From assembly GCF_030689685.1 (NCBI RefSeq), contig NZ_JAUYEY010000006.1:1-64000 (forward strand): DNA of 64,000 nt, read 5' to 3'. The notes beneath the pieces were generated by a model. That model made no database searches and was not told the DNA's origin. It was given only the letters and a program-made list of their open reading frames with translations. Position numbers and translations under genes: made by a program. This stretch comes from Polaromonas sp. (GTDB lineage Bacteria; Pseudomonadota; Gammaproteobacteria; Burkholderiales; Burkholderiaceae_C). Positions 1 through 64,000 of this stretch are shown here, one piece after another. Within the stretch, counting starts at the first letter, position 1. Every line of letters begins with the position of its first letter.

Positions 1-68
1 CGGTCAGCATGCCCGAGTCCCTCGGACAAATGAGAGATGTAACGATTGAACTCCTTGGCTGCGTCCAT
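1..68 (-). CDS. IS701/IS4-like transposase, N-terminal fragment (cut by window edge)
   Basis: The minus strand from the ATG at 68 reads MDAAKEFNRYISHLSEGL followed by GHAD and then runs off the window. From memory this resembles the N terminus of IS701-family (IS4 superfamily) DDE transposases, with an FNRY..HLSE.LGHAD pattern. Only about 22 residues are visible, so family and intactness cannot be tested. The roughly 215 bp between this start and the tRNA terminator would hold the IS end. I see a GCTATT/AATAGC hairpin near 89-110 but no confirmed terminal inverted repeat, and no other gene there. Confidence 0.5.
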   Translation of the reverse strand, partial: MDAAKEFNRYISHLSEGLGHAD

Positions 69-283
69 AAAGCCTCCGGTCAGAATTGATGCTATTGAAA
101 TAATAGCATATTTTATGACACAGTAAGACTAGGAGCCTGTCACGTTGAAACGGGAGGCGAGGAACGCGATGGACGGGGTCCGATGCAAGACGCAAAGCAC
201 AACGATGTCCCAGGAGTGCGTTTTTGGAACAGGCTTGATCTTAGAAAAAATTTAGAGCACCGTTGGAACACGGAGGCTGCAAA

Positions 284-324
284 AGAAAAAAGGGTTTGCT
301 TCTATTTTCATAGCCGCAAACCCT
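284..324 (-). terminator. Rho-independent terminator of the tRNA cluster
   Basis: Read on the minus strand, AGGGTTTGC pairs with GCAAACCCT across a 16-nt loop and is followed by a T-rich run. It lies 6 bp past the CCA end of tRNA-Asp, so it most likely ends the gltX-tRNA transcript. Confidence 0.8.
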
Positions 325-330
325 GATGTC

Positions 331-407
331 TGGCGGAGCGGACGGGACTCGAACCCGCGACCCCCGGCGTGACAGGCCGGTATTCTAACCAACTGAACTA
401 CCGCTCC
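331..407 (-). tRNA. tRNA-Asp (GTC)
   Basis: The minus strand gives a complete cloverleaf of 77 nt including an encoded CCA. The acceptor is GGAGCGG/CCGCTCC with discriminator G, the anticodon stem-loop is CCGGCCTGTCACGCCGG with anticodon GTC, and the T-arm contains GGTTCGAGTCC. It is the last of three tRNAs downstream of gltX. Confidence 0.97.
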
Positions 408-503
408 TGGTAGTGACAACTTTCGCTCTTTCGAGCCAAGTCGCCTGCTTTCGCGGGCTTGTTGTCAACTTGTGCCTTGGCTTCACATTGCTGTGAAGAA
501 TTC

Positions 504-579
504 TGGCGACCCCACGGGGATTCGAACCCCGGTACCTACCGTGAAAGGGTAGTGTCCTAGGCCTCTAGACGATGGGGTC
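504..579 (-). tRNA. tRNA-Glu (TTC)
   Basis: A 76-nt minus-strand cloverleaf with encoded CCA. The acceptor is GACCCCA/TGGGGTC with discriminator G. The anticodon loop CTTTCAC carries TTC, and the T-arm is GGGGTTCGAATCCCC. It sits between tRNA-Ala and tRNA-Asp, downstream of the gene for its own synthetase, gltX. Confidence 0.97.
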
Positions 580-661
580 TTAACCTTGGAACTTCCGGCA
601 GCAGGTTTTTGCGTTAAACAATTACCTGCCGAAAAAATCTGAAAACTCTTCAACAATTGAA

Positions 662-737
<76 letters not shown>

Positions 738-794
738 CGTATCAACCAAGCAGGTTCCCCTGCAACTGTCGAGCCTTGAATTATAGCCCGAAAT

Positions 795-2198
795 TCAGGC
801 GCTATTCAATCGCTCCAAACGCGAAATCACCTTGGCCCTGTCCATCAGTGACAAAAGCGCATCCAGCGACGGGGTTTGCGGACGCCCGGCCACCAGCACA
901 CGCACCGGCATGGCCAGCTGCGGCATTTTCAGGCCGGTCTCGCCCAGCACCTGCTTGATCACGGCGGAAATGGCCGGCTTGCTCCACTCAACGCCCTGCA
1001 GCAACTCGGCGAGCCGGGCCACCGCAGGATGAACCTCGACAGGCACGTGCGCCTGGATCTCTTCAGCGGCCACCGGCTCGTCGCTGACCAGCACAGCCAG
1101 CCACTCGGCCAGCTCGACCAGCGTGCTGCAGCGGTCCTTCAGCAGCGCACAGGCCGCCACGCGGCGCGGCGCATCGAGGCCGGCCAACGTGCGCTCGTCC
1201 ATGAAGGGCACGACATGTCCGGCCAGCTTCTCGTCGGGCATGGCCTTGAGATGCTGGGCGTTGACCCAGCGCAGCTTGGCCTCGTCGAACTGCGCGGCGC
1301 TTTTGCCGAGGTGGTCAAGGTTGAACCACTGCAGGAATTGTTCGCGGCTGAAAATTTCGTCGTCGCCGTGACTCCAGCCCAGACGCGCCAAGTAGTTGAC
1401 CATGGCGTCGGGCAGGTAACCTTCTCTGGCGTACTGCGTGACGGCCTTGGCGCCATTGCGCTTGCTCATCTTCTCGCCCTGCTCGTTGAGCACGGTCGGC
1501 AGGTGTGCGTACACCGGGACGTCCTTGCCCAGCGCGCGGAAGATGTTGATCTGGCGTGGCGTGTTGTTGACATGGTCGTCGCCGCGGATCACATGCGTGA
1601 TGCCCATGTCCATGTCGTCGACCACCACGCAGAAGTTGTAGGTCGGCGTGCCGTCGGGCCGTGCAATCACCAGATCATCGAGTTCGTCGTTGCTGATCTC
1701 GATGCGGCCCTTGACCTTGTCTTCCCAGACCACCGACCCGCCCTGGGGGTTCTTGAAGCGCAGCACCGGCAACACGCCTTCGGGCACGGCCGGCAGTGTC
1801 TTACCGGGCTCGGGCCGCCAGGTGCCGTCGTAACGCGGCTTCTGTTTGTCAAGCATCTGCTGCTCGCGCAGCGCATCGAGCTCAGCCACACTCATATAGC
1901 AGGGGTACACATGGCCGGCGGCCTGCAACTCGGCCAGCACCGCCTTGTAGCGGTCCATGCGCTGCATCTGGTAGTACGGGCCTTCGTCATAGTTGAGGCC
2001 CAGCCAGCGCATGCCTTCGATGATCACATCGACAGCCTCCTGCGATGAACGCTCGACATCGGTGTCCTCGATGCGCAGGATGAAGTCGCCGCCGCTGGAA
2101 CGCGCAAACGCCCAGGGGTAGAGCGCCGAACGGATGTTGCCGAGGTGAATGAAACCGGTGGGAGAAGGTGCGAAGCGGGTGCGTGTCTTGAGGGTCAT
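795..2198 (-). CDS. gltX: Glutamate--tRNA ligase
   Basis: Class I aminoacyl-tRNA synthetase charging tRNA-Glu in the cytoplasm. The 467-residue protein has the normal length for the discriminating bacterial enzyme. The Rossmann domain starts with [13 protein letters not shown], where HLGN (18-21) is the HIGH-type signature. The KMSKR loop is at residues 243-247 (EKMSKRNG), and the C-terminal part is the helical anticodon-binding region. Its ATG overlaps the stop of metZ by 4 nt (ATGA), so translational coupling is likely. The downstream tRNA-Ala/Glu/Asp cluster has no separate promoter that I can see. That would place a synthetase and its cognate tRNA in one transcript, which is an inference. 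Confidence 0.97.
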
Positions 2199-3409
2199 GC
2201 CAGGGTGTCCAGACCACGCAGCAGGTCGGCCTTGATGTCGTCGATGTGGTCCAGCCCGACCGCCAGGCGTATCAGGCCCTGGCTGATGCCGGCGGCCTGG
2301 CGCTGCTCTTCGGAGAGCCGCCCGTGCGAGGTGGTACCGGGATGGCTGATGATGGTTTTGGTGTCGCCGAGGTTGGTGGCGATGCTGATGACCTGCGTGC
2401 TGTCGATCACGTGGAACGCATTCTTGTGCGCAGTTGCAAGGTCGTCGCCGCGCAAATCGAAGGACAGCACCGCACCGCCGAGGCCGGACTGCTGGCGCAT
2501 CGCCAGATCATGCTGCGGGTGTGATTCGAGGCCGGGGTAATAAACACGCACCACCTGCGGCTGCTGCTCCAGCCACTTTGCCACGGCCAGTGCATTGGCC
2601 GACTGCGCCTGCATGCGAATGCCCAGGGTCTCCAGCCCCTTGAGCACCACCCAGGCGTTGAAGGGCGCCAGGGTCATGCCGGCTGTGCGCACCACCGGGC
2701 CAAAGACGTCAACGATCAGCTTCTTCGGGCCGCACAGCGCGCCGGCCATCACCCTGCCCTGACCGTCGAGGTACTTGGTGCCCGAATGCATGACCAGGTC
2801 AGCGCCAAACTCGATGGGTCGCTGTAGGGCGGGTGAACAAAAGCAGTTGTCCACGGCCAGCAGCGCGCCAACGCTGTGCGCCAGATCCGCCAACGCGGCG
2901 ATGTCACACACCTCGGTCAGCGGATTCGTCGGCGTCTCGGCAAACAGCAGTTTGGTGGTCGGTCGCAGCGCGGCCTTCCATTCAGCCACATCGGTTTGCG
3001 ACACAAAGGAGGTCTCGACACCGAACTTGCCGAACTCGCGGCCGATCAGCGCAATCGTCGAGCCGAACATGGAGCGTGAACACAGCACATGGTCGCCGGC
3101 CTTGAGCAGGCCCATACACATCATCAGGATGGCGCCCATGCCGGTGGAGGCGCCTATCGCGGCCTCGGTGCCCTCCATGGCTGCCAGGCGGCGCTCGAAA
3201 CTCGTGACCGTGGGGTTGGAGGTGCGGCCGTAGGTGTAGCCTTCCTCGGTGCCGGCAAAACGCCGCGCCGAGGTTTCGGCATCGGGCTGCACAAAGCCGC
3301 TGCTCAGGTACAGCGCTTCGGAGTTTTCGCCATGCTGGCTGCGGTCCAGCGCAACACGCACGGCCAGCGTGTCGCGGTGCAGATTGTCGGGAAGTTTCCG
3401 CTCGCTCAC
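2195..3409 (-). CDS. metZ: O-succinylhomoserine sulfhydrylase (MetZ-type)
   Basis: PLP enzyme of the Cys/Met-metabolism family, 404 residues. MetZ makes homocysteine directly from O-succinylhomoserine and sulfide in methionine synthesis. Visible motifs are [10 protein letters not shown] (58-67, phosphate and cofactor contacts), AVDNCFCSP near 185-193, and [15 protein letters not shown] with the Schiff-base lysine at 212. The position directly after purF, 2 bp from its stop, is the usual betaproteobacterial arrangement for metZ and is the main reason for preferring it over metB or metC. The stop overlaps gltX. Substrate preference for succinyl over acetyl homoserine cannot be read from sequence alone. 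Confidence 0.9.
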
Positions 3410-3411
3410 GC

Positions 3412-4929
3412 TTATGCCTCCTGCGGGTTGGGCAGGGCCAGGCGCGAGACATCGACCTCGTTTTCTTCGCTGCTGTCGACGCGCCCGGCGTTCATTTTTG
3501 CGATGCTTTCGGGCGTGATGTCGCCGGTGATGTAGACGCCGTCGAAGCAGGAGGCATCGAAGCCGTCTAAGTTTTTGTTGAGCGAGCCGATGGCGCGTTT
3601 CATGCCTTCCACGTCCTGATAAATCAGCGCGTCGCAGCCAATCGCAACGCGGATCTCCTCGACCGTGCGGTCATGCGCGACCAGCTCGTCGACGGTCGGC
3701 ATGTCGATGCCGTAGACATTGGGGTAACGCACCGGCGGCGCAGCGCTGGCGAGGTAGACCTTCTTCGCGCCGGCATCACGCGCCATCTGCACGATCTCGC
3801 GGCTGGTCGTGCCGCGCACGATGGAATCATCCACCAGCAGCACATTGCGGCCCTTGAACTCGCTGGCGATCACATTGAGCTTCTGGCGCACGGATTTCTT
3901 GCGCACGCCCTGGCCCGGCATGATGAAGGTGCGGCCGACGTAGCGGTTCTTTACAAAACCTTCGCGGTAGGGAATGCCCAGCAGGTGCGCCAGTTGCGTG
4001 GCGCTGGGGCGGCTGGACTCGGGGATCGGGATGATGACATCAATCTCGTTGGGCGGCACGGTGGACACCACGCGTTTGGCCAGGGTCTCACCGAGGTTCA
4101 GGCGTGCCTGGTAGACCGAGATGCCATCAAGCACCGAGTCGGGTCGTGCCAGGTAGACAAATTCAAAGATGCAGGGCTTGAGCTGCGTCTTGACGGCGCA
4201 TTGCTCGGCGTGCACCGTACCCTGAAGGTCCACAAACACCGCCTCGCCCGGCGCGATGTCGCGCACAAACTGGTGCGAGGTGCCTTCAAGCGCCACCGAC
4301 TCGCTGGCCACCATCACGGTGTTGCCGCTCTCGTTCTGGCCGCAGCCCAGGCACAGCGGGCGGATGCCGAAAGGATCACGGATGGCCAGCAAACCGTGGC
4401 CGGCGATCAGTGCGACCACGGCATAAGAGCCCTTGACACGTTTGTGCACACCGCGCACGGCGGCAAACACGTCAGCCGGCGTCAGCGGCAGGCCGCGCGT
4501 GGTTTTTTCGAGCTCGTGGGCCAGCACGTTGAGCAGCACCTCGGAGTCGCTGTCGGTGTTGATGTGGCGGTGGTCGGTGGTAAACAGCTCGGCCTTGAGC
4601 TCGGCAGCGTTGGTCAGGTTGCCGTTGTGCGACAGCACCAGGCCGAAGGGCGCATTCACGTAAAAAGGCTGGGCTTCGTCCTCGCTGTAGGCATTGCCAG
4701 CGGTCGGGTAACGCACCTGGCCCAGGCCCACGTTGCCGGGCAACGCGCGCATGTTACGGGTGCGAAACACGTCACGCACCATGCCCTTGGCCTTGTGCAT
4801 GAAAAACTTGCGGCCCTGCTGCGTGACGATGCCAGCCGCGTCCTGCCCGCGATGCTGCAGCAGCAGCAGGCCGTCATAAATCAGCTGGTTCACCGGGGCG
4901 TTGCTGACAACACCAACTATTCCGCACAT
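3412..4929 (-). CDS. purF: Amidophosphoribosyltransferase
   Basis: Catalyses the first committed step of purine synthesis, PRPP + glutamine to phosphoribosylamine. I chose the ATG at 4929 over the open frame reaching 5049 because the mature enzyme must begin with the nucleophilic cysteine: the protein starts MCGIVGVV, so Cys2 is exposed after Met removal. It has 505 residues, the usual length. An Ntn-type glutaminase domain is followed by a phosphoribosyltransferase domain with the PRPP motif VLLVDDSIVRGTTS near residue 360. It follows cvpA by 133 bp and runs into metZ. The gene order cvpA-purF is also seen in E. coli. Confidence 0.96.
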   Translation of the reverse strand: MCGIVGVVSNAPVNQLIYDGLLLLQHRGQDAAGIVTQQGRKFFMHKAKGMVRDVFRTRNMRALPGNVGLGQVRYPTAGNAYSEDEAQPFYVNAPFGLVLSHNGNLTNAAELKAELFTTDHRHINTDSDSEVLLNVLAHELEKTTRGLPLTPADVFAAVRGVHKRVKGSYAVVALIAGHGLLAIRDPFGIRPLCLGCGQNESGNTVMVASESVALEGTSHQFVRDIAPGEAVFVDLQGTVHAEQCAVKTQLKPCIFEFVYLARPDSVLDGISVYQARLNLGETLAKRVVSTVPPNEIDVIIPIPESSRPSATQLAHLLGIPYREGFVKNRYVGRTFIMPGQGVRKKSVRQKLNVIASEFKGRNVLLVDDSIVRGTTSREIVQMARDAGAKKVYLASAAPPVRYPNVYGIDMPTVDELVAHDRTVEEIRVAIGCDALIYQDVEGMKRAIGSLNKNLDGFDASCFDGVYITGDITPESIAKMNAGRVDSSEENEVDVSRLALPNPQEA

Positions 4930-5062
4930 AGAGTTCCGTTCATAAAATCGATCGACACGAAGTGCGCCGCGCGGGGCCGCCCTAAGCAAGCATAGCCCCA
5001 GTACCGGGTGCCAGGGGCAGCGCACCGCCGAAGGCCCACGCAGTGACAAGCGTGGGGGCCCA

Positions 5063-5548
5063 TCAACCCAGGTACTTTCCGAACTGTTCGGGCAGCACCG
5101 GCTTGAGCCCCTTGAGTGCGGCGGTCAGTACCTCGGCGCCACGTGACTCCTGCCACCACACGGCGCTTTTGAAGGCGGTCATGTTGATCACCACGGTCAC
5201 CGCCAGCAGCAAAATCACCCCACGCACCAGGCCAAAGGCCGCGCCCAGTGTGCGGTCCACCGGCCGCAGACCGATGGCGTCCACCAGCTTCTTGATCAAT
5301 ACCGCCAGCAGGCCCGCCGCAAACACGGCCGCAATAAAAACCAGCACAAAAGCCGCCGCGTAGCGCACAGGTTCCGAGGCGCTCTGCAAGGGCAGCAGCA
5401 GCGCCACATCCGGCGCCATCCACTGCGCCAGGTAAAACGACGCCGCCCAGCCCAGCACCGACAACACCTCGTACACCAGGCCGCGCCAGGCGCCTATCAG
5501 CAGCGACAGCGCCAGCACCCCCAAAAAAACCAGATCGACAACGGCCAC
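5063..5548 (-). CDS. cvpA: CvpA family inner-membrane protein
   Basis: Small polytopic membrane protein (161 residues) of the CvpA family, named for colicin V production and linked in enterobacteria to envelope stress and bile tolerance. Hydrophobic stretches lie near residues 5-20, 27-45, 65-85 and 103-125. The family-typical segment DLVFLGVLALSLLIGAWRG opens the protein and RPVDRTLGAAFGLVRG precedes the last membrane segment. It begins 1 bp after the SPOR-protein stop and is followed by purF, the conserved neighbour. Confidence 0.92.
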   Translation of the reverse strand: MAVVDLVFLGVLALSLLIGAWRGLVYEVLSVLGWAASFYLAQWMAPDVALLLPLQSASEPVRYAAAFVLVFIAAVFAAGLLAVLIKKLVDAIGLRPVDRTLGAAFGLVRGVILLLAVTVVINMTAFKSAVWWQESRGAEVLTAALKGLKPVLPEQFGKYLG

Positions 5549-5549
5549 G

Positions 5550-6302
5550 CTACAAAGTCAGGATGGCCGCAGGCAAATCAAGGTCCTTGATCTTGCTGGC
5601 CGCCTTGTCGGCGTCCGCCTTGGTGGCAAACGGCCCGACCCGGACCCGGATGCGCTTGCCGTCCTTGGTATCGGCTACCTGGGTATAGGTTTTCAGCCCC
5701 GCTCTTTCGAGCTTCTGCCGCACTTCGCGCGCCTTGTCTTCATCGGCAAACGCGCCCACCTGCACCACCAGCCGGCCTTCGGTCTCGGGGCTGGCCACTT
5801 TGGCGCTTGCTGCAGGCACGGGCGCCACCGGCTTGCCTTCGAGCAAGGCCTTGGCACGCGCCGCTTCGGCGCCGGACGCAGGTACTTGGGTCACCGCTTT
5901 GGGCTCCGATTTTGCTTCTGTTTTGATAGCGGGTTGCGCAGGCGTGGCAGGGGCTGCAGGCTTTTCTGGCAAGATTTCTTCGCGCGGAGAGAGGCTGGAC
6001 GGTAGCGCCACTTTTTCGCTGGCAGCAGCAGGCGCACTGGCCGCGACCTTGGACGCGGGCGCCGGCATCACCAGCGGCTTGACGGTGTTTTTGCCGGGGA
6101 TTTCAATCGGGATGTCGACCGCCACCGGCCGCGGCTGGGTGTCGAACAGCAGCGGAAAACCAACCACGCCGATCAACACCAGCACCACGGCACCGATCAG
6201 CCGGTGCTTGGCGCGCTTGCGCATGGCTTCGACACTCTCGGCGGGGCCGGCCGCCCCGGCAGCGGTGGTGGATGAGCCCCGGCGAAAGTTGAAAAACGGC
6301 AT
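5550..6302 (-). CDS. SPOR-domain (DedD/FtsN-like) cell-division protein
   Basis: 250-residue single-pass inner-membrane protein. There is a short cytoplasmic N terminus, a membrane segment at about 34-52, a long Ala/Pro/Lys-rich periplasmic linker, and a C-terminal SPOR domain (about 175-248) beginning LVVQVGAFADEDKAREV. SPOR domains bind denuded septal peptidoglycan, so a role at the division site is expected. DedD occupies this place between folC and cvpA in many proteobacteria. Part of the linker (about 5918-5940) resembles half of the dispersed repeat family A, but too weakly for me to call it. Confidence 0.88.
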   Translation of the reverse strand: MPFFNFRRGSSTTAAGAAGPAESVEAMRKRAKHRLIGAVVLVLIGVVGFPLLFDTQPRPVAVDIPIEIPGKNTVKPLVMPAPASKVAASAPAAASEKVALPSSLSPREEILPEKPAAPATPAQPAIKTEAKSEPKAVTQVPASGAEAARAKALLEGKPVAPVPAASAKVASPETEGRLVVQVGAFADEDKAREVRQKLERAGLKTYTQVADTKDGKRIRVRVGPFATKADADKAASKIKDLDLPAAILTL

Positions 6303-6319
6303 GGTGGTGGCGGTGTCCG

Positions 6320-7648
6320 TTAGGTGTCGTTGGATGAGGAAGCGGGACGCCCAAGCATGGCGTGCGGGGCAAAAAGACGGGGCAGGCCCTCTTTCAACAC
6401 AGCCCCCACCGTGTAGAACGATCCGAACACCACAATTCTATCAGCGGGGTCTGCGGCGGCCACTGCCGCCTGCAGGGCCTGGACCGGGTCGACGAACACC
6501 TGCGCGGCTGCGTCCGGACGCCGGTTGCCGGCCTGCCAGCGCGCCATCAAACCGGCACCGCTGGCGGCACGCGGCGTCGGCAAATCGGTGAAGTACCAGC
6601 GATCCACCATGGGGCCGACACGCTGCAGCATGGCCGCCAGGTCCTTGTCGGCCATGGCGCCGAACACCGCATGGGTGCAGGGGTAAAAACCCATGGCGTC
6701 CAGGTTTTCGGCCAGCGCTGCGACCGAGTGCGGGTTGTGCGCCACGTCCAGCACCAGCGTCGGCTGGCCCGAAATAATCTGGAAGCGGCCCGGCAACTCG
6801 ACCATGGCCAGCCCGTTGCGCACCGCCTGCGCCGTCACCGGCAATCGGTCGCGCAGCGCCGTCAGTGCCGCCAGCACGCCCGAGGCGTTGACCAGCTGGT
6901 TGGCGCCGCGCAGGGCCGGGTAGGCCAGGCCCGCATAGCGCCTGCCGCGCCCCGCCCACGCCCACTGCTGCTGGTCGCCAGAAAAGTTGAAGTCCTGCCC
7001 CAGGCGCCACAGGTCAGCGCCCACTTCGCCGGCGTGCCTGATCACACTGTCCGGCGGCACCGGGTCGCTGATCACCGCCGGTTTGCCGGCGCGCATGATG
7101 CCGGCTTTTTCAAAACCAATGCTTTCACGGTCCTTGCCCAGCAGCTCGGTGTGGTCGATGTCGATGCTGGTGATCAACGCACAATCGGCGTCGATGATGT
7201 TGACCGAATCGAGTCGCCCGCCGACGCCGACCTCGAGGATGACCACGTCCAGCTTCGTCTCGGCCAGCAGGCTGAAAATCGCCAGCATGGTGAACTCGAA
7301 ATAGGTGAGCGAGGTGTCGCCGCGCAGCGCCTCGACGCGCTCGAAGTGCGGCAGCAGCGCAGCGGCCTGCACCATCTCGCCGCGCACCCGACAGCGCTCC
7401 TCGAAATGCACCAGGTGCGGGGAGGTGTAGACCCCGGTGCGGTAGCCGGCCTGTCCCAGAATGGCCTCAAGCATGGCGCAGCTTGAGCCCTTGCCGTTGG
7501 TGCCGGCCACGGTGATCACCGGGCAGTCAAAGGCCAGGCTCATCCTGAGGGCCACCCTGCGCACCCGGTCCAGGCCGAGGGCAATCGCGGTGGGGTGCAG
7601 GCGCTCGCAGTACGCGAGCCAGTCGTCCAGGGTGTTGAGCTTGTCCAT
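6320..7648 (-). CDS. folC: Bifunctional dihydrofolate synthase / folylpolyglutamate synthase
   Basis: Mur-ligase-fold enzyme adding glutamate to dihydropteroate and extending folate polyglutamates. 442 residues, normal length. The P-loop TVAGTNGKGSS lies near residues 46-56, followed by YTSPHLVHFEERCRV in the substrate loop, and the C-terminal domain carries VLDVAHNPHS. It is the first gene of the minus-strand run folC - SPOR - cvpA - purF - metZ - gltX, with 17 bp to the next gene. In many betaproteobacteria accD lies upstream; here the upstream DNA instead holds a dispersed repeat and a divergent gene. Confidence 0.95.
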   Translation of the reverse strand: MDKLNTLDDWLAYCERLHPTAIALGLDRVRRVALRMSLAFDCPVITVAGTNGKGSSCAMLEAILGQAGYRTGVYTSPHLVHFEERCRVRGEMVQAAALLPHFERVEALRGDTSLTYFEFTMLAIFSLLAETKLDVVILEVGVGGRLDSVNIIDADCALITSIDIDHTELLGKDRESIGFEKAGIMRAGKPAVISDPVPPDSVIRHAGEVGADLWRLGQDFNFSGDQQQWAWAGRGRRYAGLAYPALRGANQLVNASGVLAALTALRDRLPVTAQAVRNGLAMVELPGRFQIISGQPTLVLDVAHNPHSVAALAENLDAMGFYPCTHAVFGAMADKDLAAMLQRVGPMVDRWYFTDLPTPRAASGAGLMARWQAGNRRPDAAAQVFVDPVQALQAAVAAADPADRIVVFGSFYTVGAVLKEGLPRLFAPHAMLGRPASSSNDT

Positions 7649-7727
7649 ACAGGGCGCTATTGTCGCCGCTGGCGCCCCGGCGCTGTCTCTGCGTCAGAGT
7701 GTCACCTGTTCCGGCGCAGTTTAATTT

Positions 7728-7781
7728 GCTATAAAATTAATAGCTGCTTGCGCCCGTCGGTCATGGGCTGGAGCATGATTT
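7728..7781 (+). repeat. Family A dispersed palindromic repeat, copy 1
   Basis: Two adjacent stem-loops. GCTATAAAATTAATAGC is followed by TGCTTGC and then GCCCGTCGGTCATGGGC, then TGGAGC and an ATGATTT tail. Eight more copies are listed below. This one fills the divergent gap between folC and the ArsC-like gene and runs up to the start of the latter. Confidence 0.85.
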
Positions 7782-7809
7782 GGTGCATAAATTATGCAAA
7801 AATCCCGGA

Positions 7810-8157
7810 ATGATCACTGTTTACGGTATTTCCAACTGCGACACCGTCAAAAAGGCCCGCGCCTGGCTGGTGGCCCAGGGCCTGGCCCATCAATTCCACG
7901 ATTTCAAGAAGCTGGGCGTTCCGGCCGGGCGGCTGCCGGTTTGGGAACAAGCCGTCGGCTGGCAAAAACTGCTGAACCGCCAGGGCACAACCTGGCGCAA
8001 GCTGGACGCCCCCGTACAGGCCAGCGCCACGGACGCTGCGGGCGCGCTGGCCGTGATGCAAACCCACGCCAGCGTGATCAAACGCCCGGTGGTCGAGTGG
8101 CCGGGCGGGCAGATCACGGTGGGTTTCGACCCGGAGACCTGGGTTGCCCTGGCCTGA
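7810..8157 (+). CDS. ArsC/Spx/YffB-family thioredoxin-fold protein
   Basis: 115-residue protein of the ArsC-related family. It opens MITVYGISNCDTVKKAR with a single candidate cysteine at 10 in the CxxT/S-like position. It continues with HDFKKLGVPAGRL and ends IKRPVVEWPGGQITVGFDP, the typical ArsC/YffB C terminus with RPVVE. I chose the ATG at 7810; an in-frame ATG at 7780 lies inside the upstream repeat and adds non-family residues. True arsenate reductase activity is doubtful, because the neighbourhood has no ars genes and the family includes many proteins of unknown substrate. Confidence 0.85.
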   Translation: MITVYGISNCDTVKKARAWLVAQGLAHQFHDFKKLGVPAGRLPVWEQAVGWQKLLNRQGTTWRKLDAPVQASATDAAGALAVMQTHASVIKRPVVEWPGGQITVGFDPETWVALA

Positions 8158-8289
8158 GTCGGCACGGCCCGGCTTTACAGTGATTTACCTGAACTTGTGT
8201 CCACCCAAAGTGCTCTGAATCATTAAACTGGAAGCTGTTAGTTTGGCCATTGCCCCAAAGCACCTTCCCGCCGCCTGAAAAGTTTGAAC

Positions 8290-9096
8290 ATGAAAAAATT
8301 ACTTGTTTTGTCGACAGTCGCGGCGGCCTCTGGCCTGTTTGCCGTGAATGCCTCCGCCATGGACATCCTGGCACGCGTCATTTCCAGCACGCCGGTGGTG
8401 CAGCAGGTCAGCGTGCCGCAGCAGGTCTGCACCACGCAGCCGGTGGTTACGCAGTCGCCAGGCTCAGGCGCAGGTGCCGTGATGGGCGCGCTGGCTGGTG
8501 GCGCCATGGGCAATGCCATCGGCGACGGCGGCGGTCGCGCGCTGGCCACCATGATCGGCCTCGTCGGCGGTGCCATGATCGGCAACAACATCGAAGGCAA
8601 CCGCAACCAGGTGCAAAACCTGCAGCAGTGTGGCACCCAGACCAGTTACCAGAACCGCACCACGCACTACAGCGTGGTTTATGAATACGCCGACAAGCAA
8701 TACACCATCCAGATGCCGAGTGATCCCGGCCCGTACGTCCGGCTGCAGGTCACACCCGTGGGCGCCATGCCGTCGCCGCAGGCCTCGATCCAGCCCGGTT
8801 TTACCCAGCCCCAACAGGTCCAGCCGGTGTATGGACAACCGGTTTATAACCAACCGGTGTATTCGCAGCCCGTGTATAGCCAGCCCGTGTATAGCCAGCC
8901 GGTGTATAGCCAGCCGGTGTATAGCCAACCGGTGTATTCGCAACCGGTCTACAGCCAGCCGGTCTATGTGCAGCAAGTACCGGTCGTGGCTTACCCCGGT
9001 TATTACTCGCGGCCTTATTACCCGCCCATCGGCCTGTCGCTTAATTTCGGCTACAGCCGTGGTGGCTACGGACATGGGCACGGTCACTGGCGCTGA
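8290..9096 (+). CDS. Glycine-zipper envelope protein with QPVYx repeats
   Basis: 268-residue exported protein. The ATG at 8290 is preferred over an in-frame TTG at 8284, because it gives a clean signal peptide (MKKLLVLSTVAAASGLFAV, cleavage after NASA). A glycine-zipper segment follows (about 61-100, GAVMGALAGGAMGNAIGDGG), as in Rickettsia 17-kDa/SlyB-type outer-membrane proteins. Then come ten pentapeptide repeats QPVY(S/G/N/V) at about residues 178-227, and a Tyr/Gly/His-rich end. I infer an outer-membrane-associated protein with a flexible repeat arm. No enzymatic motif is visible. A strong terminator follows, so it is probably monocistronic. Confidence 0.85.
   Translation: MKKLLVLSTVAAASGLFAVNASAMDILARVISSTPVVQQVSVPQQVCTTQPVVTQSPGSGAGAVMGALAGGAMGNAIGDGGGRALATMIGLVGGAMIGNNIEGNRNQVQNLQQCGTQTSYQNRTTHYSVVYEYADKQYTIQMPSDPGPYVRLQVTPVGAMPSPQASIQPGFTQPQQVQPVYGQPVYNQPVYSQPVYSQPVYSQPVYSQPVYSQPVYSQPVYSQPVYVQQVPVVAYPGYYSRPYYPPIGLSLNFGYSRGGYGHGHGHWR
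8821..8970 (+). repeat. Tandem 15-bp coding repeat (10 units)
   Basis: Exactly ten 15-bp units such as CAGCCGGTGTATAGC encode QPVYG, QPVYN, seven QPVYS and QPVYV. Units 4-7 are almost identical at DNA level while the outer ones use alternative Ser and Gln codons. Such arrays change copy number by slippage. The unit is a multiple of three, so changes keep the frame. Confidence 0.95.
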
Positions 9097-9110
9097 ATCG
9101 CCGATAAAGC

Positions 9111-9139
9111 AAAAAAAACGGGGCCTGCCCCGTTTTTTT
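9111..9139. terminator. Bidirectional Rho-independent terminator
   Basis: An A-run, the stem CGGGGC-ctg-CCCCG and a T-run lie between convergent genes. The final T-run overlaps the TTA that is the reverse stop codon of the downstream TPR gene. Confidence 0.9.
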
Positions 9140-11072
9140 ACATCCAGGCTTTGTTGAGTTGATCGCCCACACCGGCCATCACGCTGTCCCAGTCGCCAGG
9201 CCGGAGCTGGCGGCACAGGGTGGCACTCGGGTACCACGGGCTGTCCGACCGCTCCAGCATCCAGCGCCAGTCCGGGTTGAAGGGCAAGAGCAGCCATAGC
9301 TTGCTGCCCAGCGTCCCCGCCAGGTGGGCCACGCTGGTGTCGACGCTGACGACGCCGTCCATCAGCGCGCACAGGGCGGCGGTGTCCGTGAAGTCATGCA
9401 GTTCGTCGCCAAAATTCAGCATCTCCGGATGCGCTTGGAGGGTTCTCCTGTCCGCATCGCGAACGTCCTTTTGCAGGCTCACGTACTGCGGGCCCGGCGG
9501 CAGGTGTTCAAGCAAATCGGCCAGCGCGATGCTGCGGTTCTGGTCGTTCATGTGGGAGGCATTGCCGCTCCATACCAGGCCCACGCGGGGAGCACGTTTT
9601 GGCGCCAGCCTGGCCTCCCAGGCGGTCCTCCTGTCGTAACTGGCAGGCCCGCTGGTCAAGATCGCCGCAGGCGGGGGAATGCCGGGCAGCCGGGTGTTGA
9701 AGGCCAATGGCAGGCTCAACAAAGGGCAGTGGAAGTCAAACAGCGGCAACGGCTGGCCCCTCGCGACCAGTTCATCCACCCCTTCCAGCCCCTGAAGCAG
9801 ACTCGCCAATGTTTTTTGCACTTCGAGAATCACCCGCGCGCCCAGGCCACTCACCTCCCTGGCATACCGGCAAAACTGCAGTGTGTCGCCCAACCCCTGC
9901 TCCGCGTGCAGCAGAATCGTTTTTCCTTCCAGCGGCTGCTGTCCCAACCACAAGGGTTGCGCAAAGCCCCGCAGGTCGGCGGGTTCGAGTTTTTTTTGCT
10001 TCCACCGCCACTCATATTCGTGCCAGCCCCGCTCGAAATCGCCGAGTTGCAGTTTGCAGAGGCCGAGGTTCCAGTGCGCTTCCGCGTTGGCGGGATTGAT
10101 CGCGATGGCCTGCTCGTAACTGGCCGGCGCTTCGGCATGGCGTCCCAGTTCGGTCAGCGCAACGCCGTGGTTGTTCCAGGCGTTGTACCAGGCCATGGCG
10201 CGGGACGGCGCCACTTCAATGGCGCGGTCATAACTTTCAATGGCCTCCGCATGGCGCCCCATCTCACTCAGCGCAATGCCGCGATTGAGATGCGCCGCAG
10301 CATGGTCAGGCTTGAGCGAAAGCGCGCGGTCGTAGCTCTCCACAGCCTCTGCATAACGCCCCAGATCGTGCAAGACCAGGCCGCGGTTGTCATAGGCGTC
10401 GACAAACGAAGGATTCAGGGCCAGGGCCTTGTCGCAACTCTCCAGGGCCTGCGCCTGCCACCCCATCTTCCTGAGAACATTGCCGCGGTTGCTGTAACAG
10501 TCGGGCGTCGGCTGGACATCAAGGGCCTTGTTGTAGCTGGCGAGTGCGGCCTCGGGCTGTCCCAACTCCGCCAGGGCATTGCCGCGGTTGGTCCAGACTT
10601 GCGCGTACGCGGGCCGGGCCACCAGCGCCTTGTCATAACTGTCCAAAGCCTCGCGGTGCCGCTTCAGCACGCTCAGCATAACCCCGGCCGAAGCATGCGC
10701 TTCGGCAAATCCGGGGTTCAACGCCCCGGCGCGAAGATAGCTGTCAGCAGAAGCCTCCTGTTGCCCGAGCGCGCCAAGGGCGATCGCATGGTTGTAGCGC
10801 GCGTTGGCGTTGTTCGGGTCAATCGCAAGCGCGCGGGCTATCAGCTCCGCCGCGCTCTGGAGTTGCCCTGTGTTGAGGTCCACCACGCCCATCAGGTGAA
10901 GCGCATCAAAATTATCTGACTGCACCTCAAGCACCTGTGCAAACAAGGCTCTGGCTTCTGCCATCTTTCCCTGCTGCTGCAAGCCAAGCGCCTGGACAAG
11001 TATGGCGTGAATCCGCGCCGCCTGACTCACGGGTTGTTGCGGCTGGGGAATAAGTGTCGGGGCTCGGCTCAT
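9138..11072 (-). CDS. TPR protein with heptosyltransferase-like C-terminal domain (copy 1)
   Basis: 644 residues from the ATG at 11072, chosen because MSRAPTLIPQPQQ matches the start of the neighbouring paralogue. The first two thirds are consecutive tetratricopeptide repeats with the W..G..L...G....A...Y..AL pattern. The last third, from about 390, contains LLHAEQGLGDTLQFCRYA, VGLVWSGNASHMNDQNRSI and VSVDTSVAHLAGTLG. These resemble the GT9/GT-B glycosyltransferase fold seen in many TPR-glycosyltransferase fusions. A donor or acceptor cannot be named. The stop lies in the terminator T-run shared with the convergent gene. Confidence 0.85.
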   Translation of the reverse strand: MSRAPTLIPQPQQPVSQAARIHAILVQALGLQQQGKMAEARALFAQVLEVQSDNFDALHLMGVVDLNTGQLQSAAELIARALAIDPNNANARYNHAIALGALGQQEASADSYLRAGALNPGFAEAHASAGVMLSVLKRHREALDSYDKALVARPAYAQVWTNRGNALAELGQPEAALASYNKALDVQPTPDCYSNRGNVLRKMGWQAQALESCDKALALNPSFVDAYDNRGLVLHDLGRYAEAVESYDRALSLKPDHAAAHLNRGIALSEMGRHAEAIESYDRAIEVAPSRAMAWYNAWNNHGVALTELGRHAEAPASYEQAIAINPANAEAHWNLGLCKLQLGDFERGWHEYEWRWKQKKLEPADLRGFAQPLWLGQQPLEGKTILLHAEQGLGDTLQFCRYAREVSGLGARVILEVQKTLASLLQGLEGVDELVARGQPLPLFDFHCPLLSLPLAFNTRLPGIPPPAAILTSGPASYDRRTAWEARLAPKRAPRVGLVWSGNASHMNDQNRSIALADLLEHLPPGPQYVSLQKDVRDADRRTLQAHPEMLNFGDELHDFTDTAALCALMDGVVSVDTSVAHLAGTLGSKLWLLLPFNPDWRWMLERSDSPWYPSATLCRQLRPGDWDSVMAGVGDQLNKAWM

Positions 11073-11132
11073 ACCGGATTGTGAGCATCGAAATGCCCAG
11101 GGGTCAAAATTCAGCGGAGAGGCCATACCCTC

Positions 11133-13160
11133 TCAGCTCAGTGCGCTGGCCAGGTCCTCGCCCACCGTCTTCAGCACCGCCTCCCAGTTTCCGGAGAGCT
11201 CCTGGCGGTAGAGAACGACATCGGGGTACCAGGGCGTGTCGGTGCGTTCCAGCATCCAGCGCCAGTCGGGGTTGAAGGGCAGCAGCACCCAGGTCTCGCA
11301 CCCAAGCGTGCCGGCCAAGTGGGCGACGCTGGTATCGACGCTAATGACCAGATCCATCAACCCGCACAGTGCTGCGGTATCGGTGAAGTCCTGAAGTTCG
11401 TCGCCCAGGTGAAGGATGTCAGGATGCGCGGCCAGCGTTGCAGCGTCGGCTTCGCGCACTTCCTTCTGCAGGCTGACGTACTGCACGCCTTGCGGCAAGG
11501 CCGCCAGCAGGTCGCTCAGTGCGACGCTGCGGTTGTGGTCGTTTTTATGCGTCGGGCTTCCGCTCCAGGCCAAGCCCACGCGGGGACGGGTTTTCACCCC
11601 GAGCCGGACTTCCCAGGCCCCCGTCCTGCCGGCGACGGCTTTCGCGCCGGAAAGACCCGCCGCAGCCGGAGGAATACTGTGCAGCCGCGTTTTAAAAGCC
11701 AGCGGCAAGCTCATCAGGGCGCAGTGGCAGTCGAACGGCGGCAGCGGGTGACCCCTGCCCACCAGTTCGGTCACGCCCTCCAACTCCCGCAGCAGCCCGA
11801 GCAGGGCCGGCTGCACTTCGAGGATCACCCGCGCACCCAGCCCGGCCACTTCTTTCGCATACCGCTTGAACTGCAAGGTGTCGCCCAGCCCCTGTTCGGC
11901 ATGCAGCAGGATGGTTTTTCCCTCCAGCGGCTCCGCACCCGACCACCGGGGCTGCGGAAAGTCGCGGATTCCAGCCGGGTCCTGCTGCGTGCACTTCAAG
12001 CGCCATTCGTACTCCGGCCAGCCCCGTTCAAAGTCGCCGGACTGCAATGCACAGATGCCCAGGTTCAAGTGCGCTTCCGGGTCGCTTGGGTCCATCGCCA
12101 GCACGCGTTCATAACTGGCGAACGCTTCGGCATGGCGCCCCAGGTCTGTCAATGCGACGCCGTGGTTGCTCCAGGCGTCCGCATAGGCCTGCCTGACGGC
12201 CAACGCGCGTTCATAACTCTCCAGCGCAGCCTGGTGCTGCCCCAGGCCGCGCAAGGCAATGCCCCGGTTGTTCAGCGCCTCGGGGTGCAGTGGCTGGAAG
12301 GCCAGCCACTGGTCGTAACTGGCCACGGCTTTCTCATACAGCTTCATCGCGAGGAGGGACAAGCCACGGTTGTAGTACGCCATGGCATAAGCCGGCCGCA
12401 AGGAGATGGCGCGGTCATAGCTGCCGACGGCCTCGCCATGGCGGGCCATGGCCTGAAGCGCACTGCCCCGTCCGAAATGGGCCTGAGCACGATCAGGGTT
12501 CAGGGCCAGGGCGCGGTCATGGCTTTCGACCGCCTGTGCAAGACGTCCCGCAGCATGCAACGCCAGGCCGCGGTTGTCGTGCGCATCGACGAAGTCCGGC
12601 TGGAGTTCGATGGCCTTGCCAAAACTGGCAAGTGCAGCCTCGGATTGCCCCAATGCCGCCAGGACATTGCCGCGATTGTTCCAGACCTGCGTCAAGTCAG
12701 GGCGGACGGCCAAAGCGCTGTCATAACTGTCGCGTGCCTCCTGGTGCCTGCCTAGCATTGCCAGCGCATTGGCGGCAGCGCAATGCGCGTCTGAAAAACC
12801 GGGATTGAGCGCTGCGGCACGCAGGTGACTTTGTGCGGACGCTTCGTGCTGCTGCAGTGCAGCCATCACCGTGCCATGGTTGTGGTGCGCAGGGGCATTG
12901 TTGGGGTTGACCATGATCGCGCGGCCAATCAGATCGGCCGCTTTTGCCGGTTGACCGGCGCTGAATTCCACCACCCCTAGCAGATGAAGCGCATCGAAAT
13001 TGGCCGGCTGCATTTGCAGCACCTGGGCATACAGCGCGCGGGCTTTATCCAGTTTTCCCTGCCGCTGCAAGGCCACCGCCTGCATGAGCCTCTCCTGGAC
13101 CTGCGCTGCCGGGCCGGCGGCTTTTTGCGGCTGGGGAATGAATTTCGGGGCTCGGCTCAT
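11133..13160 (-). CDS. TPR protein with heptosyltransferase-like C-terminal domain (copy 2)
   Basis: 675-residue paralogue of the next gene downstream, with the same architecture: about eleven TPR units and then a GT-B-like domain with LLHAEQGLGDTLQFKRYA, VGLAWSGSPTHKNDHNRSV and ISVDTSVAHLAGTLG. The DNA around both starts is alike (ATCCGGT-ATG-AGCCGAGCCCCGA), so duplication included the upstream signal. The two genes are separated by about 60 bp and point the same way. The core catalytic-looking motifs are conserved in both copies while the TPR regions differ in unit number. That fits divergence in partner recognition rather than decay. Confidence 0.85.
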   Translation of the reverse strand: MSRAPKFIPQPQKAAGPAAQVQERLMQAVALQRQGKLDKARALYAQVLQMQPANFDALHLLGVVEFSAGQPAKAADLIGRAIMVNPNNAPAHHNHGTVMAALQQHEASAQSHLRAAALNPGFSDAHCAAANALAMLGRHQEARDSYDSALAVRPDLTQVWNNRGNVLAALGQSEAALASFGKAIELQPDFVDAHDNRGLALHAAGRLAQAVESHDRALALNPDRAQAHFGRGSALQAMARHGEAVGSYDRAISLRPAYAMAYYNRGLSLLAMKLYEKAVASYDQWLAFQPLHPEALNNRGIALRGLGQHQAALESYERALAVRQAYADAWSNHGVALTDLGRHAEAFASYERVLAMDPSDPEAHLNLGICALQSGDFERGWPEYEWRLKCTQQDPAGIRDFPQPRWSGAEPLEGKTILLHAEQGLGDTLQFKRYAKEVAGLGARVILEVQPALLGLLRELEGVTELVGRGHPLPPFDCHCALMSLPLAFKTRLHSIPPAAAGLSGAKAVAGRTGAWEVRLGVKTRPRVGLAWSGSPTHKNDHNRSVALSDLLAALPQGVQYVSLQKEVREADAATLAAHPDILHLGDELQDFTDTAALCGLMDLVISVDTSVAHLAGTLGCETWVLLPFNPDWRWMLERTDTPWYPDVVLYRQELSGNWEAVLKTVGEDLASALS

Positions 13161-13240
13161 ACCGGATTCTGGGCGTCAGACGGCCCACGGGTCAACTTCA
13201 TCCCCTCAACACTCAGCCGCGACATACCGACCGCCAGGCG

Positions 13241-14020
13241 TCAGAGCGGTGTCTGGATCAGTGCGCCCGAGAACAACACCGGGCCGGTCGGGCCGCTGCC
13301 AGCCGGCGCACCGCCTCTGGGCTCCAGGCTGACCGCCAGCGCAGGAACTTCCGCCAACGCATCACGGCCGGCGGGCAGGCGCACAACCTGGCCGTCGCCC
13401 AGCACACCCAGCGACTTCGGACCGCCGCCTTGAGGCAGCGCCCACAGCTGCAGGGACTTGTCTGCCGCCGCCTGGAAGCCGCCGACGCGCTTGAGCTGGA
13501 GCTGGCTGTGTTTTGGATCAAACGTGACCAGCATGGACGGCGCTGCCTTGCCGTCGGCCAGCACAGCCACGTAGCGGATTTCCGGCGTAGCGGCCAGCCG
13601 GGCGCTGAGTTCCTGCACCTGGCCGTTCAGCGCCGTATTCAGGTTCAGGCCGGTGACCACCGCCACCACGGCAGCCATCGCGCCGGCAGCCGTGGCGCCG
13701 CGCCACAAGCCGAGGCTGACCCACCAGCCACCCCCCGATACAGCGGCAGGCGCGCGCCGCGCGGCAAGCATGGCCTTGGACTCTTTTTCAGCGTTGACCA
13801 GATTTTCAATGCGCTTCCAGACCGCCGGGCTGGGCGCGGCCTGCGGCTGCAACTCGGCCACCGAAGCCATCCGGCCCTGCCAGATCAGCGCGGCCGCGCG
13901 CACCGGCGCATGGGTGCGCGCCAGTGCCTCAAAGCGGCGACGGGCACCGCCCCGCAGCGTACCCAGCGCGTAGCTGGCCGCCAACTGCTCGACCAGCGAG
14001 GGGTTGCGCGTGATATTCAT
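13241..14020 (-). CDS. Anti-sigma factor, RskA/anti-sigma-K type
   Basis: 259-residue single-pass membrane protein. The cytoplasmic N-terminal part (LAASYALGTLRGGARRRFE) looks like a zinc-free anti-sigma domain. A membrane segment lies at about 105-127. The periplasmic C-terminal half (about 150-255) carries LQLWALPQGGGPKSLGVL and LAVSLEPRGGAP, the RskA/anti-sigma-K signature. It follows the ECF sigma gene by 67 bp on the same strand. The expected role is to hold that sigma factor inactive until an envelope signal triggers release. The signal is unknown. Confidence 0.88.
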   Translation of the reverse strand: MNITRNPSLVEQLAASYALGTLRGGARRRFEALARTHAPVRAAALIWQGRMASVAELQPQAAPSPAVWKRIENLVNAEKESKAMLAARRAPAAVSGGGWWVSLGLWRGATAAGAMAAVVAVVTGLNLNTALNGQVQELSARLAATPEIRYVAVLADGKAAPSMLVTFDPKHSQLQLKRVGGFQAAADKSLQLWALPQGGGPKSLGVLGDGQVVRLPAGRDALAEVPALAVSLEPRGGAPAGSGPTGPVLFSGALIQTPL

Positions 14021-14087
14021 ACCTTACCTTCTTCCAGAAGTTTCCCGTCACCATCGGCGGAAACAAACAAAATCCAATCCATGCAGC

Positions 14088-14672
14088 TCATGCAAAGCGC
14101 GCCATGCAGCCGCGCAATTGCTCCAGCCCGCGGCGTATCCAGGTCTTCACCGTGCCCAACGGCAGCTTGAGCTGCTCGGCCAGTTCACCGTGGCTCAGGT
14201 CCCGCATGTAGGCCAGGCTCACGACCTCGCGCTGCTTGTTGTCGAGCTGGCTCAGGCACTGGTGCAGCGCCCAGGCCTGCTCTCCAGCCAGCGCGGTGTC
14301 CATCGGGTTGGGCGAATCGCCTTCCACCGTTTCGGACAACACATCGTCGAGTTCCAGCGCCGCATCGGCCCGCTCGGAGGTGCGGCGACGCAGAAAATCC
14401 AGCCCCCGGCTGCGCACGATCAGGCACATCCAGGCCATGGGCGGCGACAGGCTGGCCTTGTAGTCACCCGCGATGCGCCAGATGTTGATAAAAGCTTCCT
14501 GCAACACGTCCTCGGCCCAGCTTCGGTTGGTGACCACCCTCACCGCCACGCCATAAAGTTTGGACGAGGTCATCTCGTACAACTCTTTGAGCGCCGATTC
14601 GTCGGCCAGTGCAACGCGATCAATGAGCGCGATCAATTGGGTATCCGGGCTTTCTGCATTCATGGACAGCAT
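14088..14672 (-). CDS. ECF RNA polymerase sigma factor (SigK-like)
   Basis: 194-residue group IV sigma-70 factor. Region 2 is about 20-90 (YGVAVRVVTNRSWAEDVLQEAFINIW, DFLRRRT). Region 4 is about 130-190 (QREVVSLAYMRDLSHGELAEQLKLPLGTVKTWIRRGLEQL), with the helix-turn-helix ending VKTWIRRG. Two in-frame starts, 14672 and 14663, are possible. It is paired with the downstream RskA-type anti-sigma gene, which indicates the SigK/RskA class. Autoregulation is common for such pairs, but I cannot pick out the promoter with confidence. Confidence 0.92.
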   Translation of the reverse strand: MLSMNAESPDTQLIALIDRVALADESALKELYEMTSSKLYGVAVRVVTNRSWAEDVLQEAFINIWRIAGDYKASLSPPMAWMCLIVRSRGLDFLRRRTSERADAALELDDVLSETVEGDSPNPMDTALAGEQAWALHQCLSQLDNKQREVVSLAYMRDLSHGELAEQLKLPLGTVKTWIRRGLEQLRGCMARFA

Positions 14673-14813
14673 TGTCCTGCATTACCCGATACGTCTGAAA
14701 TCGGCAAACGGATTCAGGCGGCTACAGGCTTGGGCGGGCCGTGTGACCTAAAATCAATGGTTTTTCAGCCTCTGCCGCGCTGGCGGCCCACCCCTGACAT
14801 TTGCCCACCACCC

Positions 14814-16498
<1,685 letters not shown>

Positions 16499-16538
16499 AT
16501 CGGGGTTCGCTTTAGCGGCGAGTGTTGCTTTGAAGCAG

Positions 16539-16614
16539 GCGGGTTGTGCCTGGCAGCCTGGCGCTCATACGCTTCGCTTTTTAAAATCGCGCCAGCCTGC
16601 CAGACCCAACCCGC
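16539..16614. repeat. Long imperfect inverted repeat between argG and the cassette array
   Basis: Two 26-nt arms (16539-16564 and 16589-16614), starting GCGGGTTG and ending CAACCCGC, pair with three mismatches around a 24-nt AT-richer loop. No T-run follows, so it is not a classical terminator. Apart from this hairpin I see no gene in 16499-16672. Confidence 0.75.
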
Positions 16615-16672
16615 TTTCGGGAATTGACCGTTCCGACCAGCTTCAATTGGCTGCGTGAGACTGGAAGCGGAC

Positions 16673-16792
16673 GCCCAACGGACCAAGGTAACCGGCGCGC
16701 CAGCGAGACGCACAACGGAGCGAACACGCGGGCACCCGTGATACGGCAGAAGGGACGCCGACGGCGCGTCCGGGTTGACCGCCGGGTTAGGC
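16673..16792 (-). repeat. attC site 1
   Basis: GCCCAAC at 16673 and GTTAGGC at 16786-16792 bound a 120-bp imperfect palindrome. The inner arms GGTAACCGGCGCGCC and GGCGCGTCCGGGTTGACC pair. It closes the SnoaL cassette, whose TAA stop lies inside GCCTAAC on the minus strand. Confidence 0.88.
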
Positions 16793-17242
16793 CGCATCTT
16801 CGATCTCACCTTGCAATCGCCGCATAAGTCCGTAGACATCTCCTAACACCCAAAGGTCTCGAACGAGGTCGCCATCAAATGTAAAGATGGGTGTGCCGTA
16901 CCACCAGACGTGACGTCCGGTTGGCGGAACCCCTAACAGTTCTCCTCGGTGGTATCCATGAAATCTGAGCTTGCCAAAGACCTGCGACCCTTCCTCACCG
17001 AGGGCCAGAATGTCAGACGTGTACTGACCGAGCGCGCGGGTTACAAGCTCGACGTATTCAATGAATTGCTGGTGACCGAGGAGCCGCGGGCCGAGAGATC
17101 CTCGGAACGTGAAGTCAGGATGAAAGATCTGAGGTACCAATGCGGTGTTGGCATGGTCCCACATCTCCTTGTAGAAGACGCGCACAACCTCCTTCTGCCT
17201 CGACCAGGCGACTTGTGTGAGATTCAGAGGCGAGTCGTGCAT
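16787..17242 (-). CDS. SnoaL-like / NTF2-fold protein (cassette gene)
   Basis: 151-residue protein. An N-terminal helix (RQKEVVRVFYKEMWDHAN) is followed by LVPQIFHPDFTFRGSLG and the C-terminal GTPIFTFDGDLVRDLWVLGD. This layout matches SnoaL-like ester cyclase/NTF2-like proteins. Many are binding proteins or isomerases, so no reaction can be assigned. The start is 20 bp inside the cassette from attC site 2, and the stop codon is formed by attC site 1. No promoter is seen; expression presumably depends on an upstream cassette or external promoter. Confidence 0.8.
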   Translation of the reverse strand: MHDSPLNLTQVAWSRQKEVVRVFYKEMWDHANTALVPQIFHPDFTFRGSLGPRLLGHQQFIEYVELVTRALGQYTSDILALGEEGSQVFGKLRFHGYHRGELLGVPPTGRHVWWYGTPIFTFDGDLVRDLWVLGDVYGLMRRLQGEIEDAA

Positions 17243-17261
17243 GCGCGTAGCGTCTTATGCG

Positions 17262-17324
17262 GCCTAACGTAAAGTTCAGCGGTGCGCGGTACCGGCGCGC
17301 GTCCGTTGGAACGGCAAGTTAGAA
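17262..17324 (-). repeat. attC site 2, read through by brnA
   Basis: GCCTAAC at 17262-17268 and GTTAGAA at 17318-17324 bound a 63-bp site with arms GTTCAGCGGTGCGCG and CGCGCGTCCGTTGGAAC. The antitoxin frame enters it on the minus strand and stops near its far end. Confidence 0.82.
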
Positions 17325-17545
17325 GCGGTCGCTTCAAGGCGTTCAGCAAGCCAAACCTTAATCACGGACTGCCGCGTAACGCCTAGTTTGCTGGCTTCGC
17401 GATCCAATGAGTCAATCATCCAAGTTGGAAAATCGACATTCACGCGCTTTTGCTCCTGCAAAACACGCTTGGCTTTGGATAAATCCAAAGAAGCTGTGAG
17501 GTCGACACCTTCATCAAACCGTTGCTCGAAGTCTTTAGCTTTCAT
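17276..17545 (-). CDS. brnA: BrnA-type antitoxin (cassette gene) with attC-encoded C terminus
   Basis: 89-residue antitoxin. The central part (KRVNVDFPTWMIDSLDREASKLGVTRQSVIKVWLAERLE) is a ribbon-helix-helix DNA-binding domain of the BrnA/CopG type. It overlaps the toxin gene by 11 nt. Its last residues, SNLPFQRTRAGTAHR, are encoded entirely by attC site 2. The protein would therefore have had another tail, or an earlier stop, before joining this site. BrnA antitoxins normally bind both toxin and their own promoter. Confidence 0.85.
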   Translation of the reverse strand: MKAKDFEQRFDEGVDLTASLDLSKAKRVLQEQKRVNVDFPTWMIDSLDREASKLGVTRQSVIKVWLAERLEATASNLPFQRTRAGTAHR

Positions 17546-17798
17546 ACAGTGCCACCTCTTCTGCGCGTGCGCGACGGACGGATATCAATCGAATAGTTGT
17601 GCCTCGGTAGGTCATGACAGCTGACCAATGCTTCCCATCAATAAGCCCAATTACCAGATATCGAGGTTCATCTTCAGTTTTTGCCGCAATCTCCAGCAGC
17701 ATCGGGTCGTTCCAAAGAAGCTGAGCCTCAACAAAGTCAATGGTGTGCTTAACGAGGTTGGATTTACTTTTTACTGGGTCAAACTCAAAAGCATGCAT
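17535..17798 (-). CDS. brnT: BrnT-type toxin (cassette gene)
   Basis: 87-residue toxin of the BrnT (RelE-fold ribonuclease) family. It starts MHAFEFDPVKSKSNLVKHTIDF and continues with YLVIGLIDGKHWSAVMTYRG and IRLISVRRARAEE, close to the family's usual pattern and length. It is the first gene of a two-gene cassette with brnA. Addiction modules are frequent in chromosomal cassette arrays and are thought to stabilise them. A palindrome directly upstream of the ATG is a likely operator. Confidence 0.88.
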   Translation of the reverse strand: MHAFEFDPVKSKSNLVKHTIDFVEAQLLWNDPMLLEIAAKTEDEPRYLVIGLIDGKHWSAVMTYRGTTIRLISVRRARAEEVALYES

Positions 17799-17815
17799 GG
17801 TATATAAATCATACC
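17799..17815 (-). promoter_or_regulatory. Putative operator of cassette brnTA
   Basis: GGTATATAAATCATACC is a GGTAT/ATACC palindrome touching the brnT start codon, with TATGAT as a possible -10 element on the minus strand. TA cassettes usually bring their own promoter, so this fits, but it is an inference. Confidence 0.5.
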
Positions 17816-17848
17816 TTAATTGGTGCTATTAGAGAAATTGAATTGGGC

Positions 17849-17935
17849 TTCTAACGTTCGCCATAACCGGCAGTGAAAAGCGGGGCGACGAAGGCGCGCC
17901 GCTTTTCACTGTCCGTGTTGATGGCGTGGTTATGC
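17849..17935 (-). repeat. attC site 3
   Basis: TTCTAAC at 17849-17855 and GTTATGC at 17929-17935 bound an 87-bp site. CAGTGAAAAGCGG pairs perfectly with CCGCTTTTCACTG around a short GC-rich loop, and GCCATAACC pairs outward with GTTGATGGC. Confidence 0.9.
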
Positions 17936-17936
17936 C

Positions 17937-18497
17937 TCATTTTAATAGTTCGATTTGGCGTAACCAAAGTTTATTCTTGTGGCTATCCCAGGCCGTCATT
18001 ATTAGGGCACTGCGATTCTTTAAAATGAAAAGGTAGGTCTTGATGTCATCGAAACCGTAAATGTTCTGAGTTGGTATTTCGCAGGCTGAAAGGAATTCCA
18101 TCTCCTCTACGTTTTCAGACTTTGCTAAATCTGTAATGGCCTCTAAAAACAAGATTTCTATTGGAAGGGATGGCTTATCTCTTGTAATCCAATTCGCAAG
18201 CGCCCCAATTTCGTCTTTTATCTTTCCCCATTCCTCGATAGCCTCGCGAACTTTTTTGTGAGCAGCAGGAATACCGAAAAATACAACCCCACCGAGAGAG
18301 ATCAGAGAAACGGTGATCGTTACTAGATCAGCTCCTCTTCCGTGATTTGTTTCACGAACGCGATGTTCAACAGCAGGGCCAGAATACGTTGCGAGTCTCG
18401 ACTTGTATTCCGCAATTTTTCCAGCAACGGCTGACTTCCATTCGTCGTCGGGTAGTTCCCCAAATGGGCTATAGATAATGTCCATGCTTCTGCTCAT
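17937..18497 (-). CDS. Uncharacterised cassette protein with one membrane segment
   Basis: 186 residues from the ATG at 18497, which lies 3 bp inside attC site 4 (GTTATGC-CTC-ATG); an alternative start is the ATG at 18485 (MDIIYSPFGELP). The N-terminal half carries a hydrophobic stretch LVTITVSLISLGGVVFFGI near residues 58-76. A soluble C-terminal part rich in Ile, Leu, Glu and Lys follows. I do not recognise the family. Codon and base composition are clearly AT-richer than the flanking chromosome. An open frame extends upstream to 18596 through attC, but that would translate attC DNA. Confidence 0.7.
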   Translation of the reverse strand: MSRSMDIIYSPFGELPDDEWKSAVAGKIAEYKSRLATYSGPAVEHRVRETNHGRGADLVTITVSLISLGGVVFFGIPAAHKKVREAIEEWGKIKDEIGALANWITRDKPSLPIEILFLEAITDLAKSENVEEMEFLSACEIPTQNIYGFDDIKTYLFILKNRSALIMTAWDSHKNKLWLRQIELLK

Positions 18498-18500
18498 GAG

Positions 18501-18577
18501 GCATAACGTTCGACATGAGCGGCGGGCCAAAGGGCGCGAAGCGGCCTTTGGAACGTCCGCTCGATGGAGGGTTGGGC
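18501..18577 (-). repeat. attC site 4
   Basis: GCATAAC at 18501-18507 and GTTGGGC at 18571-18577 bound a 77-bp site with arms TTCGACATGAGCGG and CCGCTCGATGG and an inner GGCCAAAGG/CCTTTGG pairing. Confidence 0.88.
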
Positions 18578-18608
18578 GGCACGCCGCCAATGGCACACAC
18601 AGGCTTGG

Positions 18609-19256
18609 CTATTGAGTGGAGGTCGGAAACATTAGCTCGAAGAGCGCCTTCGTCCGGGGCGTGAGGTTGTCCGGATCGGGGCGCAGCATGTCTCCCTCAG
18701 GCACGAGAACCTTCCCATAGACCGCCTCAAATATCCGCTTCACGGCACCATCCCTCCCAACCTCGCGGTCGTAGCCAGGAGCGAAGCCGACCAGTTGATA
18801 GCCGGCACGTTCCAGCGCAACCTGCATGTGCGGGACTTTGAGAGTGGCCATCGTGTAGACGAACTCGGCCCCGCAGGTACGACAGATGCGCTTAGTGCCC
18901 GACATGCAGCCAAGGGCCACCTTTGAGCCGCGGTGCTCCGGCGCCACAATCAGTAGTCGCCCATAGATCGACAAGGCATCGGGCTCACGCTCGTAAGACC
19001 ACATGCCAACGATTTCGCCGGCGAACTTGATCAATAGGACGAAGACATCCCGTTCAGCCTCATTCGCGAGGAAGGCCTTGTCCAGATAGAACTGTTCTCG
19101 GATGTAGCAACTGCCTGCGCCAATCACAATGTCTGGGTGCCACTGCTGGACTTTCGCTGCCAGCTCCGGGATTTGGCTGCGGCTCAACTGCTCAAACGCG
19201 TACCCAGCGGGTAGCGGTATGAGGTCATTCGCTTCTGTGACGGTCGCCCACCTCAT
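18609..19256 (-). CDS. GNAT-family N-acetyltransferase-like protein (cassette gene)
   Basis: 215 residues from the ATG at 19256, chosen for the strong ribosome-binding site AGAAGGAGACGAG just upstream; the longer frame to 19307 lacks one. The middle part has IVGMWSYEREPDALSIYGRLLIVAPEHRGSKVALGCM. There VAPEHRGSKVA resembles the GNAT acetyl-CoA motif (V-x-x-x-x-R/Q-x-x-G-x-A). MQVALERAGYQLVGFAPGYDREV follows, typical of the GNAT C terminus. GNAT genes are common cassette cargo, some for resistance. The substrate is unknown and the P-loop is degenerate. Confidence 0.7.
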   Translation of the reverse strand: MRWATVTEANDLIPLPAGYAFEQLSRSQIPELAAKVQQWHPDIVIGAGSCYIREQFYLDKAFLANEAERDVFVLLIKFAGEIVGMWSYEREPDALSIYGRLLIVAPEHRGSKVALGCMSGTKRICRTCGAEFVYTMATLKVPHMQVALERAGYQLVGFAPGYDREVGRDGAVKRIFEAVYGKVLVPEGDMLRPDPDNLTPRTKALFELMFPTSTQ

Positions 19257-19329
19257 GTCTCGTCTCCTTCTGATTTGCACATAGTGCGTGACTTTGAGTC
19301 GCGGCAAGAATGCGACTGTTGGTTGTGCC

Positions 19330-19390
19330 GCCTAACGTCGGAGATAACCGGCGGCCCGACGGGCCGTCCGCGTTGATTGACCTGTTAGAG
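19330..19390 (-). repeat. attC site 5
   Basis: GCCTAAC at 19330-19336 and GTTAGAG at 19384-19390 bound a 61-bp site. GGCGGCCC pairs with GGGCCGTCC around the loop GAC, and GATAACC pairs outward with GTTGATT. Confidence 0.85.
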
Positions 19391-19392
19391 GT

Positions 19393-20103
19393 CTAGCGAC
19401 TCTCATCGCCGATCAACAATGCTGGCTCACGACCACGCCAGCCGCCCTCGGACCGCTCAATCAAGCAACGAGTGAATGAAACGCGAGGCTTTTCACTTCC
19501 TGCTTTATAGAACTCCATTGCAGCGCGATGCGAGTCAGTCCGATAGGCCCATGTCTGCGCGGCGCGTTCGTTGCGCCAGATGGTGATCGTGAACAAATCA
19601 GTGGCCATAGGGGGATAGGGAACAAGCAGCATCTCGTGAAGAAGCCCCTCCGCCTGCAGCAAAGACGAACGGGAGCAGTGAGCCCGCTGGAACGCCGTCA
19701 GAGCATCTTCCTCCCGGGAATACGGGCCGATGGTGGTGATGATGACGATCGGTTCGTCGCTTCGTGGTCTCGTGTCATGCGGCGCAAGCGGCAATATCTC
19801 GGCACCTCGTTGCATGTACGGGACAAGCTTCAAGCGCCACAGTTCGCTCGCAATCCCCAGTGCGGGCACATGCGTGGTCGGAGCAGACAAGAACGAGTCG
19901 ACCTCCGATTCGTTCGTCCAGGCCGACAACCAATGGCATTCGGTCCTTCGCCTCTCGAGCATGCCTGATTCCAGAATCTCCGCGTCTGTTCCGGCAAACC
20001 ATGCAGGGAATTCGGCGGGAGCTCCTTCAATCACCATTTTCCGGTTCGCTCCCTCCGGAAACCGCGCGGAAATCAAAACAAGGTGTGTGCTGATCGTGCT
20101 CAT
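19393..20103 (-). CDS. ABM-like (ferredoxin-fold) cassette protein
   Basis: 236 residues. The ATG lies 6 bp from the GTTAGAG end of attC site 6 and the TAG stop lies 2 bp from attC site 5, so it fills its cassette. The C-terminal half (about 110-225) has LVPYPPMATDLFTITIWRNERAAQTWAYRTDSHRAAMEFY. This resembles antibiotic-biosynthesis-monooxygenase-type or CrtA-like dimeric alpha/beta barrels. The N-terminal half (HWLSAWTNESEVDSFLSAPTTH) may be a second copy of the same fold. The name is structural only; no reaction is proposed. Confidence 0.6.
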   Translation of the reverse strand: MSTISTHLVLISARFPEGANRKMVIEGAPAEFPAWFAGTDAEILESGMLERRRTECHWLSAWTNESEVDSFLSAPTTHVPALGIASELWRLKLVPYMQRGAEILPLAPHDTRPRSDEPIVIITTIGPYSREEDALTAFQRAHCSRSSLLQAEGLLHEMLLVPYPPMATDLFTITIWRNERAAQTWAYRTDSHRAAMEFYKAGSEKPRVSFTRCLIERSEGGWRGREPALLIGDESR

Positions 20104-20108
20104 GGAAC

Positions 20109-20192
20109 CTCTAACAATTAGCGTTTATCTGCCGCACCACAAAGTCGGCACAAGGCGAGGACATAAATCGCGGCAGATAAACCATGTTGGAC
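20109..20192 (-). repeat. attC site 6
   Basis: CTCTAAC at 20109-20115 and GTTGGAC at 20186-20192 bound an 84-bp site. GTTTATCTGCCGC and GCGGCAGATAAAC form a perfect 13-bp stem around a 33-nt loop. It lies upstream of the first complete cassette gene, so something else once preceded it. Confidence 0.87.
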
Positions 20193-20534
20193 TGAACCGC
20201 CCGTGAGGCGGTAGTTTTTGGGGATTTTGGCATCAAAGGGGATTTGAAACGACCCCCCTGTTCTTCGCACAGATTATGGCGGATGCAGGCGTGTTTGCCC
20301 AACGTTCAATTACCCAAACCTCTTGCCCAAGTCCTGCCGGCGGCTGTGCAGGCGTTCCACCCGGTCATGGTTTTGGTCCGAATACGGCAACCGGCGCAGC
20401 CCGGAATAATGGGCGAATAATGGGGGTCAGATTCCAATTTAATCCACACGGAACCGACCCCGCGAACCGAGCAGAAAGTGCGGCGCAAGTGATATCTACT
20501 TTGATAGACACCACTCTTGAGCAAGGAGCCCGTC
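20193..20534. other. Right flank of the cassette array, no convincing gene
   Basis: GTTGGGC on the minus strand at 20303-20297 could be the end of a seventh, broken attC, which would make 20193-20296 a gene-poor mini-cassette. Its partner end is not visible. GGGGTC...GACCCC ends of an imperfect 39-bp hairpin lie at 20423-20461 and resemble REP-type elements. I see no convincing protein gene. Confidence 0.45.
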
Positions 20535-20726
20535 ATGACCCAAGTCGCCAAAATTTTCACCAACGGCCGCAGCCAGGCTGTTCGCCTGCCTGCCGCTTAT
20601 CGTCTTGATACCAAGGAAGTGTTTATCCGCCAGGACGCTGAAACCAGCGATGTCATCTTGTCGCGCCGGCCGACACCCTGGGATGATTCTTTGCGGCGCT
20701 CCAGGAGTTCTGGTCATTGCGCTTGA
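20535..20726 (+). pseudogene. VapB-like antitoxin, frameshifted C terminus, no VapC partner
   Basis: The ATG at 20535 follows a good ribosome site (AAGGAGCCCGTC). [19 protein letters not shown] and [18 protein letters not shown] match the AbrB/VapB swapped-hairpin antitoxins. After TPWDD the frame turns to [12 protein letters not shown], but the +1 frame reads FFAALQEF, the expected VapB continuation after WDD. One base therefore appears to be missing near 20684. The PIN-domain toxin expected downstream is absent; a fragment of an unrelated toxin follows instead. A sequencing error could mimic the frameshift, but not the missing vapC. Confidence 0.65.
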
Positions 20727-20850
20727 GGCGTATGTCTATCTGGTGCCTTACGTTGAAGAGCCAGACTATTACTTTTTGAAAACCGTGATTCCCAGCAGAA
20801 AAGCAACCCGGGACTACCTACTGCGGAGCAATCCAGATGAAAAAACCTGA
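20707..20850 (+). pseudogene. 5'-truncated toxin remnant (BrnT-like/DUF4258-type)
   Basis: In the frame ending at 20850, the reading [18 protein letters not shown] then PDYYFLKTVIPSRKATRDYL matches, from memory, the C terminus of small toxins that precede CopG-type antitoxins. Upstream of about 20707 the same frame only reads vapB out of frame, so the toxin N terminus is gone. Its 3' end overlaps the antitoxin start by 14 nt, as in intact pairs. The joint with vapB looks like a deletion fusing two TA loci. Confidence 0.6.
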
Positions 20851-21160
20851 TCTGTTTGAACAAGACGTCTTGAATGCCTATGAGAAAGGCGAACTCAAGT
20901 CGACGTCTCCTTCCAGAGCCAAACTAGCCAAGTTCAAGGCTGCCGCAAGCGCTACGTTCCTGAAAGAAAAACGGGTCAACATTCGCATTTCAACGCCGGA
21001 TTTGATGGACATTCAGGCTCGCGCGCTTGAAGAGGGAATGCCATACCAAACGCTGATTGCCAGCGTTTTGCACAAGTATGTGTCAGGGCGTTTTGTGGAA
21101 CCGTCTTCGAGTTTGAAGTCACGCTCAAGTGGCGCTCGTGAGAAACGGCGTGCGCCGTGA
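20837..21160 (+). CDS. CopG-like ribbon-helix-helix antitoxin
   Basis: 107 residues. The N terminus MKKPDLFEQDVLNAYEKGEL is followed by KRVNIRISTPDLMDIQARALEEGMPYQTLIASVLHKYVSGR, a ribbon-helix-helix domain (about 45-85). A basic tail RSSGAREKRRAP ends it. The partner toxin upstream is truncated, so this is now an antitoxin without a functional toxin, possibly retained by chance or as a repressor of related loci. Confidence 0.78.
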   Translation: MKKPDLFEQDVLNAYEKGELKSTSPSRAKLAKFKAAASATFLKEKRVNIRISTPDLMDIQARALEEGMPYQTLIASVLHKYVSGRFVEPSSSLKSRSSGAREKRRAP

Positions 21161-21194
21161 GGCTTTGCCGGCCTGCAGCCTTTATTTAAGAGAC

Positions 21195-21248
21195 AAATCA
21201 CCCTCTAACCCTGGTATTACCTGCGCAAGCAGCTACTAAATTAATAGC
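21195..21248 (-). repeat. Family A dispersed palindromic repeat, copy 2
   Basis: Minus-strand copy: GCTATTAATTTAGTAGC, then TGCTTGCGC and a degenerate second stem. It lies between the TA remnant and the 3' end of murB. Confidence 0.75.
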
Positions 21249-21270
21249 GATTGTGGCGCGAACCGAAACC

Positions 21271-22347
21271 TCAAACCACGACCGGCTCATGCTCCAGCAG
21301 GATGCCGAAGCGTTCATACACACTGGTCTGAATCGCCTTCGCCAGCGTCATCACTTCGCCACCTGTCACCGGCTGCATCGCGCCGCCACGGTTCACCAGC
21401 ACCAGCGCCTGCTTGTCGTAGACGCCGGCATTGCCGATGGTTTTGCCCTTCCAGCCGCAGGCGTCGATCAGCCAGCCTGCCGCCAGCTTGACCGAGCCAT
21501 CAGCCAGCGAGTAATGAACGATTTTCGGTTCGCGCTGGATGATGTCTGCGCACTGCTCGGGCGTGACGGTGGGGTTTTTGAAGAAGCTGCCGGCATTGCC
21601 AATCACCTTTGGGTCGGGCAGCTTGGCGCGGCGGATCTCGCAGATCCAGTCGTAGATTTGCAGCGCATCGGGCTGAATGGACGGCGATTGCGCCATTTTT
21701 TTCTCGATGTCGGCATAACCGAGCACCGGCTTCCAGGCCTTCGGCAGCGCAAAACGCACGCGCGTGATCAGCGCCTTGCCGGCCAGACCCAAACCGTTGG
21801 GGCCAGTGCTGCCGTGTTTGAACACCGAGTCGCGGTAGCCAAACGCGCACTGCGCGGCGTCCAGCGTGAAGCTTTTTCCGGTGCTCAAGTCAATCGCATC
21901 CAGCGAATCAAAACGGTCCTGCAACTCCACGCCGTAAGCGCCAATGTTCTGCACCGGCGAGCCACCGACGGTGCCAGGAATCAGCGCCAGGTTTTCCAGC
22001 CCGGGGTAGCCCTGGTGCACGGTCCAGTCCACGATGTCGTGCCAGCTTTCGCCGGCGCCGGCCTCGACGATCCAGGCTTTGGCGGTCTCGCCAAGCAGCT
22101 TTTTGCCCATGATCTCGACCTTGAGCACCAGCGGCTTCACGTCGCCAGTGATCACGATGTTGCTGCCGCCGCCAAGCACAAACTTGGGCGCCCCCCGCAG
22201 CGCCGGGTCGGCCAGCACCGCAGCCACGTCGAGCTCGCTGCGGATGCGCACCAGGGTCAGGGCCTTGGCCATGATGCCAAAGGTGTTGGAAAACTGCAGG
22301 GGAACGTTTTTCTCGACTAACATCACGGGATTGTCGCACCCCGACAT
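21271..22347 (-). CDS. murB: UDP-N-acetylenolpyruvoylglucosamine reductase
   Basis: FAD enzyme making UDP-MurNAc, the second step of peptidoglycan precursor synthesis. Up to 358 residues, close to the E. coli-type (type I) Mur[15 protein letters not shown] lies in the FAD-binding domain, [16 protein letters not shown] and [11 protein letters not shown] in the middle, and [11 protein letters not shown] carries the catalytic-region serine. An in-frame ATG at 22323 ([16 protein letters not shown]) may be the true start, because family similarity begins there; neither start has a convincing ribosome site. It is divergent from yajQ with 32 bp between them. Confidence 0.94.
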
Positions 22348-22379
22348 CTCCGCAACGCAACCCCGGAAGCCGGAAAACC

Positions 22380-22865
22380 ATGCCCTCTTTTGACACCGTC
22401 CTCGAAGCTGATCTGGTCAAGGTCAAAAACGCCGTGGAAAACACCGGCAAGGAAATCGGCACCCGGTTTGACTTCAAAGGCACCTCTGCGGCCATCGAGC
22501 TCAAGGACAAGGAAATCACGCTGATCGGCGACAGCGACTTCCAGATCGACCAGATCACCGACATTCTGCGCAACAAGGCGACCAAAAGCGGCGTCGATGT
22601 GCGCTTCTTCGACGCCGGCAAGGTCGAAAAAATTGGCGGCGACAAGGTCAAGCAAATCACCAAGGTACGCAACGGCATCGAGACCGAACAGGCCAAGAAA
22701 ATCTCGCAGCTCATCAAGGGCAGCAAGGTCAAGGTGCAGGCCTCCATCCAGGGCGACGCGGTGCGGGTGACTGGCAAAAACCGCGACGACCTGCAGGAGG
22801 CCATGGCCATGATCAAGGCCGAGCTGCCCGACATGCCCTTGAGCTTCAACAACTTCAGGGACTGA
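22380..22865 (+). CDS. yajQ: YajQ family nucleotide-binding protein
   Basis: 161-residue cytoplasmic protein, normal family length. It starts [40 protein letters not shown] and the C-terminal [19 protein letters not shown] are conserved. YajQ (UPF0234) proteins have two ferredoxin-like halves, and some bind cyclic di-GMP and act in transcription control. Binding here is inferred from the family only. Confidence 0.93.
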
Positions 22866-22869
22866 ATAT

Positions 22870-23045
22870 GGCCCCCACGCTCCCCACTGCGTGTGGTTCG
22901 CTGCACCTTGCAGGCCGCCGCTCGCCAGAGGCGTCGCTTCTGCCGCCAGTCCAAAGCTGCTCAAGCAGCATTGGAGCCGCAGGCTCCAGCCCCGAGGGGG
23001 CGCTGCGCCTGCGGCCCGGCGAAGCCGGTTCTGCGGCCCCGGCTG
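22870..23045 (+). repeat. Family E GC-rich intergenic repeat, copy 1
   Basis: About 175 bp ending GAGGGGGCGCTGCGCCTGC-GGCCCGGCGAAGCCGG-TTCTGCGGCCCC. The same core is at 28091-28173 and, inverted, at 28232-28313. It separates yajQ from the protease gene and stays open in the protease frame, so automatic gene finders may extend that gene through it. Confidence 0.75.
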
Positions 23046-23047
23046 GA

Positions 23048-23722
23048 ATGGGATGGGGATCTCACGCTCGCCACCTCGCGCTGTGGTTCGTAGCGCTGAC
23101 GGCTTTTAGCGGCATGGCGCACGCCCAAAGCGTAGCTTTGGCCGGCATGCTGGGCAACAAGGCGCTGTTGGTCGTGAACGGTGCGCCGCCCAAGTCGGTG
23201 GCAGCCGGCGAAACCCACATGAATGTCAAAGTGATTTCCACCTCCGGCGATCAGGCTGTGCTTGAGCTCAACGGCAAGCGCCATGTGCTGCGGGTCGGCG
23301 ACGCGCCGGTCAGCGTTGGCGCCGGCGGGGGGGCAGGCGGCGGAGCGGGCAAGAGCAACCGCATCGTACTGAACGCCGGCAGCGGCGGGCATTTCATGAC
23401 GTCCGGCCAAATCAACGGCCGTGCGGTGCAGTTCATGGTGGACACTGGCGCCACCAGCATCGCCATGAGCGCGGCCGACGCTGAACGCACCGGCATCAGC
23501 TACAAGGACGGCCAGCCGGTCCGCATGAGCACCGCCAATGGCATCACCCAGGGTTTTCGTGTGAAACTCAATTCGGTACGGGTCGGGGACGTCGAGGTCT
23601 ATGACGTGGATGCCGTGGTCTCGCCGCAGCCTATGCCCTACATGCTGCTCGGCAACAGCTTTCTGACACGCTTTCAGATGCTGCGCGAGAACGAGCAGAT
23701 GATTCTGGTCAGGCGTTATTAG
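23048..23722 (+). CDS. Retropepsin-like aspartic protease, exported
   Basis: 224 residues from the ATG at 23048. This start gives a signal peptide (GSHARHLALWFVALTAFSG, cleavage after MAHA); the frame is open back to 22868, but that stretch is a dispersed repeat. The C-terminal domain (about 110-220) has FMVDTGATSIAMS with the catalytic DTG, then MLLGNSFLTRFQM, the pattern of clan AA single-domain proteases of the DTGA type, which act as dimers. The targets are unknown. A Gly/Ala linker precedes the protease domain. Confidence 0.85.
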   Translation: MGWGSHARHLALWFVALTAFSGMAHAQSVALAGMLGNKALLVVNGAPPKSVAAGETHMNVKVISTSGDQAVLELNGKRHVLRVGDAPVSVGAGGGAGGGAGKSNRIVLNAGSGGHFMTSGQINGRAVQFMVDTGATSIAMSAADAERTGISYKDGQPVRMSTANGITQGFRVKLNSVRVGDVEVYDVDAVVSPQPMPYMLLGNSFLTRFQMLRENEQMILVRRY

Positions 23723-23740
23723 GCGTGACCCCGCCCCGGC

Positions 23741-24373
23741 TCAGCGTTTGGCCTTGCTGCCCAGTCTGGACTCCTCGCCCCTGAGCAGTTTGTTGATATT
23801 TTCGCGGTGCCGGTAAGCGAGACAGGCACTCATCACAAATATCGCCAGCGTCATGGTTTTGTCTGCGTACCAGAAGCTGCGGTCGCCCACCAGGTAATAC
23901 CAGGGCGCAAACAGCGCGCAGGCCAGCGAGGCCAGCGACGAGTAGCGCGAAAAGAAGGCGACGATGACCCAGGTCGCGAGCGTGGCCAGCCCCAGCACCC
24001 AGTGCACACCAAACAACACGCCAGCTGCGGTGGCCACGCCCTTGCCGCCCTCGAACCTGAAAAACACCGGGTACAGGTGACCGATGAAGGCCGCCAGCCC
24101 GACCGCCGCCAGCGTGCCTTCCCGCAGGCCGTAGTCGCGGCCGAACCAGGTCACCAGCGCCATCGGCAACCAACCCTTGAGGCCGTCCAGCAGCAAGGTG
24201 GCAACGGCGGCCGCCTTGTTGCCCGAACGCAGCACATTGGTCGCGCCCGGATTCTTGCTGCCGTAGCTGCGCGGATCGTTCAGACCCATCAACTTGCTGA
24301 CAATGACCGCAAACGACAGTGAGCCCACCAGGTAGGCCGCCACGACGGCGAGGGCGGAATAAAGGTAGTCCAT
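23741..24373 (-). CDS. plsY: Glycerol-3-phosphate acyltransferase PlsY
   Basis: 210-residue polytopic inner-membrane enzyme transferring acyl groups from acyl phosphate to glycerol-3-phosphate, the first step of phospholipid synthesis. The family blocks [33 protein letters not shown] (about 17-49) and [16 protein letters not shown] (about 105-120) are present, with membrane segments between. The C-terminal tail is basic. Convergent with the protease gene, 18 bp apart. Confidence 0.94.
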
Positions 24374-24399
24374 GGTGTTCTCCAGATATTGTTATGGCG

Positions 24400-24891
24400 T
24401 CAGTCTTCGAGCGCGCAGTTGACGGATTTTGCACCCAGCAGCGCGACACACACCTGCGGGTCCAGTCCCACGAGGTAGCCGCGCCGGCCACCGTTGATGG
24501 CGATTTTAGGCAAGGCCAGAATGCTTTCCTCGATATACACCGGCATGAGCTTGCGCGTACCGAAGGGTGAGGTCCCGCCGACCAGGTAACCGCTGTGCCG
24601 ATTCGCCACCTCGGGCTTACAGGGCTCGACCGACTTGGCGCCAATCTGGCGCGCCAGGTTTTTCGTCGAGACCTTGCGGTTGCCGTGCATCAGAACCAGC
24701 AGCGGTTTGGCGTCCTGGTCCTGGATCACCAGGGTCTTGACGACGGTGAAGGGATCAAACCCCAGCACCTCGGCGCTGTGCTGCGCGCCGCCGTGCTCCA
24801 GGTACTCGTAGGGATGCTCGGTGAAAAGTACTTTGGCGGCCTTCAGCAACTGCGTGGCCAGTGTCTCCGACACGTGGTCTTTTTTGCTCAC
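24400..24891 (-). CDS. ybaK: Cys-tRNA(Pro)/Cys-tRNA deacylase (YbaK/EbsC)
   Basis: 163-residue editing-domain protein, normal length. VVKTLVIQDQDAKPLLVLMHGNRKVSTKNLARQ contains the conserved lysine region, and GYLVGGTSPFGTRKLMPVYIEE is the signature of the family, which hydrolyses mischarged Cys-tRNA(Pro). Same strand as plsY, 26 bp upstream of it. Confidence 0.92.
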   Translation of the reverse strand: MSKKDHVSETLATQLLKAAKVLFTEHPYEYLEHGGAQHSAEVLGFDPFTVVKTLVIQDQDAKPLLVLMHGNRKVSTKNLARQIGAKSVEPCKPEVANRHSGYLVGGTSPFGTRKLMPVYIEESILALPKIAINGGRRGYLVGLDPQVCVALLGAKSVNCALED

Positions 24892-24904
24892 TTCGGCGAT
24901 TCCG

Positions 24905-25969
24905 TCAGAGCGCCGGGTCGCGCAACTCCCAGCGAATCCCGTCGATGGCGGCCAGCAGTTCCGGGGGCAGCTTGGTGCCCCAGGCGTCCAGGTTGTCGTC
25001 GAGCTGGGCGACCGATGTCACGCCGATGATGGTGCTGGCGACCTGCCACTTGGTATAGCAGAACGCCAGTGCCATCTGTGTGGGCGTCAGGCCGTACTCG
25101 CGAGCGAGCGCGTTGTAACGTCGCGCCGCGACCAGTGCCTCGGGCCGGCCCCAGCGCTGCTTGCGCACGCTTTCGAATTTGGCAATGCGCCCTTCGGCCG
25201 GCGCATCCGGACCGGTGGTTCCGCTCTTGTCATACTTGCCGGTCAGCAGGCCGAAGCCCAGCGGCGAGTAGGCCAGCAAGGACACGCCAAGTCGATGCAT
25301 GCTTTCGTCCAGGCCGTTTTCCACGGTGCGGTTGACGAGGCAAAAAGGGTTTTGCACCGTCGCGACTTTGGTCAGGCCATGCTGGTCGGCCAGGCGCACA
25401 AACTCGTGCACACCATAAGGCGTTTCGTTGGACAGGCCAATGGCGCGCACCTTGCCGGCCTTGACCAGGCCGCTCAGAGCTTCAAGCTGGTGCTGAATGC
25501 TGCTGACCGGCTTGTCTTTGGCCGGGTCGAAATACACCATGCCAAAAGCCGGCACATGGCGTGCCGGCCAGTGGATCTGGTACAGGTCGATGGTCTCGAT
25601 ATGCAGGCGCTGGAGGCTGTCCTCGCAGGCCTGCACGATGTCTTTGGCCGTCAGGTCCGGGCTGCCCTGGCGGATCCAGTCCATGCCGCGCGCGGGGCCG
25701 GCCACTTTGGTCGCCACCACCATCTTTTTGCGCGCACTGGGGCGTTTGACCAACCAGTTGCCGATGATGGTTTCGGTCGCGCCAAAGGTTTCGGCGCGGG
25801 CCGGTACCGAATACATTTCCGCCGCATCGAGAAAATTGACGCCGCGCTCCAGCGAGCGGTCAAGAATGGTGTGGGCGGTGGCTTCATTGACCTGCTCACC
25901 AAAGGTCATGGTGCCCAGGCAAATGGGGGTGACCTGCAGGTCGCTGCTGCCGAGTTGGACTTTGTTCAT
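24905..25969 (-). CDS. Aldo/keto reductase (Tas-like)
   Basis: 354-residue TIM-barrel NADPH oxidoreductase. The catalytic tetrad pattern is visible: Asp in NFLDAAEMYS, Tyr in AEMY, Lys in MVVATKVAGP, His in DLYQIHWPAR. The end FCYTKWQVASTIIGVTSVAQLDDNL is the cofactor-binding part. Length and YSPLGFGLLTGKYD are typical of the Tas/YajO group. Physiological substrate unknown. It is 13 bp upstream of ybaK and could share a transcript. Confidence 0.9.
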   Translation of the reverse strand: MNKVQLGSSDLQVTPICLGTMTFGEQVNEATAHTILDRSLERGVNFLDAAEMYSVPARAETFGATETIIGNWLVKRPSARKKMVVATKVAGPARGMDWIRQGSPDLTAKDIVQACEDSLQRLHIETIDLYQIHWPARHVPAFGMVYFDPAKDKPVSSIQHQLEALSGLVKAGKVRAIGLSNETPYGVHEFVRLADQHGLTKVATVQNPFCLVNRTVENGLDESMHRLGVSLLAYSPLGFGLLTGKYDKSGTTGPDAPAEGRIAKFESVRKQRWGRPEALVAARRYNALAREYGLTPTQMALAFCYTKWQVASTIIGVTSVAQLDDNLDAWGTKLPPELLAAIDGIRWELRDPAL

Positions 25970-26163
25970 GGGTTCAATACAAAACAGGTAGAAAACGGAG
26001 ATGCGGAGGGGGTGGGACTAGTTTATAGGCACAGTTACGACCTCGGCGCTCAGTGGGTCGGGCATTTGCCCTACATGCGGAAGAAGCCAGCGGGCCTACC
26101 ATCGATCAGCAAGCGGGCCACCGCGCGCTTTAAAAAATTCAAACACTTCTCCGGAGAATTTCC

Positions 26164-26823
26164 ATGAAACTGGTCCTCACCACCCTCGCTTGCGCCGCCC
26201 TCTTCCTCAGCGGCTGCGCCAACATGAATGAAACGCAGCAGGGCACGGCCAAAGGCGCCGGCATCGGTGCTGTGGCAGGCGCTGTGCTCGGCGCAGCCAC
26301 TGGCGGCTCCAAAGGCGCGGCCACCGGCGCTGTCCTTGGCGGCGCTGTGGGCGCTGGTGGCGGTTATCTGTGGTCGCAGCGCATGCAGCAACAAAAGGCT
26401 GCCATGGAACGAGCCACCGTCGGTACCGGTGTGGCCGTGAGCCAGACAGCCGACAACCGCCTGAAGCTGGACATTCCTTCGGACATCTCGTTTGCCACCG
26501 GCCGTTCGGAGATCAATTCCAGCTTCGCGCCCATCCTGACGCAGTTCGCCACCAGCCTGAACCAGAACCCGGTGACCACCGTGACCATCATCGGTCACAC
26601 TGACAGCACCGGCAGCGATGCCATCAACAACCCGCTGTCGATGGACCGCGCCAACAGCACCCGCAACTACCTGGTCGGTCGCGGTGTGGCCGCCAACCGC
26701 ATCGGCACCGACGGCGCCGGCTCACGCCAGCCTGTGGCCGACAACAACACCGCTGCGGGCCGCGACAAGAATCGCCGCGTGGAAATTTATGTGGCTGAAC
26801 CCGTCCAGGCGGCTGCCCGCTGA
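26164..26823 (+). CDS. OmpA-family lipoprotein with glycine zipper (YiaD-like)
   Basis: 219 residues. The lipoprotein signal is MKLVLTTLACAALFLSGC with lipobox LSGC (Cys18). A glycine-zipper region follows (about 30-72, AVLGAATGGSKGAATGAVLGG), then a C-terminal OmpA/Pal domain (about 100-212) with IIGHTDSTGSDAINNPLSMDRA and GRDKNRRVEIYV. OmpA-like domains bind peptidoglycan, so it should tether outer membrane to cell wall. A ribosome site (GGAG) precedes the ATG and two hairpins follow the stop. Confidence 0.93.
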   Translation: MKLVLTTLACAALFLSGCANMNETQQGTAKGAGIGAVAGAVLGAATGGSKGAATGAVLGGAVGAGGGYLWSQRMQQQKAAMERATVGTGVAVSQTADNRLKLDIPSDISFATGRSEINSSFAPILTQFATSLNQNPVTTVTIIGHTDSTGSDAINNPLSMDRANSTRNYLVGRGVAANRIGTDGAGSRQPVADNNTAAGRDKNRRVEIYVAEPVQAAAR

Positions 26824-26871
26824 CCAACTGCGTTTCCAGACACCCCCGGTCCTGGGGGTACTGATGACAAA

Positions 26872-26901
26872 ACTCTTCGGGCCACCGGAGGGTTTTTTTT
26901 T
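26872..26901 (+). terminator. Rho-independent terminator of the OmpA lipoprotein gene
   Basis: Stem CTTCGG-gcca-CCGGAG followed by GG and nine T. An additional hairpin ACCCCCGG/CTGGGGGT lies just before it at 26842-26859. Confidence 0.85.
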
Positions 26902-26954
26902 GCCGGTCAGACACGCACTGTGGTGCCTGACGCTTCTTCACCAAAGGGCTCATC

Positions 26955-28076
26955 ATGCGACTTTCAACCCACCTGCGTGCGAACGCGCAAGACATTCTTG
27001 CGGCCTGGGACGCCTTTGCCGCCACCCTAGTGCATGACGGCAGCCTGCTGGACCAGGCTACCTTGCGGGATCATGCCGGCGAAATCCTCGCGGCGATCGC
27101 CGACGAGCTTGATCGCCCGCCCGCCAGCGAGAATCCGGACACACCCCCCGACGCGGGCAAAGGGCCCTCGGAAGATCTGGAGTCAGCCGCCGAGACCCAT
27201 GCCGACACCCGCATGGTCTCGGGTTTTGCGATCGATACCATGATTACCGAATACCGGGCATTCCGGAGCAACGTGGTCCGGCAGTGGGTGGACGCAGGCG
27301 GCGGGCGGGACCAGCCTCGGGACATGGAGGACCTGGTCCGTTTCCACGACGCGATGGACCAGGCGATTGCCGAGTCGGTGGCCCGCTACACCGACCAGAC
27401 CCGCAAATCCACCGACCTGTTCATCGGCATCCTCGGCCACGACATCCGCAACCCGCTGGGCACCATCTCCATGTCGGCACAGTACCTTGTGCGGTCCGGG
27501 CAACTCGCCGCCAACGCCGCAGAGCCCATCATCAATAGCGTGGTCCGCATCAACAGCGTGATCGAACACGTGGTCGACTTCACACGCGCGCAGTCAGAAG
27601 GATTGATGCCCATCAATCCCAAGCCAGGCAATCTGGTGACCCAGTTTTCCAAGATCATGGAAGAAACGCGCGTGCGCAACCCGCAAAGCATCCTGCGCAT
27701 GGACAGCAGCGGAAGTTTCGAGGGCAGATGGGATGAAGGGCGCATGGGGCAACTGCTGTCCAACCTGCTTGCCAACGCCATCTCCTACGGCGCCCGAGGT
27801 GAGCCCGTTACCGTGCGCCTCTGGGAGCTGGCCGACCAGGTGGCTTTTTCGGTCCACAACTTTGGCGCACCGATTTCGGTTGAGGAGCAGGCGCGGATTT
27901 TCAAGCCCCTGGTTCGCGGCTCGGCGGCAGAAAGGGGCGAACGCAGGGTGCCCAACGGGCTGGGTCTGGGTCTGTTTATTTGTCAGGAAATTGTTCGCGC
28001 CCACGGCGGAACCATCCACCTCACATCGGACGAATCCAGAGGCACTTCCTTCATCGTCAAACTGCCGCGTGGCTAA
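26955..28076 (+). CDS. Sensor histidine kinase with RsbRD-like N-terminal domain
   Basis: 373-residue soluble kinase. The N-terminal helical domain (about 1-140, LRANAQDILAAWDAFAATLV, MITEYRAFRSNVVRQW) resembles RsbRD-type sensor domains. The H box is FIGILGHDIRNPLGTIS, near residue 160. The HATPase part has LLSNLLANAISYGARGEPV and PNGLGLGLFICQEIVRAHGG. No membrane segment is present and no response regulator is adjacent, so it is an orphan kinase. The signal is unknown. Confidence 0.88.
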   Translation: MRLSTHLRANAQDILAAWDAFAATLVHDGSLLDQATLRDHAGEILAAIADELDRPPASENPDTPPDAGKGPSEDLESAAETHADTRMVSGFAIDTMITEYRAFRSNVVRQWVDAGGGRDQPRDMEDLVRFHDAMDQAIAESVARYTDQTRKSTDLFIGILGHDIRNPLGTISMSAQYLVRSGQLAANAAEPIINSVVRINSVIEHVVDFTRAQSEGLMPINPKPGNLVTQFSKIMEETRVRNPQSILRMDSSGSFEGRWDEGRMGQLLSNLLANAISYGARGEPVTVRLWELADQVAFSVHNFGAPISVEEQARIFKPLVRGSAAERGERRVPNGLGLGLFICQEIVRAHGGTIHLTSDESRGTSFIVKLPRG

Positions 28077-28090
28077 GTTCACCCCTATCG

Positions 28091-28173
28091 GCGCTCACTG
28101 CGTGTAGCGCCCTCTCCCCTTCCAGGGGACGGCGCCTGCGGCCTGGCAAAGCCAGTTCTGCGGCCCCTGCTGG
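28091..28173 (+). repeat. Family E GC-rich intergenic repeat, copy 2
   Basis: CACTGCGTG, then CCCCTTCCAGGGGACGGCG-CCTGCGGCCTGGCAAAGCC-AGTTCTGCGGCCCC. Same core as at 22870-23045. It fills the gap between the kinase and its terminator. Confidence 0.75.
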
Positions 28174-28178
28174 TAAAC

Positions 28179-28207
28179 AAAAAAGCACCCTTGCTGGGTG
28201 CTTTTTA
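28179..28207. terminator. Rho-independent terminator
   Basis: AAAAGCACCC-ttgct-GGGTGCTTTTT is symmetric with A-run and T-run, so it can serve the kinase gene and also the convergent acyl-CoA synthetase gene. Confidence 0.88.
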
Positions 28208-28231
28208 TTCGGTGCGCATTGAATCTGCCAG

Positions 28232-28313
28232 TGGGGGCCATGGATCCGGCTTTGCCGGTCCATAGGCGCCCGCCCCCTTGAGGGGGAGGCACTCACGAAG
28301 TGAGGGCCACGGG
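28232..28313 (-). repeat. Family E GC-rich repeat, copy 3, overlapping a gene end
   Basis: Inverted relative to copies 1 and 2. It holds CTTGAGGGGG and GGCTTTGCCGG stems. The stop codon and last residues (PVALTS) of the acyl-CoA synthetase lie inside it. Confidence 0.75.
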
Positions 28314-30203
28314 GGTGTTTCTATATCGTTCTTCTTCCTGCAGCCTGAGCACACGCCGCTGCACCTTGCCGGTGGTGGTCATGGGCAAGGCATCAATGAA
28401 TTCGATCTCTTTGGGGTACTCGTAAGGGGCCAGCAGCGCCCTGACGTGGGCTTGCAGTTCTGCCACCAGTTTCAAGTCAAATTGGCCTGTAGCCCCCGTC
28501 TGTTGTGCGCGAGCAGCTATGAAATCAGGAGCAAGTACCACATAGGCCTTGACCACCGCGCCGCGCTCGCTGTGCGGCTTGGGCACCACGGCGGCATTGG
28601 CCACCGCCGGGTGCTTGACCAGACAGTTCTCGATCTCGCCGGGGCCGATGCGGTAGCCCGCCGCCTTGAACACATCGTCGGCCCGGCCTTCGTACCAGAG
28701 ATAACCGTCTGCATCACGCACGGCCAGGTCGCCGGTGCGGCACCAGTCACCTGTGAACTTGGCCTGCGTGGCGGCTTCTTTTTTCCAGTAACCCAGAAAA
28801 AAGATCGGGTCTGGGTCGCCGTGAATGTCAAAGCGGTTGACCGCCACATCGCCCGGCACACCGACCGGGCATTCATGCCCTTCATCATCGATCACCGCGA
28901 CCCGATGGCCCGGGTAGCCCTTGCCCATGCTGCCTGGCTTGGCCGGCCAGAGCGCAGAACAATTGCCAATCACGTAGTTGATCTCGGTCTGGCCAAACAT
29001 CTCGTTGACGGTGACGCCAAGTTCATCGCGGCAGTACGCAAACACTGCGTCGCCGACCGCTTCTCCCGCGCTCATCATGGCTTGCAGCTTGAGGGTGAAC
29101 TGCTGGCGCGGCTGCGGGTAGGCCTTCATCATGGCTTTGAGCGCCGTAGGGAACAGGAAGGTGTGCGTCACGCCCTGCTCTTGCATCAGCGTGAAGGCCA
29201 GCTCGGGGCTGAAGCGCCCGTTGAAGGCAACGATGGGCCGGCCGAAATACAGCGTGGGCAACAAGGCGTCGATCAGCCCGCCGGTCCAGGCCCAGTCTGC
29301 GGGGCTCCAGAAGACAGCGCTGCTGTCGTCCCTCACCCCAACCCTCTCCCCCGGGGAGAGGGAGGTATAAGCTCCCTCTCCCTCACCCTCTCCGTCTCCG
29401 TCTCCTTCTCCCTCTCCCGCTTGCGGGAGAGGGTTGGGGTGAGGGTCAGGGTGAGGGCTGAACCCAAACCAGTTCTGGCTGCAAACAAAACCCGGCAGGT
29501 TGCCGATCAGCGCGCGGTGCGCCAGCAGCGCGCCCTTGGGCGGTCCGGTGGTGCCACTGGTGTAGATCAATATGGCCGCATCGTCGGCTTTGGTTTTGAC
29601 GGCGGTGAAGGCACGCTGTTGCGCGGCCAGGGCAGTGTCGTAATCGAGGTCGCCCCGCCCCGCCGCCGCACCAGCGGCGATCACCGTGCGCAGGGCCGGG
29701 CAGCGGCTGCGTATCGCCTGGATGTTGGCCATCGAGCTCTCGTCGCAAATCGCCAGCACCGCGTCGCTGTCCTGCAGCCGGTATTCCAGCGCCTCGGGTC
29801 CGAACAGCATGGACAGCGGCATGGCCACGGCACCCATCTGGAACACCGCCATGTAGGCGACGGCAGTCTCAAAGCGCTGCGGCATCACGATGGCGACCCG
29901 GTCGCCGCCTTTCACGCCGAGCTGCACCAGCGCATGGCTCAGTGCATCGGCCCCCTGCTGAAGTTGCAAATAGGTATAAAAAGTGGTCTCCGCCCCCGGC
30001 TGGTGGGCGTGGATAGCTACTCTTTTAATAGCATTTTTACCACCATCGGTGTGCGCCCAGCGCCTGCAGCAGACCTCGGCAATGTTGAAGTCGTCATCGA
30101 CCTGCCAGCGGAAAGCGCCGTGCAGGGCGGCGTAATGATCGGGTGGCGCTGCGGACGCGATGTCCCTGCCTTGACTGTGTTGCGTTGCAAGTCTCTTTAT
30201 CAT
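28293..30203 (-). CDS. Acyl-CoA/acetyl-CoA synthetase-like AMP-forming ligase with in-frame repeat insertions
   Basis: 636 residues from the ATG at 30203, preferred over 30263 for its ribosome site TTGGAGTG and because the longer form overlaps the divergent gene. ANL-superfamily motifs are ILIYTSGTTGPPKGALLAH (P-loop), NEMFGQTEINYVIGN, WCRTGDLAVRDADGYLWYEGRADD and TTTGKVQRRVLR with the catalytic Lys of the C-terminal domain. The family is acetyl/medium-chain acyl-CoA synthetase; the acid is not predictable. Three insertions are visible: about 45 residues rich in GEGEGDGDG between the P-loop and the FWSPADWAWTGG block, and two family A repeats nearer each end. All keep the frame and no core motif is lost, so the enzyme may be active. 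Confidence 0.88.
   Translation of the reverse strand: MIKRLATQHSQGRDIASAAPPDHYAALHGAFRWQVDDDFNIAEVCCRRWAHTDGGKNAIKRVAIHAHQPGAETTFYTYLQLQQGADALSHALVQLGVKGGDRVAIVMPQRFETAVAYMAVFQMGAVAMPLSMLFGPEALEYRLQDSDAVLAICDESSMANIQAIRSRCPALRTVIAAGAAAGRGDLDYDTALAAQQRAFTAVKTKADDAAILIYTSGTTGPPKGALLAHRALIGNLPGFVCSQNWFGFSPHPDPHPNPLPQAGEGEGDGDGEGEGEGAYTSLSPGERVGVRDDSSAVFWSPADWAWTGGLIDALLPTLYFGRPIVAFNGRFSPELAFTLMQEQGVTHTFLFPTALKAMMKAYPQPRQQFTLKLQAMMSAGEAVGDAVFAYCRDELGVTVNEMFGQTEINYVIGNCSALWPAKPGSMGKGYPGHRVAVIDDEGHECPVGVPGDVAVNRFDIHGDPDPIFFLGYWKKEAATQAKFTGDWCRTGDLAVRDADGYLWYEGRADDVFKAAGYRIGPGEIENCLVKHPAVANAAVVPKPHSERGAVVKAYVVLAPDFIAARAQQTGATGQFDLKLVAELQAHVRALLAPYEYPKEIEFIDALPMTTTGKVQRRVLRLQEEERYRNTPVALTS
28479..28528 (-). 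repeat. Family A repeat, copy 3, inside acyl-CoA synthetase CDS
   Basis: Minus strand reads CCTGATTTCATAGCTGCTC-GCGC and ends GGGGGCTACAGGCCAATTTG. In the protein it encodes roughly DFIAARAQQTGATGQFDL, between AYVVLAP and KLVAELQAHV, where family members are normally contiguous. Confidence 0.75.
29331..29445. repeat. Family B inverted-repeat element inside acyl-CoA synthetase CDS
   Basis: 115-bp element whose ends are a perfect 20-bp inverted repeat, CCTCACCCCAACCCTCTCCC. Each arm has its own hairpin (CCCTCTCC/GGAGAGGG) and a pyrimidine-rich core lies between. On the coding strand it gives NPLPQAGEGEG, then GEGEGEGAYTSLSPGE, low-complexity protein. NPLPQAGEG-type peptides from such elements are widespread in proteobacterial genomes. 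Confidence 0.88.
29984..30032 (-). repeat. Family A repeat, copy 4, inside acyl-CoA synthetase CDS
   Basis: Minus strand GCTATTAAAAGAGTAGCTAT-CCACGCCCACCAGCCGGGGGC encodes about AIKRVAIHAHQPGAETT in frame, between DGGKN and FYTYLQLQQGADAL. Confidence 0.75.
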
Positions 30204-30210
30204 CACTCCA

Positions 30211-31182
30211 ATGTACAAAGAAAAGCGCCTCTCCCGCAGCGAGTTAGTCCCTATACGCGGCATCGACTACCACGTTCGTCACTGGGGCGAGGCTTCAAGC
30301 AGCCTGCCGCCGCTGGTGCTGGTGCACGGCTGGATGGACGTGGCCGCGTCCTACCAGTTTGTGGTCGATGCCCTGTCCGATACCTTCGTGCAAGGCCGCA
30401 GCATCATCGCGCCCGACTGGCGTGGTTATGGAAAAACCGGCAACGGGGGCATCCTTCGACAAGCTCAGGACGAACGGACGGATGCAGTGGGGAGCGCGGG
30501 AGCACCCGATTGCTTCTGGTTTCCCGACTACCTGGCCGACCTGGATTTTCTGCTGGATCATTACGCCCCCGGCCAGGCTGTAGACCTGGTCGGCCACAGC
30601 ATGGGCGGCAATGTGGCCATGTTGTACGCCGGCGTGCGGCCCGAGCGCATTCGCAAACTGGTCAACCTCGAAGGTTTTGGCATGCCGGCCACGCGGCCCA
30701 GCCAGGCAGCCGGGCGCTTTGCCAAATGGATGGATGAGCTCAAAAGCCTGCACAAGGGCGAGCTGGCGCTCAAACCCTATAAGGACGCCGACGGCGTGGC
30801 CAGGCGCCTGATGCGCACCAACCCCAGGCTGCCTGCAGACAAGGCCGACTGGCTGGCGCGGCATTGGGCTGCGCCGGACGCGCAGGGCCAATGGAACATC
30901 CTGGGCGATGCGGCCCACAAAATCGTCAACGCGCAGCTCTACCGCGTCGATGAGGTGCTGGAGATCTACCAGCGTATCAGCGCCCCCACGCTGGCCATTG
31001 AAGCCTCGGACGACTCGCTGGGCAAATGGTGGCAGGGCAAATACACCTTGGCCGAGTACCATGAACGCCTCAAATCCGTGCCGCAGGTCAGTACCGCCGT
31101 GGTTCAGGACGCCGGCCACATGCTGCACCACGACCAGCCCGAACAATTGGCCGAATTGATCACCGGTTTTCTGGGCGAATAA
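30211..31182 (+). CDS. Alpha/beta hydrolase with an in-frame mini-repeat
   Basis: 323-residue alpha/beta-fold hydrolase. The oxyanion segment is LVLVHGWMDVAAS, the nucleophile elbow is GHSMGGNVAM (Ser in GHSMGG), and the acid/His region is AIEASDDSLGKWW and DAGHMLHHDQPEQLAE. The stretch GGILRQAQDERTDAVGSA between DWRGYGKTG and FWFPDYLADLD is a repeat-derived insertion; relatives go almost directly from RG(Y/F)G to WFPDYLAD. The ATG at 30211 has no clear ribosome site and lies 7 bp from the divergent synthetase start. Substrate unknown. Confidence 0.87.
   Translation: MYKEKRLSRSELVPIRGIDYHVRHWGEASSSLPPLVLVHGWMDVAASYQFVVDALSDTFVQGRSIIAPDWRGYGKTGNGGILRQAQDERTDAVGSAGAPDCFWFPDYLADLDFLLDHYAPGQAVDLVGHSMGGNVAMLYAGVRPERIRKLVNLEGFGMPATRPSQAAGRFAKWMDELKSLHKGELALKPYKDADGVARRLMRTNPRLPADKADWLARHWAAPDAQGQWNILGDAAHKIVNAQLYRVDEVLEIYQRISAPTLAIEASDDSLGKWWQGKYTLAEYHERLKSVPQVSTAVVQDAGHMLHHDQPEQLAELITGFLGE
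30452..30478 (+). repeat. Family C mini-repeat inside hydrolase CDS
   Basis: TCCTTCGACAAGCTCAGGAC followed by GAACGG. The same DNA word gives FDKLRTNG in another frame and LRQAQDER here. It is a known widespread bacterial mini-repeat, by memory. Inserted in frame after RGYGKTGNGG. Confidence 0.8.
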
Positions 31183-31279
31183 GGCTGAGTCACGCAGCCC
31201 TATGTGGGCCAGCGCACATAAGAAGTTTCGCGCTTAGCGCATACTCGAAGCTTTGCAGCGCCTGGCGCGGGGACCCACG

Positions 31280-34200
31280 ATGAGCGAGCCAGTCCATAAC
31301 CCGCAGGACCACCTGCGCCGCACTCTGACGCGCAACGTCAGCCTGCCGCTGGCGGTGGGCACTTTCAGTGCCGCCGTTTTTGTCAGCCTCATCTTCTACC
31401 TGCTGTCCGCGCTGAGCGGTGTAGGGCAGGCCGAACGCGCCATCAGCAGCGCCAACCAGATCGCCAAGCTGGGCGCCGACATGGAAGCCAGCATGTACGG
31501 CTACCTGGTCACGGGTGAAGAGCCCCTGCTGCAACCATTTGAAATTGGCAAACCGCGTATTGCCGCAGAAACCGCCACATTGGCCGAGCTGGTGCGCAAC
31601 AACCCGCCGCAGGTCAGCCGGCTCAGGCGTATTGCCGCCTTGCAAACCCAATGGAACGAGTTTGCACAAAACATTGTGGACCTGCGGCGCAAGGACCTGG
31701 ACTACCAGGCGCCGGTGCGGTCCGCAGGCGGCAAAAGCCTGACCGATGAAATCCGGCGCGAGTTCACCGGGTTCATCAGCACCGAAGAGCGCCTGCTGCA
31801 AGAGCGCAACGCACAGGCTCGCAACAACACCGCCTGGGGCATGGCAGGCTATCTGCTCCTGAGCCTGGGCATGAGCGGGCTGCTGGCGCTGTTGGGCCAC
31901 CGTGAGTTGCAACGTTTGTCCGACTCTTACGGCGCGGCAGAACAAAAACAGGCGGCTACCGCACTGCTGCTGGACCAGCAGCTCTGGCTGCGCACCGGTC
32001 AGCGGCAACTGGCCGAACACACCATTGGTCAGCAGGCGCTGGAGTCCCTGGGCCGCAGCGTGCTCGAATTCGTGGCGCGGTATCTGGACGTTGCCGTAGC
32101 CGCGCTGTATGTGCGGGAAGACAATGGCGACCTGCGGCGCGTGGCGGGTTACGGCTTCAGTGCCGGCGACGAAGCCAAAGGGCACAGCTTTTACAGCGCC
32201 GAGGGCATGGTGGGTCAGGCAGCGCTTGCAAACCAGGTGATGCAACTTGACAACCTGCCTGACAACTACCTGAAAATTGTCTCCGGCCTGGGCAAGGGTT
32301 CACCGCGCCATGTGCTCTTGATACCCGTGCACAACGACGGCCAGGTCAACGGCGTGGTCGAACTCGGTTTTCTGCGCGCGCTGGGCGCGCGCGACCTTGA
32401 GTTCGTCAACATGATTGCCAACAACATCGGCAACTCCATCCACGCGGCGCTGTACCGAAGGCGGCTGCAAGACGTGCTGGCAGAAAGCCAGCAGCTCAAT
32501 GAAGACCTGCAGTCGCAGCAGGAAGAGCTGCGCAGCGTCAACGACGAACTCGAAGAAAAATCGCGCGTGCTCAAGGAGTACCAGGTTAATCTGGAGAACC
32601 AGCAAGCCGAGCTGGAGCAGACCAATGAGCAGTTGTCCGAACTGGCCACCTCGCTGGACCAGAAAAACGGCGCTCTCAACCAGGCGCAGACCCTGCTGGA
32701 AGAACGCGCCGAAGAACTCAGCCGCGCCAGCCGCTACAAGTCGGAGTTTCTGGCCAACATGTCGCATGAGCTGCGTACACCGCTGAACAGCTCGCTGATT
32801 CTGGCCAAGCTGCTGGCAGACAACCCCAAGGGCAACCTGAACGAAGAACAGGTGCGGTTTGCACAATCAATTTACTCTGCCGGTAACGATCTGCTGAACC
32901 TGATCAATGACATTCTCGACATCTCCAAGGTCGAAGCCGGCAAACTGGAGCTGATGCCGGAAGACATCCTGCTGAGCCATCTGGTGAATTCGCTGAAAAA
33001 CACCTTTGAGCCCATGGCCAACCAGAAGCAGCTGAAGTTCGAAATCACCATCAACCCCGGCACGCCCATCACCCTGGTCAGTGACCGCCAGCGCGTGGAG
33101 CAGGTGCTGAAAAACCTGCTGTCCAACGCAATCAAGTTCACCGACGCAGGCAAGGTCAGCCTGAATGTGTCGCAGCGAAGTGATGGGCAGATTGCTTTTG
33201 CAGTGCAGGACACGGGCATAGGCATACACCCCGATCAGCAAAGCATCATTTTCGATGCCTTCCACCAGGCCGATGGCACGACCAGCCGCCGTTATGGCGG
33301 AACCGGCCTGGGCCTGTCGATTTCACGCGATCTCAGCGGTTTGCTGGGCGGCTCCATCACGCTGCAAAGCCGAGAAGGCCAGGGCAGCTGCTTCACGCTG
33401 CTGCTGCCCACCGTCTGGACGCCAGCCCAGGTGCTGCCGTCTGCGCCAGCGCCGCGCCGCCCCGCCCCGCCCGCGCGCATGGCCATGCCCGCAAGCCCCT
33501 TCGGCGGCGCGTCCTCGGCGACGGATATCTCGCCCGTGCCGGTGTTCGCCGATGACAGGCACAAGCCGCTGACCAGCCGGCTGGTGTTGGTGATTGAGGA
33601 CGATCCCACCTTCGCACAAATCCTCTACGACCTGGCCCATGAGCTGGGTTACGACTGCCTGGTCGCACATGGCGCAGAACACGGCCTTGCGCTGGCCACG
33701 CAGTTTTTACCGGCCGCCATTTTGCTCGACATGGGTCTGCCCGATCGCAACGGCCTGACGGTGCTGGAGCAGCTCAAACACAACCCGCTGACCCGCCATT
33801 TGCCGGTGCATGTGGTGTCGGGTGAAGAGCCACGTGAGCCCGCCTTGCAAATGGGCGCCATCGGCTACACCATCAAGCCCACCACACGCGAGCAGCTCCA
33901 GGCGGTGTTCAAGAAGCTGGAAGACAAACTCACGCAAAAGGTCAAACGTGTGCTGCTGGTGGAAGACGATGCCTTGCAGCGCGCCAGCGTGACCAGCCTG
34001 ATCGGCGACGACGACGTGGAGATCACAGCGGTGGAAACCGGCGAAGAAGCGCTGGTGCTGCTGTCCCAAACGATCTACGACTGCATGATCATTGACCTGA
34101 AGCTTCCCGACATCCAGGGCTATGAGCTGCTGCAGCGCATGGCCACTGAAGAGATTTCATCGTTCCCGCCGGTGATTGTGTATACCGGGCGCAACCTGTC

Positions 34201-34759
34201 GCGGCAGGAAGAAGCCGATCTTCTGAAATATTCTCGCTCCATCATCATCAAGGGCGCGCGCTCGCCCGAGCGCCTGCTCGACGAGGTGACGCTGTTTCTG
34301 CACAAGGTCGAAGCCGACCTGTCGGCCGAGCGCCAGGTCATGCTCAAGGCCGTGCGCAGCCGCGACAAGGTGTTTGAAGGCCGCCGCGTGCTGCTGGTGG
34401 ACGACGACGTGCGCAACATCTTTGCATTGACCAGCGCGCTGGAGCAAAAAGGCATATTGGTCGAGATCGGCCGCAACGGCTTTGAGGCGATCAGCAAGCT
34501 CAATGAAGTCGAGAGTATTGACCTGGTGCTGATGGACGTCATGATGCCCGGCATGGACGGCCTGGAAGCCACGCGCCGTATCCGCCAGGACCCGCGCTTC
34601 CAGAAGCTGCCCATCATCGCCGTCACCGCCAAAGCCATGAAGGACGACCAGGAGCAATGCCTGAAAGCCGGTACCAACGACTACTTGGCCAAGCCGATTG
34701 ATCTGGACCGCCTGTTCTCGCTGTTGCGCGTCTGGATGCCTAACGTGGAACGGGTTTGA
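31280..34759 (+). CDS. Hybrid sensor histidine kinase with CHASE3, GAF and three receiver domains
   Basis: 1159 residues from the ATG at 31280 (MSEPVHN); an ATG at 31253 is less likely. Order: membrane segment about 25-47; CHASE3-like sensory region about 40-185; second membrane segment about 190-210; GAF about 255-390; coiled coil about 390-485 (LQSQQEELRSVNDELEEKS); HisKA with SHELRTPLNSS and His496; HATPase with NLLSNAIKFTDAG and GGTGLGLSISRDL; then three REC domains with phosphoacceptor Asp817, Asp939 and Asp1086. It is followed by cheR, cheB and a REC-kinase gene, so it probably heads a phosphorelay linked to a methylation pair. The signal is unknown. Confidence 0.92.
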   Translation: MSEPVHNPQDHLRRTLTRNVSLPLAVGTFSAAVFVSLIFYLLSALSGVGQAERAISSANQIAKLGADMEASMYGYLVTGEEPLLQPFEIGKPRIAAETATLAELVRNNPPQVSRLRRIAALQTQWNEFAQNIVDLRRKDLDYQAPVRSAGGKSLTDEIRREFTGFISTEERLLQERNAQARNNTAWGMAGYLLLSLGMSGLLALLGHRELQRLSDSYGAAEQKQAATALLLDQQLWLRTGQRQLAEHTIGQQALESLGRSVLEFVARYLDVAVAALYVREDNGDLRRVAGYGFSAGDEAKGHSFYSAEGMVGQAALANQVMQLDNLPDNYLKIVSGLGKGSPRHVLLIPVHNDGQVNGVVELGFLRALGARDLEFVNMIANNIGNSIHAALYRRRLQDVLAESQQLNEDLQSQQEELRSVNDELEEKSRVLKEYQVNLENQQAELEQTNEQLSELATSLDQKNGALNQAQTLLEERAEELSRASRYKSEFLANMSHELRTPLNSSLILAKLLADNPKGNLNEEQVRFAQSIYSAGNDLLNLINDILDISKVEAGKLELMPEDILLSHLVNSLKNTFEPMANQKQLKFEITINPGTPITLVSDRQRVEQVLKNLLSNAIKFTDAGKVSLNVSQRSDGQIAFAVQDTGIGIHPDQQSIIFDAFHQADGTTSRRYGGTGLGLSISRDLSGLLGGSITLQSREGQGSCFTLLLPTVWTPAQVLPSAPAPRRPAPPARMAMPASPFGGASSATDISPVPVFADDRHKPLTSRLVLVIEDDPTFAQILYDLAHELGYDCLVAHGAEHGLALATQFLPAAILLDMGLPDRNGLTVLEQLKHNPLTRHLPVHVVSGEEPREPALQMGAIGYTIKPTTREQLQAVFKKLEDKLTQKVKRVLLVEDDALQRASVTSLIGDDDVEITAVETGEEALVLLSQTIYDCMIIDLKLPDIQGYELLQRMATEEISSFPPVIVYTGRNLSRQEEADLLKYSRSIIIKGARSPERLLDEVTLFLHKVEADLSAERQVMLKAVRSRDKVFEGRRVLLVDDDVRNIFALTSALEQKGILVEIGRNGFEAISKLNEVESIDLVLMDVMMPGMDGLEATRRIRQDPRFQKLPIIAVTAKAMKDDQEQCLKAGTNDYLAKPIDLDRLFSLLRVWMPNVERV

Positions 34760-35652
34760 GCGTGCCCAGAAAGAGCGCTACGCCAAAGCCGGTTCTGGCC
34801 ACAGCATCGGCCCATCATTCGCGGGCCAGCGTCAGCGAGTCCGAGCTGCACCTGCTGATGGAAGCGATTTACCTCACCTACAGCTACGACTTCAGAGATT
34901 ATTCCGGCGCATCGCAAAAGCGCCGCCTTCTGCAGGCCATGGCCCACTTTGAGTGCCCCACCGTTGGGACGTTGCAGACCCTGGTGCTGAAGGACGCCAC
35001 ACTTTTCATGGAGTTGCTGCAGTACCTGACGATCCCGGTCAGCGAGATGTTTCGCGATCCTGCGTTTTTTCTGGCGCTGCGTCAGAAGGTCATGCCGGTG
35101 CTGCAAACCTACCCGTCGCTCAAGATCTGGATTGCTGGTTGCAGCACGGGGGAAGAGGTGTATTCGCTGGCTATTTTGCTGCGTGAGGAAGGTCTGCTGG
35201 ACAAGTCGCTGATCTACGCGACAGACATCAATCCAATGGCGCTGGAAAAGGCCAGGCGGGGCATTTTCCCCCTTGGCAGTATCAAGGGGCACACGGTCAA
35301 CTACCAGCAGGCTGGTGGCAAGCAGGCATTTTCTGACTACTACAGCGCCGCGTACGACGCCGCCGTTTTTGACCCCTCACTCTGCGAAAATGTCACATTC
35401 TCCGACCACAGCCTGGCCACCGACAGCGTGTTTTCCGAAACGCAGCTGGTGCTGTGCCGCAATGTGCTGATTTATTTCAACAAGACCCTGCAGAACCGCG
35501 CCCTCGGGCTGTTTCATGAATCGCTGAGCCACCGCGGCTTCATGGCCCTGGGCAGCAAGGAAAGCATCGAGTTCTCGGCTTATGCGGACCATTTTGCAGT
35601 GCTGGACAAGCCAGCCCGGATTTTCCGCAAGCTCAAGGTGGCGCCGATCTGA
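34756..35652 (+). CDS. CheR-type protein-glutamate methyltransferase
   Basis: 298 residues. The start is a TTG at 34756 overlapping the kinase stop, or a GTG at 34762; no ATG is available in the right place. An N-terminal helical CheR domain (YDFRDYSGASQKRRLLQAM) is followed by the SAM-binding domain with KIWIAGCSTGEEVYSLAILL, IYATDINPMALEKARRG and LVLCRNVLIYFNK. Chemotaxis methyltransferases act on receptor glutamates. No receptor gene is near, so it likely modifies a partner kinase or non-canonical target. Confidence 0.9.
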   Translation: MSVPRKSATPKPVLATASAHHSRASVSESELHLLMEAIYLTYSYDFRDYSGASQKRRLLQAMAHFECPTVGTLQTLVLKDATLFMELLQYLTIPVSEMFRDPAFFLALRQKVMPVLQTYPSLKIWIAGCSTGEEVYSLAILLREEGLLDKSLIYATDINPMALEKARRGIFPLGSIKGHTVNYQQAGGKQAFSDYYSAAYDAAVFDPSLCENVTFSDHSLATDSVFSETQLVLCRNVLIYFNKTLQNRALGLFHESLSHRGFMALGSKESIEFSAYADHFAVLDKPARIFRKLKVAPI

Positions 35653-35657
35653 GCACC

Positions 35658-36248
35658 ATGAAAGCCACGGCAAAAAAAAAGCAGGCCATCGAAGCCGTCG
35701 TCATCGGCGCTTCTGCCGGTGGTGTGCATGCCTTGCTGGTCGTGCTGGCAGATTTGCCGCGCAGCTTTCGCCTGCCGCTGATGGTGGTGATACATCTACC
35801 GGAAGACCGCGAGAGCCAGTTGGCCGAGATTTTTCAGTACCGGCTGCCCATCGCCGTTCGCGAAGCCGCCGACAAGGAAAGCATCGCCCCGGCCACCTTG
35901 TATTTTGCCGGTTCGGGGTATCACCTGTCGGTGGAGATGGACCGCACGTTTTCACTCAGTTGCGAAGAGGCCGTGCACTATTCGCGCCCCTCGATCGACG
36001 TTCTGATGGCGTCCGCGGCCGATTGTTATGGCTCCGCCTTGGCGGGTGTCGTGTTGACGGGCGCCAACGAAGACGGCGCTGCCGGCCTGGCACGCATCAA
36101 GCAGCAAGGCGGCCTGACTGTGGTGCAGGACCCCGCCGAGGCGGAGGTGTCTACCATGCCGGAGGCGGCTATCGCCAGGCTCAAACCAGATGTCGTTCTC
36201 AAGCTGGCTGGCATCCGTGATTTACTGTTTAGACTTGGCAGTCCATGA
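35658..36248 (+). CDS. CheB-type methylesterase domain protein
   Basis: 196 residues consisting of the catalytic domain only; the receiver domain of classical CheB is missing. The catalytic triad is visible: Ser in VVIGASAGGVHAL, His in MVVIHLPEDRE, Asp in LTGANEDGAAGLA. It starts 5 bp after the cheR stop. Together with CheR it forms an adaptation-type pair without chemotaxis receptors nearby; control by the neighbouring kinases is inferred. Confidence 0.92.
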   Translation: MKATAKKKQAIEAVVIGASAGGVHALLVVLADLPRSFRLPLMVVIHLPEDRESQLAEIFQYRLPIAVREAADKESIAPATLYFAGSGYHLSVEMDRTFSLSCEEAVHYSRPSIDVLMASAADCYGSALAGVVLTGANEDGAAGLARIKQQGGLTVVQDPAEAEVSTMPEAAIARLKPDVVLKLAGIRDLLFRLGSP

Positions 36249-36334
36249 TGTTTGAGCGCCGTACCTCAAATACCTTGTGTGTGTTAGCGCACAGACGGTC
36301 TATTTGCTAACTTGCACGCTTGGGAAAAACACCC

Positions 36335-36385
36335 ATGAAACTTTTCATCCCTATTTTGGCCCCACAGGCCACGCAGTCCCCATGA
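36335..36385 (+). CDS. Possible 16-residue upstream ORF
   Basis: ATG at 36335 reads MKLFIPILAPQATQSP and stops at a TGA that overlaps the next gene's ATG (ATGA). It could couple translation of the REC-kinase gene to its leader. The only support is position, overlap and a weak GGGA upstream. Confidence 0.25.
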   Translation: MKLFIPILAPQATQSP

Positions 36386-37692
36386 CAATGGCCAGTTTTG
36401 ACACAGCGCCTACCCACTCACCGCCGGAGCCGCCTCTACACTCGAAGAAATATCTGCCCCCGTCTGAGTCTACGGACCCCCAGCTCATGGTCGAAGAAAA
36501 TACCACCCGCATCCTCATCGTCGACGATTTGCAGGAGAACCTGCTGGCCCTGAACGCGCTGATCCGCCACAAGGACCGGACGATTGTCCAGGCCTCGCGC
36601 GGTGAAGACGCGCTGAACCTGCTGCTGGAGCACGAGTTTGCACTGGCGATTCTGGATGTTCAGATGCCAGGCATGAACGGGTTTGAGCTGGCCGAGCTGA
36701 TGCGCGGCACCGAGAAGACCCGCCATATTCCGATCATTTTTGTGACGGCCGCCGGCAAGGAGTCCAACTACGCTTTCAAGGGTTACGAAACCGGTGCGGT
36801 GGACTTTCTGTACAAGCCACTGGACATGGAGGCCGTCAAAAGCAAGGTCAGCGTGTTCGTGGAACTTCATCGCCAGCGCAATGAAACCCGCCGGCAGGTG
36901 CAGGCCCTGGAAAAAAGCCGGCTGGCGCAGGAAGCCTTGTTGCAAGAGCTGCAAGCCTCCCAGGCAGAGTTGCAGGCATCCATACGCATGCGCGACGACT
37001 TCATGTCCATGGTGGCGCATGAGCTGCGCACGCCGCTCAACACCCTGTTTCTCGAAGCGCAGCTGCGCAAGATGCAACTGGACCGGGGGCGCACCGACCT
37101 GTTTGACCCCGCGTACCTGCAAACCATGGTGGCGCGCGACAAACGCCAGGTCCAGGCCATGATGCGGCTGATCGACGACATGATGGATGTCGCGCGCATT
37201 CGCAGCAACCGGCTGTCGATCCGGCCTGAAATGGTCGATCTGCCCGCCTTGCTGGCCCGTGTGGTGGACAACCTGTCCAACCAGGCCCTGGCTGCAGGCA
37301 GCGCCATCACGCTGCATGCCGATGTGCCAGTCACGGCCCTGTGGGATGAATTCCGGATTGAACAGGTGGTCATCAACCTGCTGACCAACGCCCTGCGTTA
37401 CGGCGAAGGCAAGCCGGTGTCCGTCAGCCTGAGTTTGCTGCCGCAGGGCGCCTGTATCAGCGTGCGGGACCGGGGCCGGGGCATCTCCGCGTCTGACCAG
37501 CAACGGATTTTCGAGCAGTTCGAGCGCATCGCCATCAATGACGATACCGGTGGCTTGGGCCTGGGCCTGTACATCACCCGGCAACTGGTGGAAGCACACG
37601 GCGGCAGCATCAGCGTGCAAAGCACGCCCGGCGAAGGCTCTGTCTTCAGCATCATTCTGCCGCTGAATTCGAGCGTTGAACCCCCGGCCTGA
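36382..37692 (+). CDS. Response regulator-histidine kinase hybrid (REC-HisKA-HATPase)
   Basis: 436 residues from the ATG at 36382; ATGs at 36388 and 36487 are alternatives, while the open frame back to 36277 has no support. The N-terminal REC domain is ILIVDDLQENLLALNAL with Asp92 in AILDVQMPGMNGF and the switch Lys in DFLYKPLD. A coiled coil (about 170-205) precedes HisKA with SMVAHELRTPLNTLF and His213, and HATPase with GLGLGLYITRQLVEAHGG. Input by phosphotransfer from the hybrid kinase upstream is plausible. The end of the four-gene signalling cluster is marked by a GC-rich palindrome at 37697-37714. Confidence 0.9.
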   Translation: MTMASFDTAPTHSPPEPPLHSKKYLPPSESTDPQLMVEENTTRILIVDDLQENLLALNALIRHKDRTIVQASRGEDALNLLLEHEFALAILDVQMPGMNGFELAELMRGTEKTRHIPIIFVTAAGKESNYAFKGYETGAVDFLYKPLDMEAVKSKVSVFVELHRQRNETRRQVQALEKSRLAQEALLQELQASQAELQASIRMRDDFMSMVAHELRTPLNTLFLEAQLRKMQLDRGRTDLFDPAYLQTMVARDKRQVQAMMRLIDDMMDVARIRSNRLSIRPEMVDLPALLARVVDNLSNQALAAGSAITLHADVPVTALWDEFRIEQVVINLLTNALRYGEGKPVSVSLSLLPQGACISVRDRGRGISASDQQRIFEQFERIAINDDTGGLGLGLYITRQLVEAHGGSISVQSTPGEGSVFSIILPLNSSVEPPA

Positions 37693-37734
37693 AAAAGGCA
37701 GGCTGCAGCCTGCCGGCAGGGGCAAAATGCAGGC

Positions 37735-38799
37735 ATGCAACACCTCCGTCGTCCCGCATCGCCGTCTCCACGCTCTGCAGTTTACTCACTTTTTGATAGC
37801 TATCTACGCCCACTGGATATGGGCAGGAGCTCGATTTGGCTTGTAATTGTGGCTCTGGCGGCGCTGACTGCCCAAGCCGCCGACGCATTTGACCTGCAGG
37901 GCCACCGCGGCGCGCGCGGCCTCGCGCCGGAGAACACCCTGCCAGCCTTCGAGCGGGCACTGGCTATCGGTGTCAGCACGCTGGAGCTGGACGTCGGCCT
38001 GACTGCGGATGGCGTGGTGGTGATCGCGCATGACCCCTACCTGAACCCGCTGATCACGCGCGACGCTGGTGGCCAGTGGCTGGCCGCCAGCCGCGGCCCG
38101 CTGATCCGTTCGCTGAGCTTCGCGCAATTGCAGGGCTATGACGTGGGCCGCATTCAGCCGGGCACGCCCTACGCCACCACCTTCAGCAACCAGCAGCCGC
38201 TGGATGGTGCCCGCATCCCGACGCTGGCCGCGCTGTTCGAGCGTGTGAAGTTGATGGGCGCTGGCAATGTGCGTTTCAACATCGAAACCAAGCTCAACCC
38301 GGAGCAGCCGGACGATACCGCGAGCCCTGAGTTGATGACGGAAGCACTGCTGAAGGTCGTGCGCGATGCCGGTGTGCTGGAGCGCGTCAGCATCCAGAGC
38401 TTTGACTGGCGCGCGCTGCAAATTGTGCAGCGGCTGGAGCCAAGCGTGCCCACGGTTTACCTGAGTCTGCAGAGCGCCAACAACGACACCATTCGCAACG
38501 GCGCCTGGACGGCGGGTTTCAAAATCGCCGAGCACCCCAGCGTGCCGGCCATGGTCAAAGCCGCCGGCGGCGCGGTCTGGTCGCCCAATGGCGGCGCGGT
38601 GACACAGGCGCTGGTGCAGCAAGCGCAGGCGCTGGGCCTGAAAGTCATTCCCTGGACCATCAACCAGGCGGCCGACATGGAGCGGCTGATAGGCTGGGGC
38701 GTGGACGGGCTGATCACCGATTACCCGGACCGCCTGCGCGACGTTTTGCGGCAGCGCCAATTGCCGCTGCCGCAACCCCTGACGCCATTGAAAAAATGA
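37735..38799 (+). CDS. Glycerophosphodiester phosphodiesterase, exported
   Basis: 354 residues if translated from 37735. The catalytic GDPD barrel starts at FDLQGHRGARGLAPENTLPAFE (His-Arg and Glu metal-site motifs), then LELDVGLTADGVVVIAHDPYL with the second His, and RFNIETKLNP. It hydrolyses glycerophosphodiesters to glycerol-3-phosphate in the periplasm. The signal peptide SSIWLVIVALAALTAQAADA is largely encoded by repeat copy 5. An alternative start is the ATG at 37819 (MGRSSIW), also inside the repeat. The repeat has either been tolerated within the leader or supplied it. Confidence 0.9.
   Translation: MQHLRRPASPSPRSAVYSLFDSYLRPLDMGRSSIWLVIVALAALTAQAADAFDLQGHRGARGLAPENTLPAFERALAIGVSTLELDVGLTADGVVVIAHDPYLNPLITRDAGGQWLAASRGPLIRSLSFAQLQGYDVGRIQPGTPYATTFSNQQPLDGARIPTLAALFERVKLMGAGNVRFNIETKLNPEQPDDTASPELMTEALLKVVRDAGVLERVSIQSFDWRALQIVQRLEPSVPTVYLSLQSANNDTIRNGAWTAGFKIAEHPSVPAMVKAAGGAVWSPNGGAVTQALVQQAQALGLKVIPWTINQAADMERLIGWGVDGLITDYPDRLRDVLRQRQLPLPQPLTPLKK
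37783..37839 (+). repeat. Family A repeat, copy 5, in a signal-peptide coding region
   Basis: ACTTTTTGATAGCTATCTAC-GCCCACTGGATATGGGC-AGGAGCTCGATTTGG. The second stem GCCC/GGGC is intact. It encodes FDSYLRPLDMGRSSIWL of the phosphodiesterase leader. Confidence 0.82.
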
Positions 38800-38855
38800 G
38801 GACTTGCGGAGCATGAGAAAATAGCTGGTTGACCCCAGACCACACAGGATTTCCC

Positions 38856-39960
38856 ATGGAAGCAGAACGCATCAACACCATCGCCAATCAGCTCGCCGAC
38901 CTGAGCAACCGGGTCAACGAGCTTCGGGGGTATCTTTGACTACCCTGCCAAAGAACGTAAATTAAACGAGGTCAACGCCGCACTGGAAGACACGAAAGTC
39001 TGGGACAACCCCAAACGCGCGCAAGAGCTGGGCCGGGAAAAGAAATCGCTGGAAGACGTGGTGTATGTGATCGACCGCCTGAGCGCCGAGCTGGCGGACA
39101 ACAGCGAGTTGTTCGAGATGTCCAAAGGCGAAGGCGACGAAGCCGGCATGATCTCGATTGAAGGCGAGACGGCGCAGGTCGCGGTAGAAGTCGAAAAAAT
39201 GGAATTCCGCCGGATGTTCAACAACCCGGCCGATCCGCTCAACGCTTTTCTGGACATCCAGGCCGGTGCTGGCGGCACCGAAGCCTGCGACTGGGCCAGC
39301 ATGCTGCTGCGCCAGTACCTCAAATACGCCGAGCGCAAGGGCTTCAAGACGCAGATTGAAGACGAAACCGCCGGCGACACGGCGGGCATCAAAGGCGCCA
39401 CCATCAAGATCGAGGGCGAATACGCCTTCGGCCTGCTGCGCACCGAAACCGGCGTGCACCGCCTGGTGCGCAAGTCGCCGTTTGACTCATCGGGCGGTCG
39501 TCACACCTCGTTTGCGTCGGTGTTTGTCTATCCCGAGATCGACGACTCGATCGAGATCGACATCAACCCCTCGGACGTGCGTGTGGACACCTTCCGCGCC
39601 AGCGGCGCCGGTGGCCAGCACATCAACAAGACCGACTCGGCGGTGCGCCTGACGCACATTCCGACCGGCATTGTGGTGCAGTGCCAGGACGGCCGCAGCC
39701 AGCACAGCAACCGCGACGTGGCCTGGAAACGCCTGCGCTCACGCCTGTATGACTTTGAGCTGCGCAAACAGCAGGAAGCGCAGCAAAAGCTGGAAGACAC
39801 CAAAACCGACGTGGGCTGGGGCCACCAGACCCGCAGCTATGTGCTGGACCAGAGCCGCATCAAGGATTTGCGCACCAACTACGAGACCTCGGCCACGCAG
39901 AAAGTGCTGGACGGTGACTTGGACCCGTTCATAGAGGCTTCGTTAAAACAAGGCGTGTAA
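38856..39960 (+). CDS. prfB: Peptide chain release factor 2 (programmed +1 frameshift)
   Basis: Recognises UGA and UAA stop codons and releases the peptide. Translation starts at 38856 ([16 protein letters not shown]), reaches CTT-TGA at 38934-38939, and must shift +1 to continue DYPAKERKL from 38938 to the stop at 39960, giving 367 residues. The later frame contains the anticodon-mimic SPF in [13 protein letters not shown] and the catalytic GGQ in [15 protein letters not shown]. Low RF2 levels favour the shift, an established autoregulation. Annotated as one gene with a frameshift, not as a pseudogene. Here a toxin-antitoxin pair, not lysS, follows prfB. Confidence 0.97.
38925..38940 (+). 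promoter_or_regulatory. prfB recoding site
   Basis: CGGGGG-TAT-CTT-TGA-C: a Shine-Dalgarno-like G-run at the classical distance before the slippery CTT and the in-frame TGA followed by C, the poorest termination context. In most bacteria the first part reads AGGGGG; here it is CGGGGG. Confidence 0.95.
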
Positions 39961-39973
39961 GACATACCCAGCC

Positions 39974-40007
39974 TATAATCGTGACACGATATTAACAATG
40001 GTGACAC
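39974..40007 (+). promoter_or_regulatory. Promoter and candidate operator of the Phd/PIN module
   Basis: TATAAT at 39974-39979 is a consensus -10. GTGACAC occurs at 39981-39987 and again at 40001-40007, 20 bp apart, about two helical turns. The first copy lies in the perfect palindrome TCGTGACACGA. Autorepression by the antitoxin at such sites is the family norm. Confidence 0.6.
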
Positions 40008-40010
40008 ATT

Positions 40011-40244
40011 ATGCAAACCATCAACGTCCGCGAGCTTCGCAACACCATTCCGCACTTGCGCGAAACGCTGGAACGTGAGCACGAGTTGCTGCTCGTGTCT
40101 AACGGCGAGCCGATTGCACGCATTTTACCGATCACAAAACGGCCAAAGCTTCAGTCACTCAAATGGTTGCGCGATCAGATGGGCGGCATGCAAACCGACT
40201 CCACCGCGATGATCCGCGAGGAACGTGACAGGCGCGGCACATGA
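40011..40244 (+). CDS. Phd/YefM-type antitoxin
   Basis: 77 residues. MQTINVRELRNTIPHLRETLE and LLLVSNGEPIARILPI are the Phd/YefM DNA-binding fold. The C-terminal part is the toxin-binding tail. Its stop overlaps the toxin ATG by 4 nt. It has its own promoter and is inserted between prfB and pepN. Confidence 0.88.
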   Translation: MQTINVRELRNTIPHLRETLEREHELLLVSNGEPIARILPITKRPKLQSLKWLRDQMGGMQTDSTAMIREERDRRGT

Positions 40245-40699
40245 TGCCTGTGGCTTACGTGGATACGAGCGCGTTTCTTAAACGCTTTCTGTTAGAGCAC
40301 CGCTCGGCCGAGATGGAGGCTTTTGCGACCTCCAGCCAGTATCAACTGGCAATCTCATCCCTGACGGTGACCGAGTTCCGTTCAGTCATGAAACGAGGCC
40401 AGCGTCTGGGGACCACAAGCGCCGAATTCACGCACAGGGCAACCGAGCAGTTACTGCAAGAGATAGCCAGCGGTGCCTTGCGTTTTCACACCATCGACGC
40501 GGCCATATTTAGCCTGGCGGGTGAGCTTATCGAAGGGCTGTCTTCTCCACTCGGCACGCTCGATGCGATCCACCTGGCTTGCGCCAAGGCAACCGGCGCT
40601 GTTCTGATGGTCTCCGCCGACCGTCAGTTGCTACGCGCCGCTGAGGAGTCTTCCATGGAGATTCTGGACTTGAGCCCGCAAGCTGCATCTTTCACCTGA
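40241..40699 (+). CDS. PIN-domain (VapC-type) ribonuclease toxin
   Basis: 152 residues. The acidic PIN residues are visible in VAYVDTSAFLKRF (Asp), SLTVTEFRS (Glu) and LGTLDAIHLACA (Asp), plus MVSADRQLL at the end. PIN toxins usually cleave tRNA or rRNA. It is translationally coupled to the Phd-type antitoxin, an unequal pairing (Phd with PIN) that is nevertheless common. A second ATG at 40244 could also serve as start. Confidence 0.9.
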   Translation: MMPVAYVDTSAFLKRFLLEHRSAEMEAFATSSQYQLAISSLTVTEFRSVMKRGQRLGTTSAEFTHRATEQLLQEIASGALRFHTIDAAIFSLAGELIEGLSSPLGTLDAIHLACAKATGAVLMVSADRQLLRAAEESSMEILDLSPQAASFT

Positions 40700-40761
40700 G
40701 GCGCTCTACGCTTCAGGACACCCCTTCAGCGCTCCATCCGCACATCATCCGAAAGAAAAAA

Positions 40762-43446
40762 ATGCTCCGAGAAGGCCAACCCGCCGTCATCCACCGCGCC
40801 GACTACACCGCCCCCGCCTACTGGATTGACACCGTCGATCTGTCATTTGACCTGGACCCAGCCAAAACGCGCGTACTGAACAAAATGACGCTGCGGCGCA
40901 ATCCGGATGTTGCGATGCAGCCGCTCCAGCTCGACGGCGAAGAGCTCAACCTGGCGCGCGTGCTGGTCAATGGCCAGGGTGCGTCCTTCCGCATGGAAGG
41001 CGACAAACTGGTGCTGGACAATCTTCCGGATACTTTCGAGCTGGAAATTTTTACCACCTGCGCGCCTGCCAAAAACACCAAGCTGATGGGCTTGTACGTC
41101 AGCAACAACTCTTTCTTCACGCAGTGCGAGGCCGAAGGCTTCAGGCGTATCACCTACTTTCTGGACCGCCCGGACGTGATGGCCAGCTACACGGTGACGC
41201 TGCGCGCCGACCCAGCGGCCTACCCGGTGCTGCTGTCCAACGGCAACCTGGTCGAGCAGGGCACTCTGGATGATGGCCGCCACTTTGCCAAGTGGGTAGA
41301 CCCGCACAAAAAACCCGCCTACCTGTTTGCCCTGGTGGCCGGTCAGCTGGTTGCGCGCGAACAGCGCATCACCTCACGCGCCGGCAAAGACCATTTGCTA
41401 CAGGTCTATGTGCGGCCCGGTGACCTGGACAAAACCGAACACGCGATGGCCTCGCTGATGCATTCGGTGGCCTGGGACGAAGCGCGTTTTGGCCTGAGTC
41501 TGGACCTGGAGCGTTTCATGATTGTTGCCACCAGCGACTTCAACATGGGCGCGATGGAAAACAAGGGCCTGAACATCTTCAACACCAAGTACGTGCTGGC
41601 GAGTCAGGCCACCGCCACAGACACCGATTATTCGAACATCGAAAGTGTGGTGGGTCACGAATACTTTCACAACTGGACCGGCAACCGCATTACCTGCCGG
41701 GACTGGTTTCAGCTGAGCCTGAAAGAGGGCCTGACTGTTTTCCGTGATCAGGAGTTTTCGCAGGACCTTTGCGCGGCACCGTCGGCCCGCGCCGTCAAAC
41801 GCATTGAAGACGTGCGTGTGCTGCGCACCGCGCAGTTCCCCGAGGACGCGGGCCCGATGGCGCACCCGGTACGGCCTGACAGCTATATCGAGATCAGCAA
41901 CTTCTACACCGTCACGATTTACGAAAAAGGCGCCGAAGTTGTGCGCATGATGCAAACGCTTGTGGGCAGGGATGGTTTTGCAAAAGGCATGAAGCTCTAC
42001 TTTGAGCGCCACGACGGCCAGGCCGTGACCTGCGACGACTTTGCACAGGCGATAGCCGACGCCAACCCCGCATCCGACCTGGCAGGCCTGTTGCCGCAGT
42101 TCAAGCGCTGGTACAGCCAGGCCGGCACGCCGCGTGTGTATGGCACGGGGGTGTATGACGCCGCCGCGCGCACTTACACGCTGACCCTGTCGCAAAGCTG
42201 CGCGCCCACACCGGGCCAGGCCGCCAAGGAACCCTTTGTGATCCCGGTTGGCCTGGGTCTGCTCGGCGCCGACGGCGCTGACCTGCCGCTGCAGCTCGAA
42301 GGCGAAGCCGCGCCAGTGGCCGCGCCGCGCACTTTTGTGCTGACCGAAGCCAGCCAGGCGCTGAGCTTCATCAACATGGATGCGCAACCCGTGCCATCCA
42401 TCCTGCGCGGCTTCAGCGCGCCGGTGGTGCTGGAGTTCGACTACAGCGACGCACACCTGCTGCACCTGCTGGACAAGGACATCGACCCCTTCAACCGCTG
42501 GGAAGCCGGGCAACGCCTGGCGGTTCGCAGCGCTATCAAATCCATAGCTGCCAGTGCTTATCCGGCAGGGGCTGAGCCGCTGAATGATGCTTATCTCGAG
42601 GCCATGCGCAGCGTGCTGCGCGACCCTGCACTGGACGCCGCCTTCAAGGATCTGGTGCTGACGCTGCCGGGTGAAACCTACATCGCCGAACAGCTTGACG
42701 TGGTGGACCCGCAGCGCATTCACGCGGTGCGCGAAGCCATGCGCGCACAACTCGCCACCGCGCTGGCCGAGGACTGGGCCGTGGTGTACGCAGCCAACCA
42801 GGACAACGGCGCCTACACGCCCGACCCACTGTCTTCGGGACGGCGCGCGCTGGCCGGCATGGCGCTCACGCACTTGTGCCTTGCCGCCGTCGCCAGCGGC
42901 GATACCGTCTGGCCCGGCAAGACCTTCCAGCGCTTCAAGGACGCGGGCAACATGACCGACCGCTTCAACGCGCTGGCGGCGCTGGTCTCCAGCGGCCACC
43001 CGCTGGCGGACCAGGCCCTGCCCCGCTTCCACGCCATGTTCAAGGACGAAGCGCTGGTCATCGACAAATGGTTCAGCTTGCAGGCCGGCGCGCCGGACCG
43101 CAGCGGCAACATCCTGCCGGCCGTCAAGCAGCTCATGAAACACGCCGACTTCAGCCTGCGCAACCCGAACCGCGCGCGCAGCGTCGTCAGCACCTACTGC
43201 CAGGGCAACCCGGCGGCTTTCCACCGCGCAGACGCAGCAGGCTACGTCTTCTGGAGTGAGCGCGTGATTGAGCTCGACGTGATCAACCCGCAAGTCGCCG
43301 CCCGGCTGGCGCGCGCGCTGGACCGCTGGAGCAAGCTGGCTGAACCGTATCGCAGCGCCGCCCGCGAAGCGATTGCCCGGGTTGCCGCCAAGTCTGATTT
43401 GAGCAAGGACACGCACGAGGTGGTCTCGCGCGCTTTAGCCGACTAA
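40762..43446 (+). CDS. pepN: Aminopeptidase N
   Basis: 894-residue M1 zinc metallopeptidase, close to E. coli PepN in length. It has the substrate-binding [10 protein letters not shown], the zinc site [11 protein letters not shown] (His299 first ligand) and the third ligand Glu in [14 protein letters not shown]. It removes N-terminal residues from peptides in the cytoplasm. Within the C-terminal half, [17 protein letters not shown] is encoded by repeat copy 6. It falls in a helical-repeat domain away from the active site and keeps the frame. Confidence 0.95.
42532..42577 (+). repeat. Family A repeat, copy 6, inside pepN
   Basis: GCTATCAAATCCATAGC then TGCCAGTGCTTATCCGGC-AGGGGCTGAG. The first palindrome is well kept; the second stem has drifted. 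Confidence 0.7.
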
Positions 43447-43460
43447 TACAACCCGTCAGT

Positions 43461-43509
43461 GCGGACTTGATCCGCAATCCATGGATCCCGGATCAAGTCC
43501 GGGATGACA
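43461..43509 (+). repeat. Family D palindromic repeat upstream of fbp
   Basis: GCGGACTTGATCCGC, a spacer ATCCATGGAT, then CCCGGATCAAGTCCGGG and ATGAC. The peptide WIPDQVRDD read from such DNA is a familiar artefact in many genomes. An fbp frame is open back to 43467 through it, but the true start is downstream. Confidence 0.85.
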
Positions 43510-43526
43510 AACCGAGGAGCTTCACG

Positions 43527-44531
43527 ATGTCTTCAAAAGTATCTCTCACGCGTTATCTGGTCGAGCAGCAACGCATCGACGGCCACATTCCCTCGCAGCT
43601 TCGTCTGCTGCTCGAGGTAGTCGCCCGCGCCTGCAAAAGCATCAGCCAGGCTGTCAACAAGGGCGCGCTGGGCAGTGTCATGGGCAGCGCCGAGAGCGAA
43701 AACGTGCAGGGCGAGATCCAGAAAAAGCTCGACATCATTGCCAACGAGGTGCTGATCGAAGCCAACGAGTGGGGCGGCCACCTGGCCGGCATGGCCAGTG
43801 AAGAAATGGAAGGCATCTACGTGGTGCCCAACCGTTACCCGCAAGGTGAATACCTGTTGCTGTTCGACCCGCTCGACGGCTCCAGCAACATCGACATCAA
43901 TGTCAGCATTGGCACCATCTTCAGCGTACTGAAGATGCCCGAAGGTGACCGGGGGGTGGACGAGTCTGATTTTTTACAAGCCGGCAACAAACAGGTCGCC
44001 GCAGGTTATTGCATCTACGGCCCGCAGACCACGCTGGTGCTGACCGTCGGTGACGGCGTCGCCATGTTCACGCTCGACCGCGAGCAGGGCTCGTTTGTGC
44101 TGATCGAAGAGAATGTGCAGATCCCGGAAGACACCAAAGAGTTCGCCATCAACATGAGCAACATGCGGCACTGGGACGAACCGGTCAAACGCTACATCGA
44201 CGAGCTGCTGGCCGGCAAGGACGGTCCGCGCGGCAAGAACTTCAACATGCGCTGGATCGCCGCCATGGTGGCCGACGTACACCGCATCTTGTGCCGTGGT
44301 GGCGTCTTTTTATACCCGTGGGACAACCGTGAGCCCGACAAGGCCGGCAAGCTGCGCCTGATGTACGAGGCCAACCCCATGAGCTGGCTGATCGAGCAGG
44401 CCGGCGGCGCCGCCACCAACGGCAAGCAGCGCATCCTGGACATTCAGCCGACCAAGCTGCATGAACGTGTGAGCGTGATCCTGGGTTCGAAGAACGAGGT
44501 GGAGCGGGTGACGAGCTACCACGCCAAATAG
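43527..44531 (+). CDS. fbp: Fructose-1,6-bisphosphatase class 1
   Basis: 334-residue gluconeogenic enzyme. The ATG at 43527 has a good ribosome site (GAGGAGCTTCACG), and the extension to 43467 is repeat-derived. [21 protein letters not shown] is the metal/phosphate signature; [21 protein letters not shown] and [19 protein letters not shown] follow. Found next to pepN. Confidence 0.96.
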
Positions 44532-44538
44532 CCCCAGC

Positions 44539-44544
44539 TATAAT
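44539..44544 (+). promoter_or_regulatory. Probable -10 element of the tRNA-Thr transcript
   Basis: TATAAT lies 8 bp after the fbp stop. The -35 is not clear. The 161-bp inverted-repeat element between it and the tRNA would then be transcribed as a leader. Confidence 0.45.
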
Positions 44545-44559
44545 CGCAGGCTGTATTCA

Positions 44560-44720
44560 GGAAGCGCTGAATAAGTCCTTGTGGATGCGCGGCAGGCGGA
44601 TTGGGATGGGATGCAAGGCGGATTTCGCAGCCAATAGTCAGCTATTGGCAAGAAGTTCAACGAAGCAGGCCGCCCAAGCCCGACTGATGGCGCGCCGCAA
44701 GGGGCTTGTTCAGCGCTTCC
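44560..44720. mobile_element. 161-bp inverted-repeat element (MITE-like) in the tRNA-Thr leader
   Basis: Ends GGAAGCGCTGAATAAGTCC and, inverted, GGAAGCGCTGAACAAGCCC, matching over about 22 bp. An inner perfect palindrome GCCAATAG-TCAG-CTATTGGC lies near 44629-44650. No protein is encoded. Size, terminal inverted repeats and lack of coding capacity suggest a non-autonomous element mobilised by a transposase elsewhere. I do not see a clear target-site duplication. Confidence 0.65.
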
Positions 44721-44729
44721 TCCAAAAAC

Positions 44730-44805
44730 GCCGGTGTAGCTCAGTCGGTAGAGCAGCTCATTCGTAATGAGAAGGTCGGGTGTTCGATTCATCTCTCCGG
44801 CACCA
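44730..44805 (+). tRNA. tRNA-Thr (CGT)
   Basis: 76-nt cloverleaf with encoded CCA. The acceptor is GCCGGTG with CTCCGGC (one T-T mismatch at 6-67), the D-arm AGCTCAGTCGGTAGAGC, the anticodon arm CTCATTCGTAATGAG with CGT, and the T-arm GGGTGTTCGATTCATC. A weak hairpin, AAGGGGGTAG with CTATCCCCTT, at 44811-44840 may end the transcript. The accessory segment 2 starts right after it. Confidence 0.96.
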
Positions 44806-44901
44806 ATGAAAAGGGGGTAGGCTTCCGGGTCTATCCCCTTCTTCACGTAGTCAGTACGTAACCGCTGGCTAATTACGATCCCAACTCGATTTTTTGTTCA
44901 A

Positions 44902-44967
44902 GCCGAGCGTTCGACGTAAGGCTGAGCGGCGTACGTCCACTGAGACTCGGTGCGACGCAGGTTAGGC
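44902..44967 (-). repeat. Decayed attC-like site 7
   Basis: GTTAGGC at 44961-44967 is a perfect R' type end. The partner is GCCGAGC at 44902-44908, two changes from GCCTAAC, followed by GTTCGACGTAAGGCTGAGCGG. This resembles site 4 (GTTCGACATGAGCGG) and pairs imperfectly with the right half (CGTCC...CGACGC). The minus-strand gene next to it ends 25 bp away, as in a cassette. Confidence 0.55.
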
Positions 44968-44992
44968 GTCAGCGCGTTATTGATCGCACAGT

Positions 44993-45343
44993 TCATTGTT
45001 TTCTGATTCTTTCGAACGGCGCAGCGCATTCGCCATTCCAAAAGCCCTTCAGGTCAAAGTCCTTGCGCTCGGAGTCCCACCACAATACAGCGTCAGATTT
45101 CCAAAGTTCGGATTTGGCCACCGGAACTTTAGAAATGCGTTCAAACTTCTCCAGAAGTTGATATGCATTCGGCTCGTATTTCATACTGAATCCAACAATG
45201 GCGCAGATGTAGACGTTTGAGATTCGACTATTTTTATCCATGAATTCGCTGGATTTGTAGTCAATGGCACCGCACACTGCCGATGTGAACAAGAGCGTAG
45301 CGATGGCGGCAAATCGAACACTTGGCAGAAGAATCAATTTCAT
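44993..45343 (-). CDS. Small exported protein of unknown function (cassette-like)
   Basis: 116 residues with a signal peptide (MKLILLPSVRFAAIATLLFT, cleavage after SAVCGA). The mature part, about 90 residues, includes NVYICAIVGFSMKYEPNAYQ, two cysteines and several tryptophans; I do not recognise it. It ends 25 bp from the attC-like site 7 and is more AT-rich than the flanks, so it could be the cargo of a decayed cassette. Confidence 0.6.
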   Translation of the reverse strand: MKLILLPSVRFAAIATLLFTSAVCGAIDYKSSEFMDKNSRISNVYICAIVGFSMKYEPNAYQLLEKFERISKVPVAKSELWKSDAVLWWDSERKDFDLKGFWNGECAAPFERIRKQ

Positions 45344-45395
45344 TTCTACGACCTTTTATCCAATTTTTTGGATGCTGCAATCTAGAGCGTGAGCG

Positions 45396-45659
45396 TTAAG
45401 CTTTTTTTCCGGCCGCAATGAACTCGCCATCTGGCAAAGTCTTGCGCCAGCCATGATCAACATTCTGAGGGGGATAAATATTCAAATAGTGCCAAACGTG
45501 ATATTTTGCGACCACCATTCCTTCTGCGTTTACTTCTTCGTAAAAGTCATCATCGTTGTCCATACCCTTTCGCTGTGCGGATTTCGCATCCGTGAGAACG
45601 AGCGTATTACCGGGTTCAACAGGCAGGAACGGTAGCGTCCTCGGATCGATTGCAGTCAT
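45396..45659 (-). CDS. Hypothetical protein with cassette-like 3' end
   Basis: 87 residues from the ATG at 45659; an in-frame TTG at 45683 is possible. MTAIDPRTLPFLPVEPGNTL, acidic middle (DNDDDFYEEVNAEG), and YHVWHYLNIYPPQN at about 60. No family recognised. The TAA stop lies inside GCTTAAC (45401-45395 on the minus strand), a RYYYAAC-type word, as with the SnoaL cassette. The other end of an attC is not recognisable, so this is suggestive only. Confidence 0.5.
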   Translation of the reverse strand: MTAIDPRTLPFLPVEPGNTLVLTDAKSAQRKGMDNDDDFYEEVNAEGMVVAKYHVWHYLNIYPPQNVDHGWRKTLPDGEFIAAGKKA

Positions 45660-45679
45660 ATGATTTGGAGTATCTTGAG

Positions 45680-45964
45680 TCAAAACGTTGAAGAGGAACG
45701 AGTGCAGCTTTTTATCAGTGAGTCTAGCCGACTTGCTGTAAATTGAAGCCCTTCCAGCGCAACGTGTACATAACGCTCCACCATAGATTGGGTTTTCCAG
45801 CCGCCCAGCCGCTGAAGTTCATGCGTCGGCGTTCCGGCCTCGCGATGCCATGTCGCAAAGGTGTTCCGTAGGTCATGCCAGCGAAAATCCTCGATGCCCG
45901 CTCCCTGCAAAGGATTGCGCTATGTCTTCGCGTTGACTTGGATAATTGGATTACTCGCACCGGC
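45680..45964 (-). pseudogene. Tyrosine recombinase C-terminal remnant with internal stop
   Basis: The reading FRWHDLRNTFATWHREAGTP then LQRLGGWKTQSMVERYVHVA carries the Arg of box II, the HxLR and GGW patterns and a candidate Tyr nucleophile of phage-type integrases. Immediately upstream the same frame gives SNPIIQVNAKT, then TAG, then RNPLQGAGIEDF, where relatives have a tryptophan (TGG). Further upstream the frame is closed and the N-terminal two thirds are missing. It is not an IntI-type integron integrase, whose C terminus differs. It probably marks an old island near tRNA-Thr. Confidence 0.75.
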
Positions 45965-45982
45965 TCAGCGGGGAAAGAATGA

Positions 45983-46012
45983 TTGACAATACAGTAGTCT
46001 AAAAACTACAAT
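45983..46012 (+). promoter_or_regulatory. Promoter and palindromic operator of the HigB/HigA-like pair
   Basis: TTGACA at 45983-45988 and TACAAT at 46007-46012 are 18 bp apart. GTAGT-ctaaaa-ACTAC (45994-46009) overlaps the -10, a typical autorepression site. Confidence 0.7.
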
Positions 46013-46020
46013 ATATCCCG

Positions 46021-46317
46021 ATGATCGAGTTAAAGCAAACCGAAACATTCAAGAAGTGGCGGACAGAGCTCAAGGACGCACGGGTGGGCGCTTTGATCGC
46101 ATCCCGCCTGGACCGTCTTGCTTTTGGATTTGTGGGCGATGCGGAGCCAGTGGGTCAAGGCGTCAGCGAATTGCGCGTCCATCATGGCCCGGGATACCGC
46201 ATCTACTTCCGCAAAAGGGGGAACGCGATCATTGTTTTGCTGTGCGGGGGAGACAAAAGCACGCAGGCAAAGGACATCAAGATGGCAAAGCACCTGGCTG
46301 AAGAATGGAGTGAATGA
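46021..46317 (+). CDS. RelE/ParE-type (HigB-like) addiction-module killer protein
   Basis: 98 residues. MIELKQTETFKKWRTELKDARVGALIASRLDRL and RVHHGPGYRIYFRKRGNAIIVLLCGGDKSTQAKDI follow the addiction-module killer family closely, at normal length. Such proteins cleave mRNA at the ribosome. The toxin gene comes first, as is typical for higBA-like modules, and is followed by its antitoxin. Confidence 0.92.
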   Translation: MIELKQTETFKKWRTELKDARVGALIASRLDRLAFGFVGDAEPVGQGVSELRVHHGPGYRIYFRKRGNAIIVLLCGGDKSTQAKDIKMAKHLAEEWSE

Positions 46318-46318
46318 C

Positions 46319-46612
46319 ATGGCTGAAAAACTGACCCCCTACGATCCCGCCGAGGACCTGACTTCTGACGAAGCGATTGCAAGCTTCATGGCGGAAGCGT
46401 TCCAGACGAACGATGCTGGCTACATCGCGCACGCGCTGGGGGTTGTCGCCCGCGCCAAAGGCATGACCCAAATAGCTGGGCAAACCGGGCTTTCCCGCGA
46501 ACAGCTTTACCGCTCTTTCAGTGAGAACGGCAACCCTACCCTGAAGACCACTTTGGCAGTCATGCAAGCTCTGGGCATCGAGCTGACCGCCAAAGTTTCG
46601 GCTACCGCATAA
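46319..46612 (+). CDS. HigA-like HTH antitoxin (addiction-module antidote)
   Basis: 97 residues from the ATG at 46319, 1 bp after the toxin stop. An N-terminal YDPAEDLTSDEAIASFMAEAF tail and an HTH domain (about 45-90, MTQIAGQTGLSREQLYRSFSENGNPTLKT) match the antidote family. It likely binds the palindrome over the promoter. Confidence 0.92.
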   Translation: MAEKLTPYDPAEDLTSDEAIASFMAEAFQTNDAGYIAHALGVVARAKGMTQIAGQTGLSREQLYRSFSENGNPTLKTTLAVMQALGIELTAKVSATA

Positions 46613-46762
46613 GACCAGCGCGGCAGCAGGATCGTAGATCGTCAGTTTTTTTCAGTCATCTTGTTGACTCCGTTCTTTTGCACGCCCACGGGGATTTCGA
46701 TCCAGTCCGGGCTGACACCCTAGAAAACCCTGGGACGGGCTTCCCCACTGACCTTACGAACA

Positions 46763-46816
46763 AAATCGACCTCCAGCCCTTATCTGACGGGCGTAGGCAG
46801 CTATTAATAATATAGC
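46763..46816 (-). repeat. Family A dispersed palindromic repeat, copy 7
   Basis: Minus strand GCTATATTATTAATAGC, then TGCCTAC, GCCCGTCAGATAAGGGC and TGGAGGTCGATTTT: both stems are well kept. The gap 46613-46865 holds this copy and no gene. Confidence 0.88.
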
Positions 46817-46865
46817 AACTGGCAACGCCCGCTCTGGCCAGCTACAGGCGCAGAAAGGCGAAATT

Positions 46866-47147
46866 TCACGCCTGCGCCCGCACCCAGCTTTTCAAGACGT
46901 CGTTCATGCGGGTTTGCCAGCCATCACCCGATGCCTTGAATTTCTCCACCACCTCCACGTCAATGCGCAGGGTGATCTGCGTTTTGCTGCCACTGCCCAG
47001 CGGGCGGCCACGACGCAGCAGTGGTTTGACTTGCAACCATTCGGCATCCGTGAAGGGGACGGCGTCAGGGTCTGCCAGGGCGGCGGCAGTGATGGCGGCG
47101 TCCTCGGCAGGAGTGGGAAGGATGATTCCGGTTTTAAGTTTTGGCAT
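46866..47147 (-). CDS. brnA: BrnA-type antitoxin (second locus)
   Basis: 93 residues. An acidic N terminus (PAEDAAITAAALADPDAVPFTDAEW) is followed by the ribbon-helix-helix GSKTQITLRIDVEVVEKFKASGDGWQTRMNDVLKSW. This is the standard BrnA layout, unlike the cassette copy at 17276-17545. It overlaps brnT by 14 nt. Confidence 0.93.
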   Translation of the reverse strand: MPKLKTGIILPTPAEDAAITAAALADPDAVPFTDAEWLQVKPLLRRGRPLGSGSKTQITLRIDVEVVEKFKASGDGWQTRMNDVLKSWVRAQA

Positions 47148-47412
47148 AACGTTTCACCTCTCGTGTGTTGGCTTTTCTCAAGCTGATGACGCGGCGCTCT
47201 GTGGGCAGCTCGGGTGGGCGGTCAACGAACACCACAACCATGATGCGCAGGCCGATGTAGCCCAACGCCACCATGCGGGCCTCGTCATACACGCGTCGCT
47301 TGTCAGGCCACACCACAGCAGCCTCCCATTCAAAGCCCACAGCGTCCAGCAATGAAAAGCCATGCTTGGCCAGATTCGCGGCATCTTTGGCTGGGTCAAA
47401 CGTCACATTCAC
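47134..47412 (-). CDS. brnT: BrnT-type toxin (second locus)
   Basis: 92 residues: MNVTFDPAKDAANLAKHGFS, WPDKRRVYDEARMVALGYIG and RRVISLRKANTREVKRY are the BrnT hallmarks. It is intact, followed by an intact brnA and preceded by two direct repeats that may be operators. Confidence 0.93.
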   Translation of the reverse strand: MNVTFDPAKDAANLAKHGFSLLDAVGFEWEAAVVWPDKRRVYDEARMVALGYIGLRIMVVVFVDRPPELPTERRVISLRKANTREVKRYAKT

Positions 47413-47418
47413 AATTTA

Positions 47419-47463
47419 TTGTAGTTACGTTTATTTGAATTGCAAGGAATATTTGTAGTTACG
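47419..47463 (-). promoter_or_regulatory. Direct repeats upstream of brnTA
   Basis: TTGTAGTTACG occurs at 47419-47429 and 47453-47463, 34 bp apart, within an AT-rich stretch just upstream of brnT. Probable BrnA binding sites; no exact dyad is seen. Confidence 0.5.
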
Positions 47464-47604
47464 ATAGTTCCAGCCAGCCGTCAAGCGTGGTGCAACGCGG
47501 CCGGTGCGGCTTCGATACCTAAAACACGGCGTCGCGGTAGCCGCAAAGCAAAACGCCGAGGGCGTTTGCCCGCTCCTGGAAATATATCTGTCGATCAGAT
47601 CCGA

Positions 47605-48084
47605 CTAAACGCCGCGCGCCCGCCGCGCCAGCGTTTCCATGGCCGCCAAGCGCATCGCGCCGAGTATCTCCAGCTGCTCTGCGGAAACCTGCTTTGCTTT
47701 GACGTCATAGATACACAGCGTGCCGACGGTGTGCCCATCAAATGCCAGCCGCGCGGAGGCGTAGAAGCGGATGAAAGGTGCATTGACGACGAGGGGATGG
47801 TCGGCAAACTGTGCGTCGGCGGTGGTGTCGGGGATCACGAGGAAGTCGTCTTCACAATGAAAGAGGATTTCGCAAAATGAAGTCTCGGCCGGCGACTCGG
47901 TGAGGGACACGCCTATGCATGACTTGAACCAGTCGCGGTCTGCGTCCAGCAGACTCACCATGGCGATGGGGACATCGAAGGCCTTGGCAAGCGTACGGGT
48001 CAGGTCGTCATACGCCACCTCGGCGGCGGTATCTAGCAATGCAAGGCTTTTCAGAGCCTGTAGACGCTCAGGATTTTTACGCAT
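47605..48084 (-). CDS. GAF-domain protein
   Basis: 159 residues forming one GAF domain: VPIAMVSLLDADRDWFKSCIG, ETSFCEILFHCEDDFLVIPD, RFYASARLAFDGHTVGTLCIYD. This subtype often precedes diguanylate cyclase or kinase domains, but here it stands alone. It may be a free-standing sensor or the remnant of a larger protein; a ligand cannot be named. Confidence 0.82.
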   Translation of the reverse strand: MRKNPERLQALKSLALLDTAAEVAYDDLTRTLAKAFDVPIAMVSLLDADRDWFKSCIGVSLTESPAETSFCEILFHCEDDFLVIPDTTADAQFADHPLVVNAPFIRFYASARLAFDGHTVGTLCIYDVKAKQVSAEQLEILGAMRLAAMETLARRARGV

Positions 48085-48112
48085 GACAAGCGCAAACGGT
48101 GGGCGCCACGCG

Positions 48113-48544
48113 TCAGGCGTCGAGGCGCGCTGCGGCCTGTTTTTTGCTCAGGCTTCGCAGTGCGGCAATCGCCGGAAATTGGCTGGCACGGGGCCGTGTT
48201 TTGCCGTTTTCCCATTTATAAACCGACTGGTCCGACACGCCAAGCAGGAGGCCGGCTTCAGCCGCTGACAAGCCCAGGCGTTTTCTCTGCGCCAGCAGGC
48301 CGCTGGCGCTGAAACGGAAGGAACCAGCTGCCAGGTCGTCAGACAAAGCCTCTGCTGGCTTTTTGCCAGCAGCTTTGCCCAGGCGACCGACCAGTTGTTC
48401 CAGCGCGGCAATGCGGCGCTTCAGCGCGGCGATGTCTGACCGGAAGTGGGCCGAGGACTTTTTCAGCTGTTGTGTTTCAGCGCGTGCTTCTTTGCGGGAA
48501 ACGCGGGCAATTTCTTCTTTCAAAACGCTTGCTATATTGGGCAT
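48113..48544 (-). CDS. XRE-type helix-turn-helix protein with coiled-coil N terminus
   Basis: 143 residues. The N-terminal half is a helix with heptad character (FRSDIAALKRRIAALEQLV). The C-terminal part is a Cro/C1-like HTH (KRLGLSAAEAGLLLGVSDQSVYKWENGKTRP). The combination resembles antitoxin-type or phage-type regulators of unknown target. 28 bp upstream of the GAF gene on the same strand. Confidence 0.8.
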   Translation of the reverse strand: MPNIASVLKEEIARVSRKEARAETQQLKKSSAHFRSDIAALKRRIAALEQLVGRLGKAAGKKPAEALSDDLAAGSFRFSASGLLAQRKRLGLSAAEAGLLLGVSDQSVYKWENGKTRPRASQFPAIAALRSLSKKQAAARLDA

Positions 48545-48605
48545 GGGCCTTTGTTCCAGATAAAAGAAACACCTATCTTACGGTGCCAAGCTACCTCATC
48601 CTGAT

Positions 48606-49442
48606 TCACGGGCTTCGCGCAAGGGGTTCAGGCCATCGCCCGGCCCGCTCAAACACACCTCTGACCAGAGCATACAACGCCCAGAGCAGCAGCAGCGGAA
48701 TCACCAAAGTCTGTAGCAAAAAAATCACGATCAACCGGATGATGTGTTCGGTCGCCTGCTCGGCCGCCAGCTTCAGGGCTTCAAAGCGTGCCTTCACATC
48801 GGCAGTGTCGGACAGCCAGCCCTTCATCCGGTCGAGCACGCCGGGATTGTCCGGTACCGCCACGGGCGGGCCGAGGCGGGCGGCCTGGGTGGACGAGGTG
48901 TCGATCTGCAACTGGCTGGCTGCGTAGTCGGGCGCCAGGAATTTTTGCCACAGCAGGTCGGTACCCAGCGTCACCACGGGAACCGCGAAGCGCAGCATCA
49001 GCAGGATCACCAGCACGCGCGACAACCAGGGCGGCGGCGCTTGCCGCCTGAAGTGCACCCACGCCCAGCCCAGCGCCACGGCCGTCAGCGCCAGCGAGAT
49101 CACCCAGTAGCCGCCCATGGCAATCAGCGCTTTCTGCACACCAAAAGCCACACTGGCCGCCAGCATCAGTGTGGAGAACTTCTCCACCAGGTCGTTAACC
49201 GGATCGAGCAACTGACCCGGCGTGAGCGTGACGCCCACACCCAGCGGCTGCACCGACAGTGCGGTGCCCTGCGCCACCGAGATCACGGCATTGAGGGCGC
49301 GTGCCGTGGCAAAACTGACCAAAGCGCGCTTCAAGCCGGCATCGACCTGCGCCATCGCTGGCGCATCCAGCGGCGCGAACCATGAACAGGCCACCGCAGC
49401 AAGCATGAACAGGGCCAGGACAAAACGGCGGATGCTGGGCAT
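48606..49442 (-). CDS. Polytopic membrane protein of unknown function
   Basis: 278 residues. A signal-like N terminus (VLALFMLAAVACSWFA) is followed by membrane segments near 100-125, 140-165 and 235-265 and a soluble loop of about 60 residues between the last two. No family recognised. It precedes the accessory segment's HTH gene on the same strand and is divergent from the lipoprotein gene. A structural role in the envelope is possible. Confidence 0.65.
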   Translation of the reverse strand: MPSIRRFVLALFMLAAVACSWFAPLDAPAMAQVDAGLKRALVSFATARALNAVISVAQGTALSVQPLGVGVTLTPGQLLDPVNDLVEKFSTLMLAASVAFGVQKALIAMGGYWVISLALTAVALGWAWVHFRRQAPPPWLSRVLVILLMLRFAVPVVTLGTDLLWQKFLAPDYAASQLQIDTSSTQAARLGPPVAVPDNPGVLDRMKGWLSDTADVKARFEALKLAAEQATEHIIRLIVIFLLQTLVIPLLLLWALYALVRGVFERAGRWPEPLARSP

Positions 49443-49592
49443 GAGAGCTCCTCGGAAAAAAGTCGGGCTGCTTCAGGATACCGCGTCCGCAGTGGCCCGT
49501 CGCAGGCTGGGCAGTGCGCACAGCCACCGCTACAATCGCGCTGCCTGAAGCGGCCCCGCACCAGGCCTCTTGCCACTTCCAAGGTTCAAGCC

Positions 49593-50042
49593 ATGACCGC
49601 CATCAAAACCCTGTTCGTGTTGTCCACCGCTTGCCTGATGCTGGGCTGCAACACCCTGGGCAATGCGCCGATTGCCAACGACAGCACGGTCAGCGGCAAC
49701 ACCGCGAAACAACTGGCGGGTGATGTGCCGCTGCCGCAGGGCGCGGTGATCAAACAGCAGGACACGCTGGTGATGGGCACGGGCAGCTCCTGGACCGGGC
49801 GCCTGAGCCTGACGGTGGCGGGCGAGCCGCAGTCGGTGTTTGCCTACTTCCGCGACAGCCTGCCAGGCGCCGGCTGGACGCTGACGTCAAGTTCTTTTTC
49901 AAAACTGAGCCTGCTGACCTTCACCAAGGCAGAACGCATCGCCACGGTGCAGATGCAAGGCTCAGGTTTTGGCGGTGGCAACGAAGTGCTGATCACCGTG
50001 GCCCCGGCGGTCAAGCCGGCCAGCCCCACCAGCCGACCCTGA
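49593..50042 (+). CDS. Small lipoprotein of unknown function
   Basis: 149 residues with a lipoprotein signal (LFVLSTACLMLGC, lipobox LMLGC). The mature part contains VFAYFRDSLPGAGWTL, like domains that compare a wild-type and altered value in uncharacterised beta-rich lipoproteins. No known name. Convergent with the CorC-type gene. Confidence 0.7.
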   Translation: MTAIKTLFVLSTACLMLGCNTLGNAPIANDSTVSGNTAKQLAGDVPLPQGAVIKQQDTLVMGTGSSWTGRLSLTVAGEPQSVFAYFRDSLPGAGWTLTSSSFSKLSLLTFTKAERIATVQMQGSGFGGGNEVLITVAPAVKPASPTSRP

Positions 50043-50053
50043 TCCACCTGGTT

Positions 50054-51406
50054 TCAAGCCGCCTCGTTTTTGGGTGACCGCGCGTCGGAGATGCTGCTGA
50101 CCAGCACCTTGTCGATGCGTTTGCCGTCCAGGTCCAGCACTTCAAAACGCCAGTCCGCCGCCTCGACGCACTCACCGACGGCCAGCAGCCGCCCCGACAC
50201 GCTTTGGAGCAAGCCGGCCACGGTGTTGTAGCGCCCCTTGTCCTCGTCGGGCAGGTCCTTGATGTCCAACCTGGCCTTCAATTCGGACACCGGCATCACG
50301 CCGTCAATCAACCAGCTACCGTCGGGCCGCTGGGTGGCCCAGGCATCGACCTGGGCGCCGGGTTGCAACTCGCCGGTAATCGCCTCCAACATGTCCATCG
50401 GCGTCATCAGCCCCTGGACCACGCCGTATTCATCGACCACAAACACGATGCGGGTGGAGCGCTTGCGAAACTGCTCAAGCAACTCCATGCCGGTCAGGGT
50501 TTCGGGCACAAACACGGCGGGAATGGCATAGACATCGATGCGGTCGGCCAGCGTGGGCGTGGTGCCCGTGCCAGTGCTTTCACCCACCGGCTGGATCCGA
50601 CCGCGCAGCGCCAGCAGCTTGGCGACGTTCACCACCCCGACCACATCGTCGAGGCTGCCGCGGCATACCGGGTACCACGAATGCCCGGTGGCACCGGCCT
50701 TGGCAATCGCCTGGGCCACGGTGTCGTTGGCGTCAATCCACTCAATGTCCGAGCGCGGCAGCATCAGTGACGTGAGAAGCCGGTCGTCAAGCAAAAACAC
50801 GTTCTGCACCATCTGGTGTTCGTGCTCCTCGATCAGGCCGGCGTCCAGGCCTTCTTCCAGGCTGGCTGCAATTTCTTCATCGGTCACGGTGCGCTCGCCG
50901 GCGTTGTCCACCCGCAGCAGCTTGAGCACGGCATGGGTACTGAAGGACAGCAGGCGCACAAAAGGCTTGGTGCCGGTGGCCACCCACATCATGGGCCGTG
51001 AGACCAGGCGCGCGACGGTTTCGGGGTAAAGCTGGCCGATGCGCTTGGGCACCAGCTCGCCGAACACGATGGTGATGAAGGTGATGATGGTGACCACCAG
51101 TGCCGTGGCCGAAATGTCGGCGGCACGCACGGACGCGCCGAAAGACTGGATCCACGCCGACAGGTCGTCGCTGAAAGCCGCCTCGCCGATGATGCCGTTG
51201 AGCATGCCGATGGAGGTGATGCCGACCTGTACCGACGACAAAAACTGGGTCGGGTTGTCCAGCAGCGTCAGCGCCGCGCGTGCGCCCTTGTCACCCGACT
51301 CCGACATGGCATTAAGTCTGGCCTTGCGGCTGGAGGCCAGCGCCAGCTCCGACATGGCGAAGACGCCGTTGAGCAGCGTCAAAAAGGCAATGAGGATGAA
51401 ATCCAT
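50054..51406 (-). CDS. CorC/HlyC-type transporter-associated protein (DUF21-CBS-CBS-HlyC)
   Basis: 450 residues from the ATG at 51406 (MDFILIAFLTLLNG); an upstream start at 51436 would overlap apaH. DUF21 membrane domain (about 1-190, GVFAMSELALASSRKARL), two CBS domains (about 210-335, LMLPRSDIEWIDANDTVAQA, IVFVVDEYGVVQGLMT) and a C-terminal CorC_HlyC domain (about 350-440). Members are linked to Mg/Co efflux or resistance; the ion is not proven. Divergent from apaH with 23 bp between. Confidence 0.92.
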   Translation of the reverse strand: MDFILIAFLTLLNGVFAMSELALASSRKARLNAMSESGDKGARAALTLLDNPTQFLSSVQVGITSIGMLNGIIGEAAFSDDLSAWIQSFGASVRAADISATALVVTIITFITIVFGELVPKRIGQLYPETVARLVSRPMMWVATGTKPFVRLLSFSTHAVLKLLRVDNAGERTVTDEEIAASLEEGLDAGLIEEHEHQMVQNVFLLDDRLLTSLMLPRSDIEWIDANDTVAQAIAKAGATGHSWYPVCRGSLDDVVGVVNVAKLLALRGRIQPVGESTGTGTTPTLADRIDVYAIPAVFVPETLTGMELLEQFRKRSTRIVFVVDEYGVVQGLMTPMDMLEAITGELQPGAQVDAWATQRPDGSWLIDGVMPVSELKARLDIKDLPDEDKGRYNTVAGLLQSVSGRLLAVGECVEAADWRFEVLDLDGKRIDKVLVSSISDARSPKNEAA

Positions 51407-51429
51407 GAATCCGGAGGCAGAATGAACAC

Positions 51430-52281
51430 ATGGCACTTTACATGATCGGCGACCTGCAAGGCTGCCATGACCCTTTGCAGCGCCTGCTGCGCAAGATTGA
51501 CTTCTCCCCCAGCCGCGACACGCTCTACCTGCTCGGCGACCTGGTCAACCGCGGCCCTGACTCGCTGGCGGTGCTGCGCAGCCTTGAACAACTCGGCGAC
51601 GCGGCGCAATGCCTGCTTGGCAATCACGACCTGAACCTGCTCGGCATCCGCCACGGCCTGCGCAAACCGCATCGCGGCGACACCGTGCAGCAGGTGCTGG
51701 ACGCACCCGACAGCGAGGCGCTGCTCGACTGGCTGCGGCATCGCCGCATGGCCATGTTTGCGCGCGGCTGGCTGATGGTGCATGCCGGCGTGCTACCGCA
51801 ATGGAGCGTGGCGCAGACACTGGCGCTGGCCGGCGAAGTCGAGCGCGCGCTGCGCGGTCCAGACCTGGCCGGTTTTCTGCACGGCATGTACGGCAACACG
51901 CCAGCCCGCTGGGACGATTCACTGGCAGGCGCCGAACGCCTGCGCGTGATTGTCAATGCGCTGACGCGTATGCGTTTTTGCACGGCCGACGGCGCGATGG
52001 AATTTGCCAGCACCGGCGGCACACAGACCGCGCTGCCCGGCTACCTGCCCTGGTTTGAGGTGCCGGGCCGGCAGACCACCGGCGTGCCCATCGCGTTTGG
52101 CCACTGGTCCACACTGGGTGCCGACACGGCGGCAGCCGGCGGCGGCCTGCTGGCCAACACCTTGCCGCTGGACACCGGCTGTGTCTGGGGCGGCTGCCTG
52201 ACGGCCGCGCGTATCGGCGACGCGCCCGGAGCGTTCGAGCTCATTGCGGTGAGATGCGAGTGGGCACAGGCGCCAGGCTGA
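51430..52281 (+). CDS. apaH: Symmetrical bis(5'-nucleosyl)-tetraphosphatase
   Basis: 283 residues, normal ApaH length. Hydrolyses Ap4A to two ADP. Metallophosphatase motifs are YMIGDLQGCHDPL, LYLLGDLVNRGPDS, CLLGNHDLNLLG and MVHAGVLPQWS, with GHWSTLGAD near the end. It controls dinucleotide alarmones and mRNA decapping in enterobacteria. Family A repeat copy 8 follows its stop. Confidence 0.95.
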   Translation: MALYMIGDLQGCHDPLQRLLRKIDFSPSRDTLYLLGDLVNRGPDSLAVLRSLEQLGDAAQCLLGNHDLNLLGIRHGLRKPHRGDTVQQVLDAPDSEALLDWLRHRRMAMFARGWLMVHAGVLPQWSVAQTLALAGEVERALRGPDLAGFLHGMYGNTPARWDDSLAGAERLRVIVNALTRMRFCTADGAMEFASTGGTQTALPGYLPWFEVPGRQTTGVPIAFGHWSTLGADTAAAGGGLLANTLPLDTGCVWGGCLTAARIGDAPGAFELIAVRCEWAQAPG

Positions 52282-52295
52282 CGGGTTTTCAGGCA

Positions 52296-52349
52296 TTTTA
52301 GGCCTCCAGCCCATACCCGACGGGCACAAGCAGCTATGAATTCAATAGC
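52296..52349 (-). repeat. Family A repeat, copy 8, supplying a stop codon
   Basis: Minus strand GCTATTGAATTCATAGC, TGCTTGT, GCCCGTCGGGTATGGGC, TGGAGGCC: both stems are near perfect. The TGA of the YihY-type gene lies in the first stem. Confidence 0.9.
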
Positions 52350-53286
52350 GCTTTTGACTTGCCTGGGAGCTTGTTGCCAGCTCCCCCGCCTTGTTGGCCG
52401 CGTGCAGGGCGGCCTCGTCGGACAGGCTGCGCGCCACGCTGGCGGACAGCAGCAGCACCGCCGATGAGAAATAAATCCACATCAGCAGCACCACCAGCGA
52501 GCCGGCCGCGCCATAGGCAGACACCACGGCAGCGGTGGACAGGTACAGCGCCATCAGGTACTTGCCGAGCGAAAATAAAATACCGCCCGCAATGCCGCCC
52601 ATGACCAGGTAACGCAGCGCAGGTTTGGGCCCGGCACTCATGCGCATCAGAGCCACAAACAATGCAGCCGAAAAGCCCATGGACACCAGCTCGTTGACCG
52701 CCACGGCAATGCGCTCCAGCGGCATGTAGGAGCCGGCCCAGGTCGTGAAGAAACTCAATATTGCGGAAATGGCCAGGGACACCATCAACAGAAAACCGAA
52801 AGCAAGGATGTAGGCAATCCCGCGCAGCCGCAGCGAGGCGCTGTACCACCACTTCTGCTGCGGCGCCACGCCGGTGTCATGGCGCCAGAGCCGTTCAAAG
52901 GCATCCTGCAACTCGGCAAACACCCCGGTCGCACCCGACAACAGCAAGACAAAGGCGATCAGCGACGCAAGAAGACCATCGGCGGGTTCCTGCGCACTTG
53001 CCAGCGCCTGCTTGATCAGCTCCGCGCCCTGCTCACCAATCACGCCGCCTATCTGCTGGATCAGGCCGGTCTCGATGTAGCTGCGGTCCAGCCACCAGCC
53101 CAGCACCGCGACCAGCAGCACCAGAAGCGGCGCGAGGCTGAGAATGCCATAGAAGGACATGGCGGCACTCATGCGCAGGCCGTCCGCATCGATCCACAAG
53201 CCAATCGCGCGACGCGCGGGGCGAATCAGCATGGGAACAGTAGACTTCTGGTAGGCCTGCCGCAGTGCAGTGAACTGGGTAATCAT
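52342..53286 (-). CDS. YihY/BrkB family membrane protein
   Basis: 314 residues, several membrane segments. MSFYGILSLAPLLVLLVAVLG and the family blocks RLWRHDTGVAPQQKWWYSASLRLRG and GSLVVLLMWIYFSSAVLLLSA are typical of UPF0761/BrkB proteins, which are not RNase BN. The last residues (SQKRY) and the stop codon come from the first stem of a family A repeat. Confidence 0.88.
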   Translation of the reverse strand: MITQFTALRQAYQKSTVPMLIRPARRAIGLWIDADGLRMSAAMSFYGILSLAPLLVLLVAVLGWWLDRSYIETGLIQQIGGVIGEQGAELIKQALASAQEPADGLLASLIAFVLLLSGATGVFAELQDAFERLWRHDTGVAPQQKWWYSASLRLRGIAYILAFGFLLMVSLAISAILSFFTTWAGSYMPLERIAVAVNELVSMGFSAALFVALMRMSAGPKPALRYLVMGGIAGGILFSLGKYLMALYLSTAAVVSAYGAAGSLVVLLMWIYFSSAVLLLSASVARSLSDEAALHAANKAGELATSSQASQKRY

Positions 53287-53432
53287 GGCAAGATCTTAGG
53301 CCGGCAGCGGGCCTCGGCGGCTCGGACGCCGACGCCGAAAAAAGTAGGTGCAGGCCGACGCCTGACTGCGGGGCGCAGGCCCCGCACTTCCTATTGAGCG
53401 TTTCAGAATTCATGACCGTCGGAACGCTCAAT

Positions 53433-53469
53433 CCCTCACCCCATCCCTCTCCCAAAGGGCGAGGGTGAG
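53433..53469. repeat. Family B partial copy downstream of rhlE
   Basis: CCTCACCCCATCCCTCTCCC, then AAAGGGCGAGGGTGAG: one arm and hairpin of the element at 29331-29445. It could act as a transcript end for the helicase gene. In 53287-53504 I see also a GC-rich hairpin (TGCGGGGCGCAGGCCCCGCA) at 53369-53388 and no gene. Confidence 0.7.
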
Positions 53470-53504
53470 AGCCGTCCAATTCACTGTCGTGTATTTGGAA
53501 AAGA

Positions 53505-54974
53505 TCACAAAGCCGCAGTCTTGAACAGCGCGGCGACTTTTTTCTTGGGCTTGATGTTGGCCGACACGCTGCTGCGCGGCGCGGCGCCCTTGGCGCTGGC
53601 TTCCCAGGCGGGCTGTGTCTCGGCGGCCAGGGTGGACTCATAAGGCTTGTCAAAAAACGGATCGCGCGATACCGCATGGCGCTGCGGCGGGGCTTCACGG
53701 CGCTCGCGCCGCTCTGGACGCTCGGCCCGGCCCTGCGGCGCGTCTTCTGCGTCACGCACCGCCTGATCGCCGCTGTCGCGGTACATGCGGCGGCCGTCGT
53801 TGATCCGGCCCTGATCCTTGCGCGGCTGGTCTTCTTCGAACTCCATCGGTTCGATCTCGATTTTTGTCTTGATGAGCTTTTCGATGTCTGCCACCAGGCG
53901 CTGGTCGCTGCTGGCCGCAAAACTCACGGCCAGGCCAGACGCGCCAGCACGGCCAGTGCGGCCAATGCGGTGCACATAGTCTTCGGCATTGAAGGGCACA
54001 TCAAAGTTGAATACCGCCGGTACGTCCTTGATGTCCAGACCGCGCGCAGCCACATCGGTACAGACCAGCAGATCGACCTCGCCCTTTTTGAAAGACTCGA
54101 GGGCCTTGAGGCGCTCGTCCTGGCTTTTGTCGCCGTGCAGGGCGGTGGTCTTCAGGCCTTCGCGCTCCAGCGAGCGGGCCAGACGCGCGCAGCCAAGTTT
54201 GCTGTTGACAAACACGAAGGCCTGCTTGAGACCGCGTTGTTTGAGGATCTGGTGCAGGGCCCGGCGTTTGTCGTCGGCGTTGACCGCATAAAAATGCTGC
54301 TCCACCGTGGAGGCGGTGGCGTTGGAGCGCGCCACTTCAATCGTCACCGGGTCCTGCAGGTAGCTGGACGCCAGGCGTTTGATCTCGGGGGAGAAAGTGG
54401 CAGAAAACAGCAGCGTGATGCGCTGCTTGGGCAAGTAACTGAGGATGCGCTGCAGGTCGGGCAAAAAGCCGATGTCCAGCATGCGGTCGGCCTCGTCGAG
54501 CACCACGTACTCAACCTGGTTGAGCACGGTGTTTTTGGCCTCGATATGGTCCAGCAAGCGGCCGGGCGTGGCCACCAGCACTTCCACACCTTTTTTCAGC
54601 TCGGCCGTCTGCGGCTTCATGTCCATGCCGCCAAACACCACCGTGCTGCGCAGATTGGTGTATTTGGCATACAGCTCCACCTGCTCGGCCACCTGAACCG
54701 CCAACTCGCGTGTGGGTAGCAGCACCAGGGCGCGCACCGGGTGCCGCGCTGGCGAGGTGGAAGCGTTTTCGTGTTTCATCATGCGCTGCAGCAGCGGCAA
54801 GGCGAAAGCGGCGGTTTTACCAGTGCCGGTCTGGGCGGCGCCCATCACATCCTTGCCCTGCAGCACGACCGGAATGGCCTGCTCCTGGATGGGTGTCATG
54901 GTTTCGTAGCCCATCTCGGCGACGGCGCGTGCCAGCGGTTCTGCCAGCGAGAGGTTGGAAAAAGAGGATGTCAT
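53505..54974 (-). CDS. rhlE: DEAD-box RNA helicase (RhlE-type)
   Basis: 489 residues from the ATG at 54974, in preference to a TTG two codons upstream. Motif I AAQTGTGKT, motif II DEADRMLD, motif III SAT, motif VI YVHRIGRTGRAG are present in order in the first 360 residues. A charged, Arg-rich tail (ERPERRERREAPPQRH) and a Lys-rich end follow. The RhlE type is inferred from the length and tail. The 5' leader is long (328 bp without a gene), common for this class. Confidence 0.92.
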   Translation of the reverse strand: MTSSFSNLSLAEPLARAVAEMGYETMTPIQEQAIPVVLQGKDVMGAAQTGTGKTAAFALPLLQRMMKHENASTSPARHPVRALVLLPTRELAVQVAEQVELYAKYTNLRSTVVFGGMDMKPQTAELKKGVEVLVATPGRLLDHIEAKNTVLNQVEYVVLDEADRMLDIGFLPDLQRILSYLPKQRITLLFSATFSPEIKRLASSYLQDPVTIEVARSNATASTVEQHFYAVNADDKRRALHQILKQRGLKQAFVFVNSKLGCARLARSLEREGLKTTALHGDKSQDERLKALESFKKGEVDLLVCTDVAARGLDIKDVPAVFNFDVPFNAEDYVHRIGRTGRAGASGLAVSFAASSDQRLVADIEKLIKTKIEIEPMEFEEDQPRKDQGRINDGRRMYRDSGDQAVRDAEDAPQGRAERPERRERREAPPQRHAVSRDPFFDKPYESTLAAETQPAWEASAKGAAPRSSVSANIKPKKKVAALFKTAAL

Positions 54975-55302
54975 AAGCAAGGCCCGGCGTAACTCCAGCG
55001 TTTGTAGGTAGCGGATGGTCGCGCGGGCCGGGACGGGTTTGCCGGGGCGCGTTGGGAGCCAACAGCACGGCTGGTGGCAAAGGGAGCGCTGCAGACTGCC
55101 GGAGCGCGATCATTGATCGCAGGGCGTGAGCAGCGCTTCCTCAAGCCCCTATTGTCGCACTTTGGGCGAAAACACCCGCCAAATGCCAAACAACACCCCG
55201 ATGGCGCGCCGGGCACGCCGCGCCAGACTGCGGACGGATCACGGCATGCTACCAATTTAATAGCTACTTATCTCCGCCGGATATGGGCTAGAGTGCGATT
55301 TC
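54975..55302. other. Gene-free region between rhlE and the metallopeptidase gene
   Basis: It holds repeat copy 9 (55248-55302) and a GCGATCATTGATCGC palindrome near 55108-55122. It presumably contains the rhlE promoter and leader. No coding region is supported. Confidence 0.6.
55248..55302 (+). repeat. Family A repeat, copy 9, touching a gene 3' end
   Basis: GCTACCAATTTAATAGC, TACTTATCTCC, GCCGGATATGGGC, TAGAGTGCGATTT. The next gene's stop codon (TAA, minus strand) and last Leu codon abut its end. Confidence 0.8.
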
Positions 55303-56178
55303 TTATAAATTTCGGGCATTGAAGGTGTCGCAGGCCTTGACGCTGCCCTGTTGCAGACCGTTGTTGAACCAGCGCGCCCGTTGGGCACTGGTACCGTGGG
55401 TGAAACTTTCCGGGACGATCTTGCCTCCGCCGCCCTGCTGCAGCGCGTCGTCGCCAATCTTGGCTGCCGCGTTCATGGCTTCCTCGACGTCGCCCTGCTC
55501 CAGGATGGCTCGGGCGCGCTGCGCCTGGTTGGCCCAGACACCGGCAAAACAGTCGGCCTGCAGTTCGAGCTTGACGCTCATTGCGTTGTACTCGACCTTG
55601 CTGATGCGCCCGCGCATCTGGTCCATCTTGCCGGTGATGCCGAGCAGGTTCTGCACATGGTGGCTGACCTCGTGCGCAATCACATAGGCCTGGGCAAAGT
55701 CGCCGGGCGCGCCCAGCCGTTTCTGCAGGGTTTCATAAAAACCGAGGTCGATGTAGACCTTCTGGTCGGCCGGGCAGTAAAACGGCCCCATCGCCGCCTG
55801 GCCCTGGCCGCAGGCGGTCTGCGTGGCACCACGAAACAGCACCAGGGTCGGTTCCCGGTAGGTGCTGCCGCCCTTGGCAAACACATCTTTCCAGACGTCT
55901 TCGGTGTCCGCCAGCACGGTCGAAACAAATCCCGCCATGCGGTCATCGGCTGGCGGCCGCTGGGCCGGACCCTGCTGGACCTGTGCCGTGGGCGTGCCGC
56001 CGCTAAGCAGGCTCAGGATGGTCATCGGGTTGATGCCGAAGATCCAGCCACCCACCAGCGCGATCACAATCGTGCCTATGCCTATGCTGCGGCCGCCCAA
56101 TATGCCGCCTCCGCCAAAACCCCCGCCGCTGCGACGGTCTTCGACATTGTCAGACTGGCGGTTGCCTTCCCATTTCAT
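55303..56178 (-). CDS. Neutral zinc metallopeptidase (YpfJ family)
   Basis: 291 residues. An N-terminal Gly-rich segment and one membrane segment (about 33-55) precede the domain with the catalytic HEVSHH motif in AYVIAHEVSHHVQNLLG and the third ligand in the LELQADCFAGVWA block. Family members are putative membrane-attached metalloproteases; substrates are unknown. The ORF ends FNARNL; its stop lies at the edge of repeat copy 9. Confidence 0.9.
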   Translation of the reverse strand: MKWEGNRQSDNVEDRRSGGGFGGGGILGGRSIGIGTIVIALVGGWIFGINPMTILSLLSGGTPTAQVQQGPAQRPPADDRMAGFVSTVLADTEDVWKDVFAKGGSTYREPTLVLFRGATQTACGQGQAAMGPFYCPADQKVYIDLGFYETLQKRLGAPGDFAQAYVIAHEVSHHVQNLLGITGKMDQMRGRISKVEYNAMSVKLELQADCFAGVWANQAQRARAILEQGDVEEAMNAAAKIGDDALQQGGGGKIVPESFTHGTSAQRARWFNNGLQQGSVKACDTFNARNL

Positions 56179-56284
56179 GTGCGGCTTTCAGTAAGTGGGA
56201 GCGGGCGGTCGGATGCGGGCCGCCACTTTACTTGCCGGCGCGGCGTCAGGGGAACGATTTCTTGCTTCAAAATGTCTATCCCTC

Positions 56285-56959
56285 ATGACTACACTTCCCC
56301 GCTTGCGCGTTTGGCTGGCTGTACTGGTGGCAACGCTGCTCACAGCATGTGCCAGCCCCATCGTCACCCAAGTCAGCAATTTCAACCAATGGCCGTCAGA
56401 CGCGACCGGCAGCAGCTTCACCTTCATCAAGCCACCGTCCAGCCCGTCGCAGCCGCCACCCGAGCTGGAATTGGCAACTTACCAAGCCTATGCGCAACAG
56501 GAGCTCGAAAAACTGGGCCTGCGGCGCGCGCCCACTGGTCAGGCCGCGCGCCTGCTGGTGGAGCTCGGCTGGATCACCCAGCCGCAAGATCGCACCTACC
56601 GCCAACCGATTTACGATGATCGGCTGGTGTTCTACCCGCCCTACCGCAATGCGGCCGGCCAGGTGTTTCCGGGTTACTGGGCGCCCAGCCGCTTTGGCCC
56701 GGCCTACCTCGGCGACCGGCTGGTGGCCTACACCGTGCAGTTCAACCAGATCAACCTGCGCATACTCGACAAGCAGGGCAGCCCGCCGGGCCAGCCCCGC
56801 GCTGTGTTCGAGTCGCATGCGGTGTATGAGGGCCAGGCCACGCTGCCCACCATGGCAGCCTACCTGGTGCGCGCGGTGTTCGACGGCTTTCCGGGCCAGA
56901 ACGGGCAGGTCCGGCGCGTCAACTTTGATCGGGAAACCGGTGCGGTGATCCGGAAGTAA
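56285..56959 (+). CDS. DUF4136-type lipoprotein
   Basis: 224 residues from the ATG at 56285. Lipoprotein signal LRVWLAVLVATLLTAC with Cys about 22. The mature part has SSFTFIKPPSS, ELATYQAYAQQELEKLGLRRA and VQFNQINLRILDKQG, the DUF4136 pattern. Function unknown; outer-membrane association expected. Divergent from the metallopeptidase gene. Confidence 0.85.
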   Translation: MTTLPRLRVWLAVLVATLLTACASPIVTQVSNFNQWPSDATGSSFTFIKPPSSPSQPPPELELATYQAYAQQELEKLGLRRAPTGQAARLLVELGWITQPQDRTYRQPIYDDRLVFYPPYRNAAGQVFPGYWAPSRFGPAYLGDRLVAYTVQFNQINLRILDKQGSPPGQPRAVFESHAVYEGQATLPTMAAYLVRAVFDGFPGQNGQVRRVNFDRETGAVIRK

Positions 56960-56963
56960 ACCG

Positions 56964-57806
56964 TCAGTCGAACCGGACAGACAGGCCTTCGAGCTGGCCG
57001 GCGACCGGCCCGGAAGCTTCCAGCGCGGTGTGCCAGGTCTGCCCCGACAACACCGGCCAGGCGTCGGTCAGCGTGCCGGTGGTGATGATGTCGCCCGCCT
57101 GCAACGGCGGTGTGCCGGGCGTGGCGCGTAACTCCTGCACAAAATGCAGCAGCGCCTGCAGCGGGCCGTCGAGCACGTTGGCGCCGAATCCTTCGTCTTT
57201 CAACACACCGTCGCCATAGAGTTTGAGGCGGATGCCGGACAGCGCCTGCGCGAGCGCGTCGGGCGCGGTGCCGCGCGGCATCGCCACCGGTCGCCCCACC
57301 AGCAGACGCCCGTGCAGGCCTTCGTCGGCCACGGCCTGCGCGGCGCTGAATTTCCAGCCCGGAAAATGCGTGTGCACAATCTCAAAGCCATGCGCCACCC
57401 AGGCCATCGCATCGACCAGTTGCGTCAAGGTACAGCCGGGCATCGGGGCGGCACGCAGGCCGAACACAATCTCGGGTTCGATGCGCGGCTCGCACAGCCC
57501 GGTCAGAGACACCACGCCGGCATTCGGTCCCGCCGCATCAACGCGGCTCAAGGTGCTTTGCCAGACCGTCCCCCAGATCGGTGCAAACACCCCGTAACGC
57601 GGCCAGATCGTGCGGTTGGTGAACCCAACCTTGTAGCCGACAGCTTGCTCACCCGCAGCGATACGCTCCGCGCGCACGGCCAACGCAGCGGTGTAGGCGG
57701 CTGGCAAATCGGCAGGAACACCCGGCGGCCAGGTGAGGGGACGGGCTTGCAGGCGAGCTTGAGAAATATCAGCCACAAGGCCGGCCAGTGGTGTTGAAAT
57801 GGTCAT
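56964..57806 (-). CDS. 2-keto-4-pentenoate hydratase-family (FAH-fold) protein
   Basis: 280 residues. AVGYKVGFTNRTIWPRYGVFAPIWG, GLCEPRIEPEIVFGL (metal ligands Glu-x-Glu) and GDIITTGTLTDAWPVLSGQTW follow 2-keto-4-pentenoate hydratases/oxopentenoate hydratases of meta-cleavage pathways. No ring-cleavage genes are nearby, so the substrate is open. Its stop is 4 bp from the convergent DUF4136 gene. Confidence 0.85.
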   Translation of the reverse strand: MTISTPLAGLVADISQARLQARPLTWPPGVPADLPAAYTAALAVRAERIAAGEQAVGYKVGFTNRTIWPRYGVFAPIWGTVWQSTLSRVDAAGPNAGVVSLTGLCEPRIEPEIVFGLRAAPMPGCTLTQLVDAMAWVAHGFEIVHTHFPGWKFSAAQAVADEGLHGRLLVGRPVAMPRGTAPDALAQALSGIRLKLYGDGVLKDEGFGANVLDGPLQALLHFVQELRATPGTPPLQAGDIITTGTLTDAWPVLSGQTWHTALEASGPVAGQLEGLSVRFD

Positions 57807-57874
57807 GCGCCCATATTAGCCAAAAACCGCACCGGCCCAGAGCACGGATCATGCAAGCTGCGCACAATACCAGC

Positions 57875-58540
57875 ATGAGCACACCTACCGCAACCACGTC
57901 GCCTCCAACGGTCTTGCTGACCGGTTTCGATCCGTTCGGGGGCGACAGCCTGAACCCGAGCTGGCTGGCCGTCGAGACGCTGCAAGGCCGACGCATCGCC
58001 GGCCACAAGGTCGTTGCGGCGCAACTGCCCACGGTGTTTGGCTCTTCGCTGGTCGAGCTGGCGCGTTTGCTGCGCGAACATCGGCCCACGCTGGTGATTT
58101 GCGTGGGGCAAGCCGGCGGGCGCGCCGCGATCTCGCTGGAGCGCATCGCCATCAATGTCAACGACGCGCGCATTGCAGACAACGCTGCCGCTCAACCGGT
58201 GGACACGCCGGTGGTAGCCGGCGGACCGGCGGCCTATTTCACGACGCTGCCAATCAAGGCCATGCTGTTGGCGCTGCAGGGCGAGGGCATTCCCGCCGAG
58301 GTGTCGCAAACGGCCGGCACCTTCGTCTGCAACCATGTGTTTTACGGATTGATGCACCACCTCTCGACGCGGCGGGGCTTCAAGCGCACACGCGGCGGTT
58401 TTGTCCATGTGCCCTGGCTGCCCGAACAGGGCCAGCCCAGCATGACCACCGATGAACTGGTACGCGGCCTGCGGCTGCTCATTGCCACAGCACTGGCCAC
58501 GCCAGAAGACATCGCCCAAGGCGCGGGTGCGATCAGTTAG
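57875..58540 (+). CDS. pcp: Pyroglutamyl-peptidase I
   Basis: 221 residues from the ATG at 57875 (MSTPTATTSPPTVLLTGFDPFGGD); an ATG at 57851 would add eight residues. It removes N-terminal pyroglutamate. The catalytic triad is visible: Glu in AISLERIAINVNDARI, Cys in TFVCNHVFYGL, His in GGFVHVPWLPEQ. Normal length for the bacterial enzyme. The 3' end overlaps the convergent small membrane gene by 4 bp. Confidence 0.93.
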   Translation: MSTPTATTSPPTVLLTGFDPFGGDSLNPSWLAVETLQGRRIAGHKVVAAQLPTVFGSSLVELARLLREHRPTLVICVGQAGGRAAISLERIAINVNDARIADNAAAQPVDTPVVAGGPAAYFTTLPIKAMLLALQGEGIPAEVSQTAGTFVCNHVFYGLMHHLSTRRGFKRTRGGFVHVPWLPEQGQPSMTTDELVRGLRLLIATALATPEDIAQGAGAIS

Positions 58541-58758
58541 GAGGGCTTCGGAGGCTCAGGTTCGTCGCGCACAAGCCGCCACATCAGCCAGGTGCCTATC
58601 AACGCGTTGCAAAGCGCAAACACACCCACCACGATCATGGCAAAAGTATTGAGGGGACGGTTATGGACAATCCAGGCCAGCGCAGCCGATAAAGCGTTGA
58701 GCGCCAACATCATCCAGAACAGGGGATTGCGCGGTTGAATCAAGCGGGACAATTTCAT
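58537..58758 (-). CDS. Small two-TM membrane protein
   Basis: 73 residues from the ATG at 58758. Two hydrophobic segments (FWMMLALNALSAALAWIV and FAMIVVGVFALCNALIGTWLM) and a proline-rich tail. Family not recognised; common in betaproteobacteria of this type by impression only. Confidence 0.65.
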   Translation of the reverse strand: MKLSRLIQPRNPLFWMMLALNALSAALAWIVHNRPLNTFAMIVVGVFALCNALIGTWLMWRLVRDEPEPPKPS

Positions 58759-58808
58759 GGCGGTCATGCTAACCGCATTTCTGCCCTGCCTCGCTGCGAC
58801 CCGGACAG

Positions 58809-59171
58809 TTAGCGGTGCGTGCTGAAGGAAACCGGGATGAACCCCTGGCTACCGCCAGCCGCTACCGCTGTGCTGCGGCTGAAGCTGCCACTGTTGTCCG
58901 CCAGCGTGGTGGTACGGCCGACAGCATCGGGCGCGGCTTGCGCCTGGATCATGCATTTGTTGAGTTGCGCGCCACCGAGCGTTTCGATGCACTGAACCAT
59001 CGCGGTCCGCTGCGAAGCCAGCATGGCTTCACGCAGTTCAGCCTTTTTCACCTGACCGCTCGCCACCATCGCAATGCCGACCAGCAGGCTGACCACCAGC
59101 AAGAGCCCGGCGCCGGCAAAAATATATTCGCGTGGCACGGTGTGGACTTTGGGCAAGTGGCTGGAAAACAT
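58809..59171 (-). CDS. Membrane-anchored small protein of unknown function
   Basis: 120 residues from the ATG at 59171 (MFSSHLPKVHTVPREYIFAG), chosen for the ribosome site AGGAG 5 bp upstream. One membrane segment at about 17-40, a short periplasmic part with two cysteines (VQCIETLGGAQLNKCMIQ) and a Ser/Gly-rich end. I do not recognise the family. Confidence 0.65.
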   Translation of the reverse strand: MFSSHLPKVHTVPREYIFAGAGLLLVVSLLVGIAMVASGQVKKAELREAMLASQRTAMVQCIETLGGAQLNKCMIQAQAAPDAVGRTTTLADNSGSFSRSTAVAAGGSQGFIPVSFSTHR

Positions 59172-59299
59172 GGAAGGCTCCTGGTGACGACAGATGTGAT
59201 GGTAGGCCGGCAGGGGGCGTGGACAACCCGGTGCACGGCCCGTTGCGCTGTAGGAAAAAATCGCCTGGCCCCCTGCGCCTTCCGGCTTAACATCCGGGC

Positions 59300-60226
59300 A
59301 TGAAAGACGCATCCCCCCAGCTCGACGCCGCGCAAACCGCAGACCGTCTGCCTTACCCTGCGCTGGTCGCAGAAATTGTGAGACTGCTGGACGATGACTC
59401 GGTACAGGTGCCGGAGCGGCTGGTGCAACCGCTGGCCGGTGGTGGCAGCCTGTTTGTCATGCCGGCCATGGACAGCCAGGTGGCTATCACCAAGCTGATC
59501 ACCTTCACACCGGCCAACGCGGGCACGCCGCGCGCGACCATCCAGGGCGATGTGGTGGTGTTTGACATTGCCAGCGGCGCGCGCCGGCTGGTGCTGGACG
59601 GCCCGACCGTCACGGCCAGGCGCACCGCTGCGGTGTCGCTGCTCGCGGCGCAGCGGCTCGCGCCCAATCAAAATGGCCCGCTGCTGATCGTCGGCGCCGG
59701 CGTGCAGGGCCGGGCGCACCTGGAGGCGTTTGCCGAAGGCCTGGGCATCACCGAAGTGGTGATCGCTTCGCGCAGCTCCGCCAGCGCGCAGGCGCTCGCT
59801 GCACAGGCGCAGAGGCTGGGCCTGCATGCGCGGGTCACGCAGGATGCCAACACCGCGTTGGCCGACTGCCCGCTGGCGGTGACCTGCACACCGGCCTGCG
59901 GCGTGGTGCTGGAGGCCTTGCCGCGTCGGGACGGTTTTATCGCTGTGGTCGGCGCCTTCACGCCGATGATGGTGGAACTCGGCGCCGGCCTGTGCCGCCA
60001 TGTCGCAGAGACCGGCGCGGTGTTTGTGGATACAGCCGACGCCCTGCACGAAGCCGGCGACCTGCTGCAAGCCGGGCTGGCCGTGGGCCGCTTCGCCACC
60101 TTGGCCGCCGTGGTGCGCGGCGGTCTTCCCCCGTCTGCAGGTCCCGTGCTGTTCAAAAGCTGCGGCTGGGCCGGCTGGGACCTGGCAGCCGCGCGCACCG
60201 CGTTACGGTCTGGCGCCACAAGCTGA
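59300..60226 (+). CDS. Ornithine cyclodeaminase / mu-crystallin family protein
   Basis: 308 residues. LFVMPAMDSQVAITKLITFTPANA resembles the substrate segment, TARRTAAVSLLAA and LLIVGAGVQGRAHLEAF are the NAD(P)-binding GxGxxG region, and AVVGAFTPMMVELG follows. Many members are pyrroline-2-carboxylate or ketimine reductases rather than true ornithine cyclodeaminases, so the reaction is open. Codon use is normal. Confidence 0.88.
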   Translation: MKDASPQLDAAQTADRLPYPALVAEIVRLLDDDSVQVPERLVQPLAGGGSLFVMPAMDSQVAITKLITFTPANAGTPRATIQGDVVVFDIASGARRLVLDGPTVTARRTAAVSLLAAQRLAPNQNGPLLIVGAGVQGRAHLEAFAEGLGITEVVIASRSSASAQALAAQAQRLGLHARVTQDANTALADCPLAVTCTPACGVVLEALPRRDGFIAVVGAFTPMMVELGAGLCRHVAETGAVFVDTADALHEAGDLLQAGLAVGRFATLAAVVRGGLPPSAGPVLFKSCGWAGWDLAAARTALRSGATS

Positions 60227-60253
60227 ACTCAAACTCGGGCGGGTATTGCCGCT

Positions 60254-60946
60254 TCAGGCCAGCCCGCACCATTCGGCAAAGCGGTGAAAGGCATCGGCCC
60301 ACAGCGCCCAGGCCGCCGCAAGAACCAGCAGCCCACCAGCCGCGCGTGTGCCCCAGTCCTGGCGCAGCCGGTTGCCGCGGTCCTGCAGCTTGTCATACAG
60401 CCAGGGCACCAGCATCAGCGAGACGCTGCTGCCGGCGGCGAACAGCGCCATGGACAAGGCCCCGGCCAGTGGCCCACCACTGAGCGAAGCCACCAGCAGC
60501 GCCGAATACAGCAGGCCGCAAGGCATGAAAGCCCACAGGGCGCCGGTGGCAAAAACCCCGCCGCGCGCGCTGGCCAGGGGGCGGATGCGCGCCCAGACCG
60601 AGCGGCCCGCTGCACTGACCCACTCCGGCTGGCGCGCCTGGGCCAGCAACATCAGCCCCCAGAGCAGCACCAGCAAATGAAACAGGGTCCAGACCGGTCG
60701 CAACGCTGAGGTCGCAGAGCTGAGCCAGGCCAGGCTTTGCACGGCCAGCGCTGCGGCCGCACCGGCCAACGAATACCCCACCAGCCGGCCTGCCTGAAAA
60801 CCCAGCAGCGAACGCATACGCGAAGCCCCGCCTTCGCGCGGCCCCAGCCGGGAGATGCCGGCACAGGCGGCGCCACACATGGCCGCACAATGCGGCCCGC
60901 CGGCCAGCCCCATCAACAGGGCGGTGACAGCCAGCGTGGTGGACAT
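60254..60946 (-). CDS. TauE/SafE-like (UreH_2 domain) membrane protein
   Basis: 230 residues, about six membrane segments. It starts with the Cys/His motif GGPHCAAMCG near residues 16-25, the hallmark of the UreH_2 group that sits beside cbb3 oxidase and hemN genes and is linked to copper delivery for oxidase maturation. FMPCGLLYSALLVASLS carries a second Cys. It lies 14 bp after hemN and probably shares its FNR-controlled transcript. Confidence 0.85.
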   Translation of the reverse strand: MSTTLAVTALLMGLAGGPHCAAMCGAACAGISRLGPREGGASRMRSLLGFQAGRLVGYSLAGAAAALAVQSLAWLSSATSALRPVWTLFHLLVLLWGLMLLAQARQPEWVSAAGRSVWARIRPLASARGGVFATGALWAFMPCGLLYSALLVASLSGGPLAGALSMALFAAGSSVSLMLVPWLYDKLQDRGNRLRQDWGTRAAGGLLVLAAAWALWADAFHRFAEWCGLA

Positions 60947-60960
60947 GCCCGGCGCGTCTT

Positions 60961-62364
60961 CTAGATGATGCGCGAAAACTTCGCGCGGTGGCGGTCTGCT
61001 TGGAGATAACGGTCAAACACCATGGCCACGGCCCGCACAAAAAACCAGCCCTGGGCGGTCACCTCGATGCCCGACTCGTCAAGCACCACCAGCCCCAATT
61101 CTGCAAACTCACGCAACTGTTCGAGCTCAGCCGTGAAATAGCTTCTGAAGTCCAGCAGCCAGGCCTGCTCGATCGATTCAAAAATCACCTGCCCCTGGCA
61201 CATCAGCGCCATGATCACGGCCCGGCGCGCCAGGTCGTCGCGGTTGAGCGCCAGCCCGCGAACCACCGGCAGGCGCCCCTGGTCCAGATGGTCGCAGTAC
61301 TCGTCCAGAGTCTTGGCGTTCTGGCTGTAGGTGGCGCCTGTGCGCCCAATGGCCGAGACGCCCAGACCAATCAGGTCGCAATCGGGCTGGGTGCTGTAGC
61401 CCTGAAAGTTGCGGTGCAGGCGGCCCTGGCGCTTGGCCACTGCCAGTGCATCATTGGGCAAGGCAAAGTGGTCCATGCCGATGTACGCATAACCCGCCGC
61501 CAGAAACGTCGCCAGCGACTCGGACAACATGGCCACCTTGGCGGCACCGCCCGGCAGGTCGGCCGAGACAATACGGCGTTGCGGTTTGAAACGCTCGGGC
61601 AGATGGGCGTAGGCATACAGCGCGATGCGGTCTGGCCGCAATTGCACCACCTGGGCCAGCGTGCGCGCAAAAGACTCGGGCGTCTGGCGCGGCAGGCCAT
61701 AAATCAGGTCCATGTTGATCGAGTCAAAACCAATCTCACGCGCCTGCGCCATCAGAGCGCTGACCTGCTCAAACGGCTGTATCCGGTGCACGGCTTTTTG
61801 CACCTCCGGATCGAAATCCTGCACGCCGAAACTCAGGCGGTTAAAACCAAGATCAGCCAGCGTGCGCAAACGCGAGGCATCGACGGTGCGCGGGTCGATC
61901 TCTATCGAATATTCGCCCCCGGGGGCCAGCGTGAAACTGCGCCGCAACATGGCCATCAGCTCGCGCAATTCGGCGTCAGTCAGAAAAGTCGGGGTGCCTC
62001 CGCCCAGATGCAGCTGGGTCACCGTCTGGCAAGTGCCAAGCTGCGCTGTGGTCAGGTCTATCTCGCGGGCCAGATAACGCAAATAGCTGGTTGAGCGGCT
62101 GTGGTGCCTGGTGATGATCTTGTTGCACGCGCAGTAGTAACACAGCGACTCGCAAAACGGAATGTGCACATACACCGACAGCGGCAACGCCAGCGCAGAA
62201 GGCCCTTCGCGGCGCTGGGCCAGCGCCTGCCCGTGGTCGGCGGCAGAAAATGCTTCGACAAAACGGTCGGCGGTCGGATAAGACGTGTAGCGCGGTCCGG
62301 CAACGTCGAAGCGGCTCAACAGCTTGGGAGATACCTGGGTCAGGGTGGCGGTGGCATGGGACAT
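60961..62364 (-). CDS. hemN: Oxygen-independent coproporphyrinogen III oxidase
   Basis: 467 residues from the ATG at 62364 (MSHATATLTQVS). Radical-SAM enzyme: YVHIPFCESLCYYCACNK contains the CxxxCxxC cluster. Also LHLGGGTPTFL and MDLIYGLPRQT. It converts coproporphyrinogen III to protoporphyrinogen IX without oxygen, so heme can be made anaerobically. Two FNR boxes lie upstream, shared with fnr. The SafE-like gene follows. Confidence 0.94.
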   Translation of the reverse strand: MSHATATLTQVSPKLLSRFDVAGPRYTSYPTADRFVEAFSAADHGQALAQRREGPSALALPLSVYVHIPFCESLCYYCACNKIITRHHSRSTSYLRYLAREIDLTTAQLGTCQTVTQLHLGGGTPTFLTDAELRELMAMLRRSFTLAPGGEYSIEIDPRTVDASRLRTLADLGFNRLSFGVQDFDPEVQKAVHRIQPFEQVSALMAQAREIGFDSINMDLIYGLPRQTPESFARTLAQVVQLRPDRIALYAYAHLPERFKPQRRIVSADLPGGAAKVAMLSESLATFLAAGYAYIGMDHFALPNDALAVAKRQGRLHRNFQGYSTQPDCDLIGLGVSAIGRTGATYSQNAKTLDEYCDHLDQGRLPVVRGLALNRDDLARRAVIMALMCQGQVIFESIEQAWLLDFRSYFTAELEQLREFAELGLVVLDESGIEVTAQGWFFVRAVAMVFDRYLQADRHRAKFSRII

Positions 62365-62417
62365 TGCAGACTTCTCAGGGTGATGCCCGACTGTGACGCG
62401 CCCGCTCACATGGCGGT

Positions 62418-62431
62418 TTGATCTGGATCAA
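62418..62431. promoter_or_regulatory. FNR box 1 (hemN-fnr intergenic region)
   Basis: TTGAT-CTGG-ATCAA is an exact match to the FNR/Anr consensus TTGATNNNNATCAA. It lies 54 bp from the hemN start and 68 bp from the fnr start, so it could activate hemN under oxygen limitation. Confidence 0.9.
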
Positions 62432-62458
62432 TCCCGCCCGCGCTGTGCCCGGGACAAT

Positions 62459-62472
62459 TTGATGCAGATCAG
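62459..62472. promoter_or_regulatory. FNR box 2 (fnr-proximal, one mismatch)
   Basis: TTGAT-GCAG-ATCAG differs from the consensus in the last base only. It is 27 bp upstream of the fnr start codon, a place where FNR usually represses its own gene. Confidence 0.75.
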
Positions 62473-62499
62473 AAAGCACTGTAATGAAGGACGTGCACC

Positions 62500-63249
62500 G
62501 TGAACCAGCACTCTCCCCTGGATAAAACGCCAATGGACCTACCGGCCATGAAAGTGGCCTGCTCTAACTGCAATCTGCGCGAGCTGTGTATGCCGGTGGG
62601 CCTGAGCCCGCAAGACCTCGCCCACATCGACACCCTGGTGAGCACACGCCGCAAAGTCAAGCGCGGTGCCACGCTGTTTCGCAGCGGTGAAGCCTTCGAC
62701 GCCCTGTTTGCCATCCGCAGCGGTTTTTTCAAAACCTGCCTGAACGCCGAGGATGGCCGGGACCAGGTGACCGGCTTCCAGATGGCCGGCGAGATCATCG
62801 GGCTGGACGGCATTGTCAACGACCGGCATAGCTGCGATGCAGTGGCCCTGGAAGATGCCGAGGTCTGCGTCATGCCGTTTGCCCGCATTGCTGAGATGGC
62901 ACGCGAGATCGCGCCTTTGCAGCAACACCTGCACCGCGTCATGAGCCGCGAAATTGTGCGCGAGCACGGCGTGATGCTGCTGCTGGGCAGCATGCGCGCC
63001 GAAGAGCGGCTGGCCGTGTTTTTGCTGAACCTGGTGCAGCGGCTGCATGCGCGCGGCTTTTCCAGCTCTGAGCTGGTGCTGCGCATGACACGCGAAGAGA
63101 TCGGCAGCTACCTTGGCATGAAACTCGAAACCGTAAGCCGCACCTTCTCGCGGTTTGCCGATGACGGCATTCTGGATGTCAGGCAGCGCCAGGTGCGCAT
63201 TCTGGACCTGGCCGCGTTGCAACGCATCGTGAACCAGCAGGCAGGCTGA
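62500..63249 (+). CDS. fnr: FNR-type oxygen-sensing transcription regulator
   Basis: 249 residues starting at the GTG at 62500, with a good ribosome site (AAGGACG); an internal ATG at 62533 is an alternative. Cysteines at 21, 24 and 30 (CSNCNLRELC) and Cys112 (RHSCDAV) match the four ligands of the oxygen-sensitive [4Fe-4S] cluster. Cyclic-nucleotide-like fold follows, then an HTH with TREEIGSYLGMKLETVSRTFSRF, where ETVSR is the FNR recognition motif. It is expected to activate hemN and other anaerobic genes. Confidence 0.94.
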   Translation: MNQHSPLDKTPMDLPAMKVACSNCNLRELCMPVGLSPQDLAHIDTLVSTRRKVKRGATLFRSGEAFDALFAIRSGFFKTCLNAEDGRDQVTGFQMAGEIIGLDGIVNDRHSCDAVALEDAEVCVMPFARIAEMAREIAPLQQHLHRVMSREIVREHGVMLLLGSMRAEERLAVFLLNLVQRLHARGFSSSELVLRMTREEIGSYLGMKLETVSRTFSRFADDGILDVRQRQVRILDLAALQRIVNQQAG

Positions 63250-63257
63250 CAGCCGCG

Positions 63258-64000
63258 TCAGCGCAGCAACAGTCGCATGGCAATGGCCTCCGGCAGGGGT
63301 CCGGTCGACACCTCGAAACCGGCCTGCCGCGCCAGAGCCGCCATGCCCGAGTTCTCCGGCAGACATTGCCCCACCACTTCCATGGTGCCGCGCTCCCGCA
63401 GGTAAGCTGTCAGTTTGTCAAGCAGCACGCGGCCCAGGCCCTTGCTCTGCCACTCGGTGGCCACCTGAATCGCGAATTCCGCCACCCGGTTGTCAGGGTC
63501 GCACACGGCCCGGGCTTCAGCCACCATACGCGGCGCAGCGCCGGCGTGGTCGATGATCGCCACAAAAGTCATTTCACGGTCGTAGTCAATCTGGCTGTAA
63601 CGGGCGAGCTCTGAATGCGGCACTTCCCGGCGCGCCATGAAAAAACGTAGCCGCATGTCGCCGGGCGAGGCCCCGGCGTAAAAGGCCATCAGGCGCTGGC
63701 CATCTTCTGGCCGGATTGGTCGCAGCAGCAATTGCTGTCCCGCCAGCTCAACACGCTCTTCCAGCGCCGACGGATACGGGCGGATGGCCAACCGGCTAAC
63801 CTCGTTGGGCGGCACCCGCCGCAGCTTGATGCGGGCATCAACTGCGAGCACGCCGCGCTCATCCACCAGCAGCGGGTTGATGTCGAGCTCAACCAGCCAG
63901 GCCAGGTCACAAGCCATCTGCGACACCTTCAGCAAGGTGGCCAGCAAGGCCTGCTCGTTGGACGGCGGGCGCCCTCGGTAACCCGCCAGCAGGGTCGACA
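63258..64000 (-). CDS. Protein acetyltransferase-like (ADP-forming acyl-CoA synthetase + GNAT), partial
   Basis: The frame is open to the window edge, so the N terminus is missing. Visible part: the end of an ATP-grasp/CoA-ligase domain (LVELDINPLLVDERGVLAVDARI) and a C-terminal GNAT domain (LLLRPIRPEDGQRLMAFY, QSKGLGRVLLDKLTAYLRERGT). The combination is that of Pat/YfiQ lysine acetyltransferases, which acetylate acyl-CoA synthetases among others. It is 8 bp from the convergent fnr stop. Confidence 0.85.
   Translation of the reverse strand, partial: STLLAGYRGRPPSNEQALLATLLKVSQMACDLAWLVELDINPLLVDERGVLAVDARIKLRRVPPNEVSRLAIRPYPSALEERVELAGQQLLLRPIRPEDGQRLMAFYAGASPGDMRLRFFMARREVPHSELARYSQIDYDREMTFVAIIDHAGAAPRMVAEARAVCDPDNRVAEFAIQVATEWQSKGLGRVLLDKLTAYLRERGTMEVVGQCLPENSGMAALARQAGFEVSTGPLPEAIAMRLLLR

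What the first reader, a model, noticed from the sequence alone, without database searches (positions are those of the whole stretch)
28293..30203. One enzyme gene carrying three in-frame repeat insertions and a repeat-made end
The acyl-CoA synthetase CDS contains two family A elements, one 115-bp family B element, and ends in a family E element, yet every ANL motif is intact and the frame is kept. The 115-bp element is not a multiple of three by itself, so target duplication or flanking loss must restore the frame. This looks like the Rickettsia palindromic elements that insert into proteins, but with several unrelated families in one gene.
Basis: partly seen in the sequence, partly recalled or inferred. 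Interest (0 to 1): 0.85.

Follow-up and report, generated by a model that had tools for sequence, protein, structure and literature searches.

The report
In-frame triplex repeats inside enzyme genes
In a bacterium related to Polaromonas, short repeated DNA pieces that can fold on themselves, reported as strictly between-gene elements in E. coli, sit in frame inside conserved genes where they would be read as extra protein loops, and in this enzyme the same loop carries such pieces, in several sequence forms, in several related genera.

Summary
The gene is an open-frame ANL acyl-CoA synthetase of a Polaromonas-like genome. Family B (29330-29457) is a genuine in-frame insert: some close relatives have a 10-aa loop there, the window 48 aa. 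Element E gives the last codons and the stop. The two family A segments are not recent gaps. The C-terminal one is an old family-A copy shared by many orthologues (19 versus 7 aa elsewhere), modelled as a helix; the N-terminal one is weak in the window.

New here: family B is the intrastrand-triplex motif (TM/PIT), reported as always intergenic in E. coli. Of the 36 elements listed for this genome (51 of 85 cores), 14 lie inside Pfam-supported genes with evidence on both sides (PutA, Mfd, DNA ligase and others). PutA and Mfd of some relatives show the empty site. Other genera carry triplex motifs of other sequence in the same synthetase loop; in five homologous inserts the four variable stem pairs change on both sides and the third strand mirrors the stem at 47 of 50 positions. 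The comparison with Rickettsia elements is apt as analogy; intragenic REPs outside Rickettsia are already published. Translation of the inserts is inferred, not shown.

The parts
28293..30203 (-). acyl-CoA synthetase CDS (ANL superfamily), 636 aa from ATG at 30203; the open frame reaches 30263
29330..29457 (-). family B insert as a whole (two inverted triplex units, spacer, 12-nt partial copy)
   Evidence: 48-aa loop versus 10 aa in L028, L045, L046; RNA fold of 29325-29460 z -8.49
29330..29362 (-). triplex unit 1: CCCTCTCCC-CGG-GGGAGAGGG-TTG-GGGTGAGGG on the coding strand
29410..29445 (+). triplex unit 2, inverted relative to unit 1 (6-nt first loop)
29363..29409 (-). spacer between the units, with hexamer-like repeats (within GEGEGDGDGEGEGEGAYT); short in L040 and L041
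28464..28537 (-). family A copy at the C-terminal site (APDFIAARAQQTGATGQFDLK), old insertion
   Evidence: helix in the model
29976..30038 (-). family-A-like segment at the N-terminal site (AIKRVAIHAHQPGAETTFYTY), weak in the window copy
28226..28317 (-). family E element giving the C-terminal codons and the stop
30445..30513 (+). insert with the family D motif in the divergent neighbour, an alpha/beta-hydrolase-like CDS 30211-31182 (name is my reading; not scanned with Pfam)

Best explanation
The gene is an intact ANL acyl-CoA synthetase that has acquired repeat DNA in frame more than once. The old event is a family A element near the C-terminus, now part of the modelled fold. The recent event is an inverted pair of intrastrand-triplex motifs (family B = TM/PIT) in a loop after WFGF; a family E element at the 3' end gives the new stop. 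Family B elements lie in many genes of this genome. Those that land in tolerant loops with a net length divisible by three and no stop are kept and would be translated as flexible, mostly Pro/Gly-rich peptides. Some loops, such as this one, are filled again in different lineages with different motifs. Shown here: the sequences, the empty sites in relatives, the recurrence and the open frames. Inferred: translation of the inserts, exposure of the loop, neutrality or mild benefit, and the way the elements move (REP-like transposition or repair-associated copying).
For: Empty versus filled loop among close relatives. Sample not chosen by insert: 135 orthologues, one per genome, of 249 other genomes of the family; loop 3, 10 or 11 aa in 78, 15 aa or more in 36, up to 50 aa. 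Perfect stems of 10 bp or more in 10 of 36 long loops versus 0 of 806 equal windows of the same CDSs. Triplex architecture in 8 of 36 sample and 10 of 28 named long loops (18 of the 19 inserts counting the window are distinct), versus 0 of 1330 windows and 0 of 3600 shuffles. B core 85 copies versus 3; 45 of 50 cores examined have the TM pattern, 39 in exact N3-N3 form, as in Table 1 of PMC4666352. 14 of 36 elements inside Pfam-supported genes; empty sites in PutA and Mfd. 17 of 21 cores in those genes share one reading phase. Family A: 68 of 69 model hits in 216 CDSs fall on the two sites; 0 in reversed, 1 in synonymous-shuffled CDSs. Model: residues 247-290 below pLDDT 50; C-site helix 559-566, blocks 551-580 at 89, 83, 88.
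Against: 22 of the 36 long loops in the sample (21 after relabelling L147 by eye) match none of my motif labels, so the loop also varies for other reasons. The B2 and B3 forms searched occur only once in G061, G002, G199 and G098, in this gene itself, so there they are not live repeats. The family-A model was built from copies found with the C-site sequence; only the N-site hits are free of that bias. The C-site length does not split the tree once: 13 changes, and the best single split misplaces 25 of 214. Only 49 of 126 long C-sites hit the A model. The named and sampled orthologues overlap (at least five identical long inserts). No expression or protein data.
Confidence: 0.87

Rival explanations
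1. Selection on nucleic-acid structure: the loop keeps a hairpin or triplex because it does something in DNA or mRNA (for example pausing between subdomains), and the sequence drifts around the structure.
For: Five ungapped homologous inserts (L018, L016, L017, L025, L238) form 50 of 50 stem cells; all 4 variable pairs change on both sides, and 0 of 500 shuffles reach the covariation score. The third strand mirrors the stem at 47 of 50 positions; best slide 36, direct register 39. The B3 form searched is single-copy in G199 and G098.
Against: 96 of 135 sample loops are short and close relatives are empty. Two other measures are weak: 20 of 500 shuffles reach four pairs changed on both sides, 297 of 500 the number of pair types. 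L025 and L238 did not pass the triplex test. Some inserts are broken (L077, L223). Five distinct rows only, with the structure chosen from them; separate insertions of different repeat variants would give the same picture.
Confidence: 0.2
2. Ordinary low-complexity loop growth: the loop expands by slippage in GC-rich DNA and only looks repeat-like.
For: The spacer in the window gene has a hexamer-like expansion, and many long loops are unclassified.
Against: Stems of 10 bp or more: 10 loops versus 0.18 expected from shuffles. Exact match to genome-wide B units. D motif in loops of three genomes with 25-36 D copies (G029, G130, G221).
Confidence: 0.05
3. Horizontal exchange: filled loops were spread between lineages by recombination of the gene, instead of repeated insertion.
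For: B, B2 and empty states are interleaved among close Polaromonas relatives; several B2 inserts and L018, L020 and L238 share a downstream flank.
Against: B, the B2/B3 forms and D are different sequences at the same loop; recognised repeats need 20 changes on the gene tree, although gains and losses cannot be told apart.
Confidence: 0.3

Closest known systems
Intrastrand triplex motif TM of E. coli (PIT / BoxC elements), PMC4666352 (abstract, sections 15 and 18, part 1 of 2 of section 20, and passages read)
   Same: Same pattern CCCTCTCCC-loop-GGGAGAGGG-N3-GGGTGAGGG, and pairs of units in inverted arrangement
   Different: The E. coli copies are always intergenic (section 18); here 14 of 36 lie inside conserved genes in frame
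Rickettsia palindromic elements (RPE); seen only through passages of the review PMC10969869; the 2002 paper is not held
   Same: Palindromic repeats of about 150 bp inserted in frame in unrelated genes
   Different: Different host; here several families in one gene and repeated filling of one loop across genera. Sequences were not compared
Intragenic GTAG/CGTC REPs (O. terrae, Thauera, Thioalkalivibrio and others), PMC3733652 (passages read)
   Same: REP units and dimers inside genes outside Rickettsia; recB of two Xanthomonas has them at about the same site
   Different: No GTAG/CGTC tag beside the B cores; triplex architecture; recurrence at one loop across a family, with controls

Membership tests
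Intrastrand triplex motif (TM/PIT) | stem, loop, purine strand, loop, mirror third strand on one strand | tested here: met
   window: stem 9, loops 3 and 3, third strand 0 mismatches
Intrastrand triplex motif (TM/PIT) | sequence CCCTCTCCC-N-GGGAGAGGG-N3-GGGTGAGGG | tested here: met
   45 of 50 cores with any first loop, 39 with N3; Table 1 seen
Intrastrand triplex motif (TM/PIT) | intergenic location, as reported for E. coli | tested here: not met
   14 of 36 elements inside Pfam-supported genes; taken as a property of the E. coli copies, not as the definition of the motif
Intrastrand triplex motif (TM/PIT) | forms a triplex | not testable with these tools
   -
Rickettsia palindromic elements | in-frame insertion in conserved genes with empty sites in orthologues | tested here: met
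Rickettsia palindromic elements | sequence relation to an RPE family | not tested
   no RPE sequences were fetched; not filed as RPE
REP (GTAG/CGTC superfamilies) | GTAG or CGTC tag beside the hairpin | tested here: not met
   GTAG in 4 and CGTC in 1 of 100 core flanks within 15 nt; GGTGAG within 20 nt in 46 of 100
REP (GTAG/CGTC superfamilies) | associated RAYT transposase | not tested
ANL acyl-CoA synthetase | AMP-binding and AMP-binding_C domains above the Pfam cut-off | tested here: met
   213.6 and 73.9 bits against cut-offs 29.9 and 24.5

The most novel reading that the evidence does not exclude
A coding loop of a metabolic enzyme is held as an intrastrand-triplex element by selection on the nucleic acid: the stem and the third strand covary across genera while the frame is kept, in some genomes where that form of the motif is otherwise absent.
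Probability: 0.2. Interest if true: 0.92.

Novelty: new variant of a known kind. Interest (0 to 1): 0.78.

Why it matters
It turns a repeat reported as intergenic and suspected of destabilising genomes into a likely source of new protein loops. It gives natural pairs of filled and empty genes in which the cost of carrying a triplex-forming, Pro/Gly-rich insert can be measured, and it makes the question of what retains such elements (tolerance, peptide, or DNA/RNA structure) directly testable. It also suggests a route from repeat to folded protein, in the old family A copy that is now modelled as a helix.

Tried and rejected
Three recent insertions: rejected for the A segments. Target-site duplication restoring the frame: I saw no clear duplication by eye; native codons GKTNA-x are replaced. 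An unusually stop-poor element: rejected, open fraction 0.67 over six frames versus 0.74 for shuffled units and 0.75 for random window stretches. GTAG/CGTC REP: rejected. Family E by one hairpin alone: CTCACTTCGTGAGTGCC with up to 2 mismatches found only the gene itself, and the control found 1; the longer query showed the family. Pattern TTTCCCCNGGGGAAA was badly chosen (it needs a middle base) and its zeros mean nothing; one search replaced it for 9 of the 24 genomes, and its pattern still does not fit the L016 form. B2/B3 as live repeats where they are in this gene: not supported for G061, G002, G199, G098. In G070 the B2 pattern has 11 matches, two of them at contig ends where pieces of this gene lie; its gene copy L031 carries B2. 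G097 and G005 have 31 and 25 B2 matches while their gene inserts are of B and B3 form. A further variable site (INYVVGN..RPGSMG) holds long, repeat-like peptides in some sample orthologues but not in the window gene; not pursued. No paper with the peptides LPLPLGEG, SLWERVRVR, LTPTLSQRE, FDKLRTNG, RQAQDER or PSPQPSPKG is in the library. Families A, D and E were not searched by DNA sequence in papers. R. ferrireducens genome paper PMC2755013: passages only, nothing on these repeats in them.

Full report
Setting. The window lies in a genome of 4.11 Mb in 103 contigs, completeness 100 and contamination 0.22. The best named matches of the gene are Polaromonas records (L039-L049). The gene is an ANL acyl-CoA synthetase on the minus strand, 28293-30203 from the likely ATG, with the frame open to 30263.

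The loop insert is real. MAFFT of the window protein with 109 orthologues shows a loop between WFGF and VFWSP of 12 aa or less in 59 of 110 rows, 52 of them exactly 10 aa (for example DGKTNAKSEA in L028), and 48 aa in the window; 51 of 110 have 15 aa or more. This set leans towards filled loops, because ranked unbroken matches first. In DNA the loop is 144 nt in the window, 96 nt in L040 and L041, and 30 nt in L028, L045 and L046. L040 and L041 carry the same kind of element with nearly the same junctions. The window differs from L040 by 48 nt: a 12-nt partial copy and about 36 nt of spacer growth, which keep the frame. Native codons were replaced, so the net +114 nt against the empty loop explains the frame without a target duplication.

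What family B is. The core CCCTCTCCC-N-GGGAGAGGG occurs 85 times in this genome against 3 for the backward pattern. Of 50 cores examined, 46 have the tail GGTGAG(GG) on one side, none on both, 4 on neither, and 14 neighbouring pairs lie 14-67 nt apart, all inverted by my reading of the list. This is the intrastrand-triplex motif of E. coli, called TM or PIT: Table 1 of PMC4666352 lists, for example, CCCTCTCCCTGTGGGAGAGGGCCGGGGTGAGGGC. That paper says the E. coli copies are always intergenic, and that the sequence forms a stable triplex in vitro while its in vivo data do not support stable triplex formation. Among the 50 cores, 39 have the exact N3-N3 form and 45 the form with any first loop. 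The window insert folds as RNA at -89.1 kcal/mol, z -8.49 against shuffles.

It is genome-wide. One search listed the first 51 of 85 cores, which are 36 elements counting the window. I examined all 36 (loci; ORFs; Pfam; contexts). Fourteen lie in genes with Pfam evidence on both sides or inside one domain: this synthetase, a biotin carboxylase (L241), an Eco57I-type methylase (L242), PutA (L246), a YgiQ-like radical SAM protein (L247), Mfd (L248), 5'-nucleotidase (L253), CobB-like (L256), a molybdopterin dehydrogenase flavoprotein (L259), an OHCU decarboxylase/M20 peptidase (L261), HsdR (L266), an HrpA-like helicase (L267), a lipoyl ligase/transferase (L270) and an ATP-dependent DNA ligase (L273). 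Seven have Pfam evidence on one side only: L251, L255 and L260, and L249, L250, L252 and L254 where the element is within 40 aa of an ORF end. Fifteen have no Pfam-supported ORF over them: four without an ORF of 100 aa (L243, L264, L265, L271), nine whose longest ORF, or one of the long ORFs, was scanned without a hit (L245, L257, L262, L263, L268, L269, L272, L274, L275), and two whose short ORFs I did not scan (L244, L258). Second ORFs over the same element were mostly not scanned. Gene names beyond the Pfam titles are my reading. In PutA, L298 and L299 lack the segment, L295 has a short other stretch, L297 carries B, and G251 (L296, L305, one genome) carries a different repeat-like stretch. 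In Mfd, L307 and L309 carry B-like inserts, L308, L310 and L314 other stretches, and L311, L312, L313, L315, L316 and L317 none. Of 21 cores in the 14 genes, 17 start in the same phase of the reading frame (10 tail-last, 6 tail-first, 1 without tail), which gives PLPLGEG or PHPxPLPxGEG-type peptides in the contexts printed; unit 1 of the window gene is the one tail-last exception. None of the 11 tail-last cores uses the phase that GGGTGAGGG closes.

The loop is filled repeatedly. To avoid choosing orthologues by their insert I took one locus from each of the 135 other genomes with a match at E 1e-100, out of 249 others of the family (29 loci there, 106 fetched). Loop lengths are 3, 10 or 11 aa in 78; 36 are 15 aa or longer; 3 are not covered. 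Among the 36, perfect stems of 10 bp or more occur in 10, against 0.18 expected from shuffles and 0 of 806 equal windows elsewhere in the same CDSs. Eight of 36, and 10 of 28 long loops among the named orthologues, have the full triplex architecture with a mirror third strand, against 0 of 1330 windows and 0 of 3600 shuffled inserts. The two sets overlap: five long inserts occur in both, one of them (L011 = L088) with a triplex. The forms differ: CCCTCTCCC, CCCTCCCCC, CCCCTTTCCC(C), CCCTCTTCCC, CCCGCCCCC. A different motif, CTTCGACAAGCTCAGG (family D), is in L033, L034 (= L078), L035, L057 and L147. The genomes of L033, L034 and L147 have 36, 29 and 25 exact D matches; the other 21 genomes searched have 0 to 10, that of L035 none. 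My labels are simple patterns, and L147 was relabelled by eye. On a FastTree tree of 214 rows without the variable segments the recognised repeats need 20 changes (shuffled labels mean 29, minimum 25), gains and losses not separated. Against a tidy picture, 22 of the 36 long loops (21 after relabelling) match no label.

Old inserts. Family A (about 65 bp, GATAGCTGCTCGCGCC...GGGCTAGAGGCC) has 40 matches in the genome, itself included. A model built from 18 copies outside this gene hits 216 CDSs (the window's included, some genomes twice) 69 times at E up to 0.01, 68 of them on the N or C site on the coding strand (19 and 49); the reversed control gives 0 and the synonymous shuffle 1. The C site is 7 aa in 73 of 135 and 19 aa in 41, and PDB chain 5u2a_A has a 12-residue gap there. 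A-model hits occur in 49 of 126 long C-sites and 0 of 88 short ones. In the AlphaFold model the C-site segment holds a helix (559-566) and a turn, while the B loop 247-290 is below pLDDT 50. The window's own N site is not significant by the model, and its hits on the tree are hardly clustered (16 changes, shuffled mean 18). The model is partly circular, because its copies were found with the C-site sequence; the N-site hits do not share that bias.

Structure covariation. Inserts of five genera by group code (L018, L016, L017, L025, L238; L020 has the same block as L018 and was left out) align without gaps over 47 nt. All 50 stem cells pair, one of them G-U; the four variable pairs all change on both sides; 0 of 500 shuffles reach the covariation score, and no slide exceeds 0.22 against 0.42. 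Two other measures are not striking: 20 of 500 shuffles reach four such pairs and 297 of 500 the number of pair types. The third strand mirrors the purine strand at 47 of 50 positions, against 36 for the best slide and 39 unmirrored; at the variable columns 17 against 9 of 20. L025 and L238 had not passed the stricter triplex test. Several B2 inserts and L018, L020 and L238 share a downstream flank (GGGC-AAGCCCAG), which L016 and L025 lack; 22 inserts compared with 1.49 Mb of fetched loci gave one match outside the loop, from a triplex unit of L081. Those loci are mostly neighbourhoods of this gene and of B copies, so this is no census. The structure was chosen from these sequences and five rows are few. 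The data allow either covariation in place or separate insertion of different variants.

Neighbour. The divergent hydrolase-like gene has a family D insert at a loop that is short in L039-L041 and L043-L046 and holds other stretches in L042, L072 and L088, among the 45 of 76 rows printed.

Known and new. In-frame palindromes are known from Rickettsia (passages of PMC10969869) and intragenic GTAG/CGTC REPs from other bacteria, Thauera included (passages of PMC3733652). What I did not find in the listings of the ten searches made (long result lists were shown only in part) is the triplex motif as a protein-coding insert, or one loop filled by different motifs across a family. The library lacks most subscription papers.

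Noticed in passing
window 42527-42574: A family-A-like stretch lies in frame inside an M1 aminopeptidase CDS (40762-43443), in the DUF3458_C domain.
   Followed up: partly
window 30445-30513: In-frame family D insert in the neighbouring hydrolase-like gene; L042, L072 and L088 have other stretches in the same loop.
   Followed up: partly
L246 (PutA of the window's genome): Besides the B insert this ORF has family-A model hits at about aa 260, 639 and 948 of the ORF.
   Followed up: no
L157, L172, L223, L226, L234-L237, segment INYVVGN..RPGSMG: A second variable loop of the synthetase, 34-44 aa instead of 7 in 74 of 135, with peptides such as APGRPKQGGTPLGGS that look repeat-made.
   Followed up: no
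L277 and L263 (window's genome): Family E matches lie inside an aromatic amino acid lyase ORF and a PaaA_PaaC ORF.
   Followed up: no
window 8791-8970: Tandem 15-bp repeats, which by my reading code QPVYS-like units.
   Followed up: no
window 9163-10116 and 11158-12111: Two neighbouring long ORFs share stretches of 71% DNA identity at a spacing of 1995: likely a tandem duplication.
   Followed up: no
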